64,000 nt of DNA. Source: Pseudomonas sp. sp1636 (lineage in GTDB: Bacteria; Pseudomonadota; Gammaproteobacteria; Pseudomonadales; Pseudomonadaceae). Shown here one piece after another: positions 1-64,000 of this stretch (within the stretch, counting starts at the first letter, position 1; each line of letters opens with the position of its first letter). The stretch lies in assembly GCF_030376615.1 (NCBI RefSeq), contig NZ_JARRAB010000003.1, positions 62,001 to 126,000 of the forward strand, in the 5' to 3' direction. Made by a program: the position numbers and the translations under genes. A model generated the notes under the pieces. It did not search any database. It was not told the origin of the DNA and was given only the letters and a program-made list of their open reading frames with translations.

Positions 1-43
1 GATTCGCTGCAGCGGGCATTGCACCTGTCAGGAGTTGCCGTCT

Positions 44-1012
44 TTGGGTGAGTTCGAACTGATTCGTCAATACTTCGCCGCGGCGTCCTGTGCGCAGGTT
101 GGCGCAGGCGTGGCGCTGGGCATTGGCGACGACTGCGCCCTGCTGGAACTGCCACCTGGCGAACAGCTGGCGGTCTCCACCGACACCCTGGTGGGCGGGG
201 TGCATTTTCCCGATTCAGCCGATGCTTTTCTGTTGGCTCAGCGTGCCCTGGGCGTGTCGGTCAGCGATCTGGCCGCCATGGGCGCGACCCCCATCGGCTT
301 CACCCTGGCCTTGACCCTGCCCCGCGCCGAACCGGCCTGGCTGCAAGCCTTCGCCCACGGCCTCGATCGGATGGCACAGGACTGCGCCGTGCGCCTGATC
401 GGCGGCGATACCTCGCGCGGGCCGCTGAGCCTGACCCTGACCGTGTTCGGCCGGGTGCCGCAGGGGTTGGCTTTGACCCGCGCGGGTGCCCGGGTCGGCG
501 ATTTGCTCTGCGTCGGCGGCGAGCTGGGCGATGGCGCCGGCGCCTTGCCGCTGGTGCTCGGTCAGCGGCAGGCGCCGGCGCCGATTGCCGAACCCTTGCT
601 GGCGCGCTACTGGTCGCCGCGACCGCAACTGGCCCTGGGCCAGGCGCTGCGCGGCAAGGCCACGGCGGCGCTGGATATTTCCGATGGCCTGCTGGCCGAC
701 TGCGGGCATATCGCCGCAGCCTCGGGCGTGGCGTTGCTGATCGAGCAGGCGCGCCTGCCGCTGTCGCCTGCGCTGCTGGCCTTGCTCGGTGCCAGCGGCG
801 CGCGCGACTGCGCGCTGAGCGGAGGCGACGATTACCTGCTGGCCTTTACCCTGCCGGCCGAGCATCTCGCCGGCTTGCAGGCGCAGGGCTGGCCGGTTCA
901 TGTGATTGGTCGCGTCGAAGCCGGAGCCGGCGTAGCGCTGCTGGATCAATCTGGTCAACGCATCACGCCGCAGGCGCGGGGCTATCAACATTTTGGGAGT
1001 GACGGTGACTGA
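44..1012 (+). CDS. thiL: Thiamine-monophosphate kinase ThiL
   Basis: Phosphorylates thiamine monophosphate to the active cofactor thiamine pyrophosphate in the cytosol. The protein has the AIR-synthase-like ATP-binding fold, seen as GIGDDCALL near residue 28, STDTLVGGVHF, GGDTSRGP and DISDGLLAD, and the length (322 aa) fits the family. An upstream in-frame TTG at 35 sits directly on the AGGAG at 30-34, so I prefer the TTG at 44, which is 9 nt from that site and gives the usual MGEFELIR start. The 3' end overlaps pgpA by 8 bp, so the two are translationally coupled. The promoter lies outside the window. Confidence 0.95.
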   Translation: MGEFELIRQYFAAASCAQVGAGVALGIGDDCALLELPPGEQLAVSTDTLVGGVHFPDSADAFLLAQRALGVSVSDLAAMGATPIGFTLALTLPRAEPAWLQAFAHGLDRMAQDCAVRLIGGDTSRGPLSLTLTVFGRVPQGLALTRAGARVGDLLCVGGELGDGAGALPLVLGQRQAPAPIAEPLLARYWSPRPQLALGQALRGKATAALDISDGLLADCGHIAAASGVALLIEQARLPLSPALLALLGASGARDCALSGGDDYLLAFTLPAEHLAGLQAQGWPVHVIGRVEAGAGVALLDQSGQRITPQARGYQHFGSDGD

Positions 1013-1517
1013 ACCGCTAAGCGTGCCGCCATCGGTATGGCGCAATCCGTGGCATTTCATCGCCTTTGGTTTTGGCTCGGGCGCCTTGCCCAAGGCGCCT
1101 GGCACCTGGGGTTCGCTGGTGGCGCTGCCGTTTATCCCGCTGTGGCAGATGCTGCCGGACTGGGGCTACTGGCTGATGCTCGGGGTCACCATGCTGTTCG
1201 GCTTCTGGCTGTGCGGCAAGGTGGCCGAAGACCTGCGTGTGCATGACCATGCAGGCATCGTCTGGGACGAAATGGTCGGCATGTGGATCACCCTGTGGCT
1301 GGTGCCGGAGGGTTGGGGCTGGCTGCTGGTGGGCTTTCTGATGTTCCGCCTGTTCGACATCCTCAAACCCTGGCCGATCAGCTGGATCGACCGCCACGTG
1401 CATGGCGGCGTCGGCATCATGCTCGACGATGTGCTGGCCGGGGTATTCGCCTGGCTGGCCATGCAGGCGGTTGTGTGGGGCTGGGCCAATGGCCTGGCCG
1501 CGGGGGTGGGGTTCTAA
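1005..1517 (+). CDS. pgpA: Phosphatidylglycerophosphatase A
   Basis: Dephosphorylates phosphatidylglycerophosphate to phosphatidylglycerol at the inner membrane. It carries the PgpA signature PKAPGTWGSL near the N-terminus, the acidic stretch IVWDEMVGMW and several hydrophobic helices; the length (170 aa) is normal. Three in-frame starts exist (TTG 993, GTG 999, GTG 1005). I chose GTG 1005 because GGGAG at 995-999 lies just upstream; the choice changes only four residues. It overlaps thiL by 8 bp and is followed 2 bp later by a periplasmic binding-protein gene, so all three are probably one transcript. Confidence 0.94.
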   Translation: MTEPLSVPPSVWRNPWHFIAFGFGSGALPKAPGTWGSLVALPFIPLWQMLPDWGYWLMLGVTMLFGFWLCGKVAEDLRVHDHAGIVWDEMVGMWITLWLVPEGWGWLLVGFLMFRLFDILKPWPISWIDRHVHGGVGIMLDDVLAGVFAWLAMQAVVWGWANGLAAGVGF

Positions 1518-1519
1518 GC

Positions 1520-2260
1520 GTGCCGAGATCGATCATGGGCTGGGGGCTGGCGGCCCTGCTGGCCGTGTTGAGTTGCTCCGTGGCTTATGCCGAGGCGGTG
1601 CTGCCGCAGGATATCCGCCTGGCCAGCGACGTCTGGAAGGATCATACCCAGGCCGACGGCACGGGCCTGGCGTGGGATATCCTGCGCCAGGTGTTCGAGC
1701 CGGAAGGCATCAAACTGGTGATCCAGAGCGTACCCTATACCCGCTCGATTGGCCTGGTGCAGCGCGGCGAGGCCGATGCCTGGGTCGGCTCCTACCACAA
1801 TGAGGTGGACGAGGGGGTGCTGTACCCGCGCTGGCATTACGACAGCGACCCAATCAGTGCGCTGGGCTCGGTCGAACAGCCGGTGCCAACCTTGGCGACG
1901 CTCGGCGAGTTCCGCCTGGTGTGGGTGCGTGGCTATGAATATCAGCGCTATCTGCCGAATTTGACGCGCTTCCGGGAAGTCCAACGACAAAGCGATATCC
2001 TCAATATGCTGAATCTTGGCCGCACGGATTTTTATATCGATGCGCGCGATGAGGTCGACGAGCTGCTCGCTGCCGCCAGCGACCCGGCGCGCTACCGGAT
2101 TACCGCTCTGACCCGTCTGCCGCTGTATCTGGGGTTTGCCGATAACCCGCGTGGCCGGGCGTTGGCCCAGGTGTACGATCGGCGCATGACGGAGCTGGTT
2201 CAATTGCAGCGCTTGCGCCCGCTGTTCGAGCGCTGGCAACAGCCCTATCCCTTCGATTAA
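1520..2260 (+). CDS. Secreted substrate-binding protein, SBP family 3
   Basis: A periplasmic amino-acid-type (Bac_PBP3) binding domain with no attached sensor or transporter. The N-terminus after GTG 1520 or ATG 1535 gives a signal peptide ending near VAYAEA. The body shows the usual lobe pattern: DGTGLAWDILRQVFEPEGI, then GEADAWVGSY, then a second lobe. No permease or ATPase gene is nearby, so it is unlikely to be part of a classical ABC importer. It lies 2 bp after pgpA and 17 bp before the protease gene. The ligand is unknown. Confidence 0.85.
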   Translation: MPRSIMGWGLAALLAVLSCSVAYAEAVLPQDIRLASDVWKDHTQADGTGLAWDILRQVFEPEGIKLVIQSVPYTRSIGLVQRGEADAWVGSYHNEVDEGVLYPRWHYDSDPISALGSVEQPVPTLATLGEFRLVWVRGYEYQRYLPNLTRFREVQRQSDILNMLNLGRTDFYIDARDEVDELLAAASDPARYRITALTRLPLYLGFADNPRGRALAQVYDRRMTELVQLQRLRPLFERWQQPYPFD

Positions 2261-2277
2261 CCGATTGTGAGAGCCTG

Positions 2278-2925
2278 ATGGGTGGATTGAGATTGTTGAC
2301 TGCCGCTGCGCTGCTGCTGGCCTGCGGGCTGAGCTGGGCGGCGTCCCAGGTGTTAGTGGTCGGCCTGTTCCCGGGGGCCGCGGTGCTCAATGTCGACGGC
2401 CAGCGCAAGCTGGTGAAGGTCGGCCAGACCGGCCCCGGTGGGGTGGTGGTGGTCAGCGCCGACAGTCGCGGCGCCGTACTGCGAGTGGATGGCGTGGAAC
2501 GCGCCTATAGCCTCAGCCGGGAATACAACGCGGGGTTTGCCGAGCCGAGCAAGCGCCAGCTGAGCATTGCCAAGGGCATTGGCGGGCATTATTGGGTCGC
2601 CGGTTCGGTGGACGGCCATTCGGTGCAGTTTCTGGTCGACACCGGGGCCACCTCGGTCGCCCTCAACGATGGTCACGCTCGACGTCTGGGCATCGATTAT
2701 CGCGTGGTCGGCCGGCCGCTGCAGGTCAGCACTGCCAGCGGCACGGTGCGTGGCTGGCGCATCAATCTCAACAGCGTCAAGATCGGTAGCCTGGAAGTGC
2801 TGGGCGTCGAGGCGGTGGTGCTGGAGGGTGGCTCGCCCACCGAAGCGCTGCTGGGCATGAGCTTCCTCAGTCGGGTCGGCTGGCGTGTCGAGCAGGATCT
2901 GTTGGTGCTGGAGTCGAAGTACTGA
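2278..2925 (+). CDS. Retropepsin-like aspartic protease, TIGR02281-type
   Basis: A clan AA single-domain aspartic protease of the bacterial retropepsin type. The active-site motif is FLVDTGATSVAL (catalytic Asp near residue 122), followed by a hydrophobic segment ALLGMSFLSRV typical of the family. An N-terminal hydrophobic stretch (residues 7-22) suggests a signal peptide or anchor, so the enzyme probably works in the periplasm, perhaps as a dimer as retropepsins do. It sits 17 bp after the binding-protein gene. The physiological substrate is not known to me. Confidence 0.9.
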   Translation: MGGLRLLTAAALLLACGLSWAASQVLVVGLFPGAAVLNVDGQRKLVKVGQTGPGGVVVVSADSRGAVLRVDGVERAYSLSREYNAGFAEPSKRQLSIAKGIGGHYWVAGSVDGHSVQFLVDTGATSVALNDGHARRLGIDYRVVGRPLQVSTASGTVRGWRINLNSVKIGSLEVLGVEAVVLEGGSPTEALLGMSFLSRVGWRVEQDLLVLESKY

Positions 2926-3121
2926 ACGGCGGTGCAGCAACGCTCGCCTTGCCGCGCACGCCTGCAGACAGCCTCGCGACGGCGCTCGCTATTTTCACCG
3001 GCGCTGAGCTCCGCGGTAAGCTTCCCGTACCCGTCTGGTTGCATGCGCTTGGCTTGCGGGCGGCAACTTGCCGATCCTTATCATCGCTAATTCAGGCTGA
3101 CCCGCCGGCCGGGGCTGCTGT

Positions 3122-3164
3122 TACAATGCGCCCTCGTCAATTTCCAGCCCTCATTTTTTAGGAG
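3122..3164 (+). promoter_or_regulatory. Probable ribA promoter and ribosome-binding site
   Basis: A -10-like TACAAT at 3122-3127 sits about 45 bp before the ribA start, with no convincing -35 at 17 bp spacing. AGGAG at 3160-3164 is a clear ribosome-binding site 6 nt before GTG 3171. I saw no FMN riboswitch elements in the 245-bp spacer 2926-3170. Confidence 0.4.
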
Positions 3165-3170
3165 CATCCG

Positions 3171-3791
3171 GTGTCTGTCGTGTTCGTCGCCGCCTCCCAG
3201 CTGCCTACCCCGTTCGGGGTGTTTACCATGCATGGCTTTCTCGAAACGGCCACGGGCAAGGAGCATGTCGCGCTGACCTTTGGCGATGTGGCCGATGGCG
3301 AGCCGGTGCTGGGGCGTCTGCATTCCGAGTGCCTGACCGGCGATGCCCTGTTCAGCCTGCGCTGCGACTGCGGCTTCCAGCTCGAAGCCGCGTTGCGCGC
3401 GATTGCCGCCGAGGGGCGTGGCGTATTGCTCTATCTGCGTCAGGAAGGTCGCGGCATCGGTCTGCTGAACAAGATCCGCGCCTACGAACTGCAAGATGGC
3501 GGTGCCGATACGGTGGAGGCCAACGAACTCCTGGGCTTTGGTGCCGATCAGCGCGAATACGCGATCTGCCTGCCGATGCTCGAACACCTGCACATCAAAG
3601 CCCTCAAGCTGATGACCAACAACCCGCGCAAGGTCAAGGCGCTGGGCGATATGGGCATCAACGTGGCGACCCGCGTGCCGCTGCAGATCGACCATAACCC
3701 GCACAACAAGAAGTACCTGGCGACCAAGGCCGGCAAGCTCGGGCACATGCTCGGCAGCTTGCATCAAGGCGAGGTCGAGGAAAGCCTGTGA
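3171..3791 (+). CDS. ribA: GTP cyclohydrolase II
   Basis: Opens the imidazole ring of GTP to give the pyrimidine precursor that commits to riboflavin synthesis. The three zinc ligands are visible at Cys54, Cys65 and Cys67 (SECLTGD...RCDCGF), and the catalytic region GRGIGL plus LMTNNPRK follow. The length of 206 aa is that of stand-alone RibA and there is no DHBP-synthase domain. GTG start with AGGAG 6 nt upstream. The last four bases overlap the next gene (GTGA). Confidence 0.97.
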
Positions 3792-4207
3792 CCCGCGGCA
3801 ACCTGCGCCGTCGTCTGGCGCTGGCCTGGTGGTGGCAACTGGCGCTGACCCTGGCGCCGCTGTCGATGCTCAACCTGCTGTTTGGTGCCGATCGGCAACT
3901 GACGGCGCTGGCCATGCCCTTGTTCCTCGCCGGGTTGGCCTCGATGTTCGTCAGCCTGCCGCTGTTTCATGCTTACAAGCACGCCTTGATCGCCACCGAA
4001 AAGGCCCTCGACACCCCCACCGAGTCGACCGCCTGGCTGGCCTTGGCCGCTCGCCGTCGACTGGCCCTGCTCGGCGCCGGCCTGCCGGCCTGGATTGCCG
4101 CCATCGCGGTGTTCGCCGGGCTGGAGGCGATCCCGCTGATGCTCCTGGCGCTGTCCAGTGCGGTGCTGTGCTACCTCTACCGTATTCCCCGCCAGCTCGG
4201 CCGATGA
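3788..4207 (+). CDS. Small inner-membrane protein of unknown function
   Basis: A 139-residue hydrophobic protein with four predicted membrane segments (about residues 13-33, 39-58, 90-107 and 111-130) separated by a basic central loop containing AARRRLAL. The GTG start overlaps the ribA stop, so it is translated with ribA. A protein of similar size and topology lies near ribA in other pseudomonads, as far as I remember. A flavin-related role is only a guess from position. Confidence 0.8.
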
Positions 4208-4265
4208 TCCGTCTCGGCGCCTGCCGGTGCGCCCTGCTGGTCGAGGCGCAGTAAACCTCTGCATG

Positions 4266-4295
4266 GACAAGACCCCGCCTAGGCGGGGTCTTGTC
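4266..4295. terminator. Perfect 15+15 bp palindrome between convergent genes
   Basis: The arms 4266-4280 and 4281-4295 are exact reverse complements (GACAAGACCCCGCCT and its complement). The hairpin lies between the + strand ribA operon end (4207) and the - strand btuB end (4322), so it can terminate both. Neither side has a long T-run, so termination efficiency is uncertain. Confidence 0.7.
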
Positions 4296-4321
4296 GCTTG
4301 TGGGGCTTGCTGCACAGGTGG

Positions 4322-6214
4322 TTACAGCGACGGCGTCCAGGTCACGGCAAACAGTGCGGTGCGGCCTTCGGTGTTATAGCCAAAGCGTCCGTTGCTTGTG
4401 CTGTAGGTTGCCTCGGCATAGTCCTTGTCGAAGAGGTTGTTCAACTTCAAGTCGAAGGCCACTTCCTGGCTGGCTTGCCACTTGCCGCGCAGGCTGAGCA
4501 AACCATAGCCACCCAGTTCCGTATCGTTATCGGCATCGTCATAGCGACCGCTGACTGCGCGCCAACTGGTGCCGACAGCAAACTCACCGAACTGTCGATC
4601 CAGATCCAGACTCAGCGTGCGTTTGGCGCGCCGAGCCAAGGTGTGGCCAGTGTCGCGATCCCGCGGGTCGATCAGGGCGAGCGCCAGGTTGCCCTGCCAG
4701 CCGAACAGCTCCTGTTTGAGGGCCGCTTCGAAGCCGTTGATTCGGGCGGTCTGGACGTTCTGCGGAATGAAGTTCTGGTCGAGGACAATGGCGTCGTTCA
4801 GGTCGATGCGGTACAGCGACAGCTCCAGGGCAGCGTGTTCGCTAAAGCGGCTACGCCACTGGGCTTCGTAGCTTTTCGAGGTTTCTGGCTTGAGATCGGG
4901 GTTGGCGCTCGGGAAGCAAAAGCCGCCAAAACAGAAGTCGGGGTAGTACAGGTCGTTGAAGGTCGGCGCGCGGAAGCCTTCGCTGTACGACAAGATCAAA
5001 TCGTTGTCGTCGTTGAACGGCACCGTCAAGGCGGCGTTCCAGGTGTTTTCGCTACCGAACTGCTGGTTCTTGTCATGGCGCAGACCCAGTTCGGTTGAGA
5101 AGTCATCCCCGTTGTAGCGGTGTTGGATAAAACCCGCCTGGTTCCAGCGCGAGTCTTCGACGAAGTCAGTGCTGCCGCGCAGACGATCCTCATACCAGTC
5201 GGCGCCCAGCAGTACCTGTTGACGGTCGCTCAGGGCCAGGGTGTTCAGCCAGCTGGCCGAGTCGCGGTAGGTGTTGAAACTGTAGAAAGCATCGGCGCTG
5301 GCTTGTGCTTGATCGTTGCCGGTGTCGCGTTTGTCTTCGCTATGGCCCGCTTCCAGGCGGCTATTCCAAGCCTCGCTGAGGTTGGCGTCGATAAAGCCCG
5401 ACAGGCTGCTGAGCTGAAAATCGGTGGTGGGCAATGAGGTGCTGAAGAGATCCTCGAACTCGGCTTGGCCGCGCTGATCGAGGGCGCTGAAGCCGATCTT
5501 CAGGTCGTCATTGACGCGGTGCGACAGGTTCAGGCTGAGCGAACGATTACGGTAGGCATCGTCGTCGCCGTTGGCGCCGAAGCTGTCGCGTGTCGCATCG
5601 ATGCCCTGGGTCTCATCGAGCGCGGCGCCCAGGTTGAAGCGGGTTTGCGCGTCGCCGCCGGACAGGCCGAGGCTGCGCTCGAAGGTCTGGTTGCTGCCTG
5701 CGCCGAGGCGAACATAAGGCTTGAGACCGTCACCGCTGCCTTGGCGGGTGAATATCTGCACCACGCCACCGATGGCATCCGAGCCATAGAGTGCCGAGCG
5801 CGCGCCACGCACCACTTCGACTCGTTCGATCTGTTCCGGGCTGAGAAATTCCAGGCTGCTGGTGCCACTGGAAGAGGCGGCAATACGTTGGCCGTCTACC
5901 AGTACCAGGGTTTGCGCGGACGAGGTGCCGCGTACGAACAGGCCGGTTTGGCTGCCGGTGCCGCCGGTACGGCTGACGCTGACACCCGGGACGCGTTCGA
6001 GCAGCTCGGCCACGCTGCGCACTTGCAGCCTCTCGATATCCTTGCGGGTGAATACCGAAGTGGCGGCGGTGGCCTGCTGGCGCGTTTCGACCTGGCGACC
6101 GGAGGTGATCACCAGGGCAGGGAGTTCCAGGGCGTCCTGATAGCTGCTCGACTGTTCGGCATGGGCCGCCACGGGCAGCAGTGCCACGGCGAGGGCAAGG
6201 GGGGATAGTTTCAT
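4322..6214 (-). CDS. btuB: TonB-dependent vitamin B12 receptor BtuB
   Basis: Outer-membrane barrel that imports cobalamin using TonB energy. After a signal peptide (MKLSPLALAVALLPVAAHA) come a TonB-box-like stretch (LPALVITSG), a plug domain (residues about 45-150, with LLERVPGVSV and RSALYGSDAIGGVV) and a 22-strand-type barrel ending in an aromatic-poor TWTPSL. The length of 630 aa fits BtuB. An open frame continues 114 codons upstream but runs through the riboswitch, so ATG 6214, preceded by GAGGA at 6226-6222, is the start. The identity as B12 receptor rests mainly on the riboswitch. Confidence 0.93.
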   Translation of the reverse strand: MKLSPLALAVALLPVAAHAEQSSSYQDALELPALVITSGRQVETRQQATAATSVFTRKDIERLQVRSVAELLERVPGVSVSRTGGTGSQTGLFVRGTSSAQTLVLVDGQRIAASSSGTSSLEFLSPEQIERVEVVRGARSALYGSDAIGGVVQIFTRQGSGDGLKPYVRLGAGSNQTFERSLGLSGGDAQTRFNLGAALDETQGIDATRDSFGANGDDDAYRNRSLSLNLSHRVNDDLKIGFSALDQRGQAEFEDLFSTSLPTTDFQLSSLSGFIDANLSEAWNSRLEAGHSEDKRDTGNDQAQASADAFYSFNTYRDSASWLNTLALSDRQQVLLGADWYEDRLRGSTDFVEDSRWNQAGFIQHRYNGDDFSTELGLRHDKNQQFGSENTWNAALTVPFNDDNDLILSYSEGFRAPTFNDLYYPDFCFGGFCFPSANPDLKPETSKSYEAQWRSRFSEHAALELSLYRIDLNDAIVLDQNFIPQNVQTARINGFEAALKQELFGWQGNLALALIDPRDRDTGHTLARRAKRTLSLDLDRQFGEFAVGTSWRAVSGRYDDADNDTELGGYGLLSLRGKWQASQEVAFDLKLNNLFDKDYAEATYSTSNGRFGYNTEGRTALFAVTWTPSL

Positions 6215-6221
6215 CGATAAA

Positions 6222-6248
6222 TCCTCAAAAGGCAGAAAACTTTTGAGG
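6222..6248 (-). promoter_or_regulatory. Expression-platform hairpin that contains the btuB Shine-Dalgarno
   Basis: On the - strand the 5' arm CCTCAAAAG (6248-6240) pairs perfectly with CTTTTGAGG (6231-6223) around an 8-nt loop. The 3' arm holds the GAGG of the ribosome-binding site, 7 nt from the ATG at 6214. Closing the hairpin would hide that site. No T-run follows, which favours translational rather than transcriptional control. Confidence 0.75.
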
Positions 6249-6324
6249 AGGGCAGGGACAAGCACGGGCAAGCGGCAGGCGGCCAGCGCTTGACGGTGAT
6301 GCCCTCCGCAACACCAGTCAGATT

Positions 6325-6530
6325 GCGTCGAGGCAGGTCTCCGGGCTGCCGACTGATGCTTTTCTCTCCTTCCCGGGCGAACCCAGTGGCGTGTCGAGAA
6401 AGCCTGCGCCCTGGCCGTGCTGGTCGGACGCTGTCGGTTACCGTTGCGGGGGCAGCGCAGGCGTTGCGGCTGTCGAGTCGACGGCCACGCACCTGCTTCC
6501 CTTTTCACGCGGCTGGTATGGCCGCGACCT
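6325..6530 (-). ncRNA. Cobalamin riboswitch upstream of btuB
   Basis: Reading the - strand from about 6515 down, the conserved cobalamin-aptamer blocks appear in order: AAAGGGAAGCAGGTG (6505-6491), CCCCCGCAACGGTAA (about 6453-6439), and AGTCGGCAGCCCGGAGACCTGCC near 6355-6333 (B12-box region, split here: GGAGACCTGCC is the core). These match the established consensus AGGGAA..GGTG / CCCGCaACTGT / GGAnACCTGCC. The aptamer lies 110 nt before btuB, and the hairpin at 6222-6248 is the likely switch. The exact 5' and 3' limits are estimates. Confidence 0.9.
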
Positions 6531-6601
6531 CGAACAGGTAAAACGCCGCGCACCATAAGGTATGGCGGGATAAAAGCACAAGCAGTCCAGTACGCAGGCC
6601 C

Positions 6602-6620
6602 GGGAGCCGGTCGCTCCTAC
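6602..6620 (-). repeat. REP-like hairpin overlapping the dxs stop codon
   Basis: GGAGC (6603-6607) and GCTCC (6613-6617) form a short hairpin with loop CGGTC; on the - strand it reads GTAGGAGCGACCGGCTCCC. The GTAGGAGCG start is typical of Pseudomonas repetitive extragenic palindromes. The TAG stop of dxs (6619-6617) is inside it. Confidence 0.5.
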
Positions 6621-8521
6621 GCCTGGATCGTCTCCAGCAGCGACAGACGCTGGCGCACCGCCGCCTCGATACCCGCGGCGTCCAGGCCGCATTCGGCGAG
6701 CATCTGCGCCGGCTTGGCGTGCTCGACGTAGTAGTCCGGCAGGCCCAGGTGCAGCATCGGCTTGAGGATGTTCTCGCGGGCGAGGAACTCGCTGACCGCG
6801 CTGCCGGCACCGCCCATCAGGCTGTTTTCTTCGATGCTGACCAGCAGCTCGTGGCTGGCGGCCAGCTGGCGCACCAGGGCTTCGTCCAGGGGTTTGACGA
6901 AGCGCATGTCGACCACCGTGGCGTCCAGGGTTTCGCCGACTTTCAGCGCTTCGGCCAGCTGCACGCCGAATACCAGCAGGGCGGTGTGTTTGCCGGCGCG
7001 GCGAAGCACGCCCTTGCCGATCGGCAGCGGCGTCAGGCTGGTTTCGATTGGCGCGTTCGGGCCGCTGCCGCGCGGGTAGCGCACCGCCGCCGGGCCGTCG
7101 AACAGGTAACCGGTGGTGAGCATGTGGCGCAGTTCGTTCTCGTCGCTGGGCGTCATCACCAGCATGTCGGGGATGCAGCGCAGGTAGGCGAGGTCGAAGC
7201 TGCCGGCGTGGGTCGGGCCGTCCTCGCCGACCAGGCCGGCACGGTCGATGGCGAACAGCACGTCGAGGTGCTGCACCGCGACGTCGTGGATCAACTGGTC
7301 ATAGGCGCGCTGGAGGAAGGTCGAGTAGATCGCCACCACCGGCTTGACGCCGTCGCAGGCCATGCCGGCGGCCAGGGTCACCGCGTGCTGCTCGGCGATG
7401 GCCACGTCGAAGTAGCGCTCGGGGTAGCGTTCGCTGAAGGCCACCAGATCCGAGCCTTCCTTCATCGCCGGGGTAATGCCGACCAGGCGCCGATCCTGGG
7501 CGGCCATGTCGCACAGCCACTGGCCGAATACGCTGGAGTACTTGGGGCCAGCGCTCTTCTTCGGGGCGACCTTGGCGTCGATCGGCTCCAGCTTGGTGAT
7601 CGCGTGGTAGCCGATAGGGTCGGCTTCGGCGGGGGCGAAGCCTTTGCCCTTCTTGGTGATCACATGGAGGAATTGCGGGCCGTCGAGGTCGCGCATATTG
7701 CGCAGCGTCGCCAGCAGGGTCGGCAGGTCGTGGCCGTCGATCGGGCCGATATAGTTCCAGCCCAGTTCCTCGAACAGGGTGCCGGGAACCAGCATGCCTT
7801 TGGCGTGCTCCTCGGTCTTGCGCGCGATCTCCCAGGCGCCGGGCAGGCGCGAGAGTACCTTCTTGCTGCCCTCGCGCATGCTCGCGTAGGTGCGGCTGGA
7901 GAGAATCTTGGCCAGGTAGTTGGACAGGCCGCCGACATTCTGCGAGATCGACATGTCGTTGTCGTTGAGGATCACCAGCATGTTGGCATTGACGTCGGAG
8001 GCGTGATTCAGCGCCTCGAACGCCATGCCGGCGGTCAGCGCGCCGTCGCCGATCACCGCCACGCTCTTGCGCTGGCTGCCTTGCAGGCGCGCGGCGATGG
8101 CCATGCCCAGGGCGGCGCCGATGCTGGTGCTGGAGTGGCCGACGCCGAAGGTGTCGTACTCGCTTTCGGAGCGGCGCGGAAAGGCGGCGATCCCGTCCTT
8201 CTGCCGCAGGCTATGCATGCGCTCGCGGCGGCCGGTGAGGATCTTGTGCGGATAGGCCTGGTGGCCGACATCCCATACCAGGCGGTCGTCCGGGGTGTCG
8301 AAGACGTAATGCAGGGCCACGGTCAGCTCGATCACGCCGAGGCCCGCGCCGAAATGTCCGCCGGTCTGGCCGACCGTGTAGAGCAGGTACTGGCGCAGTT
8401 CGTCGGCCAGGGTCTCCAGCTCGGCCTCGCCCAGGCGGCGCAGCTGATCCGGCGTGTTGGCGCGGTCGAGCAAAGGCGTCAACGGACGTTGGCGGGGAAT
8501 CTCTTGGAAGGTCGTCGGCAT
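6617..8521 (-). CDS. dxs: 1-deoxy-D-xylulose-5-phosphate synthase
   Basis: Thiamine-pyrophosphate enzyme that condenses pyruvate and glyceraldehyde 3-phosphate, the first step of the MEP isoprenoid pathway. The 634-aa protein shows the TPP motif [14 protein letters not shown]...NDNDMSIS, the [12 protein letters not shown] region, and the transketolase pyrimidine domain with [19 protein letters not shown], followed by a C-terminal domain. It lies downstream of xseB and ispA on the same strand with a 221-bp spacer (8522-8742) that holds an inverted repeat, GCGCAAGCC at 8572-8580 and GGCTTGCGC at 8626-8634. ThiL, which makes its cofactor, is in the same window. Confidence 0.97.
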
Positions 8522-8742
8522 CGGGCTGATCGTTATAGGGGCAAAAGATGCGGCAGTTTACCTGAAAGCAGGCGCAAGCCATAAGCGACAAGCCAGGTGC
8601 CGGGTTGTTGCCGCTGCTGGCTGCTGGCTTGCGCTGGCGCTCTAGCCGCTATCGATGCAACGCTTCTTGCCATTAGACGGTGCCGGTTTTGGCGGCGCAA
8701 TCAGTCCGCGCAGATGCCAGGCGCGGGTTTCGAGCCTTCGGG

Positions 8743-9630
8743 TCAGTGTTGCCGTTCGACTATATAGCGGGCCAGCTCGCGCAGCGGTTCGGCGGCCTGG
8801 TCGAAGGGGCGCAGGGCATGCAGGGCCTGGTCGCGCAGCTCCAGGGCGTAGGCCTTGGCCGCTTCCAGGCCGAGCAGGGCCGGGTAGGTCGGTTTGTCGT
8901 GGGCCTGATCCTTGCCTTGGGTCTTGCCCAGGGTGGCGGTGTCGCTTTCCACGTCGAGGATGTCGTCCTGCACCTGGAACGCCAGGCCGATGGCGCGCGC
9001 GTAGTGGTGCAGGGCTTTCAGGGTGCGCGCGTCGGCCCGGGCGCTGGCCAGGGCGCCGAGGCGCACGCTGGCTTCGATCAGGGCGCCGGTCTTGTGTCGG
9101 TGCATGGTTTCCAGCGCCGCCTGATCGAGTTTGTGGCCGACCGAGCCGAGGTCGATGGCCTGGCCGCCGACCATGCCCGCGGGGCCCGCGGCCTGGGTCA
9201 GGCTGACGATCATTTGCAGGCGCAGTTCGGCGCTCTGTGGGTTGCGCCGGGCATCGGCGAGCACCTCGAAGGCCAGGCTTTGCAGGCCGTCACCGGCGAG
9301 AATGGCGCAGGCTTCGTCGAAGGCCTTGTGGGTGGTGGGTTGGCCGCGCCGCAGGTCGTCGTCGTCCATCGCCGGCAAATCATCGTGTACCAGCGAGTAG
9401 GCGTGGATCAGCTCGACCGCGCAGGCCGCAGCATCGGCGTGCGCCGGCTCGCCGCCAAGGGCTTCGCAGGCGGCGTAGACCAGCAACGGGCGCACGCGCT
9501 TGCCGCCGTTGAACACGCTGTAACGCATGGCCTGGTAGAGCCGCTGCAGTTCGCTGTGCGGGGCTTCGAACAGGCTTTCCAGCGCCGTATCGACGCGGCC
9601 TTGGCACTGCGTCTGGTAGGTCGCGATCAT
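8743..9630 (-). CDS. ispA: (2E,6E)-farnesyl diphosphate synthase
   Basis: Short-chain trans-prenyltransferase making geranyl and farnesyl diphosphate for quinone, undecaprenyl phosphate and haem side chains. The first aspartate-rich motif is [11 protein letters not shown] at residues 82-92 and the second is [12 protein letters not shown], both required for Mg-diphosphate binding. Length 295 aa fits IspA. Its ATG overlaps the xseB stop by 4 bp, the classical xseB-ispA-dxs arrangement. Confidence 0.96.
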
Positions 9631-9869
9631 GCCTGTCGATCCGCGTCGAAGGGGGCTTCCTCCAGCTCGCCGTCGCGCTCCATCAGAATTTGCACCTTCT
9701 GCTCGGCCTGAGCCAGGGCGGCCTGGCAGTCGCGAGTCAGGCGGATACCCTGCTCGAAGGCGCTCAGCGAGTCTTCCAGCGACAGCTCGCCGTTCTCCAG
9801 GCGTTCGACCAGGTTTTGCAAGTCGGTGAGGGACTGCTCGAAGTCGAGCGAGGCTTTTTTACGGGCCAT
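9627..9869 (-). CDS. xseB: Exodeoxyribonuclease VII small subunit
   Basis: Small partner of XseA in the single-strand-specific exonuclease VII. The 80-aa protein has the family core [26 protein letters not shown] and a two-helix coiled-coil character. It is the first gene of the xseB-ispA-dxs set; xseA is not in the window, as is normal. It overlaps ispA by 4 bp. Confidence 0.96.
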
Positions 9870-9952
9870 GGCGGGTATTCTCTGGCGGGGTTCACAACCG
9901 GCGCGACACTAGCAGAGCCATGCCGCGCGGGCAAATTGATGCGCGCCGCGGA

Positions 9953-10729
9953 TCACCTTTGGCCCGCGAAATAGGTCGCCCAAAAATAGTAGAGGGTCAT
10001 GCTGGCCCCCACCAGAATGACCAAGGCGCGCAGCAGCGCTGGCGGCAAGCGTTGGCCCAGGGCGCCGCCGGCATAGCCGCCGAGGGTCGCGCCGGCCAGC
10101 AGGATCGCCAGCTCGTACCAGCTGACCCGCCCGGCGACGATAAAGGTGAGGCTGGCGACGCTGTAGATCACCGCCGAAATCAGGTTTTTCAGGGCATTGG
10201 CGCGGGCCAGGGGGTGGCCCTCGATGGCAAACGCCGCCAGTTGCAGGATGCCCATGCCGGCGCCGAAATAGCCGCCGTAGACCGATACGCCGATATGCGC
10301 GGCGAGCGACAGCTTGTTGTGCGGCGGTTGCGCGGCCTCGGCGCGGCGTGCGGCCAGCCAGCGGCTGAGCCAGGGGCTGGCGGCAAACAGCACGGTGGCG
10401 GCCAGCAGCAGCCAGGGGATCAGATTGGCGAACACGTCGTCGCCGCCGGTCAGCAGCAGCAGGCCGCCGAGCAGGCCGCCGCATAAGCCGGCCCACAGCA
10501 ACGGCAGCAGATAGCGGCCCAGTGGGCGCAACGAGGCGCGTGCCGCCCAGGCACCGGCCAGGCTGGCCGGCCATAGGGCCACGGCATTGGTGGCGTTGGC
10601 GGTGACCGGTGGCAGGCCGGCCGCGAGCAGGGCCGGAAAGGAGAAAAAGGTACCGCCGCCGGCCAGGGCATTCATGCCGCCGGCGGCGCAGCCGGCGAGG
10701 ATCAGCAGCAGGATGTCGGGTGGACTCAT
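9953..10729 (-). CDS. TauE/SafE family permease
   Basis: Integral membrane protein with about eight hydrophobic segments in two repeats, each with the family's glycine-rich motif: AGCAAGGMNALAGGGTFFSFP near the N-terminus and YGGYFGAGMGILQLA in the middle. The family (PF01925) exports sulfite, sulfoacetate or other organosulfur anions; the substrate here is unknown. The frame is open for 8 more codons to 10753; I prefer ATG 10729 (MSPPDILLL). Neither start has a good ribosome-binding site. Confidence 0.9.
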   Translation of the reverse strand: MSPPDILLLILAGCAAGGMNALAGGGTFFSFPALLAAGLPPVTANATNAVALWPASLAGAWAARASLRPLGRYLLPLLWAGLCGGLLGGLLLLTGGDDVFANLIPWLLLAATVLFAASPWLSRWLAARRAEAAQPPHNKLSLAAHIGVSVYGGYFGAGMGILQLAAFAIEGHPLARANALKNLISAVIYSVASLTFIVAGRVSWYELAILLAGATLGGYAGGALGQRLPPALLRALVILVGASMTLYYFWATYFAGQR

Positions 10730-11043
10730 GGCGTGCTTCGCACAAAAGAACACAGCTTACGCAGGTCGCCGACGGCGGCCAAGCGGGTAGCCGTCTGGCC
10801 GATCAGGCAATGGTGCGCGCCGCGCTATTCGGCACGGCGGCGGATCGGCGGCTGAGCGCATGGCGCCGTTCGTGACCGAGGTCATCGACAAACGCGAGGC
10901 AATCGCCATGCTGCAGCGCCTGGCGAGAAGCTTCGGCGCGGCACGTCCGCCCGGCGCGGAACTTCGAGTCTGCTGTGCAGGGATAACCGGGTGAGTCTTG
11001 GCGGTTGCGCCGTCAATCAAGTCGTTGAGGAGGCGTTATTCCG
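10730..11043. other. Spacer with a short, possibly degenerate reading frame
   Basis: This 314-bp gap separates two divergent genes. The only coding-like stretch is a 44-codon + strand frame from ATG 10860 to 10994 (MAPFVTEVIDKREAIAMLQR...), which lacks a ribosome-binding site and which I do not recognise. The right end carries the ribosome-binding site of the next gene (GAGGAGG at 11027-11033). No RNA gene or terminator is evident. Confidence 0.4.
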
Positions 11044-12021
11044 ATGAGTACAGAGACCCCGTGGCAGGGGCGGCGTTATTACCCCATCAGCCAGTATTTT
11101 CGCCGGCGCTTCGGGGAACGGGTGGCCAAGATCTCGGTGAGCGTTGCCGAAACCTGTCCCAATCGCAGCTCGGCTAATGCAATAGACCCCTGCATCTTTT
11201 GCGACGAATGGGGCTCGGCCGCTTATCCCCTGGAAAAGGATCGTGGCTTGCTGGAGCAGATCCGCTTCAACAAGAGCCTGGTCAGCCGCCGGCTCAAGAG
11301 TCAGCGTTTTCTGGTGTATTTCCAGTCCTATACCAACACCCTGGATAAAGTAGAAATTCTCCGCCAGCGTTTCGAAACGGCGCTGGCGGAAGACTATGTC
11401 GATGGCCTGGTGGTGGGAACCCGTCCCGATTGCCTGCCGCGACGGATATTCCCGCTGCTGGAGGAAATGAGCCAGCGCAGCTATGTCATGGTGGAGCTTG
11501 GCGCCCAGAGTTTCTTCAACGACCAGTTGGAGTTTCTCAAGCGCGGCCACAGCGCAGAAAAGAACATCGAGGCGGTTTGTGCGCTGGCCCGGCACAGCCA
11601 TGTGGATATTGGCGTGCATTTGATTTTCGGCATGCCTGGCGAGACGCCACAGCGACTAATCGAGACGGCGCGGATTATTAATAACTTGCCGATTTCCAAT
11701 GTGAAGCTGCACAACCTGCATGTGCTGACCAACACGCCGCTGGCGGAGATGTATCGGCGCGGTGAGTTTGTGCCCGACGAACTCGATGCCTATGCCGACA
11801 AGGTCATCCTGTTCTTGCGCCACCTGTCGCCCACTGTCGCCGTGCAGCGCCTGGCCGCGGTCGCCAGCCGTTGGGATGAATTGATTGCGCCCAAATGGAC
11901 CGGGCAGAAGATGCAGCCCATCGACTTTATCGAAATGAAAATGCGCCACGCCGGGGTCGTCCAGGGCGATCTTTATGCCGCCGATAGCATGCCCGAGCGC
12001 ATCTTGCTGGCCAGCGGCTAA
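11044..12021 (+). CDS. Radical SAM protein, TIGR01212/YhcC family
   Basis: Radical S-adenosylmethionine protein of the YhcC type, known as a family but without an agreed substrate. The 4Fe-4S cluster ligands are Cys38, Cys50 and Cys53, in the spaced form C-x11-C-x2-C typical of this family rather than CxxxCxxC. Downstream are VGTRPDCLP and the glycine-rich GVHLIFGMPGET. Length 325 aa is normal. Strong GAGGAGG upstream. It is monocistronic, convergent with the hemerythrin-GGDEF-EAL gene 38 bp away. Confidence 0.92.
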   Translation: MSTETPWQGRRYYPISQYFRRRFGERVAKISVSVAETCPNRSSANAIDPCIFCDEWGSAAYPLEKDRGLLEQIRFNKSLVSRRLKSQRFLVYFQSYTNTLDKVEILRQRFETALAEDYVDGLVVGTRPDCLPRRIFPLLEEMSQRSYVMVELGAQSFFNDQLEFLKRGHSAEKNIEAVCALARHSHVDIGVHLIFGMPGETPQRLIETARIINNLPISNVKLHNLHVLTNTPLAEMYRRGEFVPDELDAYADKVILFLRHLSPTVAVQRLAAVASRWDELIAPKWTGQKMQPIDFIEMKMRHAGVVQGDLYAADSMPERILLASG

Positions 12022-12058
12022 GGGCGGCCGGGGTGGGGCGCCTGCGAGCCAGGCGCAC

Positions 12059-14047
12059 TCAAGCTTGCAAGCTTGCTGCCAGCCAGCGTGGATGGGGTTT
12101 CCAGGTGCGTTTCCATTCGATGAGCGCTGCTGCCGGCATTGGCTTGGCGATGGCGTAACCCTGCGCCACCGTGCAGCCAAGACCGATCAGCACTTCGCCG
12201 TGGCGTACCGTTTCCACGCCTTCGGCCACCAGGTTGCGATTGAATGCCCTGGACAGGCCGATAATGGCGCGCAGAATGGAAATGTTGCCATTATCCTGCA
12301 GTGAATCCAGGACAAAGCCTTGGTCAATTTTCAAGGTTTGTACGGGCAGTTGCTTCAAGTAGGAAAGGGACGAATAGCCGGTGCCAAAATCGTCCAGGGA
12401 GAAACTGACGCCCAGCGCCTCGCATTGCAAAATAACCTCGGTGGCCTTGTCCAGGTCGCCGAGGGTGGCTGTTTCCAGGATTTCAATGTCCAGTCGTTGC
12501 GGGGCGATATCGGGGAAGCGCGCAAGAATGGCCTGTAAGCGCCTGACGAATGCGGGGTGGAGCAGCTGCAGTGCGGCAATATTGACACTCACGTTTAGCC
12601 GCAGTCCCTGCCCATCCCAGCGGCGCATCTCCTGCAGCGCCGCCTCGATCACCCACTCACCGATATCGACAATGATCAGGTGATGCTCGATCGAGGGCAG
12701 GAAGTCACCCGGCTGGAGCAAGCCCTGTTCCGGGTGCTGCCAGCGAATCAGGGCTTCCAGGCCAATCAGCTCGCCGCTGCACAGGTCGACCTTGGGTTGG
12801 TAGTAAAGTCGGAACTGGTCGTTGTGCAACGCCTGTTGCAGCTCTTCCAGCCGCTTCTGCCTGAATCGGTATTGGCGTTGCTCACCCGCCTCGAGAAATA
12901 ACCAACTGCCCCTGGCCTCCTGCTTGGCGTGGAACAGGGTCTGGTCTGCCTGGCGCAACAGGGTGTCGGCATCGTTGGCGCTGTCGTGCAGAAACAGCAC
13001 GACTCCTGCGGTGAAACTGCTCGTTACCGCTTGGCCGCCCAGGTCGCAGGCCTGCCCAGCGGTCAGGCGTAGCGCCTCCAGCTGTGCGTGCACCTGTTCG
13101 CCGTCCTTGAGCAGCACCACGAATTCATCGCCACTGACCCGCGCCAGTGCTCCGCCCGGGTACAGCGCATCGAGCCAGCGGCGACCGAGCAGACCAAGAT
13201 AACGATCCGCGGCCTCTTCGCCAAAGCGCGCATTCACCTCGTAGAAGTTATCCAGATCCAGCGAGATCAGCGCGCCCTCACCCTCGACCGAACAGTCGCG
13301 TTGCAGGGTTGTCTTGATTTCGCGAATGATGCCGTTGCGGTTCATCAGGCCAGTCAAGGGATCGTAGTAGGCCAGGAACTCCAGTTGTTGCTGGTAATCG
13401 CTGGCCTGCTCTTCCAAGGCCTGGCGGATGTGCTGCTGCTGCACGCGGGTCAGTTCTTCTTCAACTCTCAAGCGTGCGTTTTGTTCACGCATAAGCTGGA
13501 TGGCCAGGGCCGAGAGCTTGCCGTAGATGTCCAGCAAGCCAGCAACCAGAATGGAGGCGGAACTGTTGAGCTGCTTGTCAGCCCAGACTTTGGCCTGTTC
13601 CAGAGTGTCTCCGCCCTCAACGGCTTGCACCGTCAGGGCCATCTTGCGATCCGAATCCAGAATATGAAACGCCAGCCAGCGGGTGAGGTATTTGAACAGC
13701 GCCGTCAAGACCTCCTCTCGCGGAGCTTGGCGGCCCTGGAATTCCCGGATCTGGGCAAAAAACAATTGATGAGTGTCGTGGTGATCTTGTGTCTGTCGGC
13801 TGTCGGAGAGGGCATGGCGCCATATCTGCTCTTCCTCCTCGAAGTGAAACGCCGCATAGTCCAGCAGCTCATCGAGTACCCGATTGCAGCCCAGCTCCGG
13901 GGGGTTGCAGGCAAAGTGCCGGGCCAGCCGGTTAAGAATCTCCACCAGCGTTTTATGTTGCTGGTCGATCAAGTCGATGCCCGTTTCGAAATTCCGGTTC
14001 CAGGGGAATATTTCGAATACCAGATTTTCGCTGTTGTCTTCTAACAT
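12059..14047 (-). CDS. Bacteriohemerythrin-GGDEF-EAL cyclic-di-GMP protein
   Basis: Cytosolic three-domain protein of 662 aa. Residues 11-140 are a hemerythrin domain with all expected di-iron ligands: His31, His68, Glu72, His89, His93, His128, Asp133. A short coiled-coil-like helix leads to a GGDEF domain (about 250-410) whose signature is SGDEF, a change in the first glycine. The C-terminal EAL domain is intact (EALIRW, DDFGTGYSS, LKIDQGF). Such sensors bind O2 or respond to redox and change c-di-GMP turnover; phosphodiesterase activity is the safer prediction. Start ATG 14047 is chosen for GAGG 8 nt upstream; the frame is open to 14155. Confidence 0.92.
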   Translation of the reverse strand: MLEDNSENLVFEIFPWNRNFETGIDLIDQQHKTLVEILNRLARHFACNPPELGCNRVLDELLDYAAFHFEEEEQIWRHALSDSRQTQDHHDTHQLFFAQIREFQGRQAPREEVLTALFKYLTRWLAFHILDSDRKMALTVQAVEGGDTLEQAKVWADKQLNSSASILVAGLLDIYGKLSALAIQLMREQNARLRVEEELTRVQQQHIRQALEEQASDYQQQLEFLAYYDPLTGLMNRNGIIREIKTTLQRDCSVEGEGALISLDLDNFYEVNARFGEEAADRYLGLLGRRWLDALYPGGALARVSGDEFVVLLKDGEQVHAQLEALRLTAGQACDLGGQAVTSSFTAGVVLFLHDSANDADTLLRQADQTLFHAKQEARGSWLFLEAGEQRQYRFRQKRLEELQQALHNDQFRLYYQPKVDLCSGELIGLEALIRWQHPEQGLLQPGDFLPSIEHHLIIVDIGEWVIEAALQEMRRWDGQGLRLNVSVNIAALQLLHPAFVRRLQAILARFPDIAPQRLDIEILETATLGDLDKATEVILQCEALGVSFSLDDFGTGYSSLSYLKQLPVQTLKIDQGFVLDSLQDNGNISILRAIIGLSRAFNRNLVAEGVETVRHGEVLIGLGCTVAQGYAIAKPMPAAALIEWKRTWKPHPRWLAASLQA

Positions 14048-14360
14048 CCGGGATGCCTCGTTGGCGGTGAAATCATATGAGGCAACAGCAAGGGTCATAA
14101 CGGCTGGTCGGGGTGTGGCAAGCGGGCGCTGCTGGGCCTGAGGCGCATCATACATCCCGATTACGTCCTGACATGGTTGCGGTCAGGTATTTTCCTCCGG
14201 CTGGCTGACCTGCTCGGCGGGGTGGTTGCTATGCGCCGATGCGGCACCGAAACCATCGACTGGATTTTGCATATAGCCGAGGGAAGAAGTCGGGTATTTT
14301 GTTGAGCAAGAGTAGCAGCCGCTTGCAGCGCGCGCCTTGGCGGATCGGCATTTGCAGAGC
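14048..14360. other. Spacer upstream of the hemerythrin gene
   Basis: A 313-bp stretch between the ppa terminator and the hemerythrin-GGDEF-EAL start. It must hold the promoter of the - strand gene, but I see no clear -35/-10 pair, repeat, RNA gene or conserved short frame. Confidence 0.4.
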
Positions 14361-14388
14361 AAAAAAAACCGGCTTGTGGCCGGTTTTC
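14361..14388 (-). terminator. Rho-independent terminator of ppa
   Basis: On the - strand the stem AAAACCGGC / GCCGGTTTT (arms 14387-14379 and 14373-14365, loop of 5) is followed by a run of eight T ending at 14361. It begins 17 bp after the ppa stop. Confidence 0.92.
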
Positions 14389-14404
14389 AGGGGGTGGTGC
14401 CAGC

Positions 14405-14932
14405 TTATTTTTGGTAAGCCGCCACTGCCTTGGTGATTTCGGCGCGGGCCGCGTCGGCGTTGCCCCAGCCTTCGACCTTGACCCACTTGCCTTTCTCGAG
14501 ATCCTTGTAGTTCTCGAAGAAGTGCTTGATCTGCTCGAGCAGCAGGGCTGGCAGGTCGGTGTATTCCTTGACGTCGACATACAGCTGGCTCAGCTTGTCG
14601 TGGGGCACGGCAAGCAGCTTGGCGTCGCCGCCGGCTTCGTCGGTCATGTGCAGCACGCCGACCGGACGGGCGCGGATCACCGAGCCTGGCGCGACCGGGT
14701 ACGGGGTCACGACCAGCACGTCGAGGGCGTCGCCGTCGTCGGCCAGGGTGTTGGGGATGTAGCCGTAGTTGGCCGGGTAGAACATCGGGGTGGCCATGAA
14801 ACGGTCGACGAACAGGCAATCGCTGTCCTTGTCGATTTCGTATTTGATCGGCGCGTGGTTGGCCGGGATTTCGATGGCGACGTAGATGTCGTTCGGCAGG
14901 TCTAGACCTGCTGGAATCTTGCTGTAGCTCAT
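14405..14932 (-). CDS. ppa: Inorganic pyrophosphatase
   Basis: Hydrolyses pyrophosphate to phosphate, pulling biosynthetic reactions forward. A 175-aa family I enzyme with the metal-binding signature DGDALDVLV, the substrate region [19 protein letters not shown] and [16 protein letters not shown]. Ribosome-binding site GGGAG lies 8 nt from the ATG. It is a single-gene unit: its own promoter upstream and a strong intrinsic terminator downstream. Confidence 0.98.
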
Positions 14933-14966
14933 GAGTGGCTCCCGGGATGGGCTAAAAAAGTGGCGC

Positions 14967-14973
14967 GATTATA
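14967..14973 (-). promoter_or_regulatory. -10 element of the ppa promoter
   Basis: A perfect TATAAT on the - strand (14973-14968), about 35 bp before the ppa ATG. The hexamer 17 bp further upstream (TAGCCA) is a weak -35, so the -10 call is stronger than the full promoter call. Confidence 0.55.
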
Positions 14974-15007
14974 GGCATATTCCCCGGCGCTGGCTATGCC
15001 GGGGTGC

Positions 15008-15847
15008 CTAGCCATTGGTCGCGTGCTGGCTGTCATTGGGTGTAGTGCGATAGTCCGGGTGCGCCGCCTGCAAGCGCTGCAGACGCGCCAGCGGATCTTG
15101 CCGGTAGAACAGTGCCAGCTGCGCATAGACGGCGGGAAAGGCGTCGGCGAGCAGATCCGGGGCGCTGAAGAAGTACTCGCTGGTGACCGCGAAGAATTCT
15201 GCCGGGTTTTCCGCGGCGTAGGCATCGATGGCGGTTGTGCTGTGCGGGTCGGCGTCGAGCTGGGCATTCATGGCGTCGTAGGCGCTTTGCATGGCGCTGG
15301 CCCAGTCGTCGATGCGCATGTTGCCGTGCAGCGGCGGCAGGCCGTTGGCGACGCCATTGAGCATGTCCAGCTTGTGCGCCAGTTCGTGAATCACCAGGTT
15401 GTAGCCGTCCCAGCCGCCGCCGGCCTGTACGCCAGGCCAGGCGAGGATCACCGGGCCCTGTTGCCAGGCTTCGCCGCTGTGCTCACCCTCCCACTCGTGC
15501 ACCACGCCGCTGGCATCGCGGTGGCGTTGCGGGCTGACGAAGTCGTCGGGGTAGAGGACGATTTCATGAAAGCCCTGGTACCAGTCGAGGTCGGCCAGGT
15601 GCAGCAGCGGCAGTTCGGCCTGCGCCGCCAGGGTCAGGCGGTCGATGGCGTCCAGCTCGACGCCGGGTAGGGCACTCAGGTGTTTGTCGTGCAGGAACAG
15701 CACGGAGCGTTGGCGCAGGCGCTGCTCTTCGCTGTCGCTAAGGCCATCGAGCAGCGGCAGGCGCTGACGCACCGTGGCCCAGGTCGAGAGGTTTAGCGGA
15801 TGGCGGGCAAGGATGCGCCGGCGGCGCCAGGCGCGGAACGACCACAT
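15008..15847 (-). CDS. Zinc-dependent peptidase, MtfA/M90 family
   Basis: Gluzincin-like peptidase related to MtfA, the protein that in Escherichia coli binds Mlc and affects glucose transport. The zinc motif is HELAHKLDMLNG (HExxH), with a downstream acidic region ENPAEFFAVTSEYFF that supplies the third ligand in the family. Length 279 aa is normal. The open frame extends 112 codons further upstream into the acetyltransferase gene; MWSFRAWRRRR at ATG 15847 is the family start. Whether it acts on Mlc-like regulators in Pseudomonas is unknown. Confidence 0.9.
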   Translation of the reverse strand: MWSFRAWRRRRILARHPLNLSTWATVRQRLPLLDGLSDSEEQRLRQRSVLFLHDKHLSALPGVELDAIDRLTLAAQAELPLLHLADLDWYQGFHEIVLYPDDFVSPQRHRDASGVVHEWEGEHSGEAWQQGPVILAWPGVQAGGGWDGYNLVIHELAHKLDMLNGVANGLPPLHGNMRIDDWASAMQSAYDAMNAQLDADPHSTTAIDAYAAENPAEFFAVTSEYFFSAPDLLADAFPAVYAQLALFYRQDPLARLQRLQAAHPDYRTTPNDSQHATNG

Positions 15848-16010
15848 GGCTGATGGGCTCGGGTTGCACGGCTGCCCACCATAAGCGGCGCCTGTGTATG
15901 CGGCAAGCCGCGCGAAGCGGCACAAAGGCTGTCGTGGTACTTGGCAGTGCTGCCCAGGGGCGCCGCGTGCCGCGCTATCGATGGCCGCCGGGGCCGGGTG
16001 CGCCGCCTGA

Positions 16011-16466
16011 TCAGTCGTCGTTGATGGGCAGCACGTAGCTCTTGAACTGCTCGTCTTCGACGAAACCGATCGACTCGTAGACCTTCTGCGCCACCTGGTT
16101 ATCGCGGCTGGTGGCGACGCGCATGCGCACGGCGTTGGTTTCCTTGGCCATTTTCTTGGCGGTTTGCAGCAGGCGGTCGGCAACCAGTTGCCGGCGCGCG
16201 TCTTCGGCGACGTAGATGTCGTTGAGGATCCACACGCGCTTGAGCGCCAGCGAGGAGTAGCTGGGGTAGAGCTGACAGAAACCGAGCAGCTTGTCCTCGT
16301 CGTCGGCCAGGGCCAGGTAGATCACCGACTCCTTGCGGCGCAGACGGGTTTCCAGAAACTTGCGCGAGGAGTCGGGGAACGGCAGTTCGCCGTAGAACTC
16401 ACGGTATTTGACGAACAGCGGGGTCAGCAGATCCAGGTGCTCCAGAGTGGCTGGGACGATACGCAT
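16011..16466 (-). CDS. GNAT-family N-acetyltransferase
   Basis: A 151-aa GCN5-related acetyltransferase. The core has LLGFCQLYPSYSSLALKRVWILNDIYV (strands 4-5), a variant acetyl-CoA loop near EDARRQLVADRLL that lacks the usual RxxGxG/A glycines, and the C-terminal NQVAQKVYESIGFVED typical of the fold. Substrate unknown. Divergent from mpl with 248 bp between them; in P. aeruginosa an ethanolamine-use cluster lies near this point as I recall, and it is absent here. Confidence 0.9.
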   Translation of the reverse strand: MRIVPATLEHLDLLTPLFVKYREFYGELPFPDSSRKFLETRLRRKESVIYLALADDEDKLLGFCQLYPSYSSLALKRVWILNDIYVAEDARRQLVADRLLQTAKKMAKETNAVRMRVATSRDNQVAQKVYESIGFVEDEQFKSYVLPINDD

Positions 16467-16714
16467 GGCGAGCCTCGGCGTTGATGATTGGCTGGGTTGG
16501 CACTGCCTGAGCTATGCCAGCGGACGAGCTGATGCTGCCTAATGCTTTTGGAAAGCGCAATCCAAGCAAGCGTTTGATTGATTTTTCGGTGCCTTGCACT
16601 TTTATTGGCGGCGCCCGGTCTGAGTGGCGCAGCGCGCCGAGATCAAGCGCTGGCCGCTGTGCTAACCTGCGGCGAGTTTTTACCGGGCCTGAGCGCCTGT
16701 TTCAGGGGTTATCC

Positions 16715-18064
16715 ATGCATATCCATATTCTCGGCATCTGCGGCACCTTTATGGGTTCGCTGGCCGTGCTGGCCAAGGAGTTGGGCCATCGCGTCACCGG
16801 TTCCGACGCCAATGTCTACCCGCCGATGAGCACCCAGCTGGAAGCCCAGGGCATCGAGTTGACCCAGGGCTATGACGCCGCGCAACTCGACCCGGCGCCG
16901 GATCTGGTGGTGATCGGCAACGCCCTGTCGCGCGGCAATCCGGCGGTGGAATACGTGCTCAATCAGGGGCTGCCTTACGTCAGCGGCCCGCAGTGGTTGG
17001 CCGACCATGTGCTGCAGGGCCGTTGGGTGCTGGCGGTGGCCGGCACCCATGGCAAGACCAGCAGCAGCAGCATGCTGGCCTGGGTGCTGGAGCACGCCGG
17101 CATGAGCCCGGGCTTCCTGATCGGCGGCGTGCCGCAGAATTTCGGCATCTCCGCGCGCCTGGGCGGCACGCCGTTCTTCGTGGTCGAGGCCGACGAGTAC
17201 GACAGCGCCTTCTTCGACAAGCGCAGCAAGTTCGTCCACTACCGCCCGCGCACCGCGATCCTGAATAATCTGGAGTTCGACCACGCGGATATCTTCCCTG
17301 ATCTGGCGGCCATCGAGCGGCAATTCCATCACCTGGTGCGGACTATTCCCGGTGACGGCCTGATCATTCACCCGACCAGCGAGCCGGCGCTTAAACGGGT
17401 AATCGAGATGGGCTGCTGGACCCCGGTGCAGACCACGGGGGAGGGCGGCCAATGGCAGGCGCGGCTGCTCAGTGACGACGGTTCGCGCTTCGCGGTGAGC
17501 TTCGCCGGCAAAACGGCAGGCGTGGTCGATTGGCAACTGAGCGGTCAGCATAACGTCGCCAACGCCCTGGCGGTGCTGGCGGCGGCGCGGCATGTCGGCG
17601 TGGTGCCGGAACTAGGCATCGCCGCGCTGTGCAGCTTTATCAACGCCAAGCGGCGCATGGAGAAGGTCGCCGAGGTCAACGGCGTGACCATCTTCGACGA
17701 CTTCGCCCACCACCCGACGGCGATTGCCACCACCCTCGATGGCCTGCGCAAACGCATCGGCGCCGCCAAGCTGATCGCCATCGTCGAGCCGCGCTCCAAT
17801 TCGATGAAGCTCGGTGCCCACCGCGCCGGCTTGCCGGAGTCGGTGGCCCAGGCCGATTCGGTGTACTGGTACGCGCCGGCCAGCCTCGGCTGGGATCTGG
17901 CCGCGACCGTGGCTTCGTCCACCGTGCCGAGCCGGGTCTGCGACTCGCTGGAGGCGATCATCGCCGGGGTCAAGGCCGAAGCCGCGCCCGGTACCCAGGT
18001 GGTGATCATGAGCAACGGCGGCTTCGGCGGCCTGCATGGCAAGCTGGCCGGGGCGTTGGCTTGA
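16715..18064 (+). CDS. mpl: UDP-N-acetylmuramate:L-Ala-gamma-D-Glu-meso-DAP ligase
   Basis: Recycles the murein tripeptide by joining it to UDP-MurNAc, bypassing MurC-MurE. The 449-aa Mur ligase shows the N-terminal Rossmann start MHIHILGICGTFMGSLA, the ATP loop AGTHGKTSSSS, the metal region VEADEYDSAF and the C-terminal motif DDFAHHPTAI. The open frame extends 67 codons further upstream; ATG 16715 has CAGGGG before it and matches the family. Its recycling role fits the many peptidoglycan genes in the window. Confidence 0.96.
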   Translation: MHIHILGICGTFMGSLAVLAKELGHRVTGSDANVYPPMSTQLEAQGIELTQGYDAAQLDPAPDLVVIGNALSRGNPAVEYVLNQGLPYVSGPQWLADHVLQGRWVLAVAGTHGKTSSSSMLAWVLEHAGMSPGFLIGGVPQNFGISARLGGTPFFVVEADEYDSAFFDKRSKFVHYRPRTAILNNLEFDHADIFPDLAAIERQFHHLVRTIPGDGLIIHPTSEPALKRVIEMGCWTPVQTTGEGGQWQARLLSDDGSRFAVSFAGKTAGVVDWQLSGQHNVANALAVLAAARHVGVVPELGIAALCSFINAKRRMEKVAEVNGVTIFDDFAHHPTAIATTLDGLRKRIGAAKLIAIVEPRSNSMKLGAHRAGLPESVAQADSVYWYAPASLGWDLAATVASSTVPSRVCDSLEAIIAGVKAEAAPGTQVVIMSNGGFGGLHGKLAGALA

Positions 18065-18073
18065 TGCGGCCCA

Positions 18074-18142
18074 GGGTGGAAAAGCCTTCGGCGTTTTCCA
18101 CCCTACGCAATCCCTGTATGGATAACCGCGCAGCGTTATCCA
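18074..18142. repeat. Two adjacent intergenic inverted repeats
   Basis: First palindrome: GGGTGGAAAA (18074-18083) with TTTTCCACCC (18094-18103), loop GCCTTCGGCG, itself able to pair. Second: TGGATAAC (18119-18126) with GTTATCCA (18135-18142). Both fill the 97-bp gap between mpl and ubiX. Paired elements of this kind recur between genes in Pseudomonas genomes. Confidence 0.75.
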
Positions 18143-18161
18143 CCGAGTCCGAGGAGTTTCG

Positions 18162-18791
18162 ATGAGCGGTCCCGAACGTATTACCTTGGCCATGACCGGC
18201 GCCTCGGGCGCCCAGTATGGCCTGCGCCTGCTCGACTGCCTGGTGCAGGAAGAGCGCGAGGTGCACTTCCTGATCTCCAGGGCCGCGCAGCTGGTGCTGG
18301 CCACCGAAACCGACGTCACCCTGCCGGCCAAACCCCAGGCCATGCAGGCGTTCCTGAGCGAGTACACCGGCGCCGCGCCGGGGCAGATTCGCGTCTACGG
18401 CAAGGACGACTGGATGGCCCCGGCGGCCTCCGGCTCCGCTGCGCCGAGCGCCATGGTGGTGGTGCCGTGCTCGACCGGCACCCTCTCGGCGATTGCCACC
18501 GGCGCTTGCAACAATCTGATCGAGCGCGCCGCCGATGTGCTGCTCAAGGAGCGCCGCCAGTTGATCCTGGTGCCGCGCGAGGCGCCGTTCTCCAGCATCC
18601 ACCTGGAGAACATGCTCAAACTGTCGAACCTGGGCGCGGTGATCCTGCCGGCGGCGCCGGGCTTCTATCACCAGCCGCAGAGCATCGACGACCTGATCGA
18701 TTTCGTCGTCGCGCGCATCCTCAACTGCCTGGGCGTGCCCCAGAACATGCTGCCGCGCTGGGGCGAGCAGCATCGGGGCTCGGATGAGTAA
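18162..18791 (+). CDS. ubiX: Flavin prenyltransferase UbiX
   Basis: Makes prenylated FMN, the cofactor of the UbiD decarboxylase in ubiquinone synthesis. The 209-aa flavoprotein has the N-terminal [18 protein letters not shown], a phosphate-binding [27 protein letters not shown] and [20 protein letters not shown]. It uses dimethylallyl phosphate, tying it loosely to the isoprenoid genes at 6-10 kb. It overlaps the next gene by 8 bp. Confidence 0.97.
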
Positions 18792-19080
18792 CAGAATCGT
18801 GCGGGCCGCGTGCTTGCTGCTCCTACTGTCGAGCAGCGGCTGCGCCACGCTGCGCACCCTGGATGCGGCCAAGCCGGGCGCGCCGCTGATCTACGCCGGC
18901 ACCCGCCTGGATCTGTATGCGCTGAACCATGGCTGCTGCGCGCAGCAGCGTTTCGGCGCCGAGGCGCCGCGCTACCCCGGCCTCGACCTGCCCGCCAGCG
19001 CGTTGCTGGACAGCCTGTTGCTGCCGTTCTCGCTGGCCAGCGAACTGGGCCTGAACCTGGGCGTCAGCGGCGGCTTGTAG
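18784..19080 (+). CDS. YceK/YidQ-family lipoprotein
   Basis: A 98-aa predicted lipoprotein: signal peptide with lipobox SSGC (Cys near residue 21), then the family pattern of a predicted-exported domain with [34 protein letters not shown]. The family (DUF1375) is of unknown function. Translation is coupled to ubiX through an 8-bp overlap, although no functional link is known. Confidence 0.9.
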
Positions 19081-19427
19081 CTAGCCGAGTGACGGCGGCA
19101 AGGGGTGTTCTGCCGCGTGCTGTTTGGATAGGCTATGTCCCAATTATGTGTTGCATGCGCGCTCTCTTGTAGGATGGCCGCGCCTGTTCCTGACAGGCTA
19201 GCGGCATTTCCCACATCCATGTGGGTCACGCGACCCCGCGGCGAATGCAGCCCGCAGGGCTGCCTGCCCATCGTTTCGCGGTATAGCCAAAGCTCGCCCC
19301 GAGGTCGGGCCTCCTACGGATCGCAGGCAGTTCGCGCCTGGTGATACAACACCTAACGGCTACAGAGCCTTTGGATAAGGATCAAGGCCGTCTGCACGCT
19401 GGGCTGTATGGGCTGGGCGGGCGCTGT
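19081..19427. repeat. Repeat-rich intergenic region
   Basis: This 347-bp gap has no credible gene. It holds several palindromes: CCCACAT/ATGTGGG at about 19208-19223, GCAGCCC/GGGCTGC at about 19247-19263, and a REP-like element at 19291-19319 that on the - strand reads GTAGGAGGCCCGACCTCGG. It marks the left edge of the block of genes (19-35 kb) that looks more variable than the rest. Confidence 0.6.
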
Positions 19428-19799
19428 TTACCAGTGCTTCAGCCAGCGGTTCCAGCGGTACAGCGCGCGGGCGAACAGGTTGTAGCTCCAGCGTGCCAGC
19501 AGGTGCAGGCCGGGAATCTGTAGCAGTCTGCTCAACCACTGCTGGCCAGGGGTGCGCTGGAACAGTTCGGCAAAGGCGTCCACGCCGATCGCGATGCGTC
19601 CGGATTCATCCTTGAGGTAGAGGCGTTCGCGCACCTGCTCCAGCGGGGTGTCCAGTTCTGCGCTGGCGCCGGGTCGCTGATGCACGTCGATCCACTCGAC
19701 CGGGCAACTGCCGTCGGCCTGCATGCGCCGGCGCTGGCCGTCGATGCCGGCTTTGCACACTGGGCAGGCGCTGTTGTAGAAGACTTTGAGCTTGGCCAT
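19428..19799 (-). CDS. DCC-family thiol-disulfide oxidoreductase
   Basis: A 123-aa member of the DCC family (DUF393), named for a conserved Asp-Cys-Cys-type N-terminus. Here the redox motif is CPVC at residues about 12-15, after KLKVFYNSA. The C-terminus is aromatic and basic (RWSYNLFARALYRWNRWLKHW region). Start ATG 19799 (MAKLKVFY) is chosen over an upstream in-frame ATG at 19856 because it fits the family. Substrate unknown. Confidence 0.88.
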   Translation of the reverse strand: MAKLKVFYNSACPVCKAGIDGQRRRMQADGSCPVEWIDVHQRPGASAELDTPLEQVRERLYLKDESGRIAIGVDAFAELFQRTPGQQWLSRLLQIPGLHLLARWSYNLFARALYRWNRWLKHW

Positions 19800-19879
19800 G
19801 GCGGCTCTGCGTGGCTGCACTGTGCAGAGCCTGGCACATCTCGGCCCATTCGGCATGCCCCCGTGCGTCCGGCGCCCGC

Positions 19880-20746
19880 TCAGTCGGCCAGTGCACGAAC
19901 CTCGGCGACCTGCTGTTCCAGGCCATAGCGGCCTTTGCCATCGCGCACGATCTGGCCCATGGCAATCGCCGGGTCATGGGTGAAGACCAGGCGGCCGGCG
20001 CGGGCCAGCAGGTCGGCGAGCAGCGCTTCCTTCTCCTCGATCAGGCCTTCGGCAAAGCGGTCGTAGCCCATGGTGATCGGCAGGTGCACCCAGGGCGCGC
20101 CGGGGATCAGGTCGCTGGGGAAGAGCACCGGGCCGCCGGGCATGGCCACTTCCGGCAGCAGCAGCCCAGGGGTGTGGCCGTCGCTCCAGTGCAGGCGCCA
20201 GTCCGGGCCGAGCAGGGCGCAGTGCGGCTGCTCATCGAGCAGTTCCAGGCGGCCGCTGTGCTCCAGCAGTTCGAGCAGTTCCGGGATATAGGAGGCGCGG
20301 TCGCGGGCGTGCGGGTTGCAGGCGCGCTGCCATTGGCGCCGACCGGTGACGAAGCGCGCGTTGGGAAACAACAGGCGGGCCGGTCGATCCTTGGCCCAGG
20401 CGGCGAGCAGGCCGCCGGCGTGGTCGAAGTGCAGGTGGGTGAGGATGACGATGTCGATGTCGGCATCGCCCAGCCCCTGTTCGGCCAGGCTGTCGAGCAG
20501 CACATGGCGCTCTTCCTGCACGCCGAAGCGGGTTCTCAGCTGCGGGCTGAAGAAGGCGCCGATGCCGGTCTCGACCAGGATATTGCGTTCCGCTTCCTGC
20601 ACCAGCAGGGCGCGGCAGCCGAGGTCGATGCGGTTGAGTTCGTCGGGCGCCATCCAGCGTTGCCACAGGGCTTTGGGGGCGTTGCCGAACATGGCGCCGC
20701 CGTCGAGTTTCTGGCTGTTGCCGGTGAGGGTGGTCAGGGTGCGCAT
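19880..20746 (-). CDS. Metallo-beta-lactamase-fold hydrolase
   Basis: A 288-aa MBL-fold hydrolase with the zinc motif [10 protein letters not shown] (HxHxDH) near residue 106 and further ligands in [11 protein letters not shown] and FTHDP. The layout (entry lid then HLHFDH) resembles lactonase-like and quinolone-degrading members, but the substrate cannot be told. It lies 120 bp downstream of the acyl-CoA dehydrogenase on the same strand and may belong to the same metabolic block; in PAO1 an MBL-type gene near PA4200 is also next to such a dehydrogenase, as I recall. Confidence 0.9.
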
Positions 20747-20865
20747 AGTCTTCTCGTCCGGGTGTCTGCTATCGGTGCGCAGGGTGCACCCTACGGCTTG
20801 AATAAAAAAGCGCGATGTCTGCTTGCCAGCCCACCGCGCCAACGCTCAACTGTTTCTGCGGCCTG

Positions 20866-22638
20866 TCAGAACTGTTCGGCGCTCAACCCATACAGCGCCG
20901 CGCTGCCGGCGCGGATGCTCGCCTCCAGGCTCAGGGTGCGCGGCAGCAGGCGGGCGAAGAAGAAGGCCGCAGTGGCCAGCTTGCCGCCGTAGAAGGCCTC
21001 GTCCTCGGCGCGTTTGGCCTCGGCCACCGCGGCCATGCGCGCCCACATGTAGGCATAGGCGACGTAGCCGAACAGGTGCAGGTACTCCACGGCGGCGGCG
21101 CCGACCGCGTTGGCATCGGTCTTGGCCTGCTCCAGCAGCCAGCCGCTGACGCCCTCCAGGCGCTCCAGGGCGGTGACCAGCTCGCTGGCATAGGGCGTTG
21201 CGTGCCGGTAGGCGAAGTGGCGCACTTCGGCGGCGAACTGGCGCAACGCCGCGCCGCCGCCCGCCACCACCTTGCGCCCGAGCAGGTCGAGGGCCTGGAT
21301 GCCGTTGGTGCCTTCGTAGATCTGCGCGATGCGCACGTCGCGCACCAGCTGTTCCTGGCCCCATTCGCGGATGTAGCCATGGCCGCCGAACACCTGCTGG
21401 CCATGCACGCAGCTGTCCAGGCCGCTGTCGGTGAAGAAGGCCTTGGCCAGCGGGGTGAGCAGGGCGACCAGGGCTTCGGCGGCGCTTTTCTCCTCGGCGT
21501 CGCTGCCGAACTTGGCCAGGTCGAGCTGCTGGCCGACGTAGCAGGCGAAGGCGCGGCCGCCCTCGGTCATGGCCTTCATGCTCAGCAGCATGCGGCGCAC
21601 GTCGGCGTGCACGATGATCGGGTCGGCGGCCTTGTCCGGCGCGACCTTGCCGGTGGCGGCACGGCTCTGCAGGCGCTCGCGGGCGTAGCTGGCGGCGGCC
21701 TGGTAGGAGGCTTCGGCGCAGCCGATGCCCTGGATGCCGATGGACAGACGCTCGTAGTTCATCATGGTGAACATCGCCGCCAGGCCCTGGTTGGCCTCGC
21801 CGATCAGGTAACCGCTGGCGCCGTCGAAGTTGATCACGCAGGTAGCCGAGGCCTTGATGCCCATCTTGTGTTCGATCGAGCCGCAGCTCACCGCGTTGCG
21901 CGCGCCCAGGCTGCCGTCGTGGTTGACCATGACTTTCGGCACCAGAAACAGCGAGATTCCCTTGGGCCCGGCCGGCGCCCCCGGCAGCTTGGCCAGCACC
22001 AGATGGATGATGTTCTCGGTCAGATCCTGCTCGCCGCCGGTGATGAAGATCTTGCTGCCGCTGATGCGGTAGCTGCCATCGGCCCGGGGTTCGGCCCTGG
22101 TGCGGATCAGGCCCAGGTCGGTGCCGGCGTGGGCTTCGGTCAGGCACATGGAGCCGGCCCAGCAGCCCTCATACATCGCGGGTAAATAGGTGCTTTTCAG
22201 TGCTTCGCTGGCATGCGCATCGATCGCCAGGCAGGCGCCGGAGCTCAAGGCCGAATAGAGGGCGAAGCTTGCGCCTGCGGCGTAGAGCATTTCCTCGAAC
22301 TGCACCGCGAGCATCTTGGGCATGCCCATGCCGCCGTACTCGGGGTTGCCGGACAGGCCGACCCAGCCGCCTTGGATATAGGTGGCGTAGGCCTGCTGGA
22401 AGCCGGCCGGGGTGCGCACCTCGCCGGCGAGCCACTGCGCGCCTTCCTCGTCGCCGCTGCGGTTGAGCGGGGCGATCAGGCTGCCGGTGACCTTGGCCGC
22501 CTCTTCGAGAATGGCGTCGGCGGTGTCTCTGTCCACGGTCTCGGCCAAGGCCGGCAGGCGTGCCCACAGGGCGGGGGCGTCGAAGACTTCGTGGAGGACG
22601 AAACGCAGGTCGCGCAGGGGCGCGTTGTACTCGGGCAT
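20866..22638 (-). CDS. Acyl-CoA dehydrogenase, DmdC-like with C-terminal extension
   Basis: FAD enzyme forming an enoyl-CoA from an acyl-CoA. The 590-aa protein has an N-terminal DmdC-type extension, a flavin region with MCLTEAHAGTDLG and SKIFITGGEQDL, the catalytic-glutamate region YEGTNGIQALDLLGRK near residue 435, and a C-terminal acyl-CoA dehydrogenase extension. This architecture is shared with DmdC (methylmercaptopropionyl-CoA dehydrogenase) and PA4199-like proteins. Start ATG 22638 with GAGGTG upstream. The ligase 1.5 kb upstream probably supplies the substrate. Confidence 0.92.
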   Translation of the reverse strand: MPEYNAPLRDLRFVLHEVFDAPALWARLPALAETVDRDTADAILEEAAKVTGSLIAPLNRSGDEEGAQWLAGEVRTPAGFQQAYATYIQGGWVGLSGNPEYGGMGMPKMLAVQFEEMLYAAGASFALYSALSSGACLAIDAHASEALKSTYLPAMYEGCWAGSMCLTEAHAGTDLGLIRTRAEPRADGSYRISGSKIFITGGEQDLTENIIHLVLAKLPGAPAGPKGISLFLVPKVMVNHDGSLGARNAVSCGSIEHKMGIKASATCVINFDGASGYLIGEANQGLAAMFTMMNYERLSIGIQGIGCAEASYQAAASYARERLQSRAATGKVAPDKAADPIIVHADVRRMLLSMKAMTEGGRAFACYVGQQLDLAKFGSDAEEKSAAEALVALLTPLAKAFFTDSGLDSCVHGQQVFGGHGYIREWGQEQLVRDVRIAQIYEGTNGIQALDLLGRKVVAGGGAALRQFAAEVRHFAYRHATPYASELVTALERLEGVSGWLLEQAKTDANAVGAAAVEYLHLFGYVAYAYMWARMAAVAEAKRAEDEAFYGGKLATAAFFFARLLPRTLSLEASIRAGSAALYGLSAEQF

Positions 22639-22707
22639 GGGACACCTCAATACGGAGTGCCGCAGGCGAACCTGCGGCGTGGCAGTGATGTAAAGGGTTA
22701 TAGCGGA

Positions 22708-24081
22708 TCAGTCGGCTGGCGCGATGCCGTCGGTCTTGTCCTTGACCGAGGTGAATTTCAGCAGGTGGGTGCGCTCGACCAGGATATACAGCGCGGCACC
22801 GGCGGCCAGCCCCCAACCCGCGCCGTAGACGGCCAGCACCACACCCATGGTGCCGGCGACGCCGCGTTCGGTGTTGTTGCCCAGTTGCTCGAAGCCGACC
22901 ATCAGGCAGATATAGCCGGTGAGGATCAGGGTCAGCGAGAGGGCGATTGGCAATACCGGCTGGAAGAAGCTCACCAGCGGCAGGGCGAACAGGGCGATGA
23001 AACCGGTGATCCAGAAGGTGCCGGCGCCGCTGTAGATCGAGTCCATGGCCTTGCGCCCGTACTTGTAGCGCTCGGCCATGGTCGCCGCCACGGCGGTCCA
23101 CAGCGGCCCAGCCAGGCCCGGATAGGGGGCGAAGAAGGCATGCAGGGCGTTGCGCAGGGCGGTCACCAGGTGCACGCGGTCGATGCTGTTTTCGATCACT
23201 TCGTCGGTGCGCAGTTCGTCGGCGCGCTGCATCAGCGACTGGCCGACGATGATGTCGCCGAAGGCGATGATGTAGGCGATGACCGCCGTCGGCACGGCCA
23301 GCAGGAACACGTCCAGGCCGGGAAAGCCGACGTTGAACGGCAGGTAGTTCCACATATCGGCGAAGGCCGGCGCGGTGATGCCGAAGCGCACGTCGGGCAT
23401 CTGGTATTCGCCCACGGCGATGCCGATGAAGATGGCGATCAACATACCCGGCACCATGCCGTAGTTGACGATCTTGCGCGCCAGCGGCACGCGCTCGGTA
23501 AGCCCCTTGAACGACACCGAGAACATCAGGTACAGGCAGATCAGGCTGCCCAGCACCAGGGAGATCGGCGTGTTGGCCAGGCGTCCGCCGCTGGAGATTT
23601 CGCCCATCAGCGCGGCGATGCCGGCACCGATGATGATCCCGCCTTTCATCGAGTTGGGAATGATCCTGACCAGGGCGCTGCCCAGGCGGGTGACGCCGAG
23701 CGCCAGGAAGATCGCGAACACCAGAAATTGCAGGGCGAACAGCGCCTGGATCGCCTGCGGGCCGGGCTCGAACTTGCCCAGGAACAGCAGCACCACCGGG
23801 ATGCCCGGGGTGATCCAGCCGGGCACCATGGGCACCCCGAGCAGTGCCGGCAACATAAAGCCGATGCCGCACACCACGACATAGGCCAGAGCCACGTCGT
23901 AGGGCAGGCCGAGGTATTTTTCCAGCAGCGGAATCATCGCCAGGCTGACCACGAACATGATCAGCGCCTGGAGCATTTCCGCGGTTTCCCAGCGGTAGTG
24001 GATAAACGGCAGGCGCACTCGGAAAGGCCCGAAAGACCAGCAGGGTTGCTGTTCGCCATCTTTGCGTTGGTAGAGTTGCAT
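22708..24081 (-). CDS. Predicted NCS2/SLC23-like permease
   Basis: A 457-aa membrane protein with about 12-13 hydrophobic segments. Features include FVVSLAMIPLLEKYLGLPYDVAL, GIIIGAGIAALMGEI and FGDIIVGQSLMQRADELRTDEVIENS. The overall pattern resembles nucleobase/ascorbate (NCS2) transporters, but purine-specific motifs are not obvious. Placed between an acyl-CoA ligase and an acyl-CoA dehydrogenase, it may instead import a carboxylate used by them; that is inference. GGAGG lies 7 nt before ATG 24081. The gap to the dehydrogenase is 69 bp, so they are probably co-transcribed. Confidence 0.82.
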   Translation of the reverse strand: MQLYQRKDGEQQPCWSFGPFRVRLPFIHYRWETAEMLQALIMFVVSLAMIPLLEKYLGLPYDVALAYVVVCGIGFMLPALLGVPMVPGWITPGIPVVLLFLGKFEPGPQAIQALFALQFLVFAIFLALGVTRLGSALVRIIPNSMKGGIIIGAGIAALMGEISSGGRLANTPISLVLGSLICLYLMFSVSFKGLTERVPLARKIVNYGMVPGMLIAIFIGIAVGEYQMPDVRFGITAPAFADMWNYLPFNVGFPGLDVFLLAVPTAVIAYIIAFGDIIVGQSLMQRADELRTDEVIENSIDRVHLVTALRNALHAFFAPYPGLAGPLWTAVAATMAERYKYGRKAMDSIYSGAGTFWITGFIALFALPLVSFFQPVLPIALSLTLILTGYICLMVGFEQLGNNTERGVAGTMGVVLAVYGAGWGLAAGAALYILVERTHLLKFTSVKDKTDGIAPAD

Positions 24082-24095
24082 GGGTTGCCTCCGTC

Positions 24096-24150
24096 GGCCG
24101 CGCGCATTCCGGCGCGGGCCGCTTTTTGTTGTTGGGCTTTTTGTTGTTGT
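24096..24150 (+). repeat. Hairpin plus tandem 15-bp repeat, terminator-like on the + strand
   Basis: A GC-rich hairpin (GGCC-G-CGCGC at 24096-24105 with GCGCGGGCC at 24112-24120) is followed by two 15-bp repeats of GCTTTTTGTTGTTGG (24121-24135 and 24136-24150, last base different). On the + strand this looks like an intrinsic terminator with two T-tracts, but both flanking genes are on the - strand. Confidence 0.6.
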
Positions 24151-24200
24151 GGATAGGGGGCGATGGCCGCCCGCCCTCGACGGGCGCGCGGGTCGCTCGC

Positions 24201-25835
24201 TCAGAGTGCCTTGGCCATGTCGCGCAGGACGAATTTCTGGATCTTGCCGGTGCTGGTCTTCGGCAACTGGGTGAAGACCACGGTTTTCGGCACCTTGAAG
24301 CCGGCCAGGTGTTCGCGGCAGAAGCCGACGATGGCGGCCTCGCTCGTGGCCTGCTGGTCGACCTTGAGGGTGATGAAGGCGCAGGGGGTTTCCCCCCATT
24401 TCTCATCCGGGCGCGCCACCACGGCCGCTTCCAGCACCGCCGGGTGGCGGTAGAGCACGCCCTCCACCTCGATGGTGGAGATGTTCTCGCCGCCGGAGAT
24501 GATGATGTCTTTCAGCCGATCCTTGATTTCCACATAGCCATCGGGGTGGCACACGGCCAGGTCGCCGGTGTGGAACCAGCCGCCCTCGAAGGCCTCGGCC
24601 GTGGCGCTGGGGTTTTTCAGGTAGCCCTTCATCACCGTATTGCCGCGCATAAAGATCTCGCCGATGGTCTCGCCATCGCGCGGGGTCGACTGCAGGGTTT
24701 TCGGATCGCCGACCATCAGCCCTTCCAGGGTCGGGTAGCGCACGCCCTGACGGGACTTGATCTGCGCCCGCTGTGCCAGCGGCAGCTCATCCCACGCGGC
24801 GTGCCAGGCGCACACGGTGACCGGGCCGTAGACCTCGGTGAGGCCATAGACGTGGGTGACCTTGATGCCCATCTCTTCCACCGCGCCAATCACCTTGGCC
24901 GGCGGCGCCGCGCCGGCGACCATGGCATTGACCGGGTGTTCGATGGCCGCCTTGGCCGACTCGGGCATGTTGACCAGGGCGTTGAGCACGATGGGTGCGC
25001 CGCACAGGTGGCTGACCCGATGCGCGCGGATCAGGTGGAGGATCTTCTGCGGGTCGACGCGGCGCAGGAACACGTGCACGCCGGCCAGGGCGGTGACGGT
25101 CCAGGGGTAGCACCAGCCGTTGCAGTGGAACATCGGCAGGGTCCACAGGTACACCGGGTGGTTACCCATGGCCCAGGTCATCTGGTTGCCCAGCGAGTTG
25201 AGGTAGGCGCCACGGTGGTGGTAGACCACGCCCTTGGGGTTGCCGGTGGTGCCGGAGGTGTAGTTGAGGCTGATCGCCTGCCATTCGTCCGTCGGCCATT
25301 GCCAGGCGAATTCGGGATCGCCTTCGGCCAGCAGGGCTTCGTAGTCGAGGTCGCTGACCGCCTGGCCTTCGCCGTATTCCGGGTCGTCGACATCGATCAC
25401 CAGCGGCGGGTGATCGAGCATGCCGACGGCGGCGTGAATCACGTTATGGAACTCGCGGTCGGCGATCAGCACCTTGGCTTCGCCGTGCTGCAGCATGAAG
25501 GCGATGGCCTCGGCGTCCAGGCGCACGTTGAGCGGGTTGAGCACCGCGCCGATCATCGGCACGCCGAAGTGCGCTTCGAGCATCGCCGGAATATTCGGCA
25601 GCATCAGCGCCACCGTGTCGCCCTGGCCGATGCCACGGCCGGCCAGGGCCGAGGCCAGGCGCCGGCAGCGCGCATAGGTCTCGGCCCAATCGCGACGAAT
25701 CGAGCCATGGATCACCGCCGGGTAATGCGGGTAAACGCTCGCCGTGCGCTCGAGAAAGCTCAGCGGGGAGAGGGCGATGTGGTTGACGGCGGCGGGCGCA
25801 AGGCCTTGTTCGTAGATCGACATGCGGGTACCCAT
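24201..25835 (-). CDS. Acyl-CoA ligase, DmdB-like AMP-binding enzyme
   Basis: ATP-dependent acyl-CoA synthetase of the ANL superfamily (544 aa). The P-loop is YTSGTTGNPKGV, the A5 motif YGLTEVYGP, the hinge GWFHTGDLAV...IKDRLKD and the catalytic lysine is in TSTGKIQKFVL. Sequence style is that of PA4198/DmdB-type medium or branched carboxylate ligases, not long-chain FadD. Two starts are possible, ATG 25835 and ATG 25823 (MSIYEQ), neither with a clear ribosome-binding site; the frame runs open further into the AT-rich promoter region and should not be extended. Confidence 0.92.
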   Translation of the reverse strand: MGTRMSIYEQGLAPAAVNHIALSPLSFLERTASVYPHYPAVIHGSIRRDWAETYARCRRLASALAGRGIGQGDTVALMLPNIPAMLEAHFGVPMIGAVLNPLNVRLDAEAIAFMLQHGEAKVLIADREFHNVIHAAVGMLDHPPLVIDVDDPEYGEGQAVSDLDYEALLAEGDPEFAWQWPTDEWQAISLNYTSGTTGNPKGVVYHHRGAYLNSLGNQMTWAMGNHPVYLWTLPMFHCNGWCYPWTVTALAGVHVFLRRVDPQKILHLIRAHRVSHLCGAPIVLNALVNMPESAKAAIEHPVNAMVAGAAPPAKVIGAVEEMGIKVTHVYGLTEVYGPVTVCAWHAAWDELPLAQRAQIKSRQGVRYPTLEGLMVGDPKTLQSTPRDGETIGEIFMRGNTVMKGYLKNPSATAEAFEGGWFHTGDLAVCHPDGYVEIKDRLKDIIISGGENISTIEVEGVLYRHPAVLEAAVVARPDEKWGETPCAFITLKVDQQATSEAAIVGFCREHLAGFKVPKTVVFTQLPKTSTGKIQKFVLRDMAKAL

Positions 25836-25916
25836 GGCAGATTGTTTGCTCTTGTAACGCCTGCTCGCTGGGCGAACGGACGCTTTATGTTGCAGCTGGA
25901 GGGTATTTATATATTT

Positions 25917-25968
25917 ACCTAGTAAAATATGGAAGTTAAACCATAGTTTTATAGTATATATACTAGGT
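25917..25968. promoter_or_regulatory. AT-rich imperfect palindrome in the divergent promoter region
   Basis: Outer arms ACCTAGTA (25917-25924) and TACTAGGT (25961-25968) are exact inverted repeats; inner AAATATGG (25925-25932) and CCATAGTTT (25941-25949) pair imperfectly. The surrounding 25905-25985 is very AT-rich against the GC-rich neighbours. It lies 82 bp from the ligase start and 113 bp from the sensor kinase start, a fitting place for a shared operator and two promoters. Confidence 0.55.
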
Positions 25969-26080
25969 GTGCGTATCTGGATATATGCCTTGGTCGCTTT
26001 GCATTTCGTGCGCGTTGCCCTGATGCTCGCCGCTGGTGAAAACACGCCCGCGGAATTTCCGCTGCGAGGAAACCCAATCG

Positions 26081-28378
26081 ATGAGTGAGATCCGCGTGCA
26101 GTTGCACAGTTGGCTGTGTTTGCAGCGCGAGGCGTTGCCTTTGGCGGTGCGCGCCGATGCCTTGTGCCGCACCCTGCAGGCCTGCCCCGAAGTGCGCCAG
26201 GTGTTCTTTCTGGGCTGGCAGCCCGGCACGGGCATCTACAGCCATGCAGGCAGCGCTGCGCATCTGCCGCCCGGTTTTGGCGACCCTTTGCAGGCCAGCG
26301 ATCAGTCGTTGTACCAGGCGTTGGCGCAGCAGCCGCGCCTGAGTCTGGCCGAGTTGCGCGGGCTGCCCTGTTGGCTGGCCGGGCGCGTGCGCCGCGCCGC
26401 CATCAGCCACGGTCAGGTGCTGGCCTTGCAGCTGGATCAGGGCCGCCCCGGGTTACTGCTGATCGAACTGCAGGAGGGGGTCAGTCTCGCTTGGCTCGAC
26501 TTCATCCACGAACTGCTGCTGGCCCTGCTGGCCAGCCTGGCGGTGCAGGCGCGCGGCAGTCCCTTGCTCGGCGCCGATCCGCAGCCGAGCCTGCTACTGG
26601 ATGCGCAGGCGCAGGCGCTGCAATTGAATGCGGCCATGCTCAGGTTGCTGGGCGAGCGGCCGTTGTCGGCGCTGGCGGCGTTTTTGCCGGTCAACGCCGC
26701 GCAACTGGTGCGCGCCTGCTTGCAGCAGGGCCGTGCCATCGAGGAGGTCGAGGCTCAGGTCGAGGGGCAGATTCTGATCTGGCTGTTCATCCCCGACCCT
26801 CTCGAACAGCGGGTACTGGCCCGCTGTCGGCTGGCCACCGCCCAGGTTCGCGCCGAACGCGAGGCGGCCAAAGCCAGCCGGCTGTACCGCCTGATCACCG
26901 AAAACACCACCGACCTGATTTCCCGGCACACCCCGGACGGGCGTTTCCTCGATGCCTCGCCGGCCAGTTGGACGCTGCTCGGCTATTGGCCCGAAGAGTT
27001 GCGCGGCACCCTGGTGCAGGCGCTGTTGCACCGCCAGGATCAGGCGCAGCTGGTGCAGCGCACCCGCGAAGCGCTGGAGCAGGAGGGTTACCACACCATG
27101 ACCTTCCGGATTGCCCACCGCGACGGCCGTTACCTGTGGTTCGAGACCGCCAGCCGGGCGATCCGCGAAACCTACACCGGGGCGGTGGTGGAAGTGGTCA
27201 GCGTGTCGCGCGACATCACCGCGCGGGTGCAGGCCGAGGAGAACAAGCGGCGCCTGGCCGAGGTGGTCGAGGCCAACACCGACCTGGTGCTGTTCATCGA
27301 GCCGGGCGGATGCCTGACCTACCTCAATCCGTCGGCCCGGCATGCCCTGAATATCGTCCCGGATCAGCCGCTGCCAGAGTTGCAGGCGTTGCTCGCCGAA
27401 GACGATGTGCAACGCCTGCAGGCCCGCGGCTGGGCCACCGCCGATAGCCGTGGCGTATGGAGCGCCGAGGCACGCCTGCTGCCGCTGGGGCCGTGCGCCC
27501 CGCTGCCGGTGTCTCTGGTGCTGCTGGCTCATCGTGGCAGTGGCGGCGAGCGTTACTACTCGCTGGTGGCCCGCGACATGACCGAACGCGAACTGCGCGA
27601 AGCCCAGCAGCGCCGCCACCAAGACGAGCTGGCGCACACCGCGCGGCTGGTCACCCTGGGCGAGCTGGCTTCGGGTATCGCCCACGAGATCAACCAGCCG
27701 CTGGCGGCGGTGGTCAACTACGCCAGCGCCAGCCAGCGCTACCTCAAGACCCTCGCGAGCAATCCGCAGGCGGCGGATAAAGTGGCCCAGGGCCTGGAAC
27801 GCATCACCGAACACGCCAACCACGCCGCCGAGGTGATCAAACGGCTGCGCGCCTTCCTGCGCAAGGGCCAGCGCCGCACCCAGGCGCTGGACATCGCCCA
27901 GGTGGCCCGCGAGGCGGTGCGTCTGTGTCAGTGGGAGGCGAGCAACTGGCAGGTGAATATCGTCGAGCAACTGGCGGATAATCTGCCGCCGGTGTATGCC
28001 GACCGGGTGCTGCTCGAACAGGTGCTGCTCAACCTGCTGCGCAACGCCATCGACGCCAACCGCGAAGCCCATCCGAACCAGCCTTCGCGTATCGAACTGA
28101 GCGCCGGCGAGCGGGGCGGCCAGTTGTGCGTCTGGGTCAGCGATCAGGGGCCGGGCGTGGCCGCGGCGCAGTTGCAGCACATCTTCACCCCGTTCTACAC
28201 CAGCAAGGCGGAGGGCCTGGGCCTGGGGCTGTCGATGAGCCGCAGCATTATCGAAGGTTTCGGCGGCGCCCTGGAGGCGCATCCGGGCAAGGCCGCCGGA
28301 CTCTGCCTGGAATGTCGGCTGCCGCTGGGCCGGGCTGACGAGGCCGCGAGCGAGAACAATCAGAGGAGCAGGGGATGA
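26081..28378 (+). CDS. bfiS: PAS-domain sensor histidine kinase, likely BfiS
   Basis: A 765-aa FixL/DctB-type kinase. Residues 1-260 are an unassigned sensing region without transmembrane helices. A PAS domain spans about 265-390 (ENTTDLISRHTPDGRF...GYWPEEL) and a second weaker one about 395-510. The HisKA H-box is GELASGIAHEINQPL with His535 as phosphorylation site, followed by N box LLNLLRNAIDANRE and G boxes SDQGPGV and GLGLGLSMS. The last 4 bp overlap the response-regulator gene. The name BfiS (biofilm initiation, PA4197) is inferred from the neighbouring ligase and regulator and from domain layout; the kinase call itself is firm. Confidence 0.9.
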   Translation: MSEIRVQLHSWLCLQREALPLAVRADALCRTLQACPEVRQVFFLGWQPGTGIYSHAGSAAHLPPGFGDPLQASDQSLYQALAQQPRLSLAELRGLPCWLAGRVRRAAISHGQVLALQLDQGRPGLLLIELQEGVSLAWLDFIHELLLALLASLAVQARGSPLLGADPQPSLLLDAQAQALQLNAAMLRLLGERPLSALAAFLPVNAAQLVRACLQQGRAIEEVEAQVEGQILIWLFIPDPLEQRVLARCRLATAQVRAEREAAKASRLYRLITENTTDLISRHTPDGRFLDASPASWTLLGYWPEELRGTLVQALLHRQDQAQLVQRTREALEQEGYHTMTFRIAHRDGRYLWFETASRAIRETYTGAVVEVVSVSRDITARVQAEENKRRLAEVVEANTDLVLFIEPGGCLTYLNPSARHALNIVPDQPLPELQALLAEDDVQRLQARGWATADSRGVWSAEARLLPLGPCAPLPVSLVLLAHRGSGGERYYSLVARDMTERELREAQQRRHQDELAHTARLVTLGELASGIAHEINQPLAAVVNYASASQRYLKTLASNPQAADKVAQGLERITEHANHAAEVIKRLRAFLRKGQRRTQALDIAQVAREAVRLCQWEASNWQVNIVEQLADNLPPVYADRVLLEQVLLNLLRNAIDANREAHPNQPSRIELSAGERGGQLCVWVSDQGPGVAAAQLQHIFTPFYTSKAEGLGLGLSMSRSIIEGFGGALEAHPGKAAGLCLECRLPLGRADEAASENNQRSRG

Positions 28379-29055
28379 GCGGGCAAGCGCAACAACAGGT
28401 GTATGTGGTCGATGATGACCAGGGCATGCTCGACTCCACGGTCTGGCTGTTGGAATCGGTGGGGCTCAAGGCCTTGCCCTTTACCAGCGGTCGGGCGTTT
28501 CTCGAGGTGTGCGCTGGCGAAACCCGCGGTTGCGTGCTGCTGGACGTGCGCATGCCCGGCATGGGTGGGCTGAATGTGCAGGAAACCCTGCGCGAGCGCG
28601 GCATCGAGATGCCGATCATCTTCGTCAGCGGCCATGCCGATGTGCCCATTGTGGTGCGCGCCTTCCGCGCCGGCGCGGTGGACTTTATCGAGAAACCCTA
28701 CAACGAGCAGTTGCTGCTCGACAGCGTGCAGCAGGCGCTGAGCCGGGTGCCGGCGACCCCGCCGGCGGATCGGCGCCTGCAGGCGGTGCAGGCGCGCCTC
28801 GCCAGCCTGACCCCGCGCGAGCGCGATGTGCTGCTGCCGCTGGTGCGCGGTTACACCAATCGCGAAGTGGCCGAGCAGCTGGCAATCAGCGTCAAGACCG
28901 TCGACCTCTACCGTTCGCGGGTGATGAAGCGCATGCAGGCCGACACCCTCGCCGACCTGGTCGGCATGGCCATCGCCGCCGGCCTGGTGGATGCCCTGCA
29001 GCTGCGCGAGCAGGCTGTTGTGGATCAGACCGCAACGGACAGACCTGTGGTCTGA
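28375..29055 (+). CDS. bfiR: FixJ/LuxR-type response regulator, likely BfiR
   Basis: A 226-aa two-domain regulator. Receiver domain: YVVDDDQGM acidic pocket, phospho-acceptor Asp57 in LLDVRMPGMGG, switch Ser/Thr in IIFVSGHAD and Lys in FIEKPYN. C-terminal LuxR helix-turn-helix: LTPRERDVLLPLVRGYTNREVAEQLAISVKTVDLYRSRVMKRM (in pieces). It overlaps the kinase gene by 4 bp, so the pair is co-translated. The most obvious targets are the divergent ligase promoter and its own. BfiR (PA4196) identity rests on the matching neighbourhood. Confidence 0.9.
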   Translation: MSGQAQQQVYVVDDDQGMLDSTVWLLESVGLKALPFTSGRAFLEVCAGETRGCVLLDVRMPGMGGLNVQETLRERGIEMPIIFVSGHADVPIVVRAFRAGAVDFIEKPYNEQLLLDSVQQALSRVPATPPADRRLQAVQARLASLTPRERDVLLPLVRGYTNREVAEQLAISVKTVDLYRSRVMKRMQADTLADLVGMAIAAGLVDALQLREQAVVDQTATDRPVV

Positions 29056-29142
29056 GCTGACTGCCGGTAAATTGCTATCATGCGTATTTTCTGGCCCTTG
29101 CCCGGCGGCGGGCCAGTGTTGGTAAACCCATCGAGTTGTTCC

Positions 29143-31794
29143 ATGATCCTGAAGTTTATCGAAAGCGCGGCTCTGCTGATCGCGCTGTGCTGGCTGCACG
29201 CCCTGAATATGCGGCATGTTCAGCGGCAACTGCTGCGCCAGCTACTTGCCGGCGGCCTGTTCGGGGCGATCTGCGTGGTCGGCATGCTGGCTCCGCTGCA
29301 GTTGCATGAAGGGCTGATCTTCGATGCGCGCACGGTGGTGCTGAGCATGGCCGGCCTGTTCGGCGGCCCTCTGGTGGCCACCATTGCCGGGCTTATGGCC
29401 GGCGCCTATCGGCTCTGGTTGGGCGGGGTGGGGGTCATTCCGGGGTTGTTCAATATCCTCATGCCGGTGCTGCTGGGCCTGGCTTATCGCGCGGCCTGCC
29501 GGCGTAATTGGCTGCGCATCGGGGTTTGGCAACTGCTGGTGTTCGGTGCGCTGGTGCATCTGTTGCTGGTGCTGAGCCTGAGCCTGCTGCCCGCCAAGGA
29601 TTTCAGCCAGGCGTTGCGGCAGGTGGCCGTGCCGATTTTTCTGGTGCTGACGCCGGCCACCCTGCTGTTGGGGCTGCTGTTGCAGGACATCTACCGGCAG
29701 GCCAGGGATCGCCAGGCCCTGCGCGAGAGCGAGGCACGCCTGCGGGCAATCAATGAGGCCAGCCCGGATCTGACCCTGCTGCTCGACGAGGAGGGGCGCT
29801 ACCTGGAAGTCATGGCTCCCGAACCCTGGCTGGACTATGGCGGCGGTGCGGGCTTGCTGGAAAAGCGCCTGACCGATGTGCTGGCCGTGGGGCAGGCGGA
29901 GAAGTTTATGGCCTTTATTGCCCGTACCCTGGCCAGCGACAGCCCGCAAACCCTTGAATACGGGATGCAGACACCGGCCGGACACCGGGTGTTCGAGGGC
30001 CGCGCCAGGCGCCTGGATACCCCGTTGCAGGGTAAGCGGGCCGTGGTGGTGATCGCCCGCGATATTACCGATAGGATCAATTTCGAGCTGGATCGGCGGA
30101 TTGCGGCGATTGCCTTCGAGTCCCAGCAGGGCATGCTGATCACCGATGCCAGCACGCGGATCCTCAAGGTCAACCAGGCCTTCTGTCAGATCAGCGGCTA
30201 CAGCGCCGCTGACGTCATCGGCCGCACCACCCAGATGCTCAGCTCCGGACGCCAGGGGCCGGAGTTCTATCAGGCCATGTGGCAGGCTCTTGCCGAGACA
30301 GGCGTTTGGGCGGGGGAGATCTGGAATCGGCGCAAGAATGGCGAAGTCTTCCCCGAGTGGCTGGTCATCAGTGCGGTGCGCGATGAGCGGGGGCGGGTCA
30401 GCAACTACGTGGCCTCGTTGGCCGATATCAGCGAGCGCAAGTGTGCCGAGGAAAAGATCAAGCACCTGGCGTTCTACGATGCCCTCACCGGGTTGCCCAA
30501 TCGGCGCCTGCTGCGCGACCGCCTGCAGCAGGCGCGGGCGTTGAGCCGGCGCAGTGGCCAGTATGCCGCGCTGGTATTCCTCGACCTCGACAACTTCAAG
30601 AATGTAAACGACTTGTATGGCCATCAGGTCGGTGACGAGCTGCTGTGCCAGGTGGCCGAGCGCTTGCGCCATAGCCTGCGTGAGCGCGACACCGTGGCCC
30701 GCCTGGGCGGCGACGAGTTCGTCGTCATGCTCGAGGGGCTGAAGAGCTGTGCCGAGGAGGCTGCCTCCCAGGTCGAGCACCTGGGCGCCAAGGTGCTGGA
30801 AACCCTGCGCCGGCCCTATCTGGCTGGCGGCCATAGCCTGTTCAGCAGTGCCAGCCTGGGCGTGGTGCTGTTCTGCGACGAGCAACACTCGGTGGACGAG
30901 TTGATGCAGCAGGCCGACTTGTCGATGTATACGGCCAAGGCCGCGGGCAAGAACGCCCTGAGTTTTTACGACCCGCAGATGCAGGAGGCGGTCAGCGCCC
31001 GCCTGCAGCTGGAGGAGGATCTACGCCGGGGGCTGCAGGACGGCGAGTTCCCCTTGTTCCTGCAACCCCAGGTGGATCAGTTGGGGCACTTGACCGGGGC
31101 CGAGGTGCTGGTGCGCTGGCAGCACCCGCAGCGCGGCTTGCTCGGGCCGGACGCGTTTATCGGCATCGCCGAGCGCAGTGGGTTGATCGAGGCCCTGGAT
31201 ATGCAGGTACTCGGCGCCGCCTGCGCGTTGCTCGCGCACTGGGCGCAACAGCCGCACAGCGCCGGCTTGAGCCTGTCGGTAAACCTCAGTGCGCGCCTGC
31301 TCTATCAGGCGGGCTTTATCGAAGCGTTGCAGCAGCTCCTGCAAGTGACTGGCGCCAACCCTCAGCGCCTCAAGCTGGAGCTGACCGAGTCATTGCTGCT
31401 GGCGGACATGCAGGAAGCCAGTACGCGCATGCAGACGCTGAGGAACATGGGTATTCGTTTCGCCATCGATGATTTCGGCACGGGCTATTCGTCCATGGCC
31501 TATCTGCAGCAGTTGCCGCTGGATCAGCTGAAGATCGATCAGTCGTTCATTGGCGAGTTGCCAAGCAATTCCAGCAGCCTGGCCATTGTGCGCGCGATTG
31601 TGGCCCTGGCAGAGAGCCTGGAGCTGGAGGTGATCGCCGAAGGCGTGGAAACCCAGGCGCAACGTGACGGCCTGCGAGCCCATGGCTGTGTGCATTATCA
31701 GGGCTACTTGTTTGGCCGGCCGATGGCCGTGGCGGATTTTACGGCCTCCGAATTGTTCCAGCTCAGGCTCGCGGCTGCGGTACGCGAAGCCTGA
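29143..31794 (+). CDS. 5TM-receptor PAS-GGDEF-EAL cyclic-di-GMP enzyme
   Basis: A membrane-anchored c-di-GMP protein of 883 aa. The N-terminus is a 5TMR-LytS-type sensor (residues about 30-190: FDARTVVLSMAGLFGGP...GAYRLWLGGVGVIPGLFNI). Two PAS domains follow (about 220-320 and 330-450), then an intact GGDEF (ARLGGDEFVVML) and an EAL domain in its EVL form (GAEVLVRW) with DDFGTGYSS and LKIDQSF. It may have both activities. ATG 29143 is chosen over 29080 because TATCAT at 29076-29081 looks like a -10 element. It lies 87 bp after the response regulator. Confidence 0.9.
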   Translation: MILKFIESAALLIALCWLHALNMRHVQRQLLRQLLAGGLFGAICVVGMLAPLQLHEGLIFDARTVVLSMAGLFGGPLVATIAGLMAGAYRLWLGGVGVIPGLFNILMPVLLGLAYRAACRRNWLRIGVWQLLVFGALVHLLLVLSLSLLPAKDFSQALRQVAVPIFLVLTPATLLLGLLLQDIYRQARDRQALRESEARLRAINEASPDLTLLLDEEGRYLEVMAPEPWLDYGGGAGLLEKRLTDVLAVGQAEKFMAFIARTLASDSPQTLEYGMQTPAGHRVFEGRARRLDTPLQGKRAVVVIARDITDRINFELDRRIAAIAFESQQGMLITDASTRILKVNQAFCQISGYSAADVIGRTTQMLSSGRQGPEFYQAMWQALAETGVWAGEIWNRRKNGEVFPEWLVISAVRDERGRVSNYVASLADISERKCAEEKIKHLAFYDALTGLPNRRLLRDRLQQARALSRRSGQYAALVFLDLDNFKNVNDLYGHQVGDELLCQVAERLRHSLRERDTVARLGGDEFVVMLEGLKSCAEEAASQVEHLGAKVLETLRRPYLAGGHSLFSSASLGVVLFCDEQHSVDELMQQADLSMYTAKAAGKNALSFYDPQMQEAVSARLQLEEDLRRGLQDGEFPLFLQPQVDQLGHLTGAEVLVRWQHPQRGLLGPDAFIGIAERSGLIEALDMQVLGAACALLAHWAQQPHSAGLSLSVNLSARLLYQAGFIEALQQLLQVTGANPQRLKLELTESLLLADMQEASTRMQTLRNMGIRFAIDDFGTGYSSMAYLQQLPLDQLKIDQSFIGELPSNSSSLAIVRAIVALAESLELEVIAEGVETQAQRDGLRAHGCVHYQGYLFGRPMAVADFTASELFQLRLAAAVREA

Positions 31795-31882
31795 ACGGCG
31801 GGGGCGGCAGGCCTGCTCGGACAGGCTTCTGAAAGCGCTCAACAGGTTGGCTAAGCCCGCGGAGCCGCGGCGCCCGCCGATG

Positions 31883-31918
31883 GTTGCCAGCGTTGCCAGC
31901 GTTGCCAGCGCTGCCAGC
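31883..31918. repeat. Four tandem copies of a 9-bp repeat
   Basis: GTTGCCAGC occurs three times in a row (31883-31909), followed by GCTGCCAGC (31910-31918). It sits between the two convergent GGDEF-EAL genes, 9 bp from the end of the - strand gene, and lies outside both coding regions. Confidence 0.85.
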
Positions 31919-31927
31919 GGCAACGGC

Positions 31928-34528
31928 TCAAGCGCCGCTTGCGCTGGCAGCCATGGGCCACTGCTCCAGTATCTGGGCCGGTCCCGGCTTGGCGAACAGA
32001 TAGCCCTGAAATCGCTGGCAGCCCAGGTGCAGCAGGGCGTCGAGCTGGGCCCGGGTTTCCACGCCTTCGGCGATCACGTGCAGATCCAGGCTGCTGCCGA
32101 GGGCGACGATGGTGCGCACGATGGCCGCATCGTTGCGGTCGCTGAGCAGGTCGCGGACGAAGGAACGATCGATTTTCAACTGGTTCAGCGGTAGGCGCTT
32201 GAGGTAGCTGAGGGAGGAATAGCCGGTGCCGAAGTCGTCCAGCGAGAAGCGCACCCCATGGGCCTTGAGCTGGCCCATCTTGTCGATCATCGCCTCCACG
32301 TCCTCGACCAACAGGCTCTCGGTCAGCTCCAGCTCCAGGCATGCGGGGTTGGCCCCGGTTTCTTCGAGGGTGGCCAGCACGTCCGCGACGAAGTCCCGGT
32401 GGTGCAGCTGCCGGGCGCTGATGTTGACCGCCAGGCTGAGTTTGGCCAGCTCGGGCCGTGTCGCCCAGCTCGCCAATTGGCGGCAGGCGCGGTGCAGGAT
32501 CCAGCGCCCCAGGGGCAGGATCAAACCGGTGCTTTCCGCCAGGGGGATGAACTCTGCCGGCGCTACCAGGCCGCGGCTGGGGTGCTGCCAGCGCACCAGG
32601 GCTTCGGCGCCGAGCAGTTGCCCCTGTTGATCGACCTGGGCTTGGTAGTGCAGGACGAACTGGCGCTCTCTCAGACCCTGGCGCAGGTCGCTTTCCAGCT
32701 TTGCGCGGGCGCTGACTTCGGTCTGCATCTCGTGGTTGAAGAATCTCAGGGTGTTGCGTCCGGCGGCCTTGGCCTTGTACATGGCCAGGTCGGCGTGCTT
32801 GAGCAGTGCATCGGCTTTGCCGTGGCATTCGGAAAACAGCGCGACGCCGATGCTGGCGGTGCTGACATGGCTGTACCCGGGCAAGTCGAAGGGGGCGGCC
32901 AGGGCCTGGAGCAGCTTGCTCGCTACAGTGTCGATCAGTTGGAGGGCTTGTTCGGGCTGCAGGCTCAGCCCCTCCAATACCAGCACGAACTCGTCGCCGC
33001 CGAGGCGGGCCAGGGTGTCCTCCGCACGCACCTGGTCGCGCAGGCGCTCGGCCACCTGCCGCAGCAGCTGGTCGCCACTGTCATGGCCGAGGCTATCGTT
33101 GAGATCCTTGAAATTGTCCAGGTCGATAAACAGCAGGGCGCCTTCGAGCTGGTTGCGTGCCGTCTGGGCCAGGGCATGCTGCAGGCGGTCGAGCAGCAGG
33201 CGGCGGTTGGCCAGGCCGGTGAGCGGGTCGTAGAACGCCAGGCGATGGATCTGTTCGAGGTTCTGCTTGTGCTCGCTGATGTCGGTGGAGATGCCGCACA
33301 GGGCATAGATGTCGCCCTCGGCATCACGTAAGGGCAGCTTGACCGAGAGGTAGGTGCGCGCGCTGCCATCCTTGCGGTTATGCAGGATTTCCTCGTACTC
33401 GACGCGTTCGCCGTGTTCCAGCACCCGTGTATCGACTTCGCGCAGTTGGGCGGCAGTGGCGCTGTCGAAGAAGGTCTCGGCGGTTTGCCCTACGGCCTGC
33501 TCCGCGGGTTGCCCCAGCAGCTCGCAGGTCGTGCGATTGAGGTACTGGTAGCGAAACTCACGATCCTTGATGTACACGTGGGGTTCGATGCTGTCGAGGA
33601 TGGTGTTCAGGCGTGCCTCGCTGGCGTATAGGTGACGGGTCTTCTCGGCCACCTGGCGGCGCAGCAGCAGGGCGCCGCCGAGGGCCAGCAGCAGCAGGGT
33701 GGACAGGCTGGCCAGGCCCCACCAGAGCGAGGTCGGAATCAGCAGCCTGGGACGTTCGCCGCCCCAGCGCTGGAGTATCTGGTAATAGACCGAGGACGAC
33801 GCGGCCTGCCAAGCCTGCAGGTGGCGGTCGATGGCGGCCAGCAGGTCGCCGTTGCCGCCCTTGCCGGTGGCGTAGAACAGCCGCGCGGGCTGGAACATGA
33901 TCGGGTTGCTGCGCAACTCGAAGTCGGGCGCGTGATAGTCGCCGAACTGCTGGTTGGCCACCGCCACGTCGGCCTGGCCCAGGGCGACCCGCTCGAAGCC
34001 TTGCTGCAGGCTGTGCACCGCAATCAGCTCGGCCTGCAGGCCGAAGCTGTCGAGCAGGGTCTTCAGGTAGTCCTGCTGGATCGAGCCGTCCAGCACCGCG
34101 ATGCGCCGGCCCTGCAGGTCGAGCACCGAGGCGAGCGTGATCTCCTCGCGGCTGTAGAGCTGCGACCAACCGAACAGCGCGGGCAGTCGATGGAAGTCGA
34201 GCAAGGCGGCGCGCGCCTCGCTGAAGGCCACATCCGGCATCAGGTCGATCGCGCCACTCTGGGTCAGCTCCAGGCAGCGCTGCCAGTCGCAAGGCACCGG
34301 CTGCAGGCGCCAGTTTTCCTGGCGGGCGATTTCGCCGAGCAGTTCGCCGAGGATGCCGGAAAGCCGGCCGTCGGCGCCCTGCATGATCTTCGGCTCGTTG
34401 GCATAGACCCCCACGCGCACCTCTCGCACTTCGGCCCAGGCGGCCGGAGCGAGGGCAAGGCCCAGCAGCAGTGAGCCGAGCAGGCGGGCGCCGTGGCGCA
34501 GCAGTGGGGGCTTCGAGGATGGCTTCAT
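31928..34528 (-). CDS. Periplasmic-binding-domain PAS-GGDEF-EAL protein
   Basis: An 866-aa c-di-GMP protein with an extracytoplasmic sensor. After a signal peptide (residues 1-32, ending APAAWAE) comes an SBP family 3 domain (about 35-260: VRVGVYANEPKIMQG, GAIDLMPDVAFSEAR), a membrane helix (LWWGLASLSTLLLLALGGALLL region, about 270-290), a PAS domain, an intact GGDEF (ARLGGDEFVLVL) and intact EAL (AEALVRW, DDFGTGYSSLSYLKRLPL). Ligand binding in the periplasm probably sets c-di-GMP turnover. Convergent with the previous gene. Start ATG 34528; the frame is open to 34591. Confidence 0.92.
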   Translation of the reverse strand: MKPSSKPPLLRHGARLLGSLLLGLALAPAAWAEVREVRVGVYANEPKIMQGADGRLSGILGELLGEIARQENWRLQPVPCDWQRCLELTQSGAIDLMPDVAFSEARAALLDFHRLPALFGWSQLYSREEITLASVLDLQGRRIAVLDGSIQQDYLKTLLDSFGLQAELIAVHSLQQGFERVALGQADVAVANQQFGDYHAPDFELRSNPIMFQPARLFYATGKGGNGDLLAAIDRHLQAWQAASSSVYYQILQRWGGERPRLLIPTSLWWGLASLSTLLLLALGGALLLRRQVAEKTRHLYASEARLNTILDSIEPHVYIKDREFRYQYLNRTTCELLGQPAEQAVGQTAETFFDSATAAQLREVDTRVLEHGERVEYEEILHNRKDGSARTYLSVKLPLRDAEGDIYALCGISTDISEHKQNLEQIHRLAFYDPLTGLANRRLLLDRLQHALAQTARNQLEGALLFIDLDNFKDLNDSLGHDSGDQLLRQVAERLRDQVRAEDTLARLGGDEFVLVLEGLSLQPEQALQLIDTVASKLLQALAAPFDLPGYSHVSTASIGVALFSECHGKADALLKHADLAMYKAKAAGRNTLRFFNHEMQTEVSARAKLESDLRQGLRERQFVLHYQAQVDQQGQLLGAEALVRWQHPSRGLVAPAEFIPLAESTGLILPLGRWILHRACRQLASWATRPELAKLSLAVNISARQLHHRDFVADVLATLEETGANPACLELELTESLLVEDVEAMIDKMGQLKAHGVRFSLDDFGTGYSSLSYLKRLPLNQLKIDRSFVRDLLSDRNDAAIVRTIVALGSSLDLHVIAEGVETRAQLDALLHLGCQRFQGYLFAKPGPAQILEQWPMAASASGA

Positions 34529-34753
34529 GCGCGTATTGCCTGCAGTCCGGTGTCTAGCTGCAACCATAGCTGGATATGCTGGCCGAGGCACCTCTGGTGC
34601 GTGCGTTAGCGGTTGTCTTCACTGTGCGCTTGTGAAAAATCCCTCGCCGACGGCAACCGCCTCCAAACGCCCGCGGCGGCCTGGCGTTAGGTGCAAAGCA
34701 ATGCGCCTTAGCGCGAACGCCTGGGGACTATCCCGCGGCGGCGCTCGATATTC

Positions 34754-35371
34754 TCACAAGCTCTGAGCCCAGCCGCGGTAGACGTAGGTCATGGGCCTGG
34801 GGCCTTTCAGGTAGCCGGTCTGCAGTTGGCCGATGCTGAAGCCGCCGGCTGCGAGCAGCGCCGGGATGTCGCGGTTGAGGTGGCAACCGCCGGCCAGGGG
34901 CTTCCAGTAGGGGGTCAGCCGGTGCTGCCAGCGCACGACCGAGGCATCCGGGGCCAGGCCGTGCTCGCAGAACAGCAGGCGGCCGCCGGGCTTGAGCACC
35001 CGGCGCATCTCTTGCAGTGCGGCCAGGGCATCCGGGATGGTGCACAGGGTGAAGGTGCAGACGATGCTGTCGAAACTGGCCACGCTGGCCTGGATCTGGC
35101 CCAGCTCCAGGGCGATCATCTCGACTGGGATGGCGATTCGCGCGGCGCGCTGGCGGGCCAGTTTCTGCATCTCGGCCGAGGGGTCGACGCCGACGATGGC
35201 GCTGACTTGCGCGGCATCGTAGAACGCCAGGTTCAGGCCGCTGCCGATGCCGATCTCCAGCACCCGGCCCTGGGCCTGGGGAATGATCTGCGCGCGGGCC
35301 TGCATCACCTCGCCCAGGCCGCAGGCGAAGTCGATCAGGTGCGGCAGGATATAACGCTCATACAGCTGCAT
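34754..35371 (-). CDS. Class I SAM-dependent methyltransferase
   Basis: A 205-aa methyltransferase of the UbiE/Methyltransf_11 type. The SAM-binding motif I is VLEIGIGSGLNL, motif II VDPSAEM, and post-motif regions FTLCTIPD and EMRRVLKPGGRLLFCEHG are typical. The N-terminus MQLYERYILPHLIDFACG marks a small subfamily common in proteobacteria; the substrate is unknown. GGAG lies upstream of ATG 35371. It shares strand and close spacing with the next two genes, which lie upstream of it. Confidence 0.92.
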   Translation of the reverse strand: MQLYERYILPHLIDFACGLGEVMQARAQIIPQAQGRVLEIGIGSGLNLAFYDAAQVSAIVGVDPSAEMQKLARQRAARIAIPVEMIALELGQIQASVASFDSIVCTFTLCTIPDALAALQEMRRVLKPGGRLLFCEHGLAPDASVVRWQHRLTPYWKPLAGGCHLNRDIPALLAAGGFSIGQLQTGYLKGPRPMTYVYRGWAQSL

Positions 35372-35388
35372 GGCACGCTCCGCCGGGC

Positions 35389-35745
35389 TCAGCCGTCGCT
35401 GCCTTGGGAGCCTTCGTCGCGGTCGAGGTTGTCGCCGCTGATCGCCGCGAAGCACTTGATCCGGTGCTCTGTGCTGGCATCGGCCAGGCGCCAGCTGTCG
35501 CTCTCGGCATCGAAGCGCGCCGCGCTCACCGCGGCCAGGGAGAACTGCCAGCGGCGGCGAGCGCTGCCGTCTATGCAGTCGATGCTCAGCAGCGGCCGGT
35601 CTTGGCTGTCGGCGTCGGCCGAGCCGGCGCTGACCTGGGCCAGTAGCTCTTTATCCAGGTTGAATTGCCAGGCGTAGAGATTGTCGATTTCGAGCATGTC
35701 GGCGGCTTCGAGGGCTTCGATCAGGCTGCTGTGGGCTGTACTCAT
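35389..35745 (-). CDS. Small uncharacterised protein, DUF5629-like
   Basis: A 118-aa soluble, acidic protein beginning MSTAHSSLIEALEAADMLEIDNLYAW. It has no catalytic motif or signal peptide. It resembles the Pseudomonas-restricted family DUF5629, from memory. Only 17 bp separate it from the methyltransferase, and 30 bp from the NAD-binding protein, so the three probably form an operon. Confidence 0.8.
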   Translation of the reverse strand: MSTAHSSLIEALEAADMLEIDNLYAWQFNLDKELLAQVSAGSADADSQDRPLLSIDCIDGSARRRWQFSLAAVSAARFDAESDSWRLADASTEHRIKCFAAISGDNLDRDEGSQGSDG

Positions 35746-35775
35746 GGGTTGGCTCGATAGGCAGTGGGAAGGGGA

Positions 35776-36417
35776 TCAGCGACCGAGGCGGCGCAACCGG
35801 TCGGACTCGATGACGCGCACGCCGTCGTCCTCTTCCAGGGCCAGGCGCCAGAGGGCGCGGGCCAGGACGGTGGCTTCGATGCCGTGGTATTTGCCCGGCA
35901 GCCAGCGCGCCAGCGGCGCGGCCAGGCGCTCACCGAGGCGGAACTCGGTGCGCGGGCCGAGCAGCAGGGCGGGGCGCACCAGGGTCAGCTGCGGCCAGTC
36001 CTGGGCTTGCAGCGCCTGCTCCATCTCGCCTTTGACCCGGTTGTAGAACACCGAGGACTTGGCGTCGGCACCGAGGGCGCTGACCACCAGCAGATGACGC
36101 GCGCCGAGCTCGCGGGCGCGCTGGGCGAAGGCCAGCACCAGGTCGTGGTCGACGCGGCGAAAGGCTTCCTGCGAGCCGGCCTGCTTGATGGTGCTGCCCA
36201 GGCAGCAGAAGGCGGTATCGATGGGGCCTTGCAGTTGCGGCAAAAGATCGAGCAGTTCGCCGACCGGGTTGTCCAGGTGCGAGTGTTCGGCCAAGGGCCG
36301 GCGGCTCGGCGCCAGCACGCGCGCGACCGTGGGTTCGTTGAGCAGACGATCCAGCAGGTGTTCGCCGGTCAGGCCGGTGGCACCCGCGAGGAGGATGTGC
36401 TGAGGCGTCAAATACAT
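35776..36417 (-). CDS. NAD(P)-binding Rossmann-fold oxidoreductase
   Basis: A 213-aa atypical short-chain dehydrogenase of the NAD(P)H-binding/YwnB-like class. The nucleotide-binding motif near the N-terminus is [14 protein letters not shown] (GxTGxxG), and the active-site-like tyrosine region is [16 protein letters not shown] (YxxxK). Pattern and length resemble the HTATIP2/YbjT group. Substrate unknown. Confidence 0.9.
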
Positions 36418-36467
36418 GGTCGTGGGGTCTCCGCTGATATCTATCAGCTTAACAGGCCGTTGAAAAA

Positions 36468-38240
36468 CTACTGCGTGTTGCGCTCGATACTTGCTTCGCC
36501 GGCTGCCGGGCCGGCGGCAGTCTGCTTGCCGGGCGCGGCAAGCAAGGCCCGGCTAGCCTGCCGGGCGCGCAGCGTGCGCCAATGTTGCAACACCGCTTTG
36601 GCTGGCCAGATTTGCGGCTCTGAGGCCTCGAAGCCATCGGCTTGTTCGCGCTCGGTGACGTTCTCCTTGGCCAGCTCGAAGGCGCGTTGCAGGTCATCGG
36701 TCTGGTTGAGGGCTTCGGCGAACAGCGCTCGGCCAAAGTAGGTGAAGTCGTTTTCCTCCGTGCAGCCGAAGGACACCCGATCGGCTCGCGCGGCGGTCAT
36801 CACCAGGGTTTTGTCGTCTTGCAGCGGGGGAATGAAGCCGCCGGAAAAACAGGCTGAGATCACCACCACCTTGTGCCGCTCGCGCAGTGGCAGCAGCAGG
36901 GTGGCCAGCTCGCTGGCCGGCAGGTCGCTCAGCTGCAGGCGCGGCTGGTCGAGACTCAGCTCATGCTGGCGCGAGCCGTGACTGGTCAGGTAGATGAAGA
37001 TCAGATCCTCCGGTCCGCTGCGTTCGGCCAGTGCCTGCACCGCGCGCCGGAGGTTTTCGCGGGTGGCCAGTGGGCGTTCGCCGATCTGATCGCGGTGATT
37101 GGTCAGGCTGATGCGGCCATGGGCGGCGAAGCGTTCGCCGAGCAGGTTGGCGACGTAGTCGGCTTCGCGCATGAATACGCTCTGCTTGCCATCGCCAGCC
37201 AGGGTCAGGGCGTACAGTTCGATGGCGGGGGTGGAGGCGGGCAGGTCGGCGATGGCCTGGTCGAGCAGGCGACCCTGCGCCAGCAGGCCGAGTTCCAGCG
37301 GGTCGGGCAGCGGGCGACCCTGTTCGTCGCGCAGGCGTTGGCCGCGCAACCAGGTGCCGTCTTGTTGGCGGCCATCGCCGTGGGTCAGGCTGCCGCTACC
37401 GGCGTATTCGCCATGCTCGAAGTGGCCCTCGTAACGGCTGCCGTCGGCCAGGTGCAGGCGGCCTTGACCGTGGTAGCGCCAGTCGCGAAATTCGCCGCGG
37501 TAGCGCTCGCCGTCGGCGCCCTGGAACTGGCCGGTGCCGCTGAGTGCTCCCGCCACGAACTGGCCGCTCCAGACGTCGCCAGCGGCACTCTGGTAGCGGC
37601 CTTTGCCGTGGAACTGGTTGTCACGGAAGGCGCCGCTGTAGAGGTCGCCGTCACTGCTCTTGAAACTGCCGGGACTGTTCAGCTGACCTTTGGCGAACTG
37701 GCCGCTGAACTGGTTGCCGTACTCGTCGCGGCGTACGCCCTGGCCATCCGCCAGGCCTTTGCTGAACTGGCCGTGGAAGCTGCTGCCGTCTGCGCGTTCG
37801 AGGTTGCCCAGGCCATGGAACAGATCGTCTTTGAAGGCGCCGCGATAGACCAGGCCGTCCTGTTTGAGGGTGCCTTCGCCTTCCAGCCGACCCGCGGCGA
37901 AACCGCCCTGGTAGCTGCTGCCGTCACGATAGTGGAGTGTGCCCTGGCCATGAAAGGCGCCTTGCTCGAATTCGCCGAGGTAGTGCTCGCCATTCGCGCC
38001 GTGCCATTCGCCGGGGCCGTGCAACTGGCCATCCTTGAAGGTGCCGACGAACCAACTGCCGTTGCGGTAATCCAGGCGGCCGGGGCCTTGCAACAAACCG
38101 TCGATCACCTCGCCGCGATAGCGGCTGCCGTCGGGCAGGGTCGCGTTGGCGGGTAACAGGGGTTCGCCGTCGCCGCAGGCGGCAAGCAGCAGGGCGAGGC
38201 TCAGGGAAGCCAGGTTGGCGAGGCGGCGCATGGCAAACAT
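36468..38240 (-). CDS. MORN-repeat lipoprotein with C13 (caspase-like) peptidase domain
   Basis: A 590-aa predicted lipoprotein: lipobox LLAAC with lipid Cys22. Residues 38-289 hold eleven consecutive MORN repeats, ten of exactly 23 residues and one of 22, with the pattern GxxYxGxFxxGxxHGxGxxxxxD, followed by a degenerate copy. Residues about 330-540 form a clan CD peptidase domain like C13 (legumain) with catalytic His421 (YLTSHGSR) and Cys464 ([10 protein letters not shown]). Both residues are present, so it may be active. A similar gene (PA4015) sits in the same place in PAO1, as I recall. ATG 38231 is an alternative start. Confidence 0.9.
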
Positions 38241-38362
38241 CCAGATCTAGGTGTTGCCGGAAGTATGCCGTAAAGCATTGACTCTGCGCTGCCGCGCCGC
38301 ACAGCGCCGATGGATAAGCGGCGTTCGCTCGGCTGAGGGAACGCCGCTTATGGCTGTGCAGA

Positions 38363-38818
38363 TCAGACGAAGCAGAGGGTCAGGGGTTCGGCCACATAGG
38401 CCGGTTTTTCCTGGCCTTCGATTTCCAATACCGCGCGAACCTTGAGCAGCCACTGACCTGGGTTCTTCTCGTTGGCGTCGGTCAGGGTCACCACCAGGCG
38501 TACCCTGGAGTCGACTTTGACCGGCTGGATGAAGCGCACGCTGTCCAGGCCATAGTTGATGGCCATTTTCAGGCCCTGGGGCATGATCATGATGCCTTCC
38601 ATCAGCATGGGAATCAGCGACAACGACAGGAAACCGTGGGCGATGGTGCCGCCGAAGGGGGTCAGCTTGGCCTTTTCCGGGTCGACGTGAATGAATTGAC
38701 GGTCGCCGGTGCATTCGGCGAATTGATTGATGCGTTGCTGGTCGATGGTCAGCCAGTCGGAGCGTCCTAGTTCCTTGCCCACATAGTTGTTGAGTTCTGT
38801 TACGGGTACTGACGGCAT
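38363..38818 (-). CDS. MaoC-like (R)-specific enoyl-CoA hydratase
   Basis: A 151-aa hot-dog-fold dehydratase. The catalytic pair is in FAECTGDRQFIHVDPEKA (Asp and His), followed by the family's GGTIAHGFLSLSLIP. Such enzymes hydrate enoyl-CoA to (R)-3-hydroxyacyl-CoA, often feeding polyhydroxyalkanoate or beta-oxidation side routes. AAGGAGG lies 5 nt before ATG 38818, an unusually strong ribosome-binding site. Confidence 0.93.
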   Translation of the reverse strand: MPSVPVTELNNYVGKELGRSDWLTIDQQRINQFAECTGDRQFIHVDPEKAKLTPFGGTIAHGFLSLSLIPMLMEGIMIMPQGLKMAINYGLDSVRFIQPVKVDSRVRLVVTLTDANEKNPGQWLLKVRAVLEIEGQEKPAYVAEPLTLCFV

Positions 38819-39050
38819 AGTTCCTCCTTGAGGAGACGGGTGATTTATTGTTTTTCGAGTCGAACCGCTCAGGCCATAGATCATCACGCGGATCGGTGTC
38901 GGGTCAAGTGCGCGCTGCCTTGCTGAATCGCGGGTTATACAGGGCGGGCGCTTTGCCGGCCTATAATGGCCGCGCTGGGCCATGGCCCGAGGGCCAGACG
39001 CTCTGCTTATGCGCTCGCCGCTGTTCGTCAACCGATTCGGAGATTCACTC

Positions 39051-39413
39051 ATGCTGTTACGCGGCCTGTCCTGGCTGGTGCTGTGCCAATTGCTCGGCAC
39101 TGGAATCAACGTCTTGTTGTTGCCGATGTTGCCGGGGCCGATCATCGGCATGTTGCTGCTGTTGCTGTTCCTGCTGGTGCATGGCGAGGTCAGCGAGCCC
39201 TTGCACGTCGCCTCGAGCAACCTGCTCAAGTACCTGCCGCTGTTGCTGGTGCCGCCCGCGGTGGGAGTGATGGTCTATGCCGATGCGATTGCCGCGGACT
39301 TCTGGGCGGTGGTCGGGGCGTTGACCTTGTCGCTGGTGCTGTCGGTGGTGTTCGCCGGCTGGATGATGCAGAAACTGATCGAACGTCAGCAGCGTCGCCG
39401 GGAGGAGGCATGA
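39051..39413 (+). CDS. CidA/LrgA-family membrane protein
   Basis: A 120-aa protein with four membrane helices, holin-like in topology; the family forms a two-gene pair with LrgB-like proteins and affects murein hydrolase export and lysis. The conserved region GTGINVLLLPMLPGPIIGMLLLLL is clear. ATG 39051 is preceded by GGAG 8 nt upstream. ATGA overlap with the next gene shows co-translation. Confidence 0.92.
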   Translation: MLLRGLSWLVLCQLLGTGINVLLLPMLPGPIIGMLLLLLFLLVHGEVSEPLHVASSNLLKYLPLLLVPPAVGVMVYADAIAADFWAVVGALTLSLVLSVVFAGWMMQKLIERQQRRREEA

Positions 39414-40126
39414 ACCTCGACTGGTTCGGCGCCTGGCAGGCGGTCGCCCATCACCCCTTGTTTGGCGCCGGGATCACCCTGGGCGTTTACCAACTGGCCA
39501 TCGCGGCTTACGAGAAGACCCGCTGGATGTTCCTGCAGCCGGTGCTGGTGTCGATGACGGTCGTTATTGGCGTGCTGCTGTTGTGCGGCCTGAGTTTCGC
39601 CGAGTACAGGGTCAGCGCCGAAGCCCTGACCCTGTTCCTCGGCCCGGCCACGGTGGCCTTGGCGGTGCCGTTGTTCCTCAATCTGCGACGGATCCGCCAG
39701 TTGTTCTGGCCGACCGTGCTGACCCTGCTGATTGCCGGGGCGCTGGCGACGGTGCTGGGCGTGGCATTGGCCTGGTGGTTCGGCGCCGACTCGCTCATGT
39801 TGATGAGCATGGCGCCGAAGTCGGTGACCTCGCCGATCGCCATGCTGGTGGCCAGCCAGATCGGCGGTACTGCCGCATTGGCCGCGGTGTTCGTGATGCT
39901 CACCGGGGTGGCCGGGGCGATGCTCGGGCCGTCGCTGTTGCGCCTGTTCGGCGTGCATCATCCCGCCGCAGTCGGCATGGCCCTGGGCATGACCGCGCAT
40001 GCGGTCGGTACCGCCCGGGCCATGCAGGAAAGCGAGGAGTGCGGCGCTTTCGCCGCGCTGGCGATGAGTCTGATGGGCATGCTCACGGCGGTGCTATTGC
40101 CGCTGGCGATTATCTTCCTGACATGA
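39410..40126 (+). CDS. LrgB-family membrane protein
   Basis: A 238-aa partner of the preceding LrgA-like protein, with about seven hydrophobic segments and the family stretches LFLGPATVALAVPLF, SMAPKSVTSPIAM and MTAHAVGTARAM. In other bacteria the pair modulates cell lysis and has been linked to pyruvate or glycolate transport in relatives. It overlaps its partner by 4 bp. Confidence 0.93.
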   Translation: MNLDWFGAWQAVAHHPLFGAGITLGVYQLAIAAYEKTRWMFLQPVLVSMTVVIGVLLLCGLSFAEYRVSAEALTLFLGPATVALAVPLFLNLRRIRQLFWPTVLTLLIAGALATVLGVALAWWFGADSLMLMSMAPKSVTSPIAMLVASQIGGTAALAAVFVMLTGVAGAMLGPSLLRLFGVHHPAAVGMALGMTAHAVGTARAMQESEECGAFAALAMSLMGMLTAVLLPLAIIFLT

Positions 40127-40136
40127 GAACGACCCC

Positions 40137-40733
40137 ATGAAACTATCCCTGTTTCCGCTCGATACCGTGTTGTTTCCAGGCTGCCTGCTCGATTTGCAAA
40201 TATTCGAGGCGCGCTATCTGGACATGATCAGTCGCTGCATGAAGCAGGGCGAGGGTTTCGGCGTGGTGTGCATCGTCGAGGGGCAGGAAGTCGGCGAGGC
40301 CGCCGGGCACTTTTCGGCGATCGGTTGTGAGGCGCGGGTCTGCGATTTTCAGCAGCGGCCCAACGGGTTGTTGGGGATTCGGGTCGAAGGCGGCCGCCGT
40401 TTCAAGGTGCGCCGCGCCCAGGTGTTGCCGGATCAACTGACCGTCGCCGAGGTCGATTGGCTGGAGGAGGCGGCGGAGCAGCCCCTGGGTTTCGAGCATG
40501 CGGATCTGGCGGCGTTGCTCGAGGCGCTGGCCGAACACCCGCTGGTCGCCGCCCTGGGCATGAATCAAGCGGTCAGCGGTCAAACGGCCCTGGCCAATCA
40601 ACTGGCCTACCTGTTGCCCTTGGCGCTCGAGCAGAAACTCCAGCTGCTCGAACTCGATACGCCGCAGGCGCGCCTGAGCCAGCTGCAACTCTGGCTCGAG
40701 CAACTGCAGGGCGAGAGCGGCGCGGCTCAGTAG
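40137..40733 (+). CDS. LON N-terminal (PUA-like) domain protein
   Basis: A 198-aa protein with only the substrate-binding LON-N domain: LFPLDTVLFPGCLLDLQIFEARYLDM and GFGVVCIVEGQEVG are diagnostic. There is no AAA+ or Ser-Lys protease domain, so it cannot be a Lon protease. Ten bp after lrgB-like, it is probably in the same transcript. It overlaps the convergent DedA-PAP2 gene by 7 bp at their 3' ends. Confidence 0.92.
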   Translation: MKLSLFPLDTVLFPGCLLDLQIFEARYLDMISRCMKQGEGFGVVCIVEGQEVGEAAGHFSAIGCEARVCDFQQRPNGLLGIRVEGGRRFKVRRAQVLPDQLTVAEVDWLEEAAEQPLGFEHADLAALLEALAEHPLVAALGMNQAVSGQTALANQLAYLLPLALEQKLQLLELDTPQARLSQLQLWLEQLQGESGAAQ

Positions 40734-42043
40734 CGATAGAGCAGCAGGCCTTCCGACAGATGCCAGGCGGCAATGGCGCCGAGCAGCGCCAGGCATGCCG
40801 GCAGCACCAACCACCACACCCTGGCCGATAGCGCTGCCAGCGGCATGCGCCATTGCGTCAGGCCCAGACTGAGCGCGCACAGGCCACCAGCCAGCAGGGC
40901 GCCGGCGATGACGTCGCTTGGCCAGTGCACGCCCAGGTACACCCGCGACAGGGCGATGCTCAGCGCCGGCAAGCTGGCCAGCAACAGCCAGGCCAGGCGC
41001 AGGCGCGCCGGTTGCTCGCGTCCGGCCAGCACCCCGAGCGCCAGGAAGAAGGCGAATGCCGCCGAGCTGTGGCCGCTGGGCAGGCTGAAACTGTTCAACG
41101 GCTCAAGCAAGACATCCGGGCGATGCCGGGCGAGCAGGGCTTTCAGCGCGCTGTTGGCCAGTGCGGTCGCGAGCAGGGTGCCGCCGGCAAAGCACAACGC
41201 CCGCCACTGCCGAGCCAGCAGCAGCAACAGGCAGAGCAGCAACGCCGCGGCCAGCTGGCTGCGCAGATCGCCGAGGCGGGTGATCAGCACCATCGATGCG
41301 TCGAGGCTGGCATTGCGCTGCTCCTGAACCAGGGCGAGCAGGCCCTGGTCGAGCAGGCCGAGGCGCGGCCAGCCAATCAGCAGGCCGAGCAACAGCAACA
41401 GGCTCAAGCCTGCAGCGATCCAGCTGGCGCGGCGTTGTTCGTGCAGGCAACTGTGCACGCTGAGCAGCAGCAAGGCGGCCAGGCCGGCGGCGAGTACCGC
41501 GGTTTGTGGCCAGAACCCCTCCGGCAGCGGCAGGCGCAAGGCGGCGCCGGTGGCCCAGCCAGGCAGCAGGTAGGCGAGCGCCCAGCCGGCCGAAGCGACC
41601 AGGCTGACCAGCAGAAAACGCCCGAACGGCATATTCAGCATGCCGGCGATCATCGGCAGCATCGGCCGCAACGGGCCGATATAGCGCCCCACCAGCAGGC
41701 TGGCGACGCCGTAACGCTGGAAGTAGAGCTCGGCACCCGTCAACCATTCGGGGTGGTGACGCAGCCCCGGCAGACGGCGGATGTCCTGATGGAAATAGCG
41801 CCCCGTGGCATAGGACAGCAGATCGCCGAGCAGTCCGCCGCAATAGGCCAGAACCAGGGTGGTGCCGAGCGTCAGGGCGCCGTTGCCGGCCAGTACGGCG
41901 ACGGCGAACAGCAAAAGAGTGCCCGGCACCAGGATCCCGACAATCGCCAGGCATTCGGCGCAGGCGATCAGGACGATGGTCAGGCCCAGCCACTCGGGAT
42001 TGTTCGTGAGCCAGAGGCTCAAGCTGTCGAGCCATGGACTCAT
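40727..42043 (-). CDS. DedA-PAP2 fusion membrane phosphatase
   Basis: A 438-aa membrane protein. Residues 1-190 are a DedA/SNARE-associated domain (GILVPGTLLLF, ETYPYGR-like GRYIGPLRPMLPMIAG). Residues 230-410 are a PAP2 phosphatase with KALLARHRP, PSGHSSAAF and SRVYLGVHWPSD, all three catalytic signatures intact. DedA proteins flip undecaprenyl phosphate or phospholipids and PAP2 enzymes dephosphorylate lipid pyrophosphates, so a combined undecaprenyl-phosphate recycling role is a reasonable inference. It starts with a 4-bp overlap after the glycosylase gene. Confidence 0.92.
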   Translation of the reverse strand: MSPWLDSLSLWLTNNPEWLGLTIVLIACAECLAIVGILVPGTLLLFAVAVLAGNGALTLGTTLVLAYCGGLLGDLLSYATGRYFHQDIRRLPGLRHHPEWLTGAELYFQRYGVASLLVGRYIGPLRPMLPMIAGMLNMPFGRFLLVSLVASAGWALAYLLPGWATGAALRLPLPEGFWPQTAVLAAGLAALLLLSVHSCLHEQRRASWIAAGLSLLLLLGLLIGWPRLGLLDQGLLALVQEQRNASLDASMVLITRLGDLRSQLAAALLLCLLLLLARQWRALCFAGGTLLATALANSALKALLARHRPDVLLEPLNSFSLPSGHSSAAFAFFLALGVLAGREQPARLRLAWLLLASLPALSIALSRVYLGVHWPSDVIAGALLAGGLCALSLGLTQWRMPLAALSARVWWLVLPACLALLGAIAAWHLSEGLLLYRY

Positions 42044-42756
42044 CGATGCTCATCCTTGGCGGCGAGTAGGTAGAAGTCGCGGCCTTCGACCTGGCCGCGG
42101 CGCAGTGGGTTGCGTGTGCAATGGCCGGCAAAGGCGGCGTCGACGAAACGATAAGGCAGATGCTCGTCGCGCCCGCTCGGGATGCCCAGGCGCGAAGTCT
42201 GCACGACCCGACTCGGACGCTCGCCGACATCCTCGACGAACAGGTGTTGCGGGTCGAAGCGCCGCGCATCCCAGTCCGGCACTTTCAGGCCAAGCGCTTT
42301 GCATAGCAAGGTTTGTCCGGCGCAGAGTTTTCCCGCGGGGCGCGGACGGCCCTGGCTGTCCGGGTTGTTGCTCTGCATCCGCGCCAGGCTGGCGTCGGGC
42401 GAGTGCGAGTCGAGCCAGGGGTAGGCCGATTTGATCAATACCGCATTGCCGGGGCCCTGGGCGCTGAAGTTCAGCGAGTCGCCGCCACGGGCGTAATACA
42501 TGTAGATGTGCCCGCCGCCGAGGAACAAGGCCTTGCGCTTTTCGGTGTAGCCGAGCGAGGCGTGGCTGCCTTTCTCCGCCAGGTAATAGGCCTCGGTCTC
42601 GATGATTCGTGCGCTTAGCCAGAGTTCGCCGCAGCGGTGGCGAATGACTTTGCCGAGCAGGTCGCGGGCGAGCTGGCGCGCATCGCGGTCGAAGAAACTG
42701 TCGCTCAGGGCGCGGGCATCTGGCCAGGGCGAGCTGCGGGTGGGGGCGTGAGGCAT
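42040..42756 (-). CDS. DNA-3-methyladenine glycosylase, AAG/MPG type
   Basis: Removes alkylated purines from DNA in base-excision repair. The 238-aa protein matches the eukaryote-like AAG family: FFDRDARQLARDLLGK, the catalytic Glu in IIETEAYYLAEKGSHAS, and YMYYARGGDSLNF. It is not the AlkA or Tag fold. Its stop overlaps the start of the DedA-PAP2 gene, so the pair is probably co-transcribed although their jobs differ. Confidence 0.94.
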   Translation of the reverse strand: MPHAPTRSSPWPDARALSDSFFDRDARQLARDLLGKVIRHRCGELWLSARIIETEAYYLAEKGSHASLGYTEKRKALFLGGGHIYMYYARGGDSLNFSAQGPGNAVLIKSAYPWLDSHSPDASLARMQSNNPDSQGRPRPAGKLCAGQTLLCKALGLKVPDWDARRFDPQHLFVEDVGERPSRVVQTSRLGIPSGRDEHLPYRFVDAAFAGHCTRNPLRRGQVEGRDFYLLAAKDEHR

Positions 42757-42909
42757 CTGAGGTCACTGGTCGATAGCGGGGTATTAGGCTGGACGCGATG
42801 ATAACAACAAGAGCCGTGGCGGTGCCTGAGGCGGTCTGCGCGGGCAGGCCCGCGCCACTGCTTGTCCACTATCCGCCAGGCGCCGCTGTGCGTGGGGCGG
42901 TGGCGCCGC

Positions 42910-42915
42910 TATAAT
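42910..42915 (+). promoter_or_regulatory. -10 element upstream of proA
   Basis: A perfect TATAAT lies 35 bp before the proA ATG at 42950. The matching -35 position (around 42887-42892, TGTGCG) is poor, so this is either a weak or an activated promoter. It would serve the long + strand gene run that starts here. Confidence 0.5.
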
Positions 42916-42949
42916 CAGCCGCTTTAGTTATTGCCAGGCTACCGAGACC

Positions 42950-44218
42950 ATGACCGAGTCCGTGCTCGACTATATGACCCGCCTGGGCCGTGCGGCCCGC
43001 GCTGCCGCCTGCGTGGTCGCCCGCGCCAGCACCGCGCAGAAGAATCGTGCCCTGTACGCCGCCGCCGAGGCCCTGGATGCCGCGCGTGCCGAGCTGAGCG
43101 CCGCCAACCAGCTGGATCTGGCCGCCGGCCGCGCCAATGGCCTGGAAGCGGCGCTGCTGGATCGTCTGGCGCTGACCCCGGCACGGATCGACGGCATGAT
43201 CGAAGGGCTGCGCCAGGTCGCCAGCCTGGCCGACCCGGTCGGCGCGATCCGCGATATGAGTTACCGTCCGTCGGGTATTCAGGTCGGCAAGATGCGCGTG
43301 CCGCTCGGCGTGATCGGCATCATCTACGAGTCGCGGCCCAACGTGACCATCGACGCCGCCAGCCTGTGCCTGAAGTCCGGCAACGCCACCATCCTGCGCG
43401 GCGGCTCGGAAGCGATTCACTCCAACCGGGCGATTGCCGCCTGCATCCAGCGCGGCCTGGCCGCCGCCGAGCTGCCGGCCGCCGCCGTGCAGGTGGTGGA
43501 AACCACCGACCGCGCCGCCGTCGGGGCGTTGATCGCGATGCCCGAATTCGTCGATGTGATAGTGCCGCGCGGCGGCAAGAGCCTGATCGAGCGGGTCAGT
43601 CGCGACGCCCGGGTACCGGTGATCAAGCACCTGGATGGCATCTGCCATGTGTATGTCGACGCCCTGGCCGAGTTGGCCAAGGCCCAGGCCATCGCCTTCA
43701 ACGCCAAGACCTACCGCTACGGCATCTGCGGCGCCATGGAAACCCTGTTGGTCGATCAGGCGGTGGCGGCGGCATTCCTGCCTTCCATGGCGACGATGTT
43801 CGCCGAGAAGGGCGTCGAGCTGCGCGGCTGCGAACGCACCTGCGCGCTGATCCAGGCAACGCCTGCGACCGAGGAGGACTGGAGCACCGAATACCTGGCG
43901 CCGATCCTGTCGATCCGCGTGGTCGACGGCCTGGATCAGGCCATCGAGCATATCAATCGCTACGGCTCGCACCACACCGACGCCATCGTCACCGAGCATC
44001 AAGGCCGCGCCCGGCGCTTCCTCGCCGAGGTCGACTCCAGCTCGGTGATGCTCAATGCGCCGACCTGTTTCGCCGACGGCTTCGAGTACGGCCTGGGCGC
44101 CGAGATCGGCATTTCCACCGACAAGCTGCACGCCCGCGGCCCGGTGGGATTGGAAGGGTTGACCTGCGAGAAGTATGTGGTGATCGGCGACGGTCAACTG
44201 CGCGGGCAGAATGCCTAA
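42950..44218 (+). CDS. proA: Gamma-glutamyl phosphate reductase
   Basis: Second enzyme of proline synthesis, reducing gamma-glutamyl phosphate with NADPH. The 422-aa aldehyde-dehydrogenase-fold protein has [21 protein letters not shown], the cofactor region TDRAAV, the catalytic cysteine region [13 protein letters not shown] and the C-terminal GPVGLEGLT. It overlaps nadD by 8 bp and heads a gene order (proA-nadD-rsfS-rlmH) well known in gammaproteobacteria. Confidence 0.97.
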
Positions 44219-44855
44219 ACGCATCGGCCTATTCGGCGGCACCTTCGACCCGGTGCATATCGGCCACCTGCGCAGTGCGTTGGAAGTGGCGGAGTTCATG
44301 GCCCTCGACGAGTTGCGCATGATCCCCAGTGCACGACCGCCGCACCGCGAGGTGCCGCAGGTGTCGGCGCGCGATCGTCTGGCCATGGTCGAACTGGCGG
44401 TGGCCGGCTTGCCACCGCTGTGCGTCGACAACCGCGAACTCAGGCGCGACAAGCCGTCGTACAGTATCGACACCCTGGAGTCGTTGCGCGCCGAGTTGGC
44501 GGTCGACGACCAGTTATTCCTGATCATCGGTTGGGATGCCTTCTGCGGGCTACCCAGCTGGCACCGCTGGAACGAGTTGCTGGAGCACTGCCATATCCTG
44601 GTGTTGCAGCGCCCGGATGCCGACAGCGAAGCGCCGGAAACCTTGCGCAACCTGCTGGCGGCCCGCAGCCTCAGCGACCCGCTGACCCTGGAGGGGCCGG
44701 CCGGGCAGATTTCCTTTATCTGGCAGACGCCCTTGGCGGTATCGGCCACGCAGATCCGCACGCTGCTGGCGAGCGGCAAGTCGGCACGTTTTCTGGTGCC
44801 CGATGCGGTACTCACCTATATCCACGCGCACGGACTTTACCGGGCGTCGAATTGA
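44211..44855 (+). CDS. nadD: Nicotinate-mononucleotide adenylyltransferase
   Basis: Makes nicotinate adenine dinucleotide in NAD synthesis. The 214-aa protein has the nucleotidyltransferase motif [16 protein letters not shown] (H-x-G-H) and the second motif [15 protein letters not shown]. The start lies inside the end of proA. It is followed after 22 bp by rsfS. Confidence 0.97.
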
Positions 44856-44877
44856 ACACAAGGCAAACGAGTTACTT

Positions 44878-45252
44878 ATGAAGAAGCAAAAAATGCTCAG
44901 CGAAGACCTGGTCAAATTGGCCATCGCCGCCCTGGAAGACATCAAGGCGCAAGACATCACCACCATCGATGTGCGCGACAAGACCAGCATCACCGACTAC
45001 ATGGTGATCGCCAGCGGCACCTCCAGTCGTCACGTCAAATCGCTGGTCGACAACGTGCTGGAAAAGGTCAAGGAGCAGGGCGTGCGCCCGCTCGGCAGCG
45101 AAGGCCTGGACTCTGGCGAGTGGGCATTGCTCGACCTGGGCGATATCGTCGTGCATGTGATGCTGCCCACCGCGCGGCAGTTCTACGACCTCGAGCGCCT
45201 GTGGCAGGGGGCCGAGCAGAGCCGCGCGCAGCACGGCACGGATCACGAGTAA
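44878..45252 (+). CDS. rsfS: Ribosomal silencing factor RsfS
   Basis: Binds uL14 on the large ribosomal subunit and prevents subunit joining when nutrients are scarce. The 124-aa protein has the Iojap core [27 protein letters not shown] and [23 protein letters not shown] 44878 ([12 protein letters not shown]) is favoured; the same frame is open earlier inside nadD. Confidence 0.96.
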
Positions 45253-45264
45253 GGGCTGCCTGGG

Positions 45265-45732
45265 GTGCGGATCAAGCTGATCGCCGTCGGCTCGCGCATG
45301 CCGCGCTGGGTGGAAGACGGCTGGCAGGAATACGCCAAACGCATGCCGGCGGAGCTGGCCCTGGAGCTGGTCGAGATTCCGCTGACCACCCGTGGCAAGA
45401 ATGCCGATGTGGCGCGGATGATTCGCCAGGAAGGCGAAGCCATGCTGGCCAAGGTGCTGCCCGGGGAGCGCATCGTCACCCTGGAGGTCGAAGGGCGGCC
45501 GTGGCGCACCGAGCAGTTGGCTGTCGAACTGGATAAGTGGCGCCTGGATGCGCGCACCGTCAACCTGATGGTCGGCGGTCCCGAAGGTTTGGCGCCGCAA
45601 GTGCAGGCCCGCAGCGAACAGCGCTGGTCGCTGTCGCCGCTGACCTTGCCGCACCCGCTGGTACGCATCCTGATCGGCGAGCAGATCTATCGAGCCTGGA
45701 CCCTGTTGTCCGGCCATCCTTATCACAAATAA
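45265..45732 (+). CDS. rlmH: 23S rRNA pseudouridine-1915 methyltransferase
   Basis: SPOUT methyltransferase that makes m3-pseudouridine at position 1915 of 23S rRNA. The 155-aa length, N-terminal [20 protein letters not shown] and C-terminal knot region VGGPEGLAP...[18 protein letters not shown] are exact family features. GTG start. It follows rsfS by 12 bp, and both act on the ribosome. Confidence 0.97.
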
Positions 45733-45745
45733 CCAGCAGTCATAG

Positions 45746-47635
45746 ATGCCGCAGCCGATTCGCCTCAAGGACCACGAAAAAGACGCGCGCCTGATTCGCC
45801 GGCGTGCGCTGGTCGGTGCCTTGGTGTTTCTGCTGCTGACCGCGACCTTGGTCGCGCGCATGTATTACCTGCAGGTGGTGCAGTACGAGTACCACTCGAC
45901 CCTCTCGGAAAACAACCGGGTGCACGTGCAGCCGATTCCGCCGACGCGCGGGCTGATCTTCGACCGCAACGGGGTGATAGTGGCCGACAATCGGCCGAGT
46001 TTCAGCCTGACCCTGACCCGCGAACGCGCGGGCGACTGGGAGCAGGTGCTGGATGTGATCGTCGAGGTGCTGGGGCTGAGCGAGGACGAGCGGACGCTGT
46101 TCGAGAAACGGGTGCGCCAGGGCCGTCGGCCGTTCGAGCCGGTGCCGGTGTTGTTCGAGTTGAGCGAAGAGCAGATTGCCTCGATCGCGGTCAACCAGTT
46201 CCGCCTGCCGGGGGTCGAGGTGGCGGCGCAACTGGTGCGCCATTATCCCCAGGGCGAACACTTCGCCCATTCGGTGGGCTATGTCGGACGGATCAACGAG
46301 AAAGAACTCAAGGAGCTCGATCCGGTGGCGTACAGCGGTACCCACCATATCGGCAAAACCGGTGTCGAGCGCTTCTACGAGGAACAGTTGCACGGCGAGG
46401 TCGGCTACGAAGAGGTCGAAACCAACGCCCGTGGCCGCGTGCTGCGAGTGCTCAAGCGCATCGATCCGCTGCCGGGCAAGGATGTCATGCTGACCATCGA
46501 TGTGCGCCTGCAGGAAGCCGCCGAGGCCGCGCTGGGCGGGCGCCGCGGCGCCATCGTGGCGATCCAGCCCGACACCGGCGAGGTGCTGGCGATGGTCAGC
46601 CAGCCGAGCTTCGACCCCAATCCGTTCGTCACCGGCATCAGCTTCAAGGCCTATGCCGAACTGCGCGACTCGATCGATCAGCCGTTGTTCAACCGCGTCT
46701 TGCGCGGCCTCTACCCGCCCGGCTCGACGATCAAGCCGATGATGGCGGTGGCCGCCCTGGATGCCGGGGTGATCACCCCCACTTCGCGGGTGTTCGATCC
46801 GGGGTTCTATCAATTGCCGAATAACAGCCACAAATACCGCAACTGGAATCGCAGCGGTGACGGTTGGGTGAGCCTGGAAATGGCGATCATGCGCTCCAAC
46901 GACACCTACTTTTACGATTTGGCGCACAAGATGGGCATCGACCGCATGTACGACTACATGAGCCGCTTCGGCCTCGGTCAGCGGGTGGCCCTGGACATGT
47001 TCGAGGAAACCGCCGGGCTGATGCCGTCGCGGGACTGGAAGCGGGCGCGCTACCGTCAGCCCTGGTACCCGGGGGAGACCCTGATTCTCGGCATCGGCCA
47101 GGGCTACATGCAGACCACGCCGCTGCAATTGGCCCAGGCCACCGCGCTGATGGCCACCCGTGGCAAGTGGATTCGTCCGCATCTGGCCAAGACCGTCGAA
47201 GGATTGCCGCCGGTCGACCCTGCGCCGCTGCCGGATATCCAGTTGCGTGACCCGAAAAGCTGGGACTCGGCGCGTTTCGGCATGGAGCAGGTGATGCACG
47301 GCCCGCGTGGTACCGCGCGCAAGGTCGGCGACAGTTCGCTCTACCGCATCGCCGGCAAGAGCGGCACGGCGCAGGTGGTGGCGATCAAGCAGGGTGAGAA
47401 GTACGACCGCAACAAGGTGCAGGAGCGCCATCGTGACCACGCCCTGTTCGTCGCGTTCGCCCCGGCAGGCAATCCGCAGATCGCCGTGGCGGTGATGGTG
47501 GAAAATGGCGAGTCCGGCTCGGGTGTGGCCGCCCCGGTGGTCAAGCAGGTGATGGATGCCTGGCTGCTGGACGACAACGGCCAGCTCAAGGCCGAGTACG
47601 CCATGCCCGTGGGCGCAGGGGTCAGTCAGCGATGA
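45746..47635 (+). CDS. mrdA: Penicillin-binding protein 2, elongasome transpeptidase
   Basis: Crosslinks lateral-wall peptidoglycan with RodA. The 629-aa class B PBP has one N-terminal membrane helix (residues 22-42), a pedestal domain, and transpeptidase motifs SxxK in PPGSTIKPMM, SxN in RSNDTYF and KTG-type KSG in AGKSGTAQVV. The 4-bp overlap with rodA ensures coupled synthesis of the pair. Confidence 0.97.
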   Translation: MPQPIRLKDHEKDARLIRRRALVGALVFLLLTATLVARMYYLQVVQYEYHSTLSENNRVHVQPIPPTRGLIFDRNGVIVADNRPSFSLTLTRERAGDWEQVLDVIVEVLGLSEDERTLFEKRVRQGRRPFEPVPVLFELSEEQIASIAVNQFRLPGVEVAAQLVRHYPQGEHFAHSVGYVGRINEKELKELDPVAYSGTHHIGKTGVERFYEEQLHGEVGYEEVETNARGRVLRVLKRIDPLPGKDVMLTIDVRLQEAAEAALGGRRGAIVAIQPDTGEVLAMVSQPSFDPNPFVTGISFKAYAELRDSIDQPLFNRVLRGLYPPGSTIKPMMAVAALDAGVITPTSRVFDPGFYQLPNNSHKYRNWNRSGDGWVSLEMAIMRSNDTYFYDLAHKMGIDRMYDYMSRFGLGQRVALDMFEETAGLMPSRDWKRARYRQPWYPGETLILGIGQGYMQTTPLQLAQATALMATRGKWIRPHLAKTVEGLPPVDPAPLPDIQLRDPKSWDSARFGMEQVMHGPRGTARKVGDSSLYRIAGKSGTAQVVAIKQGEKYDRNKVQERHRDHALFVAFAPAGNPQIAVAVMVENGESGSGVAAPVVKQVMDAWLLDDNGQLKAEYAMPVGAGVSQR

Positions 47636-48777
47636 ACGCTAATTTCGATCGCGTGCTGTCCAGCGAGGACGTGCTGCGCCGCCGTGCCAGCCTGCTGCAG
47701 CGCCTGCATATCGACGGCATTTTGCTGCTGTTGCTGCTGATTCTGGCGGTCGGCAGCCTGTTCATTCTGTATTCGGCCAGCGGCAAGAACGTCGAGCTGT
47801 TGGTCAAGCAGGCCAGTTCCTTTGGCATCGGCCTGGTCGGCATGTTCATCATCGCCCAGTTCGAGCCGCGCTTCATGGCGCGCTGGGTGCCTTTGGCGTA
47901 TGTGGCCGGCGTCGGCTTGCTGGTGGCGGTGGATGTGATGGGCCACAACGCCATGGGCGCTACGCGCTGGATCAATATTCCCGGGGTGATCCGCTTCCAG
48001 CCCTCGGAGTTCATGAAGATCATCATGCCGGCGACCATCGCCTGGTACCTGGCCAAGCGCAGCTTGCCGCCGAGCTTGAAGCACGTTGCGATCAGCCTGT
48101 CGTTGATTCTGCTGCCGTTCGTGCTGATCCTGCTGCAGCCGGATCTGGGCACCTCGTTGTTGGTGATCGCCTCGGGCGCCTTCGTGTTGTTCATCGCCGG
48201 CTTGCAATGGCGCTGGATCACCGGCGCATTGGCGGCGGTGGTGCCGATCGCCGTGGCCATGTGGTTCTTCGTTCTGCGCGAGTACCAGAAGCAGCGCGTA
48301 CTGACCTTTCTCAACCCGGAGAGCGATCCGCTGGGCAGCGGCTGGAACATCATCCAGTCGAAGGCGGCGATCGGCTCTGGCGGGGTCTTCGGCAAGGGCT
48401 GGCTGCTCGGCACCCAGTCCCACCTGGACTTTTTGCCGGAAAGCCACACGGACTTTATCATCGCCGTGCTCGCCGAGGAGTTCGGCCTGGTCGGCGTCTG
48501 CTTGTTACTGCTGGTTTACCTGTTGTTGATCGCGCGCGGCCTGGTGATTACCGTGCAAGCGCAGACGCTGTTCGGTAAGCTTCTGGCCGGCGCGCTGACC
48601 ATGACGTTTTTCGTTTATGTGTTCGTCAATATCGGTATGGTCAGCGGCTTGCTGCCGGTGGTGGGGGTGCCGCTGCCGTTCATCAGCTATGGTGGTACTT
48701 CGCTGATTACCCTGCTGGCAGGGTTTGGCATTTTGATGTCGATCCACACGCACCGTAAGTGGATTGCACAGGCTTAA
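47632..48777 (+). CDS. rodA: SEDS peptidoglycan glycosyltransferase RodA
   Basis: Polymerises lipid II glycan strands in the elongasome. The 381-aa membrane protein has about ten helices and SEDS signatures FQPSEFMKI, LQPDLGTS and LPFISYGGTS. It is translated from an ATGA overlap with mrdA, and is followed by the mltB-rlpA-dacC wall-editing genes. Confidence 0.97.
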   Translation: MNANFDRVLSSEDVLRRRASLLQRLHIDGILLLLLLILAVGSLFILYSASGKNVELLVKQASSFGIGLVGMFIIAQFEPRFMARWVPLAYVAGVGLLVAVDVMGHNAMGATRWINIPGVIRFQPSEFMKIIMPATIAWYLAKRSLPPSLKHVAISLSLILLPFVLILLQPDLGTSLLVIASGAFVLFIAGLQWRWITGALAAVVPIAVAMWFFVLREYQKQRVLTFLNPESDPLGSGWNIIQSKAAIGSGGVFGKGWLLGTQSHLDFLPESHTDFIIAVLAEEFGLVGVCLLLLVYLLLIARGLVITVQAQTLFGKLLAGALTMTFFVYVFVNIGMVSGLLPVVGVPLPFISYGGTSLITLLAGFGILMSIHTHRKWIAQA

Positions 48778-48786
48778 ATTGGGGTT

Positions 48787-49806
48787 ATGAATTCAATGCA
48801 CATATTGCGTGGCTGGGCTGCACGGCAAACACTTTGGCTCGGTCTGGCCGCCGCCTTGAGTGTGGTTCAGCCGGCGCTCGCCGCTGATTATCGGGATTCG
48901 CCGCAGGTTCGCGAGTTCGTCGCCGAGATGAGCCGCGATTACGGCTTTGCCGCGGAGCAACTGGATCGCCTGTTTGCCGAAGTGCAGCGCAAACAGACGA
49001 TTCTCGACGCCATCTCGCGTCCGGCGGAGAAGGTCAAGCCCTGGAAAGACTACCGGCCGATCTTCATCACCGACTCGCGGATCGCCCGCGGCGTGGACTT
49101 CTGGCGTCAGCACGAAGCGACCCTGGCGCGCGCCGAGGCCGAATACGGCGTGCCGGCGCAAGTGATAGTGGCGATCATCGGCGTGGAAACCTTCTACGGT
49201 GGCAACACCGGCAGCTACCGGGTGATGGACGCGCTCTCGACCCTGGCCTTCGATTATCCGCCGCGCGCACCGTTCTTCCGCAAGGAGTTGCGCGAGTTCC
49301 TCATGCTCTCGCGCGAGGAACAGGTCGATCCGCTGACCCTCAAGGGTTCCTACGCCGGAGCCATGGGCTTGCCGCAGTTCATGCCGAGCAGTTTCCGCGC
49401 CTATGCGGTGGACTTCGACGGCGACGGCCATATCAATATCTGGACCAATCCGGTGGATGCCATCGGCAGCGTGGCCAGCTACTTCAAGCGCCACGGCTGG
49501 CTGCCCGGCGAGCCGGTGGCAAGCCGCGCCACGGTCGCCGGCGAGCAGGTCGAGCAGGGCCTGAGCGCCGGCCTCGATCCGCAGCTGAACGTCGACCAAT
49601 TGCGCCGCCTCGGCTGGTCGAGCAGCGCTGCGCTGGACGGCGAGATGCCGGTCACCGCCTTCCGCCTCGAAGGCGCGCAGGGCGACGAATACTGGCTGGG
49701 CTTGCCGAACTTCTTCGTCATCACCCGCTATAACCGCAGCGTGATGTACGCCATGGCGGTCAATCAGTTGGCCGAATTGCTGGTCGACGCACGAGGGGCC
49801 AATTAA
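48787..49806 (+). CDS. mltB: Lytic murein transglycosylase B
   Basis: Cleaves the MurNAc-GlcNAc bond forming 1,6-anhydro ends. The 339-aa GH103 protein has a signal peptide (ending PALAAD), the catalytic glutamate in IGVETFYGGNTG and [24 protein letters not shown]. No lipobox is present, so it is probably soluble periplasmic, as with SltB1 (PA4001). Its stop and the rlpA start share one base. Confidence 0.95.
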   Translation: MNSMHILRGWAARQTLWLGLAAALSVVQPALAADYRDSPQVREFVAEMSRDYGFAAEQLDRLFAEVQRKQTILDAISRPAEKVKPWKDYRPIFITDSRIARGVDFWRQHEATLARAEAEYGVPAQVIVAIIGVETFYGGNTGSYRVMDALSTLAFDYPPRAPFFRKELREFLMLSREEQVDPLTLKGSYAGAMGLPQFMPSSFRAYAVDFDGDGHINIWTNPVDAIGSVASYFKRHGWLPGEPVASRATVAGEQVEQGLSAGLDPQLNVDQLRRLGWSSSAALDGEMPVTAFRLEGAQGDEYWLGLPNFFVITRYNRSVMYAMAVNQLAELLVDARGAN

Positions 49807-50807
49807 TGTCGGGCCTGCCGTTCCAGTTTGCCGCCTGTGCGGCCCTCGCCCTGTTGCTGGCGAGTTGCACGTCCAGCCGTGTGCCGCACCCGCAGGCGCC
49901 GCTCAAGCCGGGTGCGCCGCTTAGCGGCCCGGGCGACTTCAGCCGCCCGCACAAGGACGGCGCGCCCTGGTGGGACGTCGACGTCTCGCGGATCCCGGAC
50001 GCCGTGCCGATGCCGCACTACGGCCCGGTCAAGGCCAGCCCCTACGTGGTGTTCGGCAAGCAGTACTACCCGATTCCTGACGCGCGCCGTTATCAGGCGA
50101 TTGGTCCGGCGTCCTGGTACGGCACCAAGTTCCACGGTCAGGCCACCGCCAACGGCGAAACCTACGACCTGTACGGCATGACCGCCGCGCACAAGACCCT
50201 GCCGCTGCCCAGCTACGTGCGGGTGACCAACCTGGAAAACGGCAAGACGGCGATCCTGCGGGTCAACGACCGCGGCCCGTTCTATTCGGATCGGATCATC
50301 GACCTGTCCTTCGCCGCCGCGAAGAAACTCGGCTACGCCGAGAGCGGTACCGCGCGGGTCAAGGTCGAGGGCATCGATCCCCACGAGTGGTGGGCTCAGC
50401 AGGGGCGCCCGGTGCCGCTGGTGCTGGCCGCGCAGCCCGCGGCTCGGGTCAAGACTGTCGCCCAGCCGCTGGCGCCGCCGCTCGAACAGTACTCGCCGCC
50501 GGCGCAGCAGCATGCCGCGGCCGTGCTGCCGGTGCAGATAGACGCAAAAAAAAACGTTTCAGGCGCAGCCTCTGGCCTGTTTCTCCAGGTGGGAGCCTTC
50601 GCCAATCCGGACGCTGCGGAGTTGCTCAAGGCCAAGTTGAGCGATACGGTGGCTGCGCCGGTGTTCATCAGCTCAGTGGTGCGCAACCAGCAGATCCTGC
50701 ATCGGGTGCGCCTGGGCCCGGTGGGCAGCCAGGGCGAGGCTGAGCAATTGCAACTCAGCGTGCGCCTGGCCAACCTCGGTCAGCCCAGGCTGGTCAAGGC
50801 GGATTGA
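49806..50807 (+). CDS. rlpA: Septal lytic transglycosylase RlpA
   Basis: Outer-membrane lipoprotein that cuts denuded glycan at the septum in Pseudomonas. The 333-aa protein has a lipobox (LLASC, Cys near residue 20), a double-psi beta-barrel with ASWYGTKFHGQATANGE and VNDRGPF (about residues 95-190), and a C-terminal SPOR domain (about 260-330, FLQVGAFANPDAAELL). A nine-A tract at 50546-50554 lies in the linker just before the SPOR domain. Confidence 0.96.
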   Translation: MSGLPFQFAACAALALLLASCTSSRVPHPQAPLKPGAPLSGPGDFSRPHKDGAPWWDVDVSRIPDAVPMPHYGPVKASPYVVFGKQYYPIPDARRYQAIGPASWYGTKFHGQATANGETYDLYGMTAAHKTLPLPSYVRVTNLENGKTAILRVNDRGPFYSDRIIDLSFAAAKKLGYAESGTARVKVEGIDPHEWWAQQGRPVPLVLAAQPAARVKTVAQPLAPPLEQYSPPAQQHAAAVLPVQIDAKKNVSGAASGLFLQVGAFANPDAAELLKAKLSDTVAAPVFISSVVRNQQILHRVRLGPVGSQGEAEQLQLSVRLANLGQPRLVKAD

Positions 50808-50931
50808 GACGGCACTTATCCACGCGGTTCCGGACTAAGTACACGACTGGATGCGCAACATACTGCGGCTACCCACATCACCTGATTTGCCCTTTCGGGC
50901 CTGTTCGACCATTAGCAATCTAGAGAGACGG

Positions 50932-52092
50932 ATGAATATCACCAGCTTTGCCCAACGCGTTTGCTTGTCACTCCTGCTGCTCAGCGCACCGGCCGTCTGG
51001 GCCAGCCCGATGGCGATTCCGGCGCCGCCGCAGCTGGCGGCTAAATCCTATGTGCTGATGGATGCCGCCAGCGGCAACGTTCTGGTCGAGGAGAATGCCG
51101 ACGAACGTCTGCCGCCAGCCAGCCTGACCAAGTTGATGACCGCCTACCTGGCGACCCTGGACATCAACCGCGGTCAGATCAAGCAGACCGACATGGTGCG
51201 TATCAGCGAGAAAGCCTGGCGCATGGGCGGCTCGAAGATGTTTGTCGAGGTCGGCAAGGAAGTCTCGGTCGACGACCTGCTGCATGGCATCATCATCCAG
51301 TCCGGCAACGATGCCAGCGTAGCGATTGCCGAGCATATCGCCGGTAGCGAAGAAGCCTTCGCCGACATGATGAACAGCAATGCCCAGCGCCTGGGCATGA
51401 GCAATAGCCAGTTTCGCAACGCCACCGGCTGGCCGGATCCCGAACATTTCTCCTCGGCCAAAGACATGGCCAAGCTGGCACGCGCAATCATCTACGAAGA
51501 TCCGCAGCACTACGCCATCTATGCACAGAAGGAATTCCTCTGGAACGGCATCAAGCAGCCCAACCGCAACCTGCTGCTGTGGCGCGACAAAACCGTCGAC
51601 GGTTTGAAAACCGGGCACACCGACGAGGCCGGCTATTGCCTGGTGTCTTCCGCCGTACGGGATGGCATGCGCTTGATCTCGGTGGTGTTTGGCACCAATA
51701 GCGAGCAAGCCCGCGCCGCCGAAACCCAGAAGCTGCTGACCTACGGCTTCCGCTTCTTCGAGACCCGCACCTTCTATCAGAAAGGTGCCGAACTGGCCCA
51801 GGCCCAGGTCTGGAAAGGCGCCACTCGTCAGCTCAAGGCCGGCCTGGCTGACGACCTGACCCTGACCATGGCGAAAGGCCAGCTGGACAAGCTGCAAGCC
51901 GGCATGACCCTCAATCCGCAACTGGTCGCCCCTATCCAGCAGGGCGATGTGATCGGCAAGGTCGAAGTCAAATTGGCCGATGAGGTGATCCATAGCGTCG
52001 ATCTGGTGGCCCTGGAAACCGTCGAGGAAGGTGGCCTATTCCGCCGTCTGTGGGATAGCATTCGGCTGTTCTTCTTCGGGTTGTTCAACTGA
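50932..52092 (+). CDS. dacC: D-alanyl-D-alanine carboxypeptidase, PBP5/6 type
   Basis: Removes terminal D-Ala from murein pentapeptides. The 386-aa protein has a signal peptide, the active-site SxxK in [16 protein letters not shown] in QSGNDASVA and KTG in [11 protein letters not shown], a beta-sheet C-terminal domain and an amphipathic C-terminal anchor ([17 protein letters not shown]). ATG 50932 is chosen; upstream open frame to 50851 lacks signal features. The gap of 124 bp after rlpA may hold a separate promoter. Confidence 0.96.
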
Positions 52093-52153
52093 CTCACCCC
52101 GACGCCTCTACCCGGGCGTCCTGTTCTGGACAGGCCACAAGCCTGCTGATGCC

Positions 52154-52432
52154 ATGACCGATACTGACGTTCAAGCCCCAAAAATCGAGTTCCCCTGCGA
52201 GCGCTACCCGGTCAAGGTGATCGGCGATGCTGGCGAAGGCTTCACCGAACTGGTGATCGCCGTGATCCAGCGCCACGCGCCGGATTTCGACGCGACCTCG
52301 TTGGTGGTGCGCGACAGCCGCAACGGCCGTTTCCTCTCGGTGCAGGCGCTGATCACCGCCACCGGGGTGGAGCAGTTGCAAGCGCTTAACCTCGATCTGC
52401 GCGCCACTGGTCGCGTGCACATGGTGTTGTGA
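52154..52432 (+). CDS. YbeD/DUF493-family protein
   Basis: A 92-aa protein with an ACT-like regulatory fold, core [23 protein letters not shown] and [16 protein letters not shown]. In Escherichia coli ybeD lies between dacA and lipB in the same order as here. Its function is not settled; a regulatory role in lipoylation has been suggested. One-base overlap with lipB (TGATG). Confidence 0.94.
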
Positions 52433-53076
52433 TGAGCCTGGGGGTTCGCGAGCTCGGCCTGGTCGACTACGAGCCGACCTGGCAGGCCATGCAGCGCTTC
52501 ACCAGCCGGCGCGATGCCGCTACGGCGGATGAAATCTGGCTGTTGCAGCATCCGCCGGTGTTTACCCAGGGGCAGGCGGGCAAACCCGAGCACCTGCTGT
52601 TACCCGGCGATATCCCGGTGGTGCAGGTCGACCGTGGCGGCCAGGTGACCTATCACGGCCCCGGCCAACTGGTGGCTTATCTGCTGCTGGATGTGCGTCG
52701 CTCGGGGATGGGCGTGCGCGAGCTGGTCAGCCGCATCGAGCGCAGCCTGATCGCCACCCTGGCCAGCTATGGCGTGACCGCCAATGCCAAGGCCGATGCG
52801 CCCGGGGTTTACGTGGATGGGGCGAAGATCGCTTCGCTCGGCTTGCGTATCCGCAATGGCCGCTGCTTTCATGGCCTGGCGTTGAATGTGGACATGGATC
52901 TGCAGCCGTTTCGCCGAATCAACCCCTGCGGCTATGCCGGTATGGCCATGACCCAGTTGGCCGACCTGGTCGACGAGCCGCTAGAACTCTCCGAGGTCAG
53001 TGCCCGGCTGCGGGAGCAGCTGGTCAAGCACCTCGACTACGCGCAGCAGAAGACCCTGACGGGCGCAATAGGCTGA
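52432..53076 (+). CDS. lipB: Octanoyltransferase LipB
   Basis: Moves octanoyl groups from acyl carrier protein to lipoyl domains. The 214-aa protein has [20 protein letters not shown], the catalytic lysine in [11 protein letters not shown] and the catalytic cysteine in INPCGYAGM. Start ATG 52432 is preferred over the GTG one codon upstream. lipA, the next enzyme, faces it from the opposite strand. Confidence 0.97.
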
Positions 53077-53111
53077 CCGGCCGCGGGGTAGGTAGGTGGG
53101 GATAAACCAGG

Positions 53112-53147
53112 CGCCTGCCCCTAGCAGTTAAAACCTAGGGGTAGGCG
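53112..53147. terminator. Shared hairpin between convergent lipB and lipA
   Basis: CGCCTGCCCCTAG (53112-53124) pairs with CTAGGGGTAGGCG (53135-53147), one G-T wobble, loop of 10. It is the only structure in the 84-bp gap and is placed to end both transcripts; T-runs are short, so strength is uncertain. Confidence 0.65.
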
Positions 53148-53160
53148 TTACACGGCCCTA

Positions 53161-54213
53161 TCACTTCAGATTGAGGGTCGGGATCAGGCTGCTGTCGACC
53201 GTCTGGCCCGGCACCGGTACTTGGGCGGCCAGGCCCAGGTTGTTTTTCTCGAACACCCGGTCGGCGCGGTAGCTGGAGCGTACCAGCGGGCCGGCGGCCA
53301 CTTCCATAAAGCCCTTCTCCAGGCCGATATCGCGCAAGCGATTGAACTCTTCCGGGCTGACCCAGCGCTTGACCGACAGGTGGTTGCGGGTCGGCTGCAG
53401 GTATTGCCCGAGGGCGAGAATGTCCACGCCGATGGCGCGTAGGTCATCCATGGTTTCCAGGACTTCTGCGTCGCTTTCGCCCAGGCCCAGCATCAGGCTG
53501 GTCTTGGTCAGGATGTCCGGGCGATGGCGCTTGGCGTGCTCCAGCACGCGCAGGGTCTTCTCGTAGCCGGCGCGGGGGTCGCGCACTTCATGGGTCAGGC
53601 GCTTGACCGTCTCGACGTTCTGCGCGAAGACCTCAAGACCCGAGTCCACCACGCGCTCGATGGCCAGCGGGTCGCCGTCGAAGTCCGGGGTCAGGGCCTC
53701 CACCACCACCTGCGGGGTGCGCTCCTTGATGGCGCGCACACAGGCGGCGTAGTGTGCGGCACCGCCGTCGTCCAGATCGTCGCGATCCACCGAGGTCAGC
53801 ACGATATAGCGCAGCGCCATCAGCTCCACCGACTTGGCGGTGTTCTGTGGCTCTTCCTGATCCAGCCAACCGTTGGGGTTGCCGGTGTCCACGGCGCAGA
53901 AGCGGCAAGCACGGGTGCATACCGAGCCCATCAGCATGATGGTGGCGGTGCCGTTGGACCAGCATTCGCCCATGTTCGGGCAGTGCGATTCCTCGCACAC
54001 GGTGCTCAGGCGGTGTTCGCCGACATTGCGCTTGACCGCTTCGAAGCGGCTGCCGCCGGGTGCCTTGACCCGCAGCCACTTGGGCTTGGGTTCGTACACC
54101 TGGGGTTCGCTTGAGGCACGGTGCTTCTGCCCGTCCTTGATCGCGGCGATGCCCTGAGTGGTGCGGAATTTTTCGCCGCTGGCAACGGTTTTGGGTTGGG
54201 AGGTATCGGACAT
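53161..54213 (-). CDS. lipA: Lipoyl synthase
   Basis: Radical SAM enzyme that inserts two sulfurs into octanoyl groups. The auxiliary-cluster cysteines are in [13 protein letters not shown], and the SAM-cluster CxxxCxxC is CTRACRFC. Length is 350 aa from ATG 54213 (MSDTSQ); a TTG two codons upstream (54219) is possible. It has its own transcription unit, opposite to lipB. Confidence 0.97.
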
Positions 54214-54353
54214 CGGCAATCTGGGCTCCGCTAGAGGCTCCGTGGACGAGGCGGCTTGTGGCCGCCGCGCAGTTTAGCACAGGAGCTGACCGTTCAGTCC
54301 GTCGAGCGCGCTGGGCTTTAATGTTGCAATTGACCTATGTCCCGGCCATGCCC

Positions 54354-55640
54354 TCAGAGCGGCGTACGCAGCCGCACCAGCAGTTCCTGGGTCGGGTAGC
54401 CGTCGGCGGGCCAACCCAGGTGTAACTGAAAGGCGCGCACGGCCTTGCGTGTGTTGGCGCCAATGATGCCATCGGCCGGCCCTGGCTCGAGGCCGTTCTG
54501 CGCGAGCAATTGCTGCAACTCGATGCGCTCGCTGCGGCCCAGTTGGCGCTCCTCGCGGGGCCAGGCGGCACGTATGCCAGCGCCGCCGCGCAGGCCGTCG
54601 GACAGCAGGCCGATAGCCAGGGCGTAAGCGGTCGAGTTGTTGTACTTGAGGATGCTGCGGAAATTGCTCAGCAGCAGGAAGGCGGGGCCGCGATGGCCGG
54701 CCGGCAGCAGCAGGGTCGCGCCGGTTGCGGCGGCTACGTCCTGGGCGGGCGGATTGAGCGGTGCGACGCCCAGGGCGACCCACTCGGCCAGGCTGCGGCG
54801 CAGTTCCGGGTCGGCCAGGCTGTAGTCGAACGTCTGCGGCAGGCGTACCTCGAAGCCCCAGGGCTGGCCTTGCTGCCAGCCCGAGGCTTGCAGGTAATGG
54901 GCTGCCGAAGCCAGGGCGTCAGCCGAGGAACCCCAGAGGTCGCGGCGGCCGTCGCCGTCGAAATCCACGGCATGTTCGTTGTAGGTGGTGGGCATGAACT
55001 GGGTCTGACCCATGGCGCCGGCCCAGGAGCCGAGCAGGCGCTCCGGGGTGATGTCGCCGTGCTGGAGAATCTGCAGCACGGCGAGCAGCTGGCTGCGCCA
55101 GAACACTTGGCGGCGGCCTTCGTAGGCCAGGGTGGCGAGCGAGCGGATCACGTTGTGATTGCCGATATTGCTGCCGAAGTTACTCTCCAGGCCCCACACC
55201 GCCACCAGGGTTTCGCGATCCACGCCGTAGCGTTGTTCGATGCGTGCGAGGGTGTTGCCGTGTTGCAACAGCAGGCTTTGCCCGCGGCTGATGCGCAGGG
55301 GCGAGACCGCGCCATCGAGATACTCCCACACCGGCCGGGTAAATTCCGGTTGGCTGCTGTCGGCGAGCAGTACGTCGGGGTTGGGGCTGACGCCGGCGAA
55401 GGCGCGATCGAACAGCTCGGGGTCGATACCGGCGGCAATCGCATCGCTGCGCAGCAGGGCGCGCCAGTCGGCGAAGCTGAGCTTTGCGCGGGCGGCTATG
55501 GGCTGTTTGATCGGGGTGCTGCTTGGGTGGTCGGCTACGGTTGCCAGCGATTGCGCAGGCGCTTCGGCACAGGCGGTCAAGAGCAGAAGGAGGCAAGCCG
55601 AGGTGATGTGGCTCAGGCTGCGAAGTAGCAGGTTGGGCAT
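54354..55640 (-). CDS. MltB-family lytic transglycosylase with peptidoglycan-binding domain
   Basis: A 428-aa GH103 enzyme. The signal peptide ends in a lipobox (LLTAC, Cys near 24), the catalytic glutamate region is [16 protein letters not shown], and [24 protein letters not shown] follows. The C-terminal 60 residues form a PG_binding_1 domain ([27 protein letters not shown]). It differs from MltB at 48.8 kb by this domain and the lipobox, so the two likely act at different sites. Confidence 0.94.
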
Positions 55641-55712
55641 GGCGGTCTCAAGGCGTTTTTGCAGGCCGTTACCTTAGCACGGTTGGGGCTCCAGGCGGGC
55701 CGCAGCGGGGTT

Positions 55713-55871
55713 TCAGGCGACCAGAAGGACTGAAGCCTCCCAGTTTTGCTGGGAGGCTTCGCGGCGGTAACTGCCTTTGCCTTTGCCGGGCTTTTCCTGA
55801 CGACAGCGGAACAGCGGCTGGGCGATCAGGGATTTGGCCTTGTTCGGCCGTGCTTTGCGGTTTTTGGCCAT
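55713..55871 (-). CDS. arfA: Alternative ribosome-rescue factor ArfA
   Basis: A 52-aa ORF, too short for most gene callers. The protein begins MAKNRKARPNKAKSLIAQPLF and carries the ArfA core PLFRCRQEKPGKGKGSYRRE with a later NWEAS. In E. coli ArfA recruits RF2 to stalled ribosomes when tmRNA fails. GAGG sits 7 nt before the ATG. The 3' coding end (codons 38-47) is a perfect hairpin, as in known arfA genes whose mRNA is cut or terminated inside the frame. Distance to holA is 118 bp, to the mltB-like gene 72 bp. Confidence 0.9.
   Translation of the reverse strand: MAKNRKARPNKAKSLIAQPLFRCRQEKPGKGKGSYRREASQQNWEASVLLVA
55732..55760 (-). promoter_or_regulatory. Perfect 12-bp hairpin inside arfA
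   Basis: On the - strand GAAGCCTCCCAG (55760-55749) pairs exactly with CTGGGAGGCTTC (55743-55732), loop CAAAA. It covers codons 38-47 and lies before the stop at 55715-55713. Only short T-runs follow, so RNase III cleavage is a better guess than intrinsic termination. Confidence 0.85.
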
Positions 55872-55989
55872 GCTCCATCCTCATTGGCGGCCCGCGACGC
55901 GCGGGTGCGTGAATGATGATCCGCTGGTTAAAAAATGTCCAGTCGGCAAGTTGGGCTTACCGACCCGCATTCGGGCTTATGCCGGGCGG

Positions 55990-57036
55990 TTACCAGGCAG
56001 GCTCGCTGGCCAGATCCAGGCGTTGCCCGCACAGGGCCAGGGTCAACAGGCGCAAGCCGCTCCAGGGGTCGCCCGCGGCTTGGCCCTTGATCTGCGCGTC
56101 GATGCGCTGAGCGTCCTGCAGCAGCGCGGCCCAGCGTGTGGCCGAAAGGCGTTGCAGGGCTTTGCTGACCAGGGGGCGGCGCTTGTCCCAGACCGGCGGG
56201 CGCGCCGAGCTGAAGGCCTTGTCCAGCGGCATGCCCTGGGCGTATTGCTGGGCGATGGTGGCGAGCAGGCGGATCTCGCGGGCCAGCGCCCAGAGAACCA
56301 CCGGCGGCTCGACCCCTTCGCCGCGCAGCCCTTCGAGGATGCGCAAGGCATGCGCGGCCTCGCCGTTGAGCGCGGCATCGATCAGGCCGAACACGTCGAA
56401 GCGCGCGCTGTCGGCCACCGCGGCGTGCACCGTGCTGGCCTCGATCTGCCCGCCTGCGGCGAGCAGCTTGAGCTTCTCGATTTCCTGGGCGGCGGCCAGC
56501 AGGTTGCCTTCCACCCGCACGGCGATCATTTCCACGGCTTCCTGGCTGGCACTCAGGCCGGCCTGGGCCAGGCGCTGGCGAATCCATTGCGGCAACTGCT
56601 GAGCATCCACCGGCCAGATCTGCACGAACTGACACTGCGGGCCGTCGATCAGGGCCTTGGCCCACTTGGTCTTCTGTGCGCTGCCGTCGAGTTTCGGCAG
56701 GCTGATCAGCAGCACGGTGTCTTCCGCTGGACGCGCCAGGTATTCGAGCAGGGCGGCCGCGCCCTTGTCGCCCGGCTTGCCGGAGGGCAGGCGCAGTTCC
56801 AGCAGGCGCTTGTCGGCGAACAGCGAGAGGCTGGCGCCGGCCTGCAGCAGGGTGCCCCAATCGAAACTGGCGTCGGCGTTGAATACCTGGCGTTCGCTGA
56901 ACGCCTGCTGGCGGGTGGCGGCACGAATCGCGTCGCAGGCCTCCTGGCACAGCAGCGGTTCGTCGCCACTGACCACATACACCGCCGCCAGGTTGCCCTG
57001 GAGGTGTTTGCCGAGTTGTGCGGGGTTGAGTTTCAT
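55990..57036 (-). CDS. holA: DNA polymerase III delta subunit
   Basis: Clamp-loader subunit that opens the beta sliding clamp. The 348-aa protein has N-terminal MKLNPAQLGKHLQGNLAAVYVVSGDEPLL and the conserved clamp-binding core WGTLLQAGASLSLFADKRLLELRLPSGKPG (in pieces), then an alpha-helical collar domain. It follows lptE by 42 bp. The leuS-lptE-holA order is common in gammaproteobacteria. Confidence 0.96.
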   Translation of the reverse strand: MKLNPAQLGKHLQGNLAAVYVVSGDEPLLCQEACDAIRAATRQQAFSERQVFNADASFDWGTLLQAGASLSLFADKRLLELRLPSGKPGDKGAAALLEYLARPAEDTVLLISLPKLDGSAQKTKWAKALIDGPQCQFVQIWPVDAQQLPQWIRQRLAQAGLSASQEAVEMIAVRVEGNLLAAAQEIEKLKLLAAGGQIEASTVHAAVADSARFDVFGLIDAALNGEAAHALRILEGLRGEGVEPPVVLWALAREIRLLATIAQQYAQGMPLDKAFSSARPPVWDKRRPLVSKALQRLSATRWAALLQDAQRIDAQIKGQAAGDPWSGLRLLTLALCGQRLDLASEPAW

Positions 57037-57078
57037 CAGGCGCTAACAGGCGGGGCCGCGGCGGCGACCCCGACAGGT

Positions 57079-57690
57079 CTATTGGCTGGGTGTCGGCAGT
57101 TGCACGGGCGACTGCTGCGGTTGCGCGGCTTCACGCTGGCGGGCGGCCTCCAGGGCATCGGCTTCGGCCTTGGCCTTGGCGGTGGCGGTCTGTTGCAGCT
57201 GGTCGAGCTGGGCCGATGTGACCAGGCGCAGACGCTGGACCAGTTGTTGGATCAGTTCGCGGCGCATTTCGCTGCGCAGCTGGGCCGCTTCCTGATCGGA
57301 GCCGACCAGGTTGTTACCGTCCTGGGCGTAGACGTTCTGCACTTCCAGCTGGTTGCTGGTCAGCAGCAGGTTCTGGGCGCCGCGAATCTCGTAATCGAGG
57401 GTCGTGGTCAGTTCGTATTCGGCGCTGCGTGCCGAGCTGGTGTAGCTGGCGGTGCGCTGGCTTTCCTGCTCGTTGCTCAGCACCAGGCGATAGGCGGCGC
57501 CCGGGTGGACGCGCACGCCGTTGTCTTGCAGCACTTCGCGCACCTGCTTGAGCGTATCGCCGTAGGCGTTGCGCGCGCTGACGTCGAGCTCCTTGAGGGC
57601 GAACTCGACGCCGCCGGTGCCGCGCAGCTGGAAGCCGCAGGCGCCGAGCAGCGCGGCGAGGCCGATTACCAACAGATTCCGTTTCATCAT
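57079..57690 (-). CDS. lptE: LPS-assembly lipoprotein LptE
   Basis: Plugs and assembles the LptD barrel that places lipopolysaccharide in the outer membrane. The 203-aa protein has a lipobox (LLGAC, Cys near 18) and the LptE start GFQLRGTGG, with a proline/glutamine-rich tail ([15 protein letters not shown]). Two ATGs in a row (57690, 57687); AAGGGG precedes the first. Sixty bp after leuS. Confidence 0.95.
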
Positions 57691-57749
57691 CTTTGCTATC
57701 CCCTTGGCGAACCGCTCGACGCGCCGCTTGGCGGCCGCGTCGAGCTTTG

Positions 57750-61005
<3,256 letters not shown>

Positions 61006-61031
61006 GCTACTGGGCGCTAGGGAGGTGCCCA

Positions 61032-61799
61032 ATGCCGATTCGCTACATCGTCAAACAACTGCTGATGCCGCCGGGTGTGTTACTGCTCGTGTTGCTGGCC
61101 GCCTGGTGGCTGCGCAAGCGTTTCCCGCGGTTGGCTGCCGGCTGTTTCGGCTTGGCGTTCGGCGGGTTGTGGTTGATGAGTCTGCCGGTCGCGGTGCAAT
61201 GGTCGGCGCGCCTGCTGGAGCGTGAGCCCGCGCTGGCCGAGGCGCGCTGGGCCGATCTGGCGCAGCAGGCCGATGCGATTGTCGTGCTCGGCGCTGGGCG
61301 CGAACAGGGTGATCCGGCCTGGTCTGGCGATCAACCCAGCTCGATGGCGCTGGAGCGCTTGCGCTACGCCGCGCGCCTGGCCAAGGCCTCGGGCGTGCCG
61401 CTGGCGACCAGTGGCGGCCTGCATTATGGTCAGCCGCCCAGCGAGGCGGCCTTGATGGCGCAGGTGCTGGCGCGTGATTACGGCATGCCGGTGCGCTGGC
61501 AGGAGGAGGCGAGTCGCACGACTTGGGAAAACGCGACCCTCAGCGCCGGGTTGCTGCACGAGGACGGGGTCAGGCGGGTGCTGCTGGTCACCCAGGCCTG
61601 GCACATGCCCAGGGCGCGCTGGTGTTTCGAGCAGGCGGGCTTTCAGGTGTTGAGCGCGCCGGTGGGGTTTCTCGGCGTAGCCCATGGCCGCCCGGCAGGT
61701 GGCTGGTTGCCGGAAAGCAAGGCGTTGTGGCAGAGCAGCCTGTTGCTCAATGAGGCGTTGGGGCTGCTGCTCTATCCGTTGGCCTACGGCCAGCCGTAA
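61032..61799 (+). CDS. YdcF/ElyC-like membrane protein, DUF218
   Basis: A 255-aa protein with two N-terminal membrane helices and a DUF218 domain: AIVVLGAGREQGDPAW, ATSGGLHYGQPPSEAALMAQVL, EEASRTTWENATLS, LLVTQAWHMPRARWCFEQAGF. The family includes ElyC, linked to envelope integrity and undecaprenyl-phosphate economy, which fits the murein-rich surroundings. GGAGGTG precedes ATG 61032. Confidence 0.92.
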   Translation: MPIRYIVKQLLMPPGVLLLVLLAAWWLRKRFPRLAAGCFGLAFGGLWLMSLPVAVQWSARLLEREPALAEARWADLAQQADAIVVLGAGREQGDPAWSGDQPSSMALERLRYAARLAKASGVPLATSGGLHYGQPPSEAALMAQVLARDYGMPVRWQEEASRTTWENATLSAGLLHEDGVRRVLLVTQAWHMPRARWCFEQAGFQVLSAPVGFLGVAHGRPAGGWLPESKALWQSSLLLNEALGLLLYPLAYGQP

Positions 61800-61811
61800 A
61801 GCTCAGTCGGT

Positions 61812-61879
61812 AGCCCGGATAAGCGCAGCGCAATCCGGGGTCGCCGCGACCCCGGATTGCGCCAAGGCTTATCCGGGCT
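61812..61879. repeat. Long inverted repeat between convergent genes
   Basis: Outer arms AGCCCGGAT (61812-61820) and ATCCGGGCT (61871-61879); inner arms GCAATCCGGGGTCG and CGACCCCGGATTGC flank CCG. The whole 68-bp element folds into an imperfect hairpin. The motif CCCGGATAAGCGCAGCGCAATCC is a recurrent Pseudomonas intergenic repeat (from memory). It may end the YdcF-like transcript. Confidence 0.8.
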
Positions 61880-61955
61880 GCGTAGGGCAGGCCTTGTCCA
61901 CGGGCTTGACTGTGCCCACGCGGAGCATGGCTACGATCAAGCCTGCCGCTGTCTC

Positions 61956-63476
61956 CTACAGCGTTCTGGCCATGCGCCCGGCCAGCAACGCCCAGGCCAA
62001 TAGCAGGGCGCAGAGGATCAGCAGCGGCCAGCCGCGCCAATGCAGATAAGGCGTCAGTTGTTGCATGGGCACCACCTCGCCATAGAGCACGCCCTGTTCG
62101 AACTGGGGCAGTTGCTCGCTGATCCTGCCGAAGGGGTCGATCAGTGCGGTCATGCCGTTGTTGGTCGCGCGGATCATCCAGCGTCCGGCTTCGAGGGCGC
62201 GCATCTGGGCCATCTGCAGGTGCTGCAGCGGGCCGATCGAACTGCCGAACCAGGCGTCGTTGCTCACCGTCAGCAACAGTTCGCTCTGCGCGGCGAGCCC
62301 GGCGGCAAACTCCGGGTAGACCACTTCGTAGCAGATGAAGGTGGCGATCTTGTAGCCTTTGGCCTGCAGCAGCGGCTGCTCGGCCGCGCCACGGGCGAAG
62401 TCCGACATCGGCAGGTTGAAGAAGGCGATCAGCCCGCGCAGCAGTTCCTGCAGCGGCACGTATTCGCCGAAGGGCACCAGTTTCTGCTTGAGGTAGTCGC
62501 CGCTGCCCTGGCCGAGCACGCTGACGGCGTTGTAGTAGCGCAGCTCGCCACGCTCGTTGGCCTGGCGGATCGGTACGCCGGTGAGCAGTGCGGCCTGGCG
62601 GTCGTTGGCGAAGCGCGCCATAACGCTGAGGTAGCCGGCGGCCTGCTCCTTGAGCAGCGGCACCGCGGTCTCCGGCCAGACGATCAGATCCACCGGTTGG
62701 GCGCTGAAGCTCAGGTCGCGGTACAGCGCCAGTTGGGCGTTGAGCTGGGCCGGATCCCACTTCAGATTCTGCTCCACATTGCCTTGCATGGCGGCGACCC
62801 TGAGCGGTGCGCCGGCCGGGGCGGTCCAGGCGTGGCCTTTGAGGGCGGTGCCGGCGATCCAGGGCGCGATCAGCAGCACCAGGGCGGTGGCGAGAAAGGC
62901 TGCGCGCGCGCGCAGTTGCGCCAGGTTGACCAGCAGTGCCGCGCTCAAGGCCAGGACGAAGGACAGCAGCCATACCCCGCCGACGGGGGCGAGCCCGGCC
63001 AATGGGCCGTCGAGTTGGCTGTAGCCGGCGTAGAGCCAGGGGAAACCGGTGAGGAACCAGCTACGGAAGGCTTCCTGGGCCAGCCACAGGGCGGCGAAGG
63101 CCAGGGCGTCGGCCAGTGGCGCTTCGCTGCGGCGTAGCCAGCGTGCCCAGAGCCAGGCGGCCAGGGCTAGCAGCAGGCCCAGGCCGGCGACGAAGCCAAG
63201 GGTGAGGAAGGCGGCCAGGGCCGGCGAGGCGGCGCCGTAGTCGTGGATGCTGACGTAGACCCAGCTGGTTCCGGCGGCGAACAGGCCGAAGCCGTAGTAC
63301 CAGCCGCGCCACGCCGCCTGGCGTGGGTTCAGGTCGCGCAGGCCGAGATAAAACAGGGCAATCGAGAGCAGTGCCAGCGGCCACAGGTCGAAGGGGGCGA
63401 GCGCCAGCGGGGTGATGGCCCCGGCCAGTAGGGCGATCAGGTTGCCGGGCCAGCCGGGACGAGTTATCCAGTGCAT
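61956..63476 (-). CDS. lnt: Apolipoprotein N-acyltransferase
   Basis: Adds the third acyl chain to lipoproteins at the inner membrane. The 506-aa protein has several N-terminal helices and a nitrilase-like periplasmic domain with catalytic residues visible as Glu in VWPETAVP, Lys in QKLVPFGEYVP and Cys in TFICYEVVYPE. ATG 63476 (MHWITRPGWPGN) has AAGGAT upstream; the frame is open to 63509. The many lipoproteins encoded here are its substrates. Confidence 0.97.
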   Translation of the reverse strand: MHWITRPGWPGNLIALLAGAITPLALAPFDLWPLALLSIALFYLGLRDLNPRQAAWRGWYYGFGLFAAGTSWVYVSIHDYGAASPALAAFLTLGFVAGLGLLLALAAWLWARWLRRSEAPLADALAFAALWLAQEAFRSWFLTGFPWLYAGYSQLDGPLAGLAPVGGVWLLSFVLALSAALLVNLAQLRARAAFLATALVLLIAPWIAGTALKGHAWTAPAGAPLRVAAMQGNVEQNLKWDPAQLNAQLALYRDLSFSAQPVDLIVWPETAVPLLKEQAAGYLSVMARFANDRQAALLTGVPIRQANERGELRYYNAVSVLGQGSGDYLKQKLVPFGEYVPLQELLRGLIAFFNLPMSDFARGAAEQPLLQAKGYKIATFICYEVVYPEFAAGLAAQSELLLTVSNDAWFGSSIGPLQHLQMAQMRALEAGRWMIRATNNGMTALIDPFGRISEQLPQFEQGVLYGEVVPMQQLTPYLHWRGWPLLILCALLLAWALLAGRMARTL

Positions 63477-63550
63477 TGCATGCAGATCCTTGGATTGGGG
63501 GTGGCGCAAGGGTAGAGCGGAATGCGGAAGGGGGGAAGGTTTGTCGGGGG

Positions 63551-63602
63551 GATGAGGGATTGGGTAGGAGGCCGCCTGCTCCCCGGCGTCTCCTCCCTCA
63601 TC
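63551..63602. repeat. Inverted repeat in the corC-lnt spacer
   Basis: GATGAGGGA (63551-63559) pairs with TCCCTCATC (63594-63602); AGGAG and CTCCT inside add further pairing. It lies between the corC stop and the lnt start on the - strand, 20 bp after corC. Confidence 0.65.
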
Positions 63603-63621
63603 TCCGCGGTCAGGCCGCGCT

Positions 63622-64000
<379 letters not shown>

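Follow-up and report, generated by a model that had tools for sequence, protein, structure and literature searches.

Hairpin in the coding end of a Pseudomonas arfA gene and a probable second lock, an ssrA-like C-terminus encoded in the gene itself

The window analysed here is the whole 64,000-nt stretch of contig NZ_JARRAB010000003.1 from Pseudomonas sp. sp1636. Its minus strand carries a short frame between holA and a lytic transglycosylase gene, for which the following features were located in window coordinates.

55990–57036, minus strand: holA, the upstream neighbour of arfA (NCBIfam TIGR01128, 293.9 bits)
55941–55965, minus strand: terminator-like stem 3' of holA (pattern scan with 2 found and 1.1 expected by chance)
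55913–55941, minus strand: promoter-like site TGGACA-N17-CATCAT 5' of arfA (pattern scan, which is no proof of function)
55871 down to 55713, minus strand: arfA coding sequence, 52 codons plus stop, with the translated peptide MAKNRKARPNKAKSLIAQPLFRCRQEKPGKGKGSYRREASQQNWEASVLLVA
55791–55817, minus strand: PLFRCRQEK core, codons 19–27 (translation aligned to E. coli ArfA)
55767–55784, minus strand: KGKGSY core, codons 30–35 (translation and alignments including E. coli ArfA)
55732–55760, minus strand: hairpin over codons 38–47 (CDS nt 112–140), a perfect 12-bp stem with a 5-nt loop
55722–55731, minus strand: the 10 nt 3' of the stem, AGTCCTTCTG, at the position of the U-rich stretch of the relatives, which is weak in the window gene
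55716–55727, minus strand: C-terminal LLVA, codons 49–52, where relatives mostly have LAA; a candidate ssrA-like degron, in the full-length product only
54354–55640, minus strand: mltB-type lytic transglycosylase gene, the downstream neighbour of arfA (NCBIfam TIGR02283, 378.6 bits)

The earlier note had read the 52-codon frame as arfA. A profile search bore this out, in which the window peptide matched the Pfam ArfA family (PF03889) with an E-value of 1.8e-10 and 40.6 bits, above the cut-off of 25.5. Both ArfA core motifs (PLFRxRxEK-like and KGKGSY) were present in the alignment of the window protein to E. coli ArfA, and the same type of search over the window's genome returned 1 ArfA match, the arfA at 55713–55871. 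No match was obtained from NCBIfam with the window ArfA peptide or from Rfam over the stretch 55200–56200 at E up to 1. On the profile match and the core motifs, the gene is confirmed as arfA, coding for the ribosome-rescue backup factor ArfA. Its assignment to the non-stop, tmRNA-controlled kind, also proposed in the earlier note, agrees with how the family is described in the available text of three sources (PMC8012679, PMC3989581, PMC13159725). One tmRNA over the gathering score was found in the same genome (198.7 bits), and its tag, given by ARAGORN as ANDENYEGYALAA, ends ALAA.

Further out, arfA is flanked by lptE and leuS upstream and by lipA downstream, and a lipB-type gene on the plus strand (52429–54219) is convergent with lipA on the minus strand. 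The promoter-like site was also found in the relative L029, with related patterns in 34/189 family genes, and the tail of the terminator-like stem 3' of holA overlaps this site in the window (55913–55965).

We then looked at how widely arfA occurs, using draws of genomes that overlap one another and include the window's genome. ArfA profile matches were found in 144/149 genomes of the genus draw, 49/59 of the family draw, 5/76 of the order draw, and 3/229 and 7/369 of two class draws. Five genus genomes (G026, G043, G076, G080 and G146) had no ArfA profile match and gave weak matches only, with a best E of 0.12, when searched with the window protein; in the family, no profile match was found in any drawn genome of the genera g5 (5 drawn) and g7 (4 drawn). 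Losses of the backup rescue factor are possible in these five genomes and two genera. Full-length ArfA relatives in the family ranged from 47 to 71 codons, plus one of 119 codons (L040), whose frame runs 223 nt beyond the hairpin and ends CCA, perhaps after loss of a stop codon. The genome G200 had two arfA-like copies, L064 and L201, about 1.5 kb apart; the second lacks the Q of AQPLF, reads KTGKGSY, retains the hairpin and ends FLAA. Another gene, L319 of family f78, was left outside the tallies because its motif, KGKASY, was missed by our script; its frame ends FAC, so that it is an extra gene without Ala-Ala.

The 12-bp stem over codons 38–47, reported in the earlier note, was recovered by both an inverted-repeat search and folding. 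The two 12-nt arms (55732–55743 and 55749–55760) are 100% complementary with 5 nt between them, and the 46-nt hairpin region folded at −24.3 kcal/mol, which is 5.8 sd better than the shuffle mean of −10.5 (sd 2.4) and was equalled by 0/200 shuffles. In the relatives, the best hairpin of every gene lay within the reading frame, both in the genus (144/144) and in the family's other genera (45/45; 189/189 in total), and a hairpin score of at least 24 was reached by all 144 of the former and 40/45 of the latter; in the five family genes that scored lower, the hairpin still forms with mismatches or bulges. The spacing between the arm cores kept the frame in 183/185 measurable genes, the four others having no core.

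For covariation we used the 31 distinct hairpins that represent the 136 genes of the commonest length class. Pairing was found in 98.5% of cells, 5/13 pairs had changed on both sides, and the covariation score was reached by 0/500 shuffles, while slid versions of the alignment paired in at most 65.3%. The number of further pair types in this set was not unusual, with 152/500 shuffles as high. RNAalifold returned the same stem. The peptide over the stem varied with these paired changes, as in QSDNWEAS, RSDNREAF, PSYNGEAS and SLQDEKAS, where WEAS becomes REAF, GEAS or EKAS; conservation of NWEAS for the sake of the peptide was ruled out, since its residues change in step with the stem pairs. Because the stem is kept while the peptide is altered, it is the hairpin RNA that is under selection, with a frame kept through it and NWEAS as a peptide not required. 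The comparison with relatives suggested in the earlier note came out in favour of the hairpin, and the pattern that it had named as counting against its reading, a peptide kept without the hairpin, was the reverse of what we saw.

The hairpin and the sequence behind it also bear on how the mRNA could lose its stop codon. For E. coli arfA, RNase III cleavage at the hairpin plus transcription end (PMC3989581, PMC10107115) and processing by RNase III (PMC3989581, PMC10070815) are described in the available text of these papers. This precedent speaks for the rival explanation that survives best, in which RNase III cuts in the stem as in E. coli, giving a shorter ArfA whose last residue falls inside NWEAS, with the tail being no more than an unstable hydrophobic end of a general kind; we consider it unlikely for the reasons given here for the RNA and below for the protein. 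An RNase III substrate typically offers a stem of some 20 bp at least, with the cut site in it. The E. coli stem measured 23 bp with one mismatch, whereas the same script gave 10–16 bp in genus arfA (n = 144), and these stems and the 12-bp stem of the window gene fall short of that length. The hairpin of P. aeruginosa is likewise described as shorter than known RNase III substrates in the relevant part of a 2026 review, which gives its effect as without published data (PMC13159725).

Behind the stem, we defined a short-tail set of 167/189 family genes whose tail did not exceed 17 nt beyond the stem and whose hairpin score was at least 20; the 22 genes outside it comprised 18 with longer tails (8 ending in AA) and 4 with weak hairpins (2 ending in AA). 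Among the first 8 nt 3' of the stem, 5 or more were T in 119/144 genus genes and 19/45 other family genes. The window gene has 3/8, and its lack of a good U stretch is a second point for the RNase III account; a terminator pattern scan called neither the window arfA stem nor that of the relative L029. The third base of codon −4, counted from the end of the frame, was T in 167/167 short-tail genes, with F, L, V, I, C or H as the residue there, while in the window's genome T ends 15% of codons and TTT makes up 25% of Phe codons. This conserved T after the stem, which the RNase III account leaves unexplained, suggests an intragenic terminator with this T in its U stretch. Given short stems with U-rich sequence 3' of them, most genus genes more likely have a terminator, with the mRNA ending after WEAS, than an RNase III site, the case being weak in the window gene; with release 6–10 nt 3' of the stem, WEAS would stay in the peptide and the last residues would be lost. 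The earlier note had supposed an RNase III cut that removes part of NWEAS, which is less supported in view of the 10–16-bp stems and the U-rich stretch in most genus genes. In the family f36 (L068 and L224–L236), the predicted hairpin straddled the arfA stop codon in 14/15 genes as read by eye. With many long stems, this layout would fit RNase III better, and removal of the stop there would need a cut within the stem.

The codons behind the hairpin showed a second conserved feature, which is absent from the earlier note and which the window on its own could not have revealed. Ala-Ala was the frame end in 132/144 genus genes, 39/45 genes of other family genera, 15/15 genes of family f36 and 1/1 of f34, and at least one such end was found in 15/17 genera of the family with arfA (genome handles matched by hand). 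It was rare elsewhere (0/3 in f97, 4/19 in the order of G566, and 6/80 in named Enterobacteriaceae, a sample of the best 80 of 211 loci by likeness to E. coli ArfA), and on this distribution the Ala-Ala feature is lineage-specific. A general abundance of Ala-Ala ends in this genome was rejected as an explanation, with 5/325 long ORFs (1.5%) ending in this way; these ORFs had at least 150 codons and were taken longest first from 20 stretches plus the window, 464 kb. The 18/189 family genes not ending in AA comprised 5 RAC, 1 ARA, 1 LTS and 11 VA, TA, CA, YA or IA. The window gene, which ends LLVA, belongs to the VA type, and an LVA end was found in 3/144 genus genes, the others being L022 and L141. 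According to the available text of one source, LVA is a variant of the ssrA tag (PMC9382460), so that a candidate ssrA-like degron sequence, taken as Ala-Ala or such a variant with selection at the protein level, is found in the genus genes counted above and, as LVA, in the window gene.

We reconstructed codon changes by parsimony in the 167 short-tail genes, on a tree from their flanking DNA, which is short and noisy (tree length 39.1), with one reconstruction, and with codons 5' of about −9 unused since in-frame indels put them out of register. Synonymous and nonsynonymous changes numbered 31 and 0 at codon −1, 50 and 7 at −2, 4 and 23 at −3, 0 and 19 at −4, and 2 and 28 at −5, giving 81 and 7 for the last two codons and 6 and 70 for the three preceding ones. 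All four Ala codons are in use at both last places of the relatives' frames. The tree is rough and the contrast large, and on this comparison the terminal Ala-Ala of the relatives shows amino-acid-level selection. Tail length mattered as well, with Ala-Ala in 161/167 short tails vs 8/18 of those longer than 17 nt, where 5 of the 10 exceptions end RAC; the longer-tail rate is still far above the 1.5% background.

These data also weigh on the protein side of the E. coli-type account. In short tails, F, L, M or V predominate at residues −4 and −3, as a hydrophobic end would have it, but residues −5 to −3 change freely and Ala-Ala does not. Mean Kyte-Doolittle hydropathy over the last 12 residues marked the Enterobacteriaceae tails as hydrophobic (+1.14) and the genus tails as neutral (0.00), with 0.21 for the other genera of the family and −0.89 for f36. 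A hydrophobic tail as the whole story was rejected, since the f36 tails are hydrophilic and yet all of them end in AA, which such a tail cannot explain. In f36, most of the Ala codons fall inside the hairpin, and constraint on the RNA could play a part there.

That last observation is one of two in favour of a different reading, in which Ala-Ala is kept for a nucleotide-level reason, for instance an element in the RNA or DNA at the stop codon or where the next transcript begins; the other is that G is the usual third base of codon −3 in the genus (131/144), ahead of GCN GCN. We hold this reading to be improbable, for the third bases of both Ala codons are free, as the 81 synonymous changes indicate, eight of the longer tails end in AA behind other DNA (L011, L012, L014, L030, L045, L186, L189 and L198; the other 10/18 do not), and L069, from another family, also ends in Ala-Ala. 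Very improbable is a hairpin that serves mainly as a transcription-unit terminator or small-RNA source as in E. coli, its place inside arfA being incidental: E. coli arfA does give a 54-nt small RNA acting on mscL by the available account (PMC10070815), and yrdG is annotated, but mscL is not a neighbour of arfA in the window, and a plain terminator would need neither a position in frame (189/189) nor the in-frame spacing seen in nearly all measurable genes.

Our preferred reading is that arfA here is a tmRNA-controlled gene with two locks, the hairpin and a gene-encoded ssrA-like degron, which we judge likely from the sequence comparisons. The first lock, known for the family elsewhere, would operate through the coding-end hairpin, which would leave most arfA mRNA without its stop codon, in the genus probably by transcription termination just 3' of the stem; a ribosome would stall on such non-stop mRNA, and tmRNA would tag the peptide for destruction. 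The second lock, proposed from conservation, would act on readthrough transcripts translated to the stop codon, whose extra codons would give the product an Ala-Ala end, or Val-Ala in the window gene, resembling the way the tmRNA tag ends. According to the available text of PMC7652416, the main element that ClpXP recognises in the ssrA tag is the terminal Ala-Ala with its carboxylate, and ClpXP (or ClpAP) would be expected to take up full-length ArfA as well. Accumulation would then be left only to truncated ArfA that has no such ending and is set free when trans-translation breaks down. For the window's organism we infer the non-stop mRNA, termination in place of RNase III cleavage and a role of the tail as degron alike. 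An Ala-Ala end like that of the tmRNA tag may thus be a second safety lock, and the arfA of this family, and of one further family or more, probably encodes its own Ala-Ala of the tmRNA degron in codons that are left only if the hairpin fails to truncate the mRNA.

Compared with known systems, the window gene shares with E. coli arfA the ArfA core, the coding-end hairpin, a tmRNA in the genome and a tail confined to the full-length product. It differs in having 52 codons instead of 72, a 12-bp instead of a 23-bp stem, and WEAS on the 3' arm whereas E. coli has it on the 5' arm; the E. coli-type end is variable and hydrophobic, in contrast to the Ala-Ala type of the window gene's relatives. Full-length E. 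coli ArfA is described as unstable and as stabilised by two C-terminal aspartates, the instability being put down to the hydrophobic end (PMC3989581, in its available text). For P. aeruginosa ArfA (PA3990), compared by description, a hairpin and a hydrophobic C-terminus are predicted in the part of PMC13159725 that cites Schaub 2012, and neither a conserved Ala-Ala end nor a terminator is mentioned in that part.

The proposed route to a non-stop mRNA is shared, again by description, with arfA of Neisseria gonorrhoeae, whose hairpin, Schaub is said to have found in 2012, acts as an intrinsic terminator. In Bacillus subtilis brfA, a terminator inside the coding region likewise produces non-stop mRNA under tmRNA control (PMC6881298); as far as the available texts go, its product is described both as without sequence or structural homology to ArfA (PMC6881298) and as homologous to ArfA with 21.5% identity (PMC11633108). 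The ssrA tag, which in this genome also ends in Ala-Ala, is added in trans by tmRNA, whereas in arfA the gene itself is proposed to specify such a signal.

Earlier work has established non-stop arfA mRNA with control by tmRNA and has predicted a hairpin for P. aeruginosa, and on that level the finding is ordinary. We found no statement of a conserved Ala-Ala or ssrA-like ArfA end, or of an RNA-level U stretch after the arfA stem in the family, in the open-licence texts covered by our searches, which is not proof that they are unpublished. The ArfA tail is described in a review as poorly conserved, hydrophobic and unstable (PMC8012679, in its available part); in the family examined, no other part of that tail is kept as well at the amino-acid level as its final two residues. 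Their being kept implies that cells would produce full-length ArfA with enough frequency for selection to favour its removal, and the Ala-Ala end supplies a named protease signal as a candidate. Two layers would be split within the same few codons, with U bases for the RNA and Ala-Ala for the protein. If this is true, all routes to ArfA except failure of trans-translation would lead to a protein with the same destruction signal, and since Enterobacteriaceae use a variable hydrophobic tail, the same second lock would seem to have been built in two ways.
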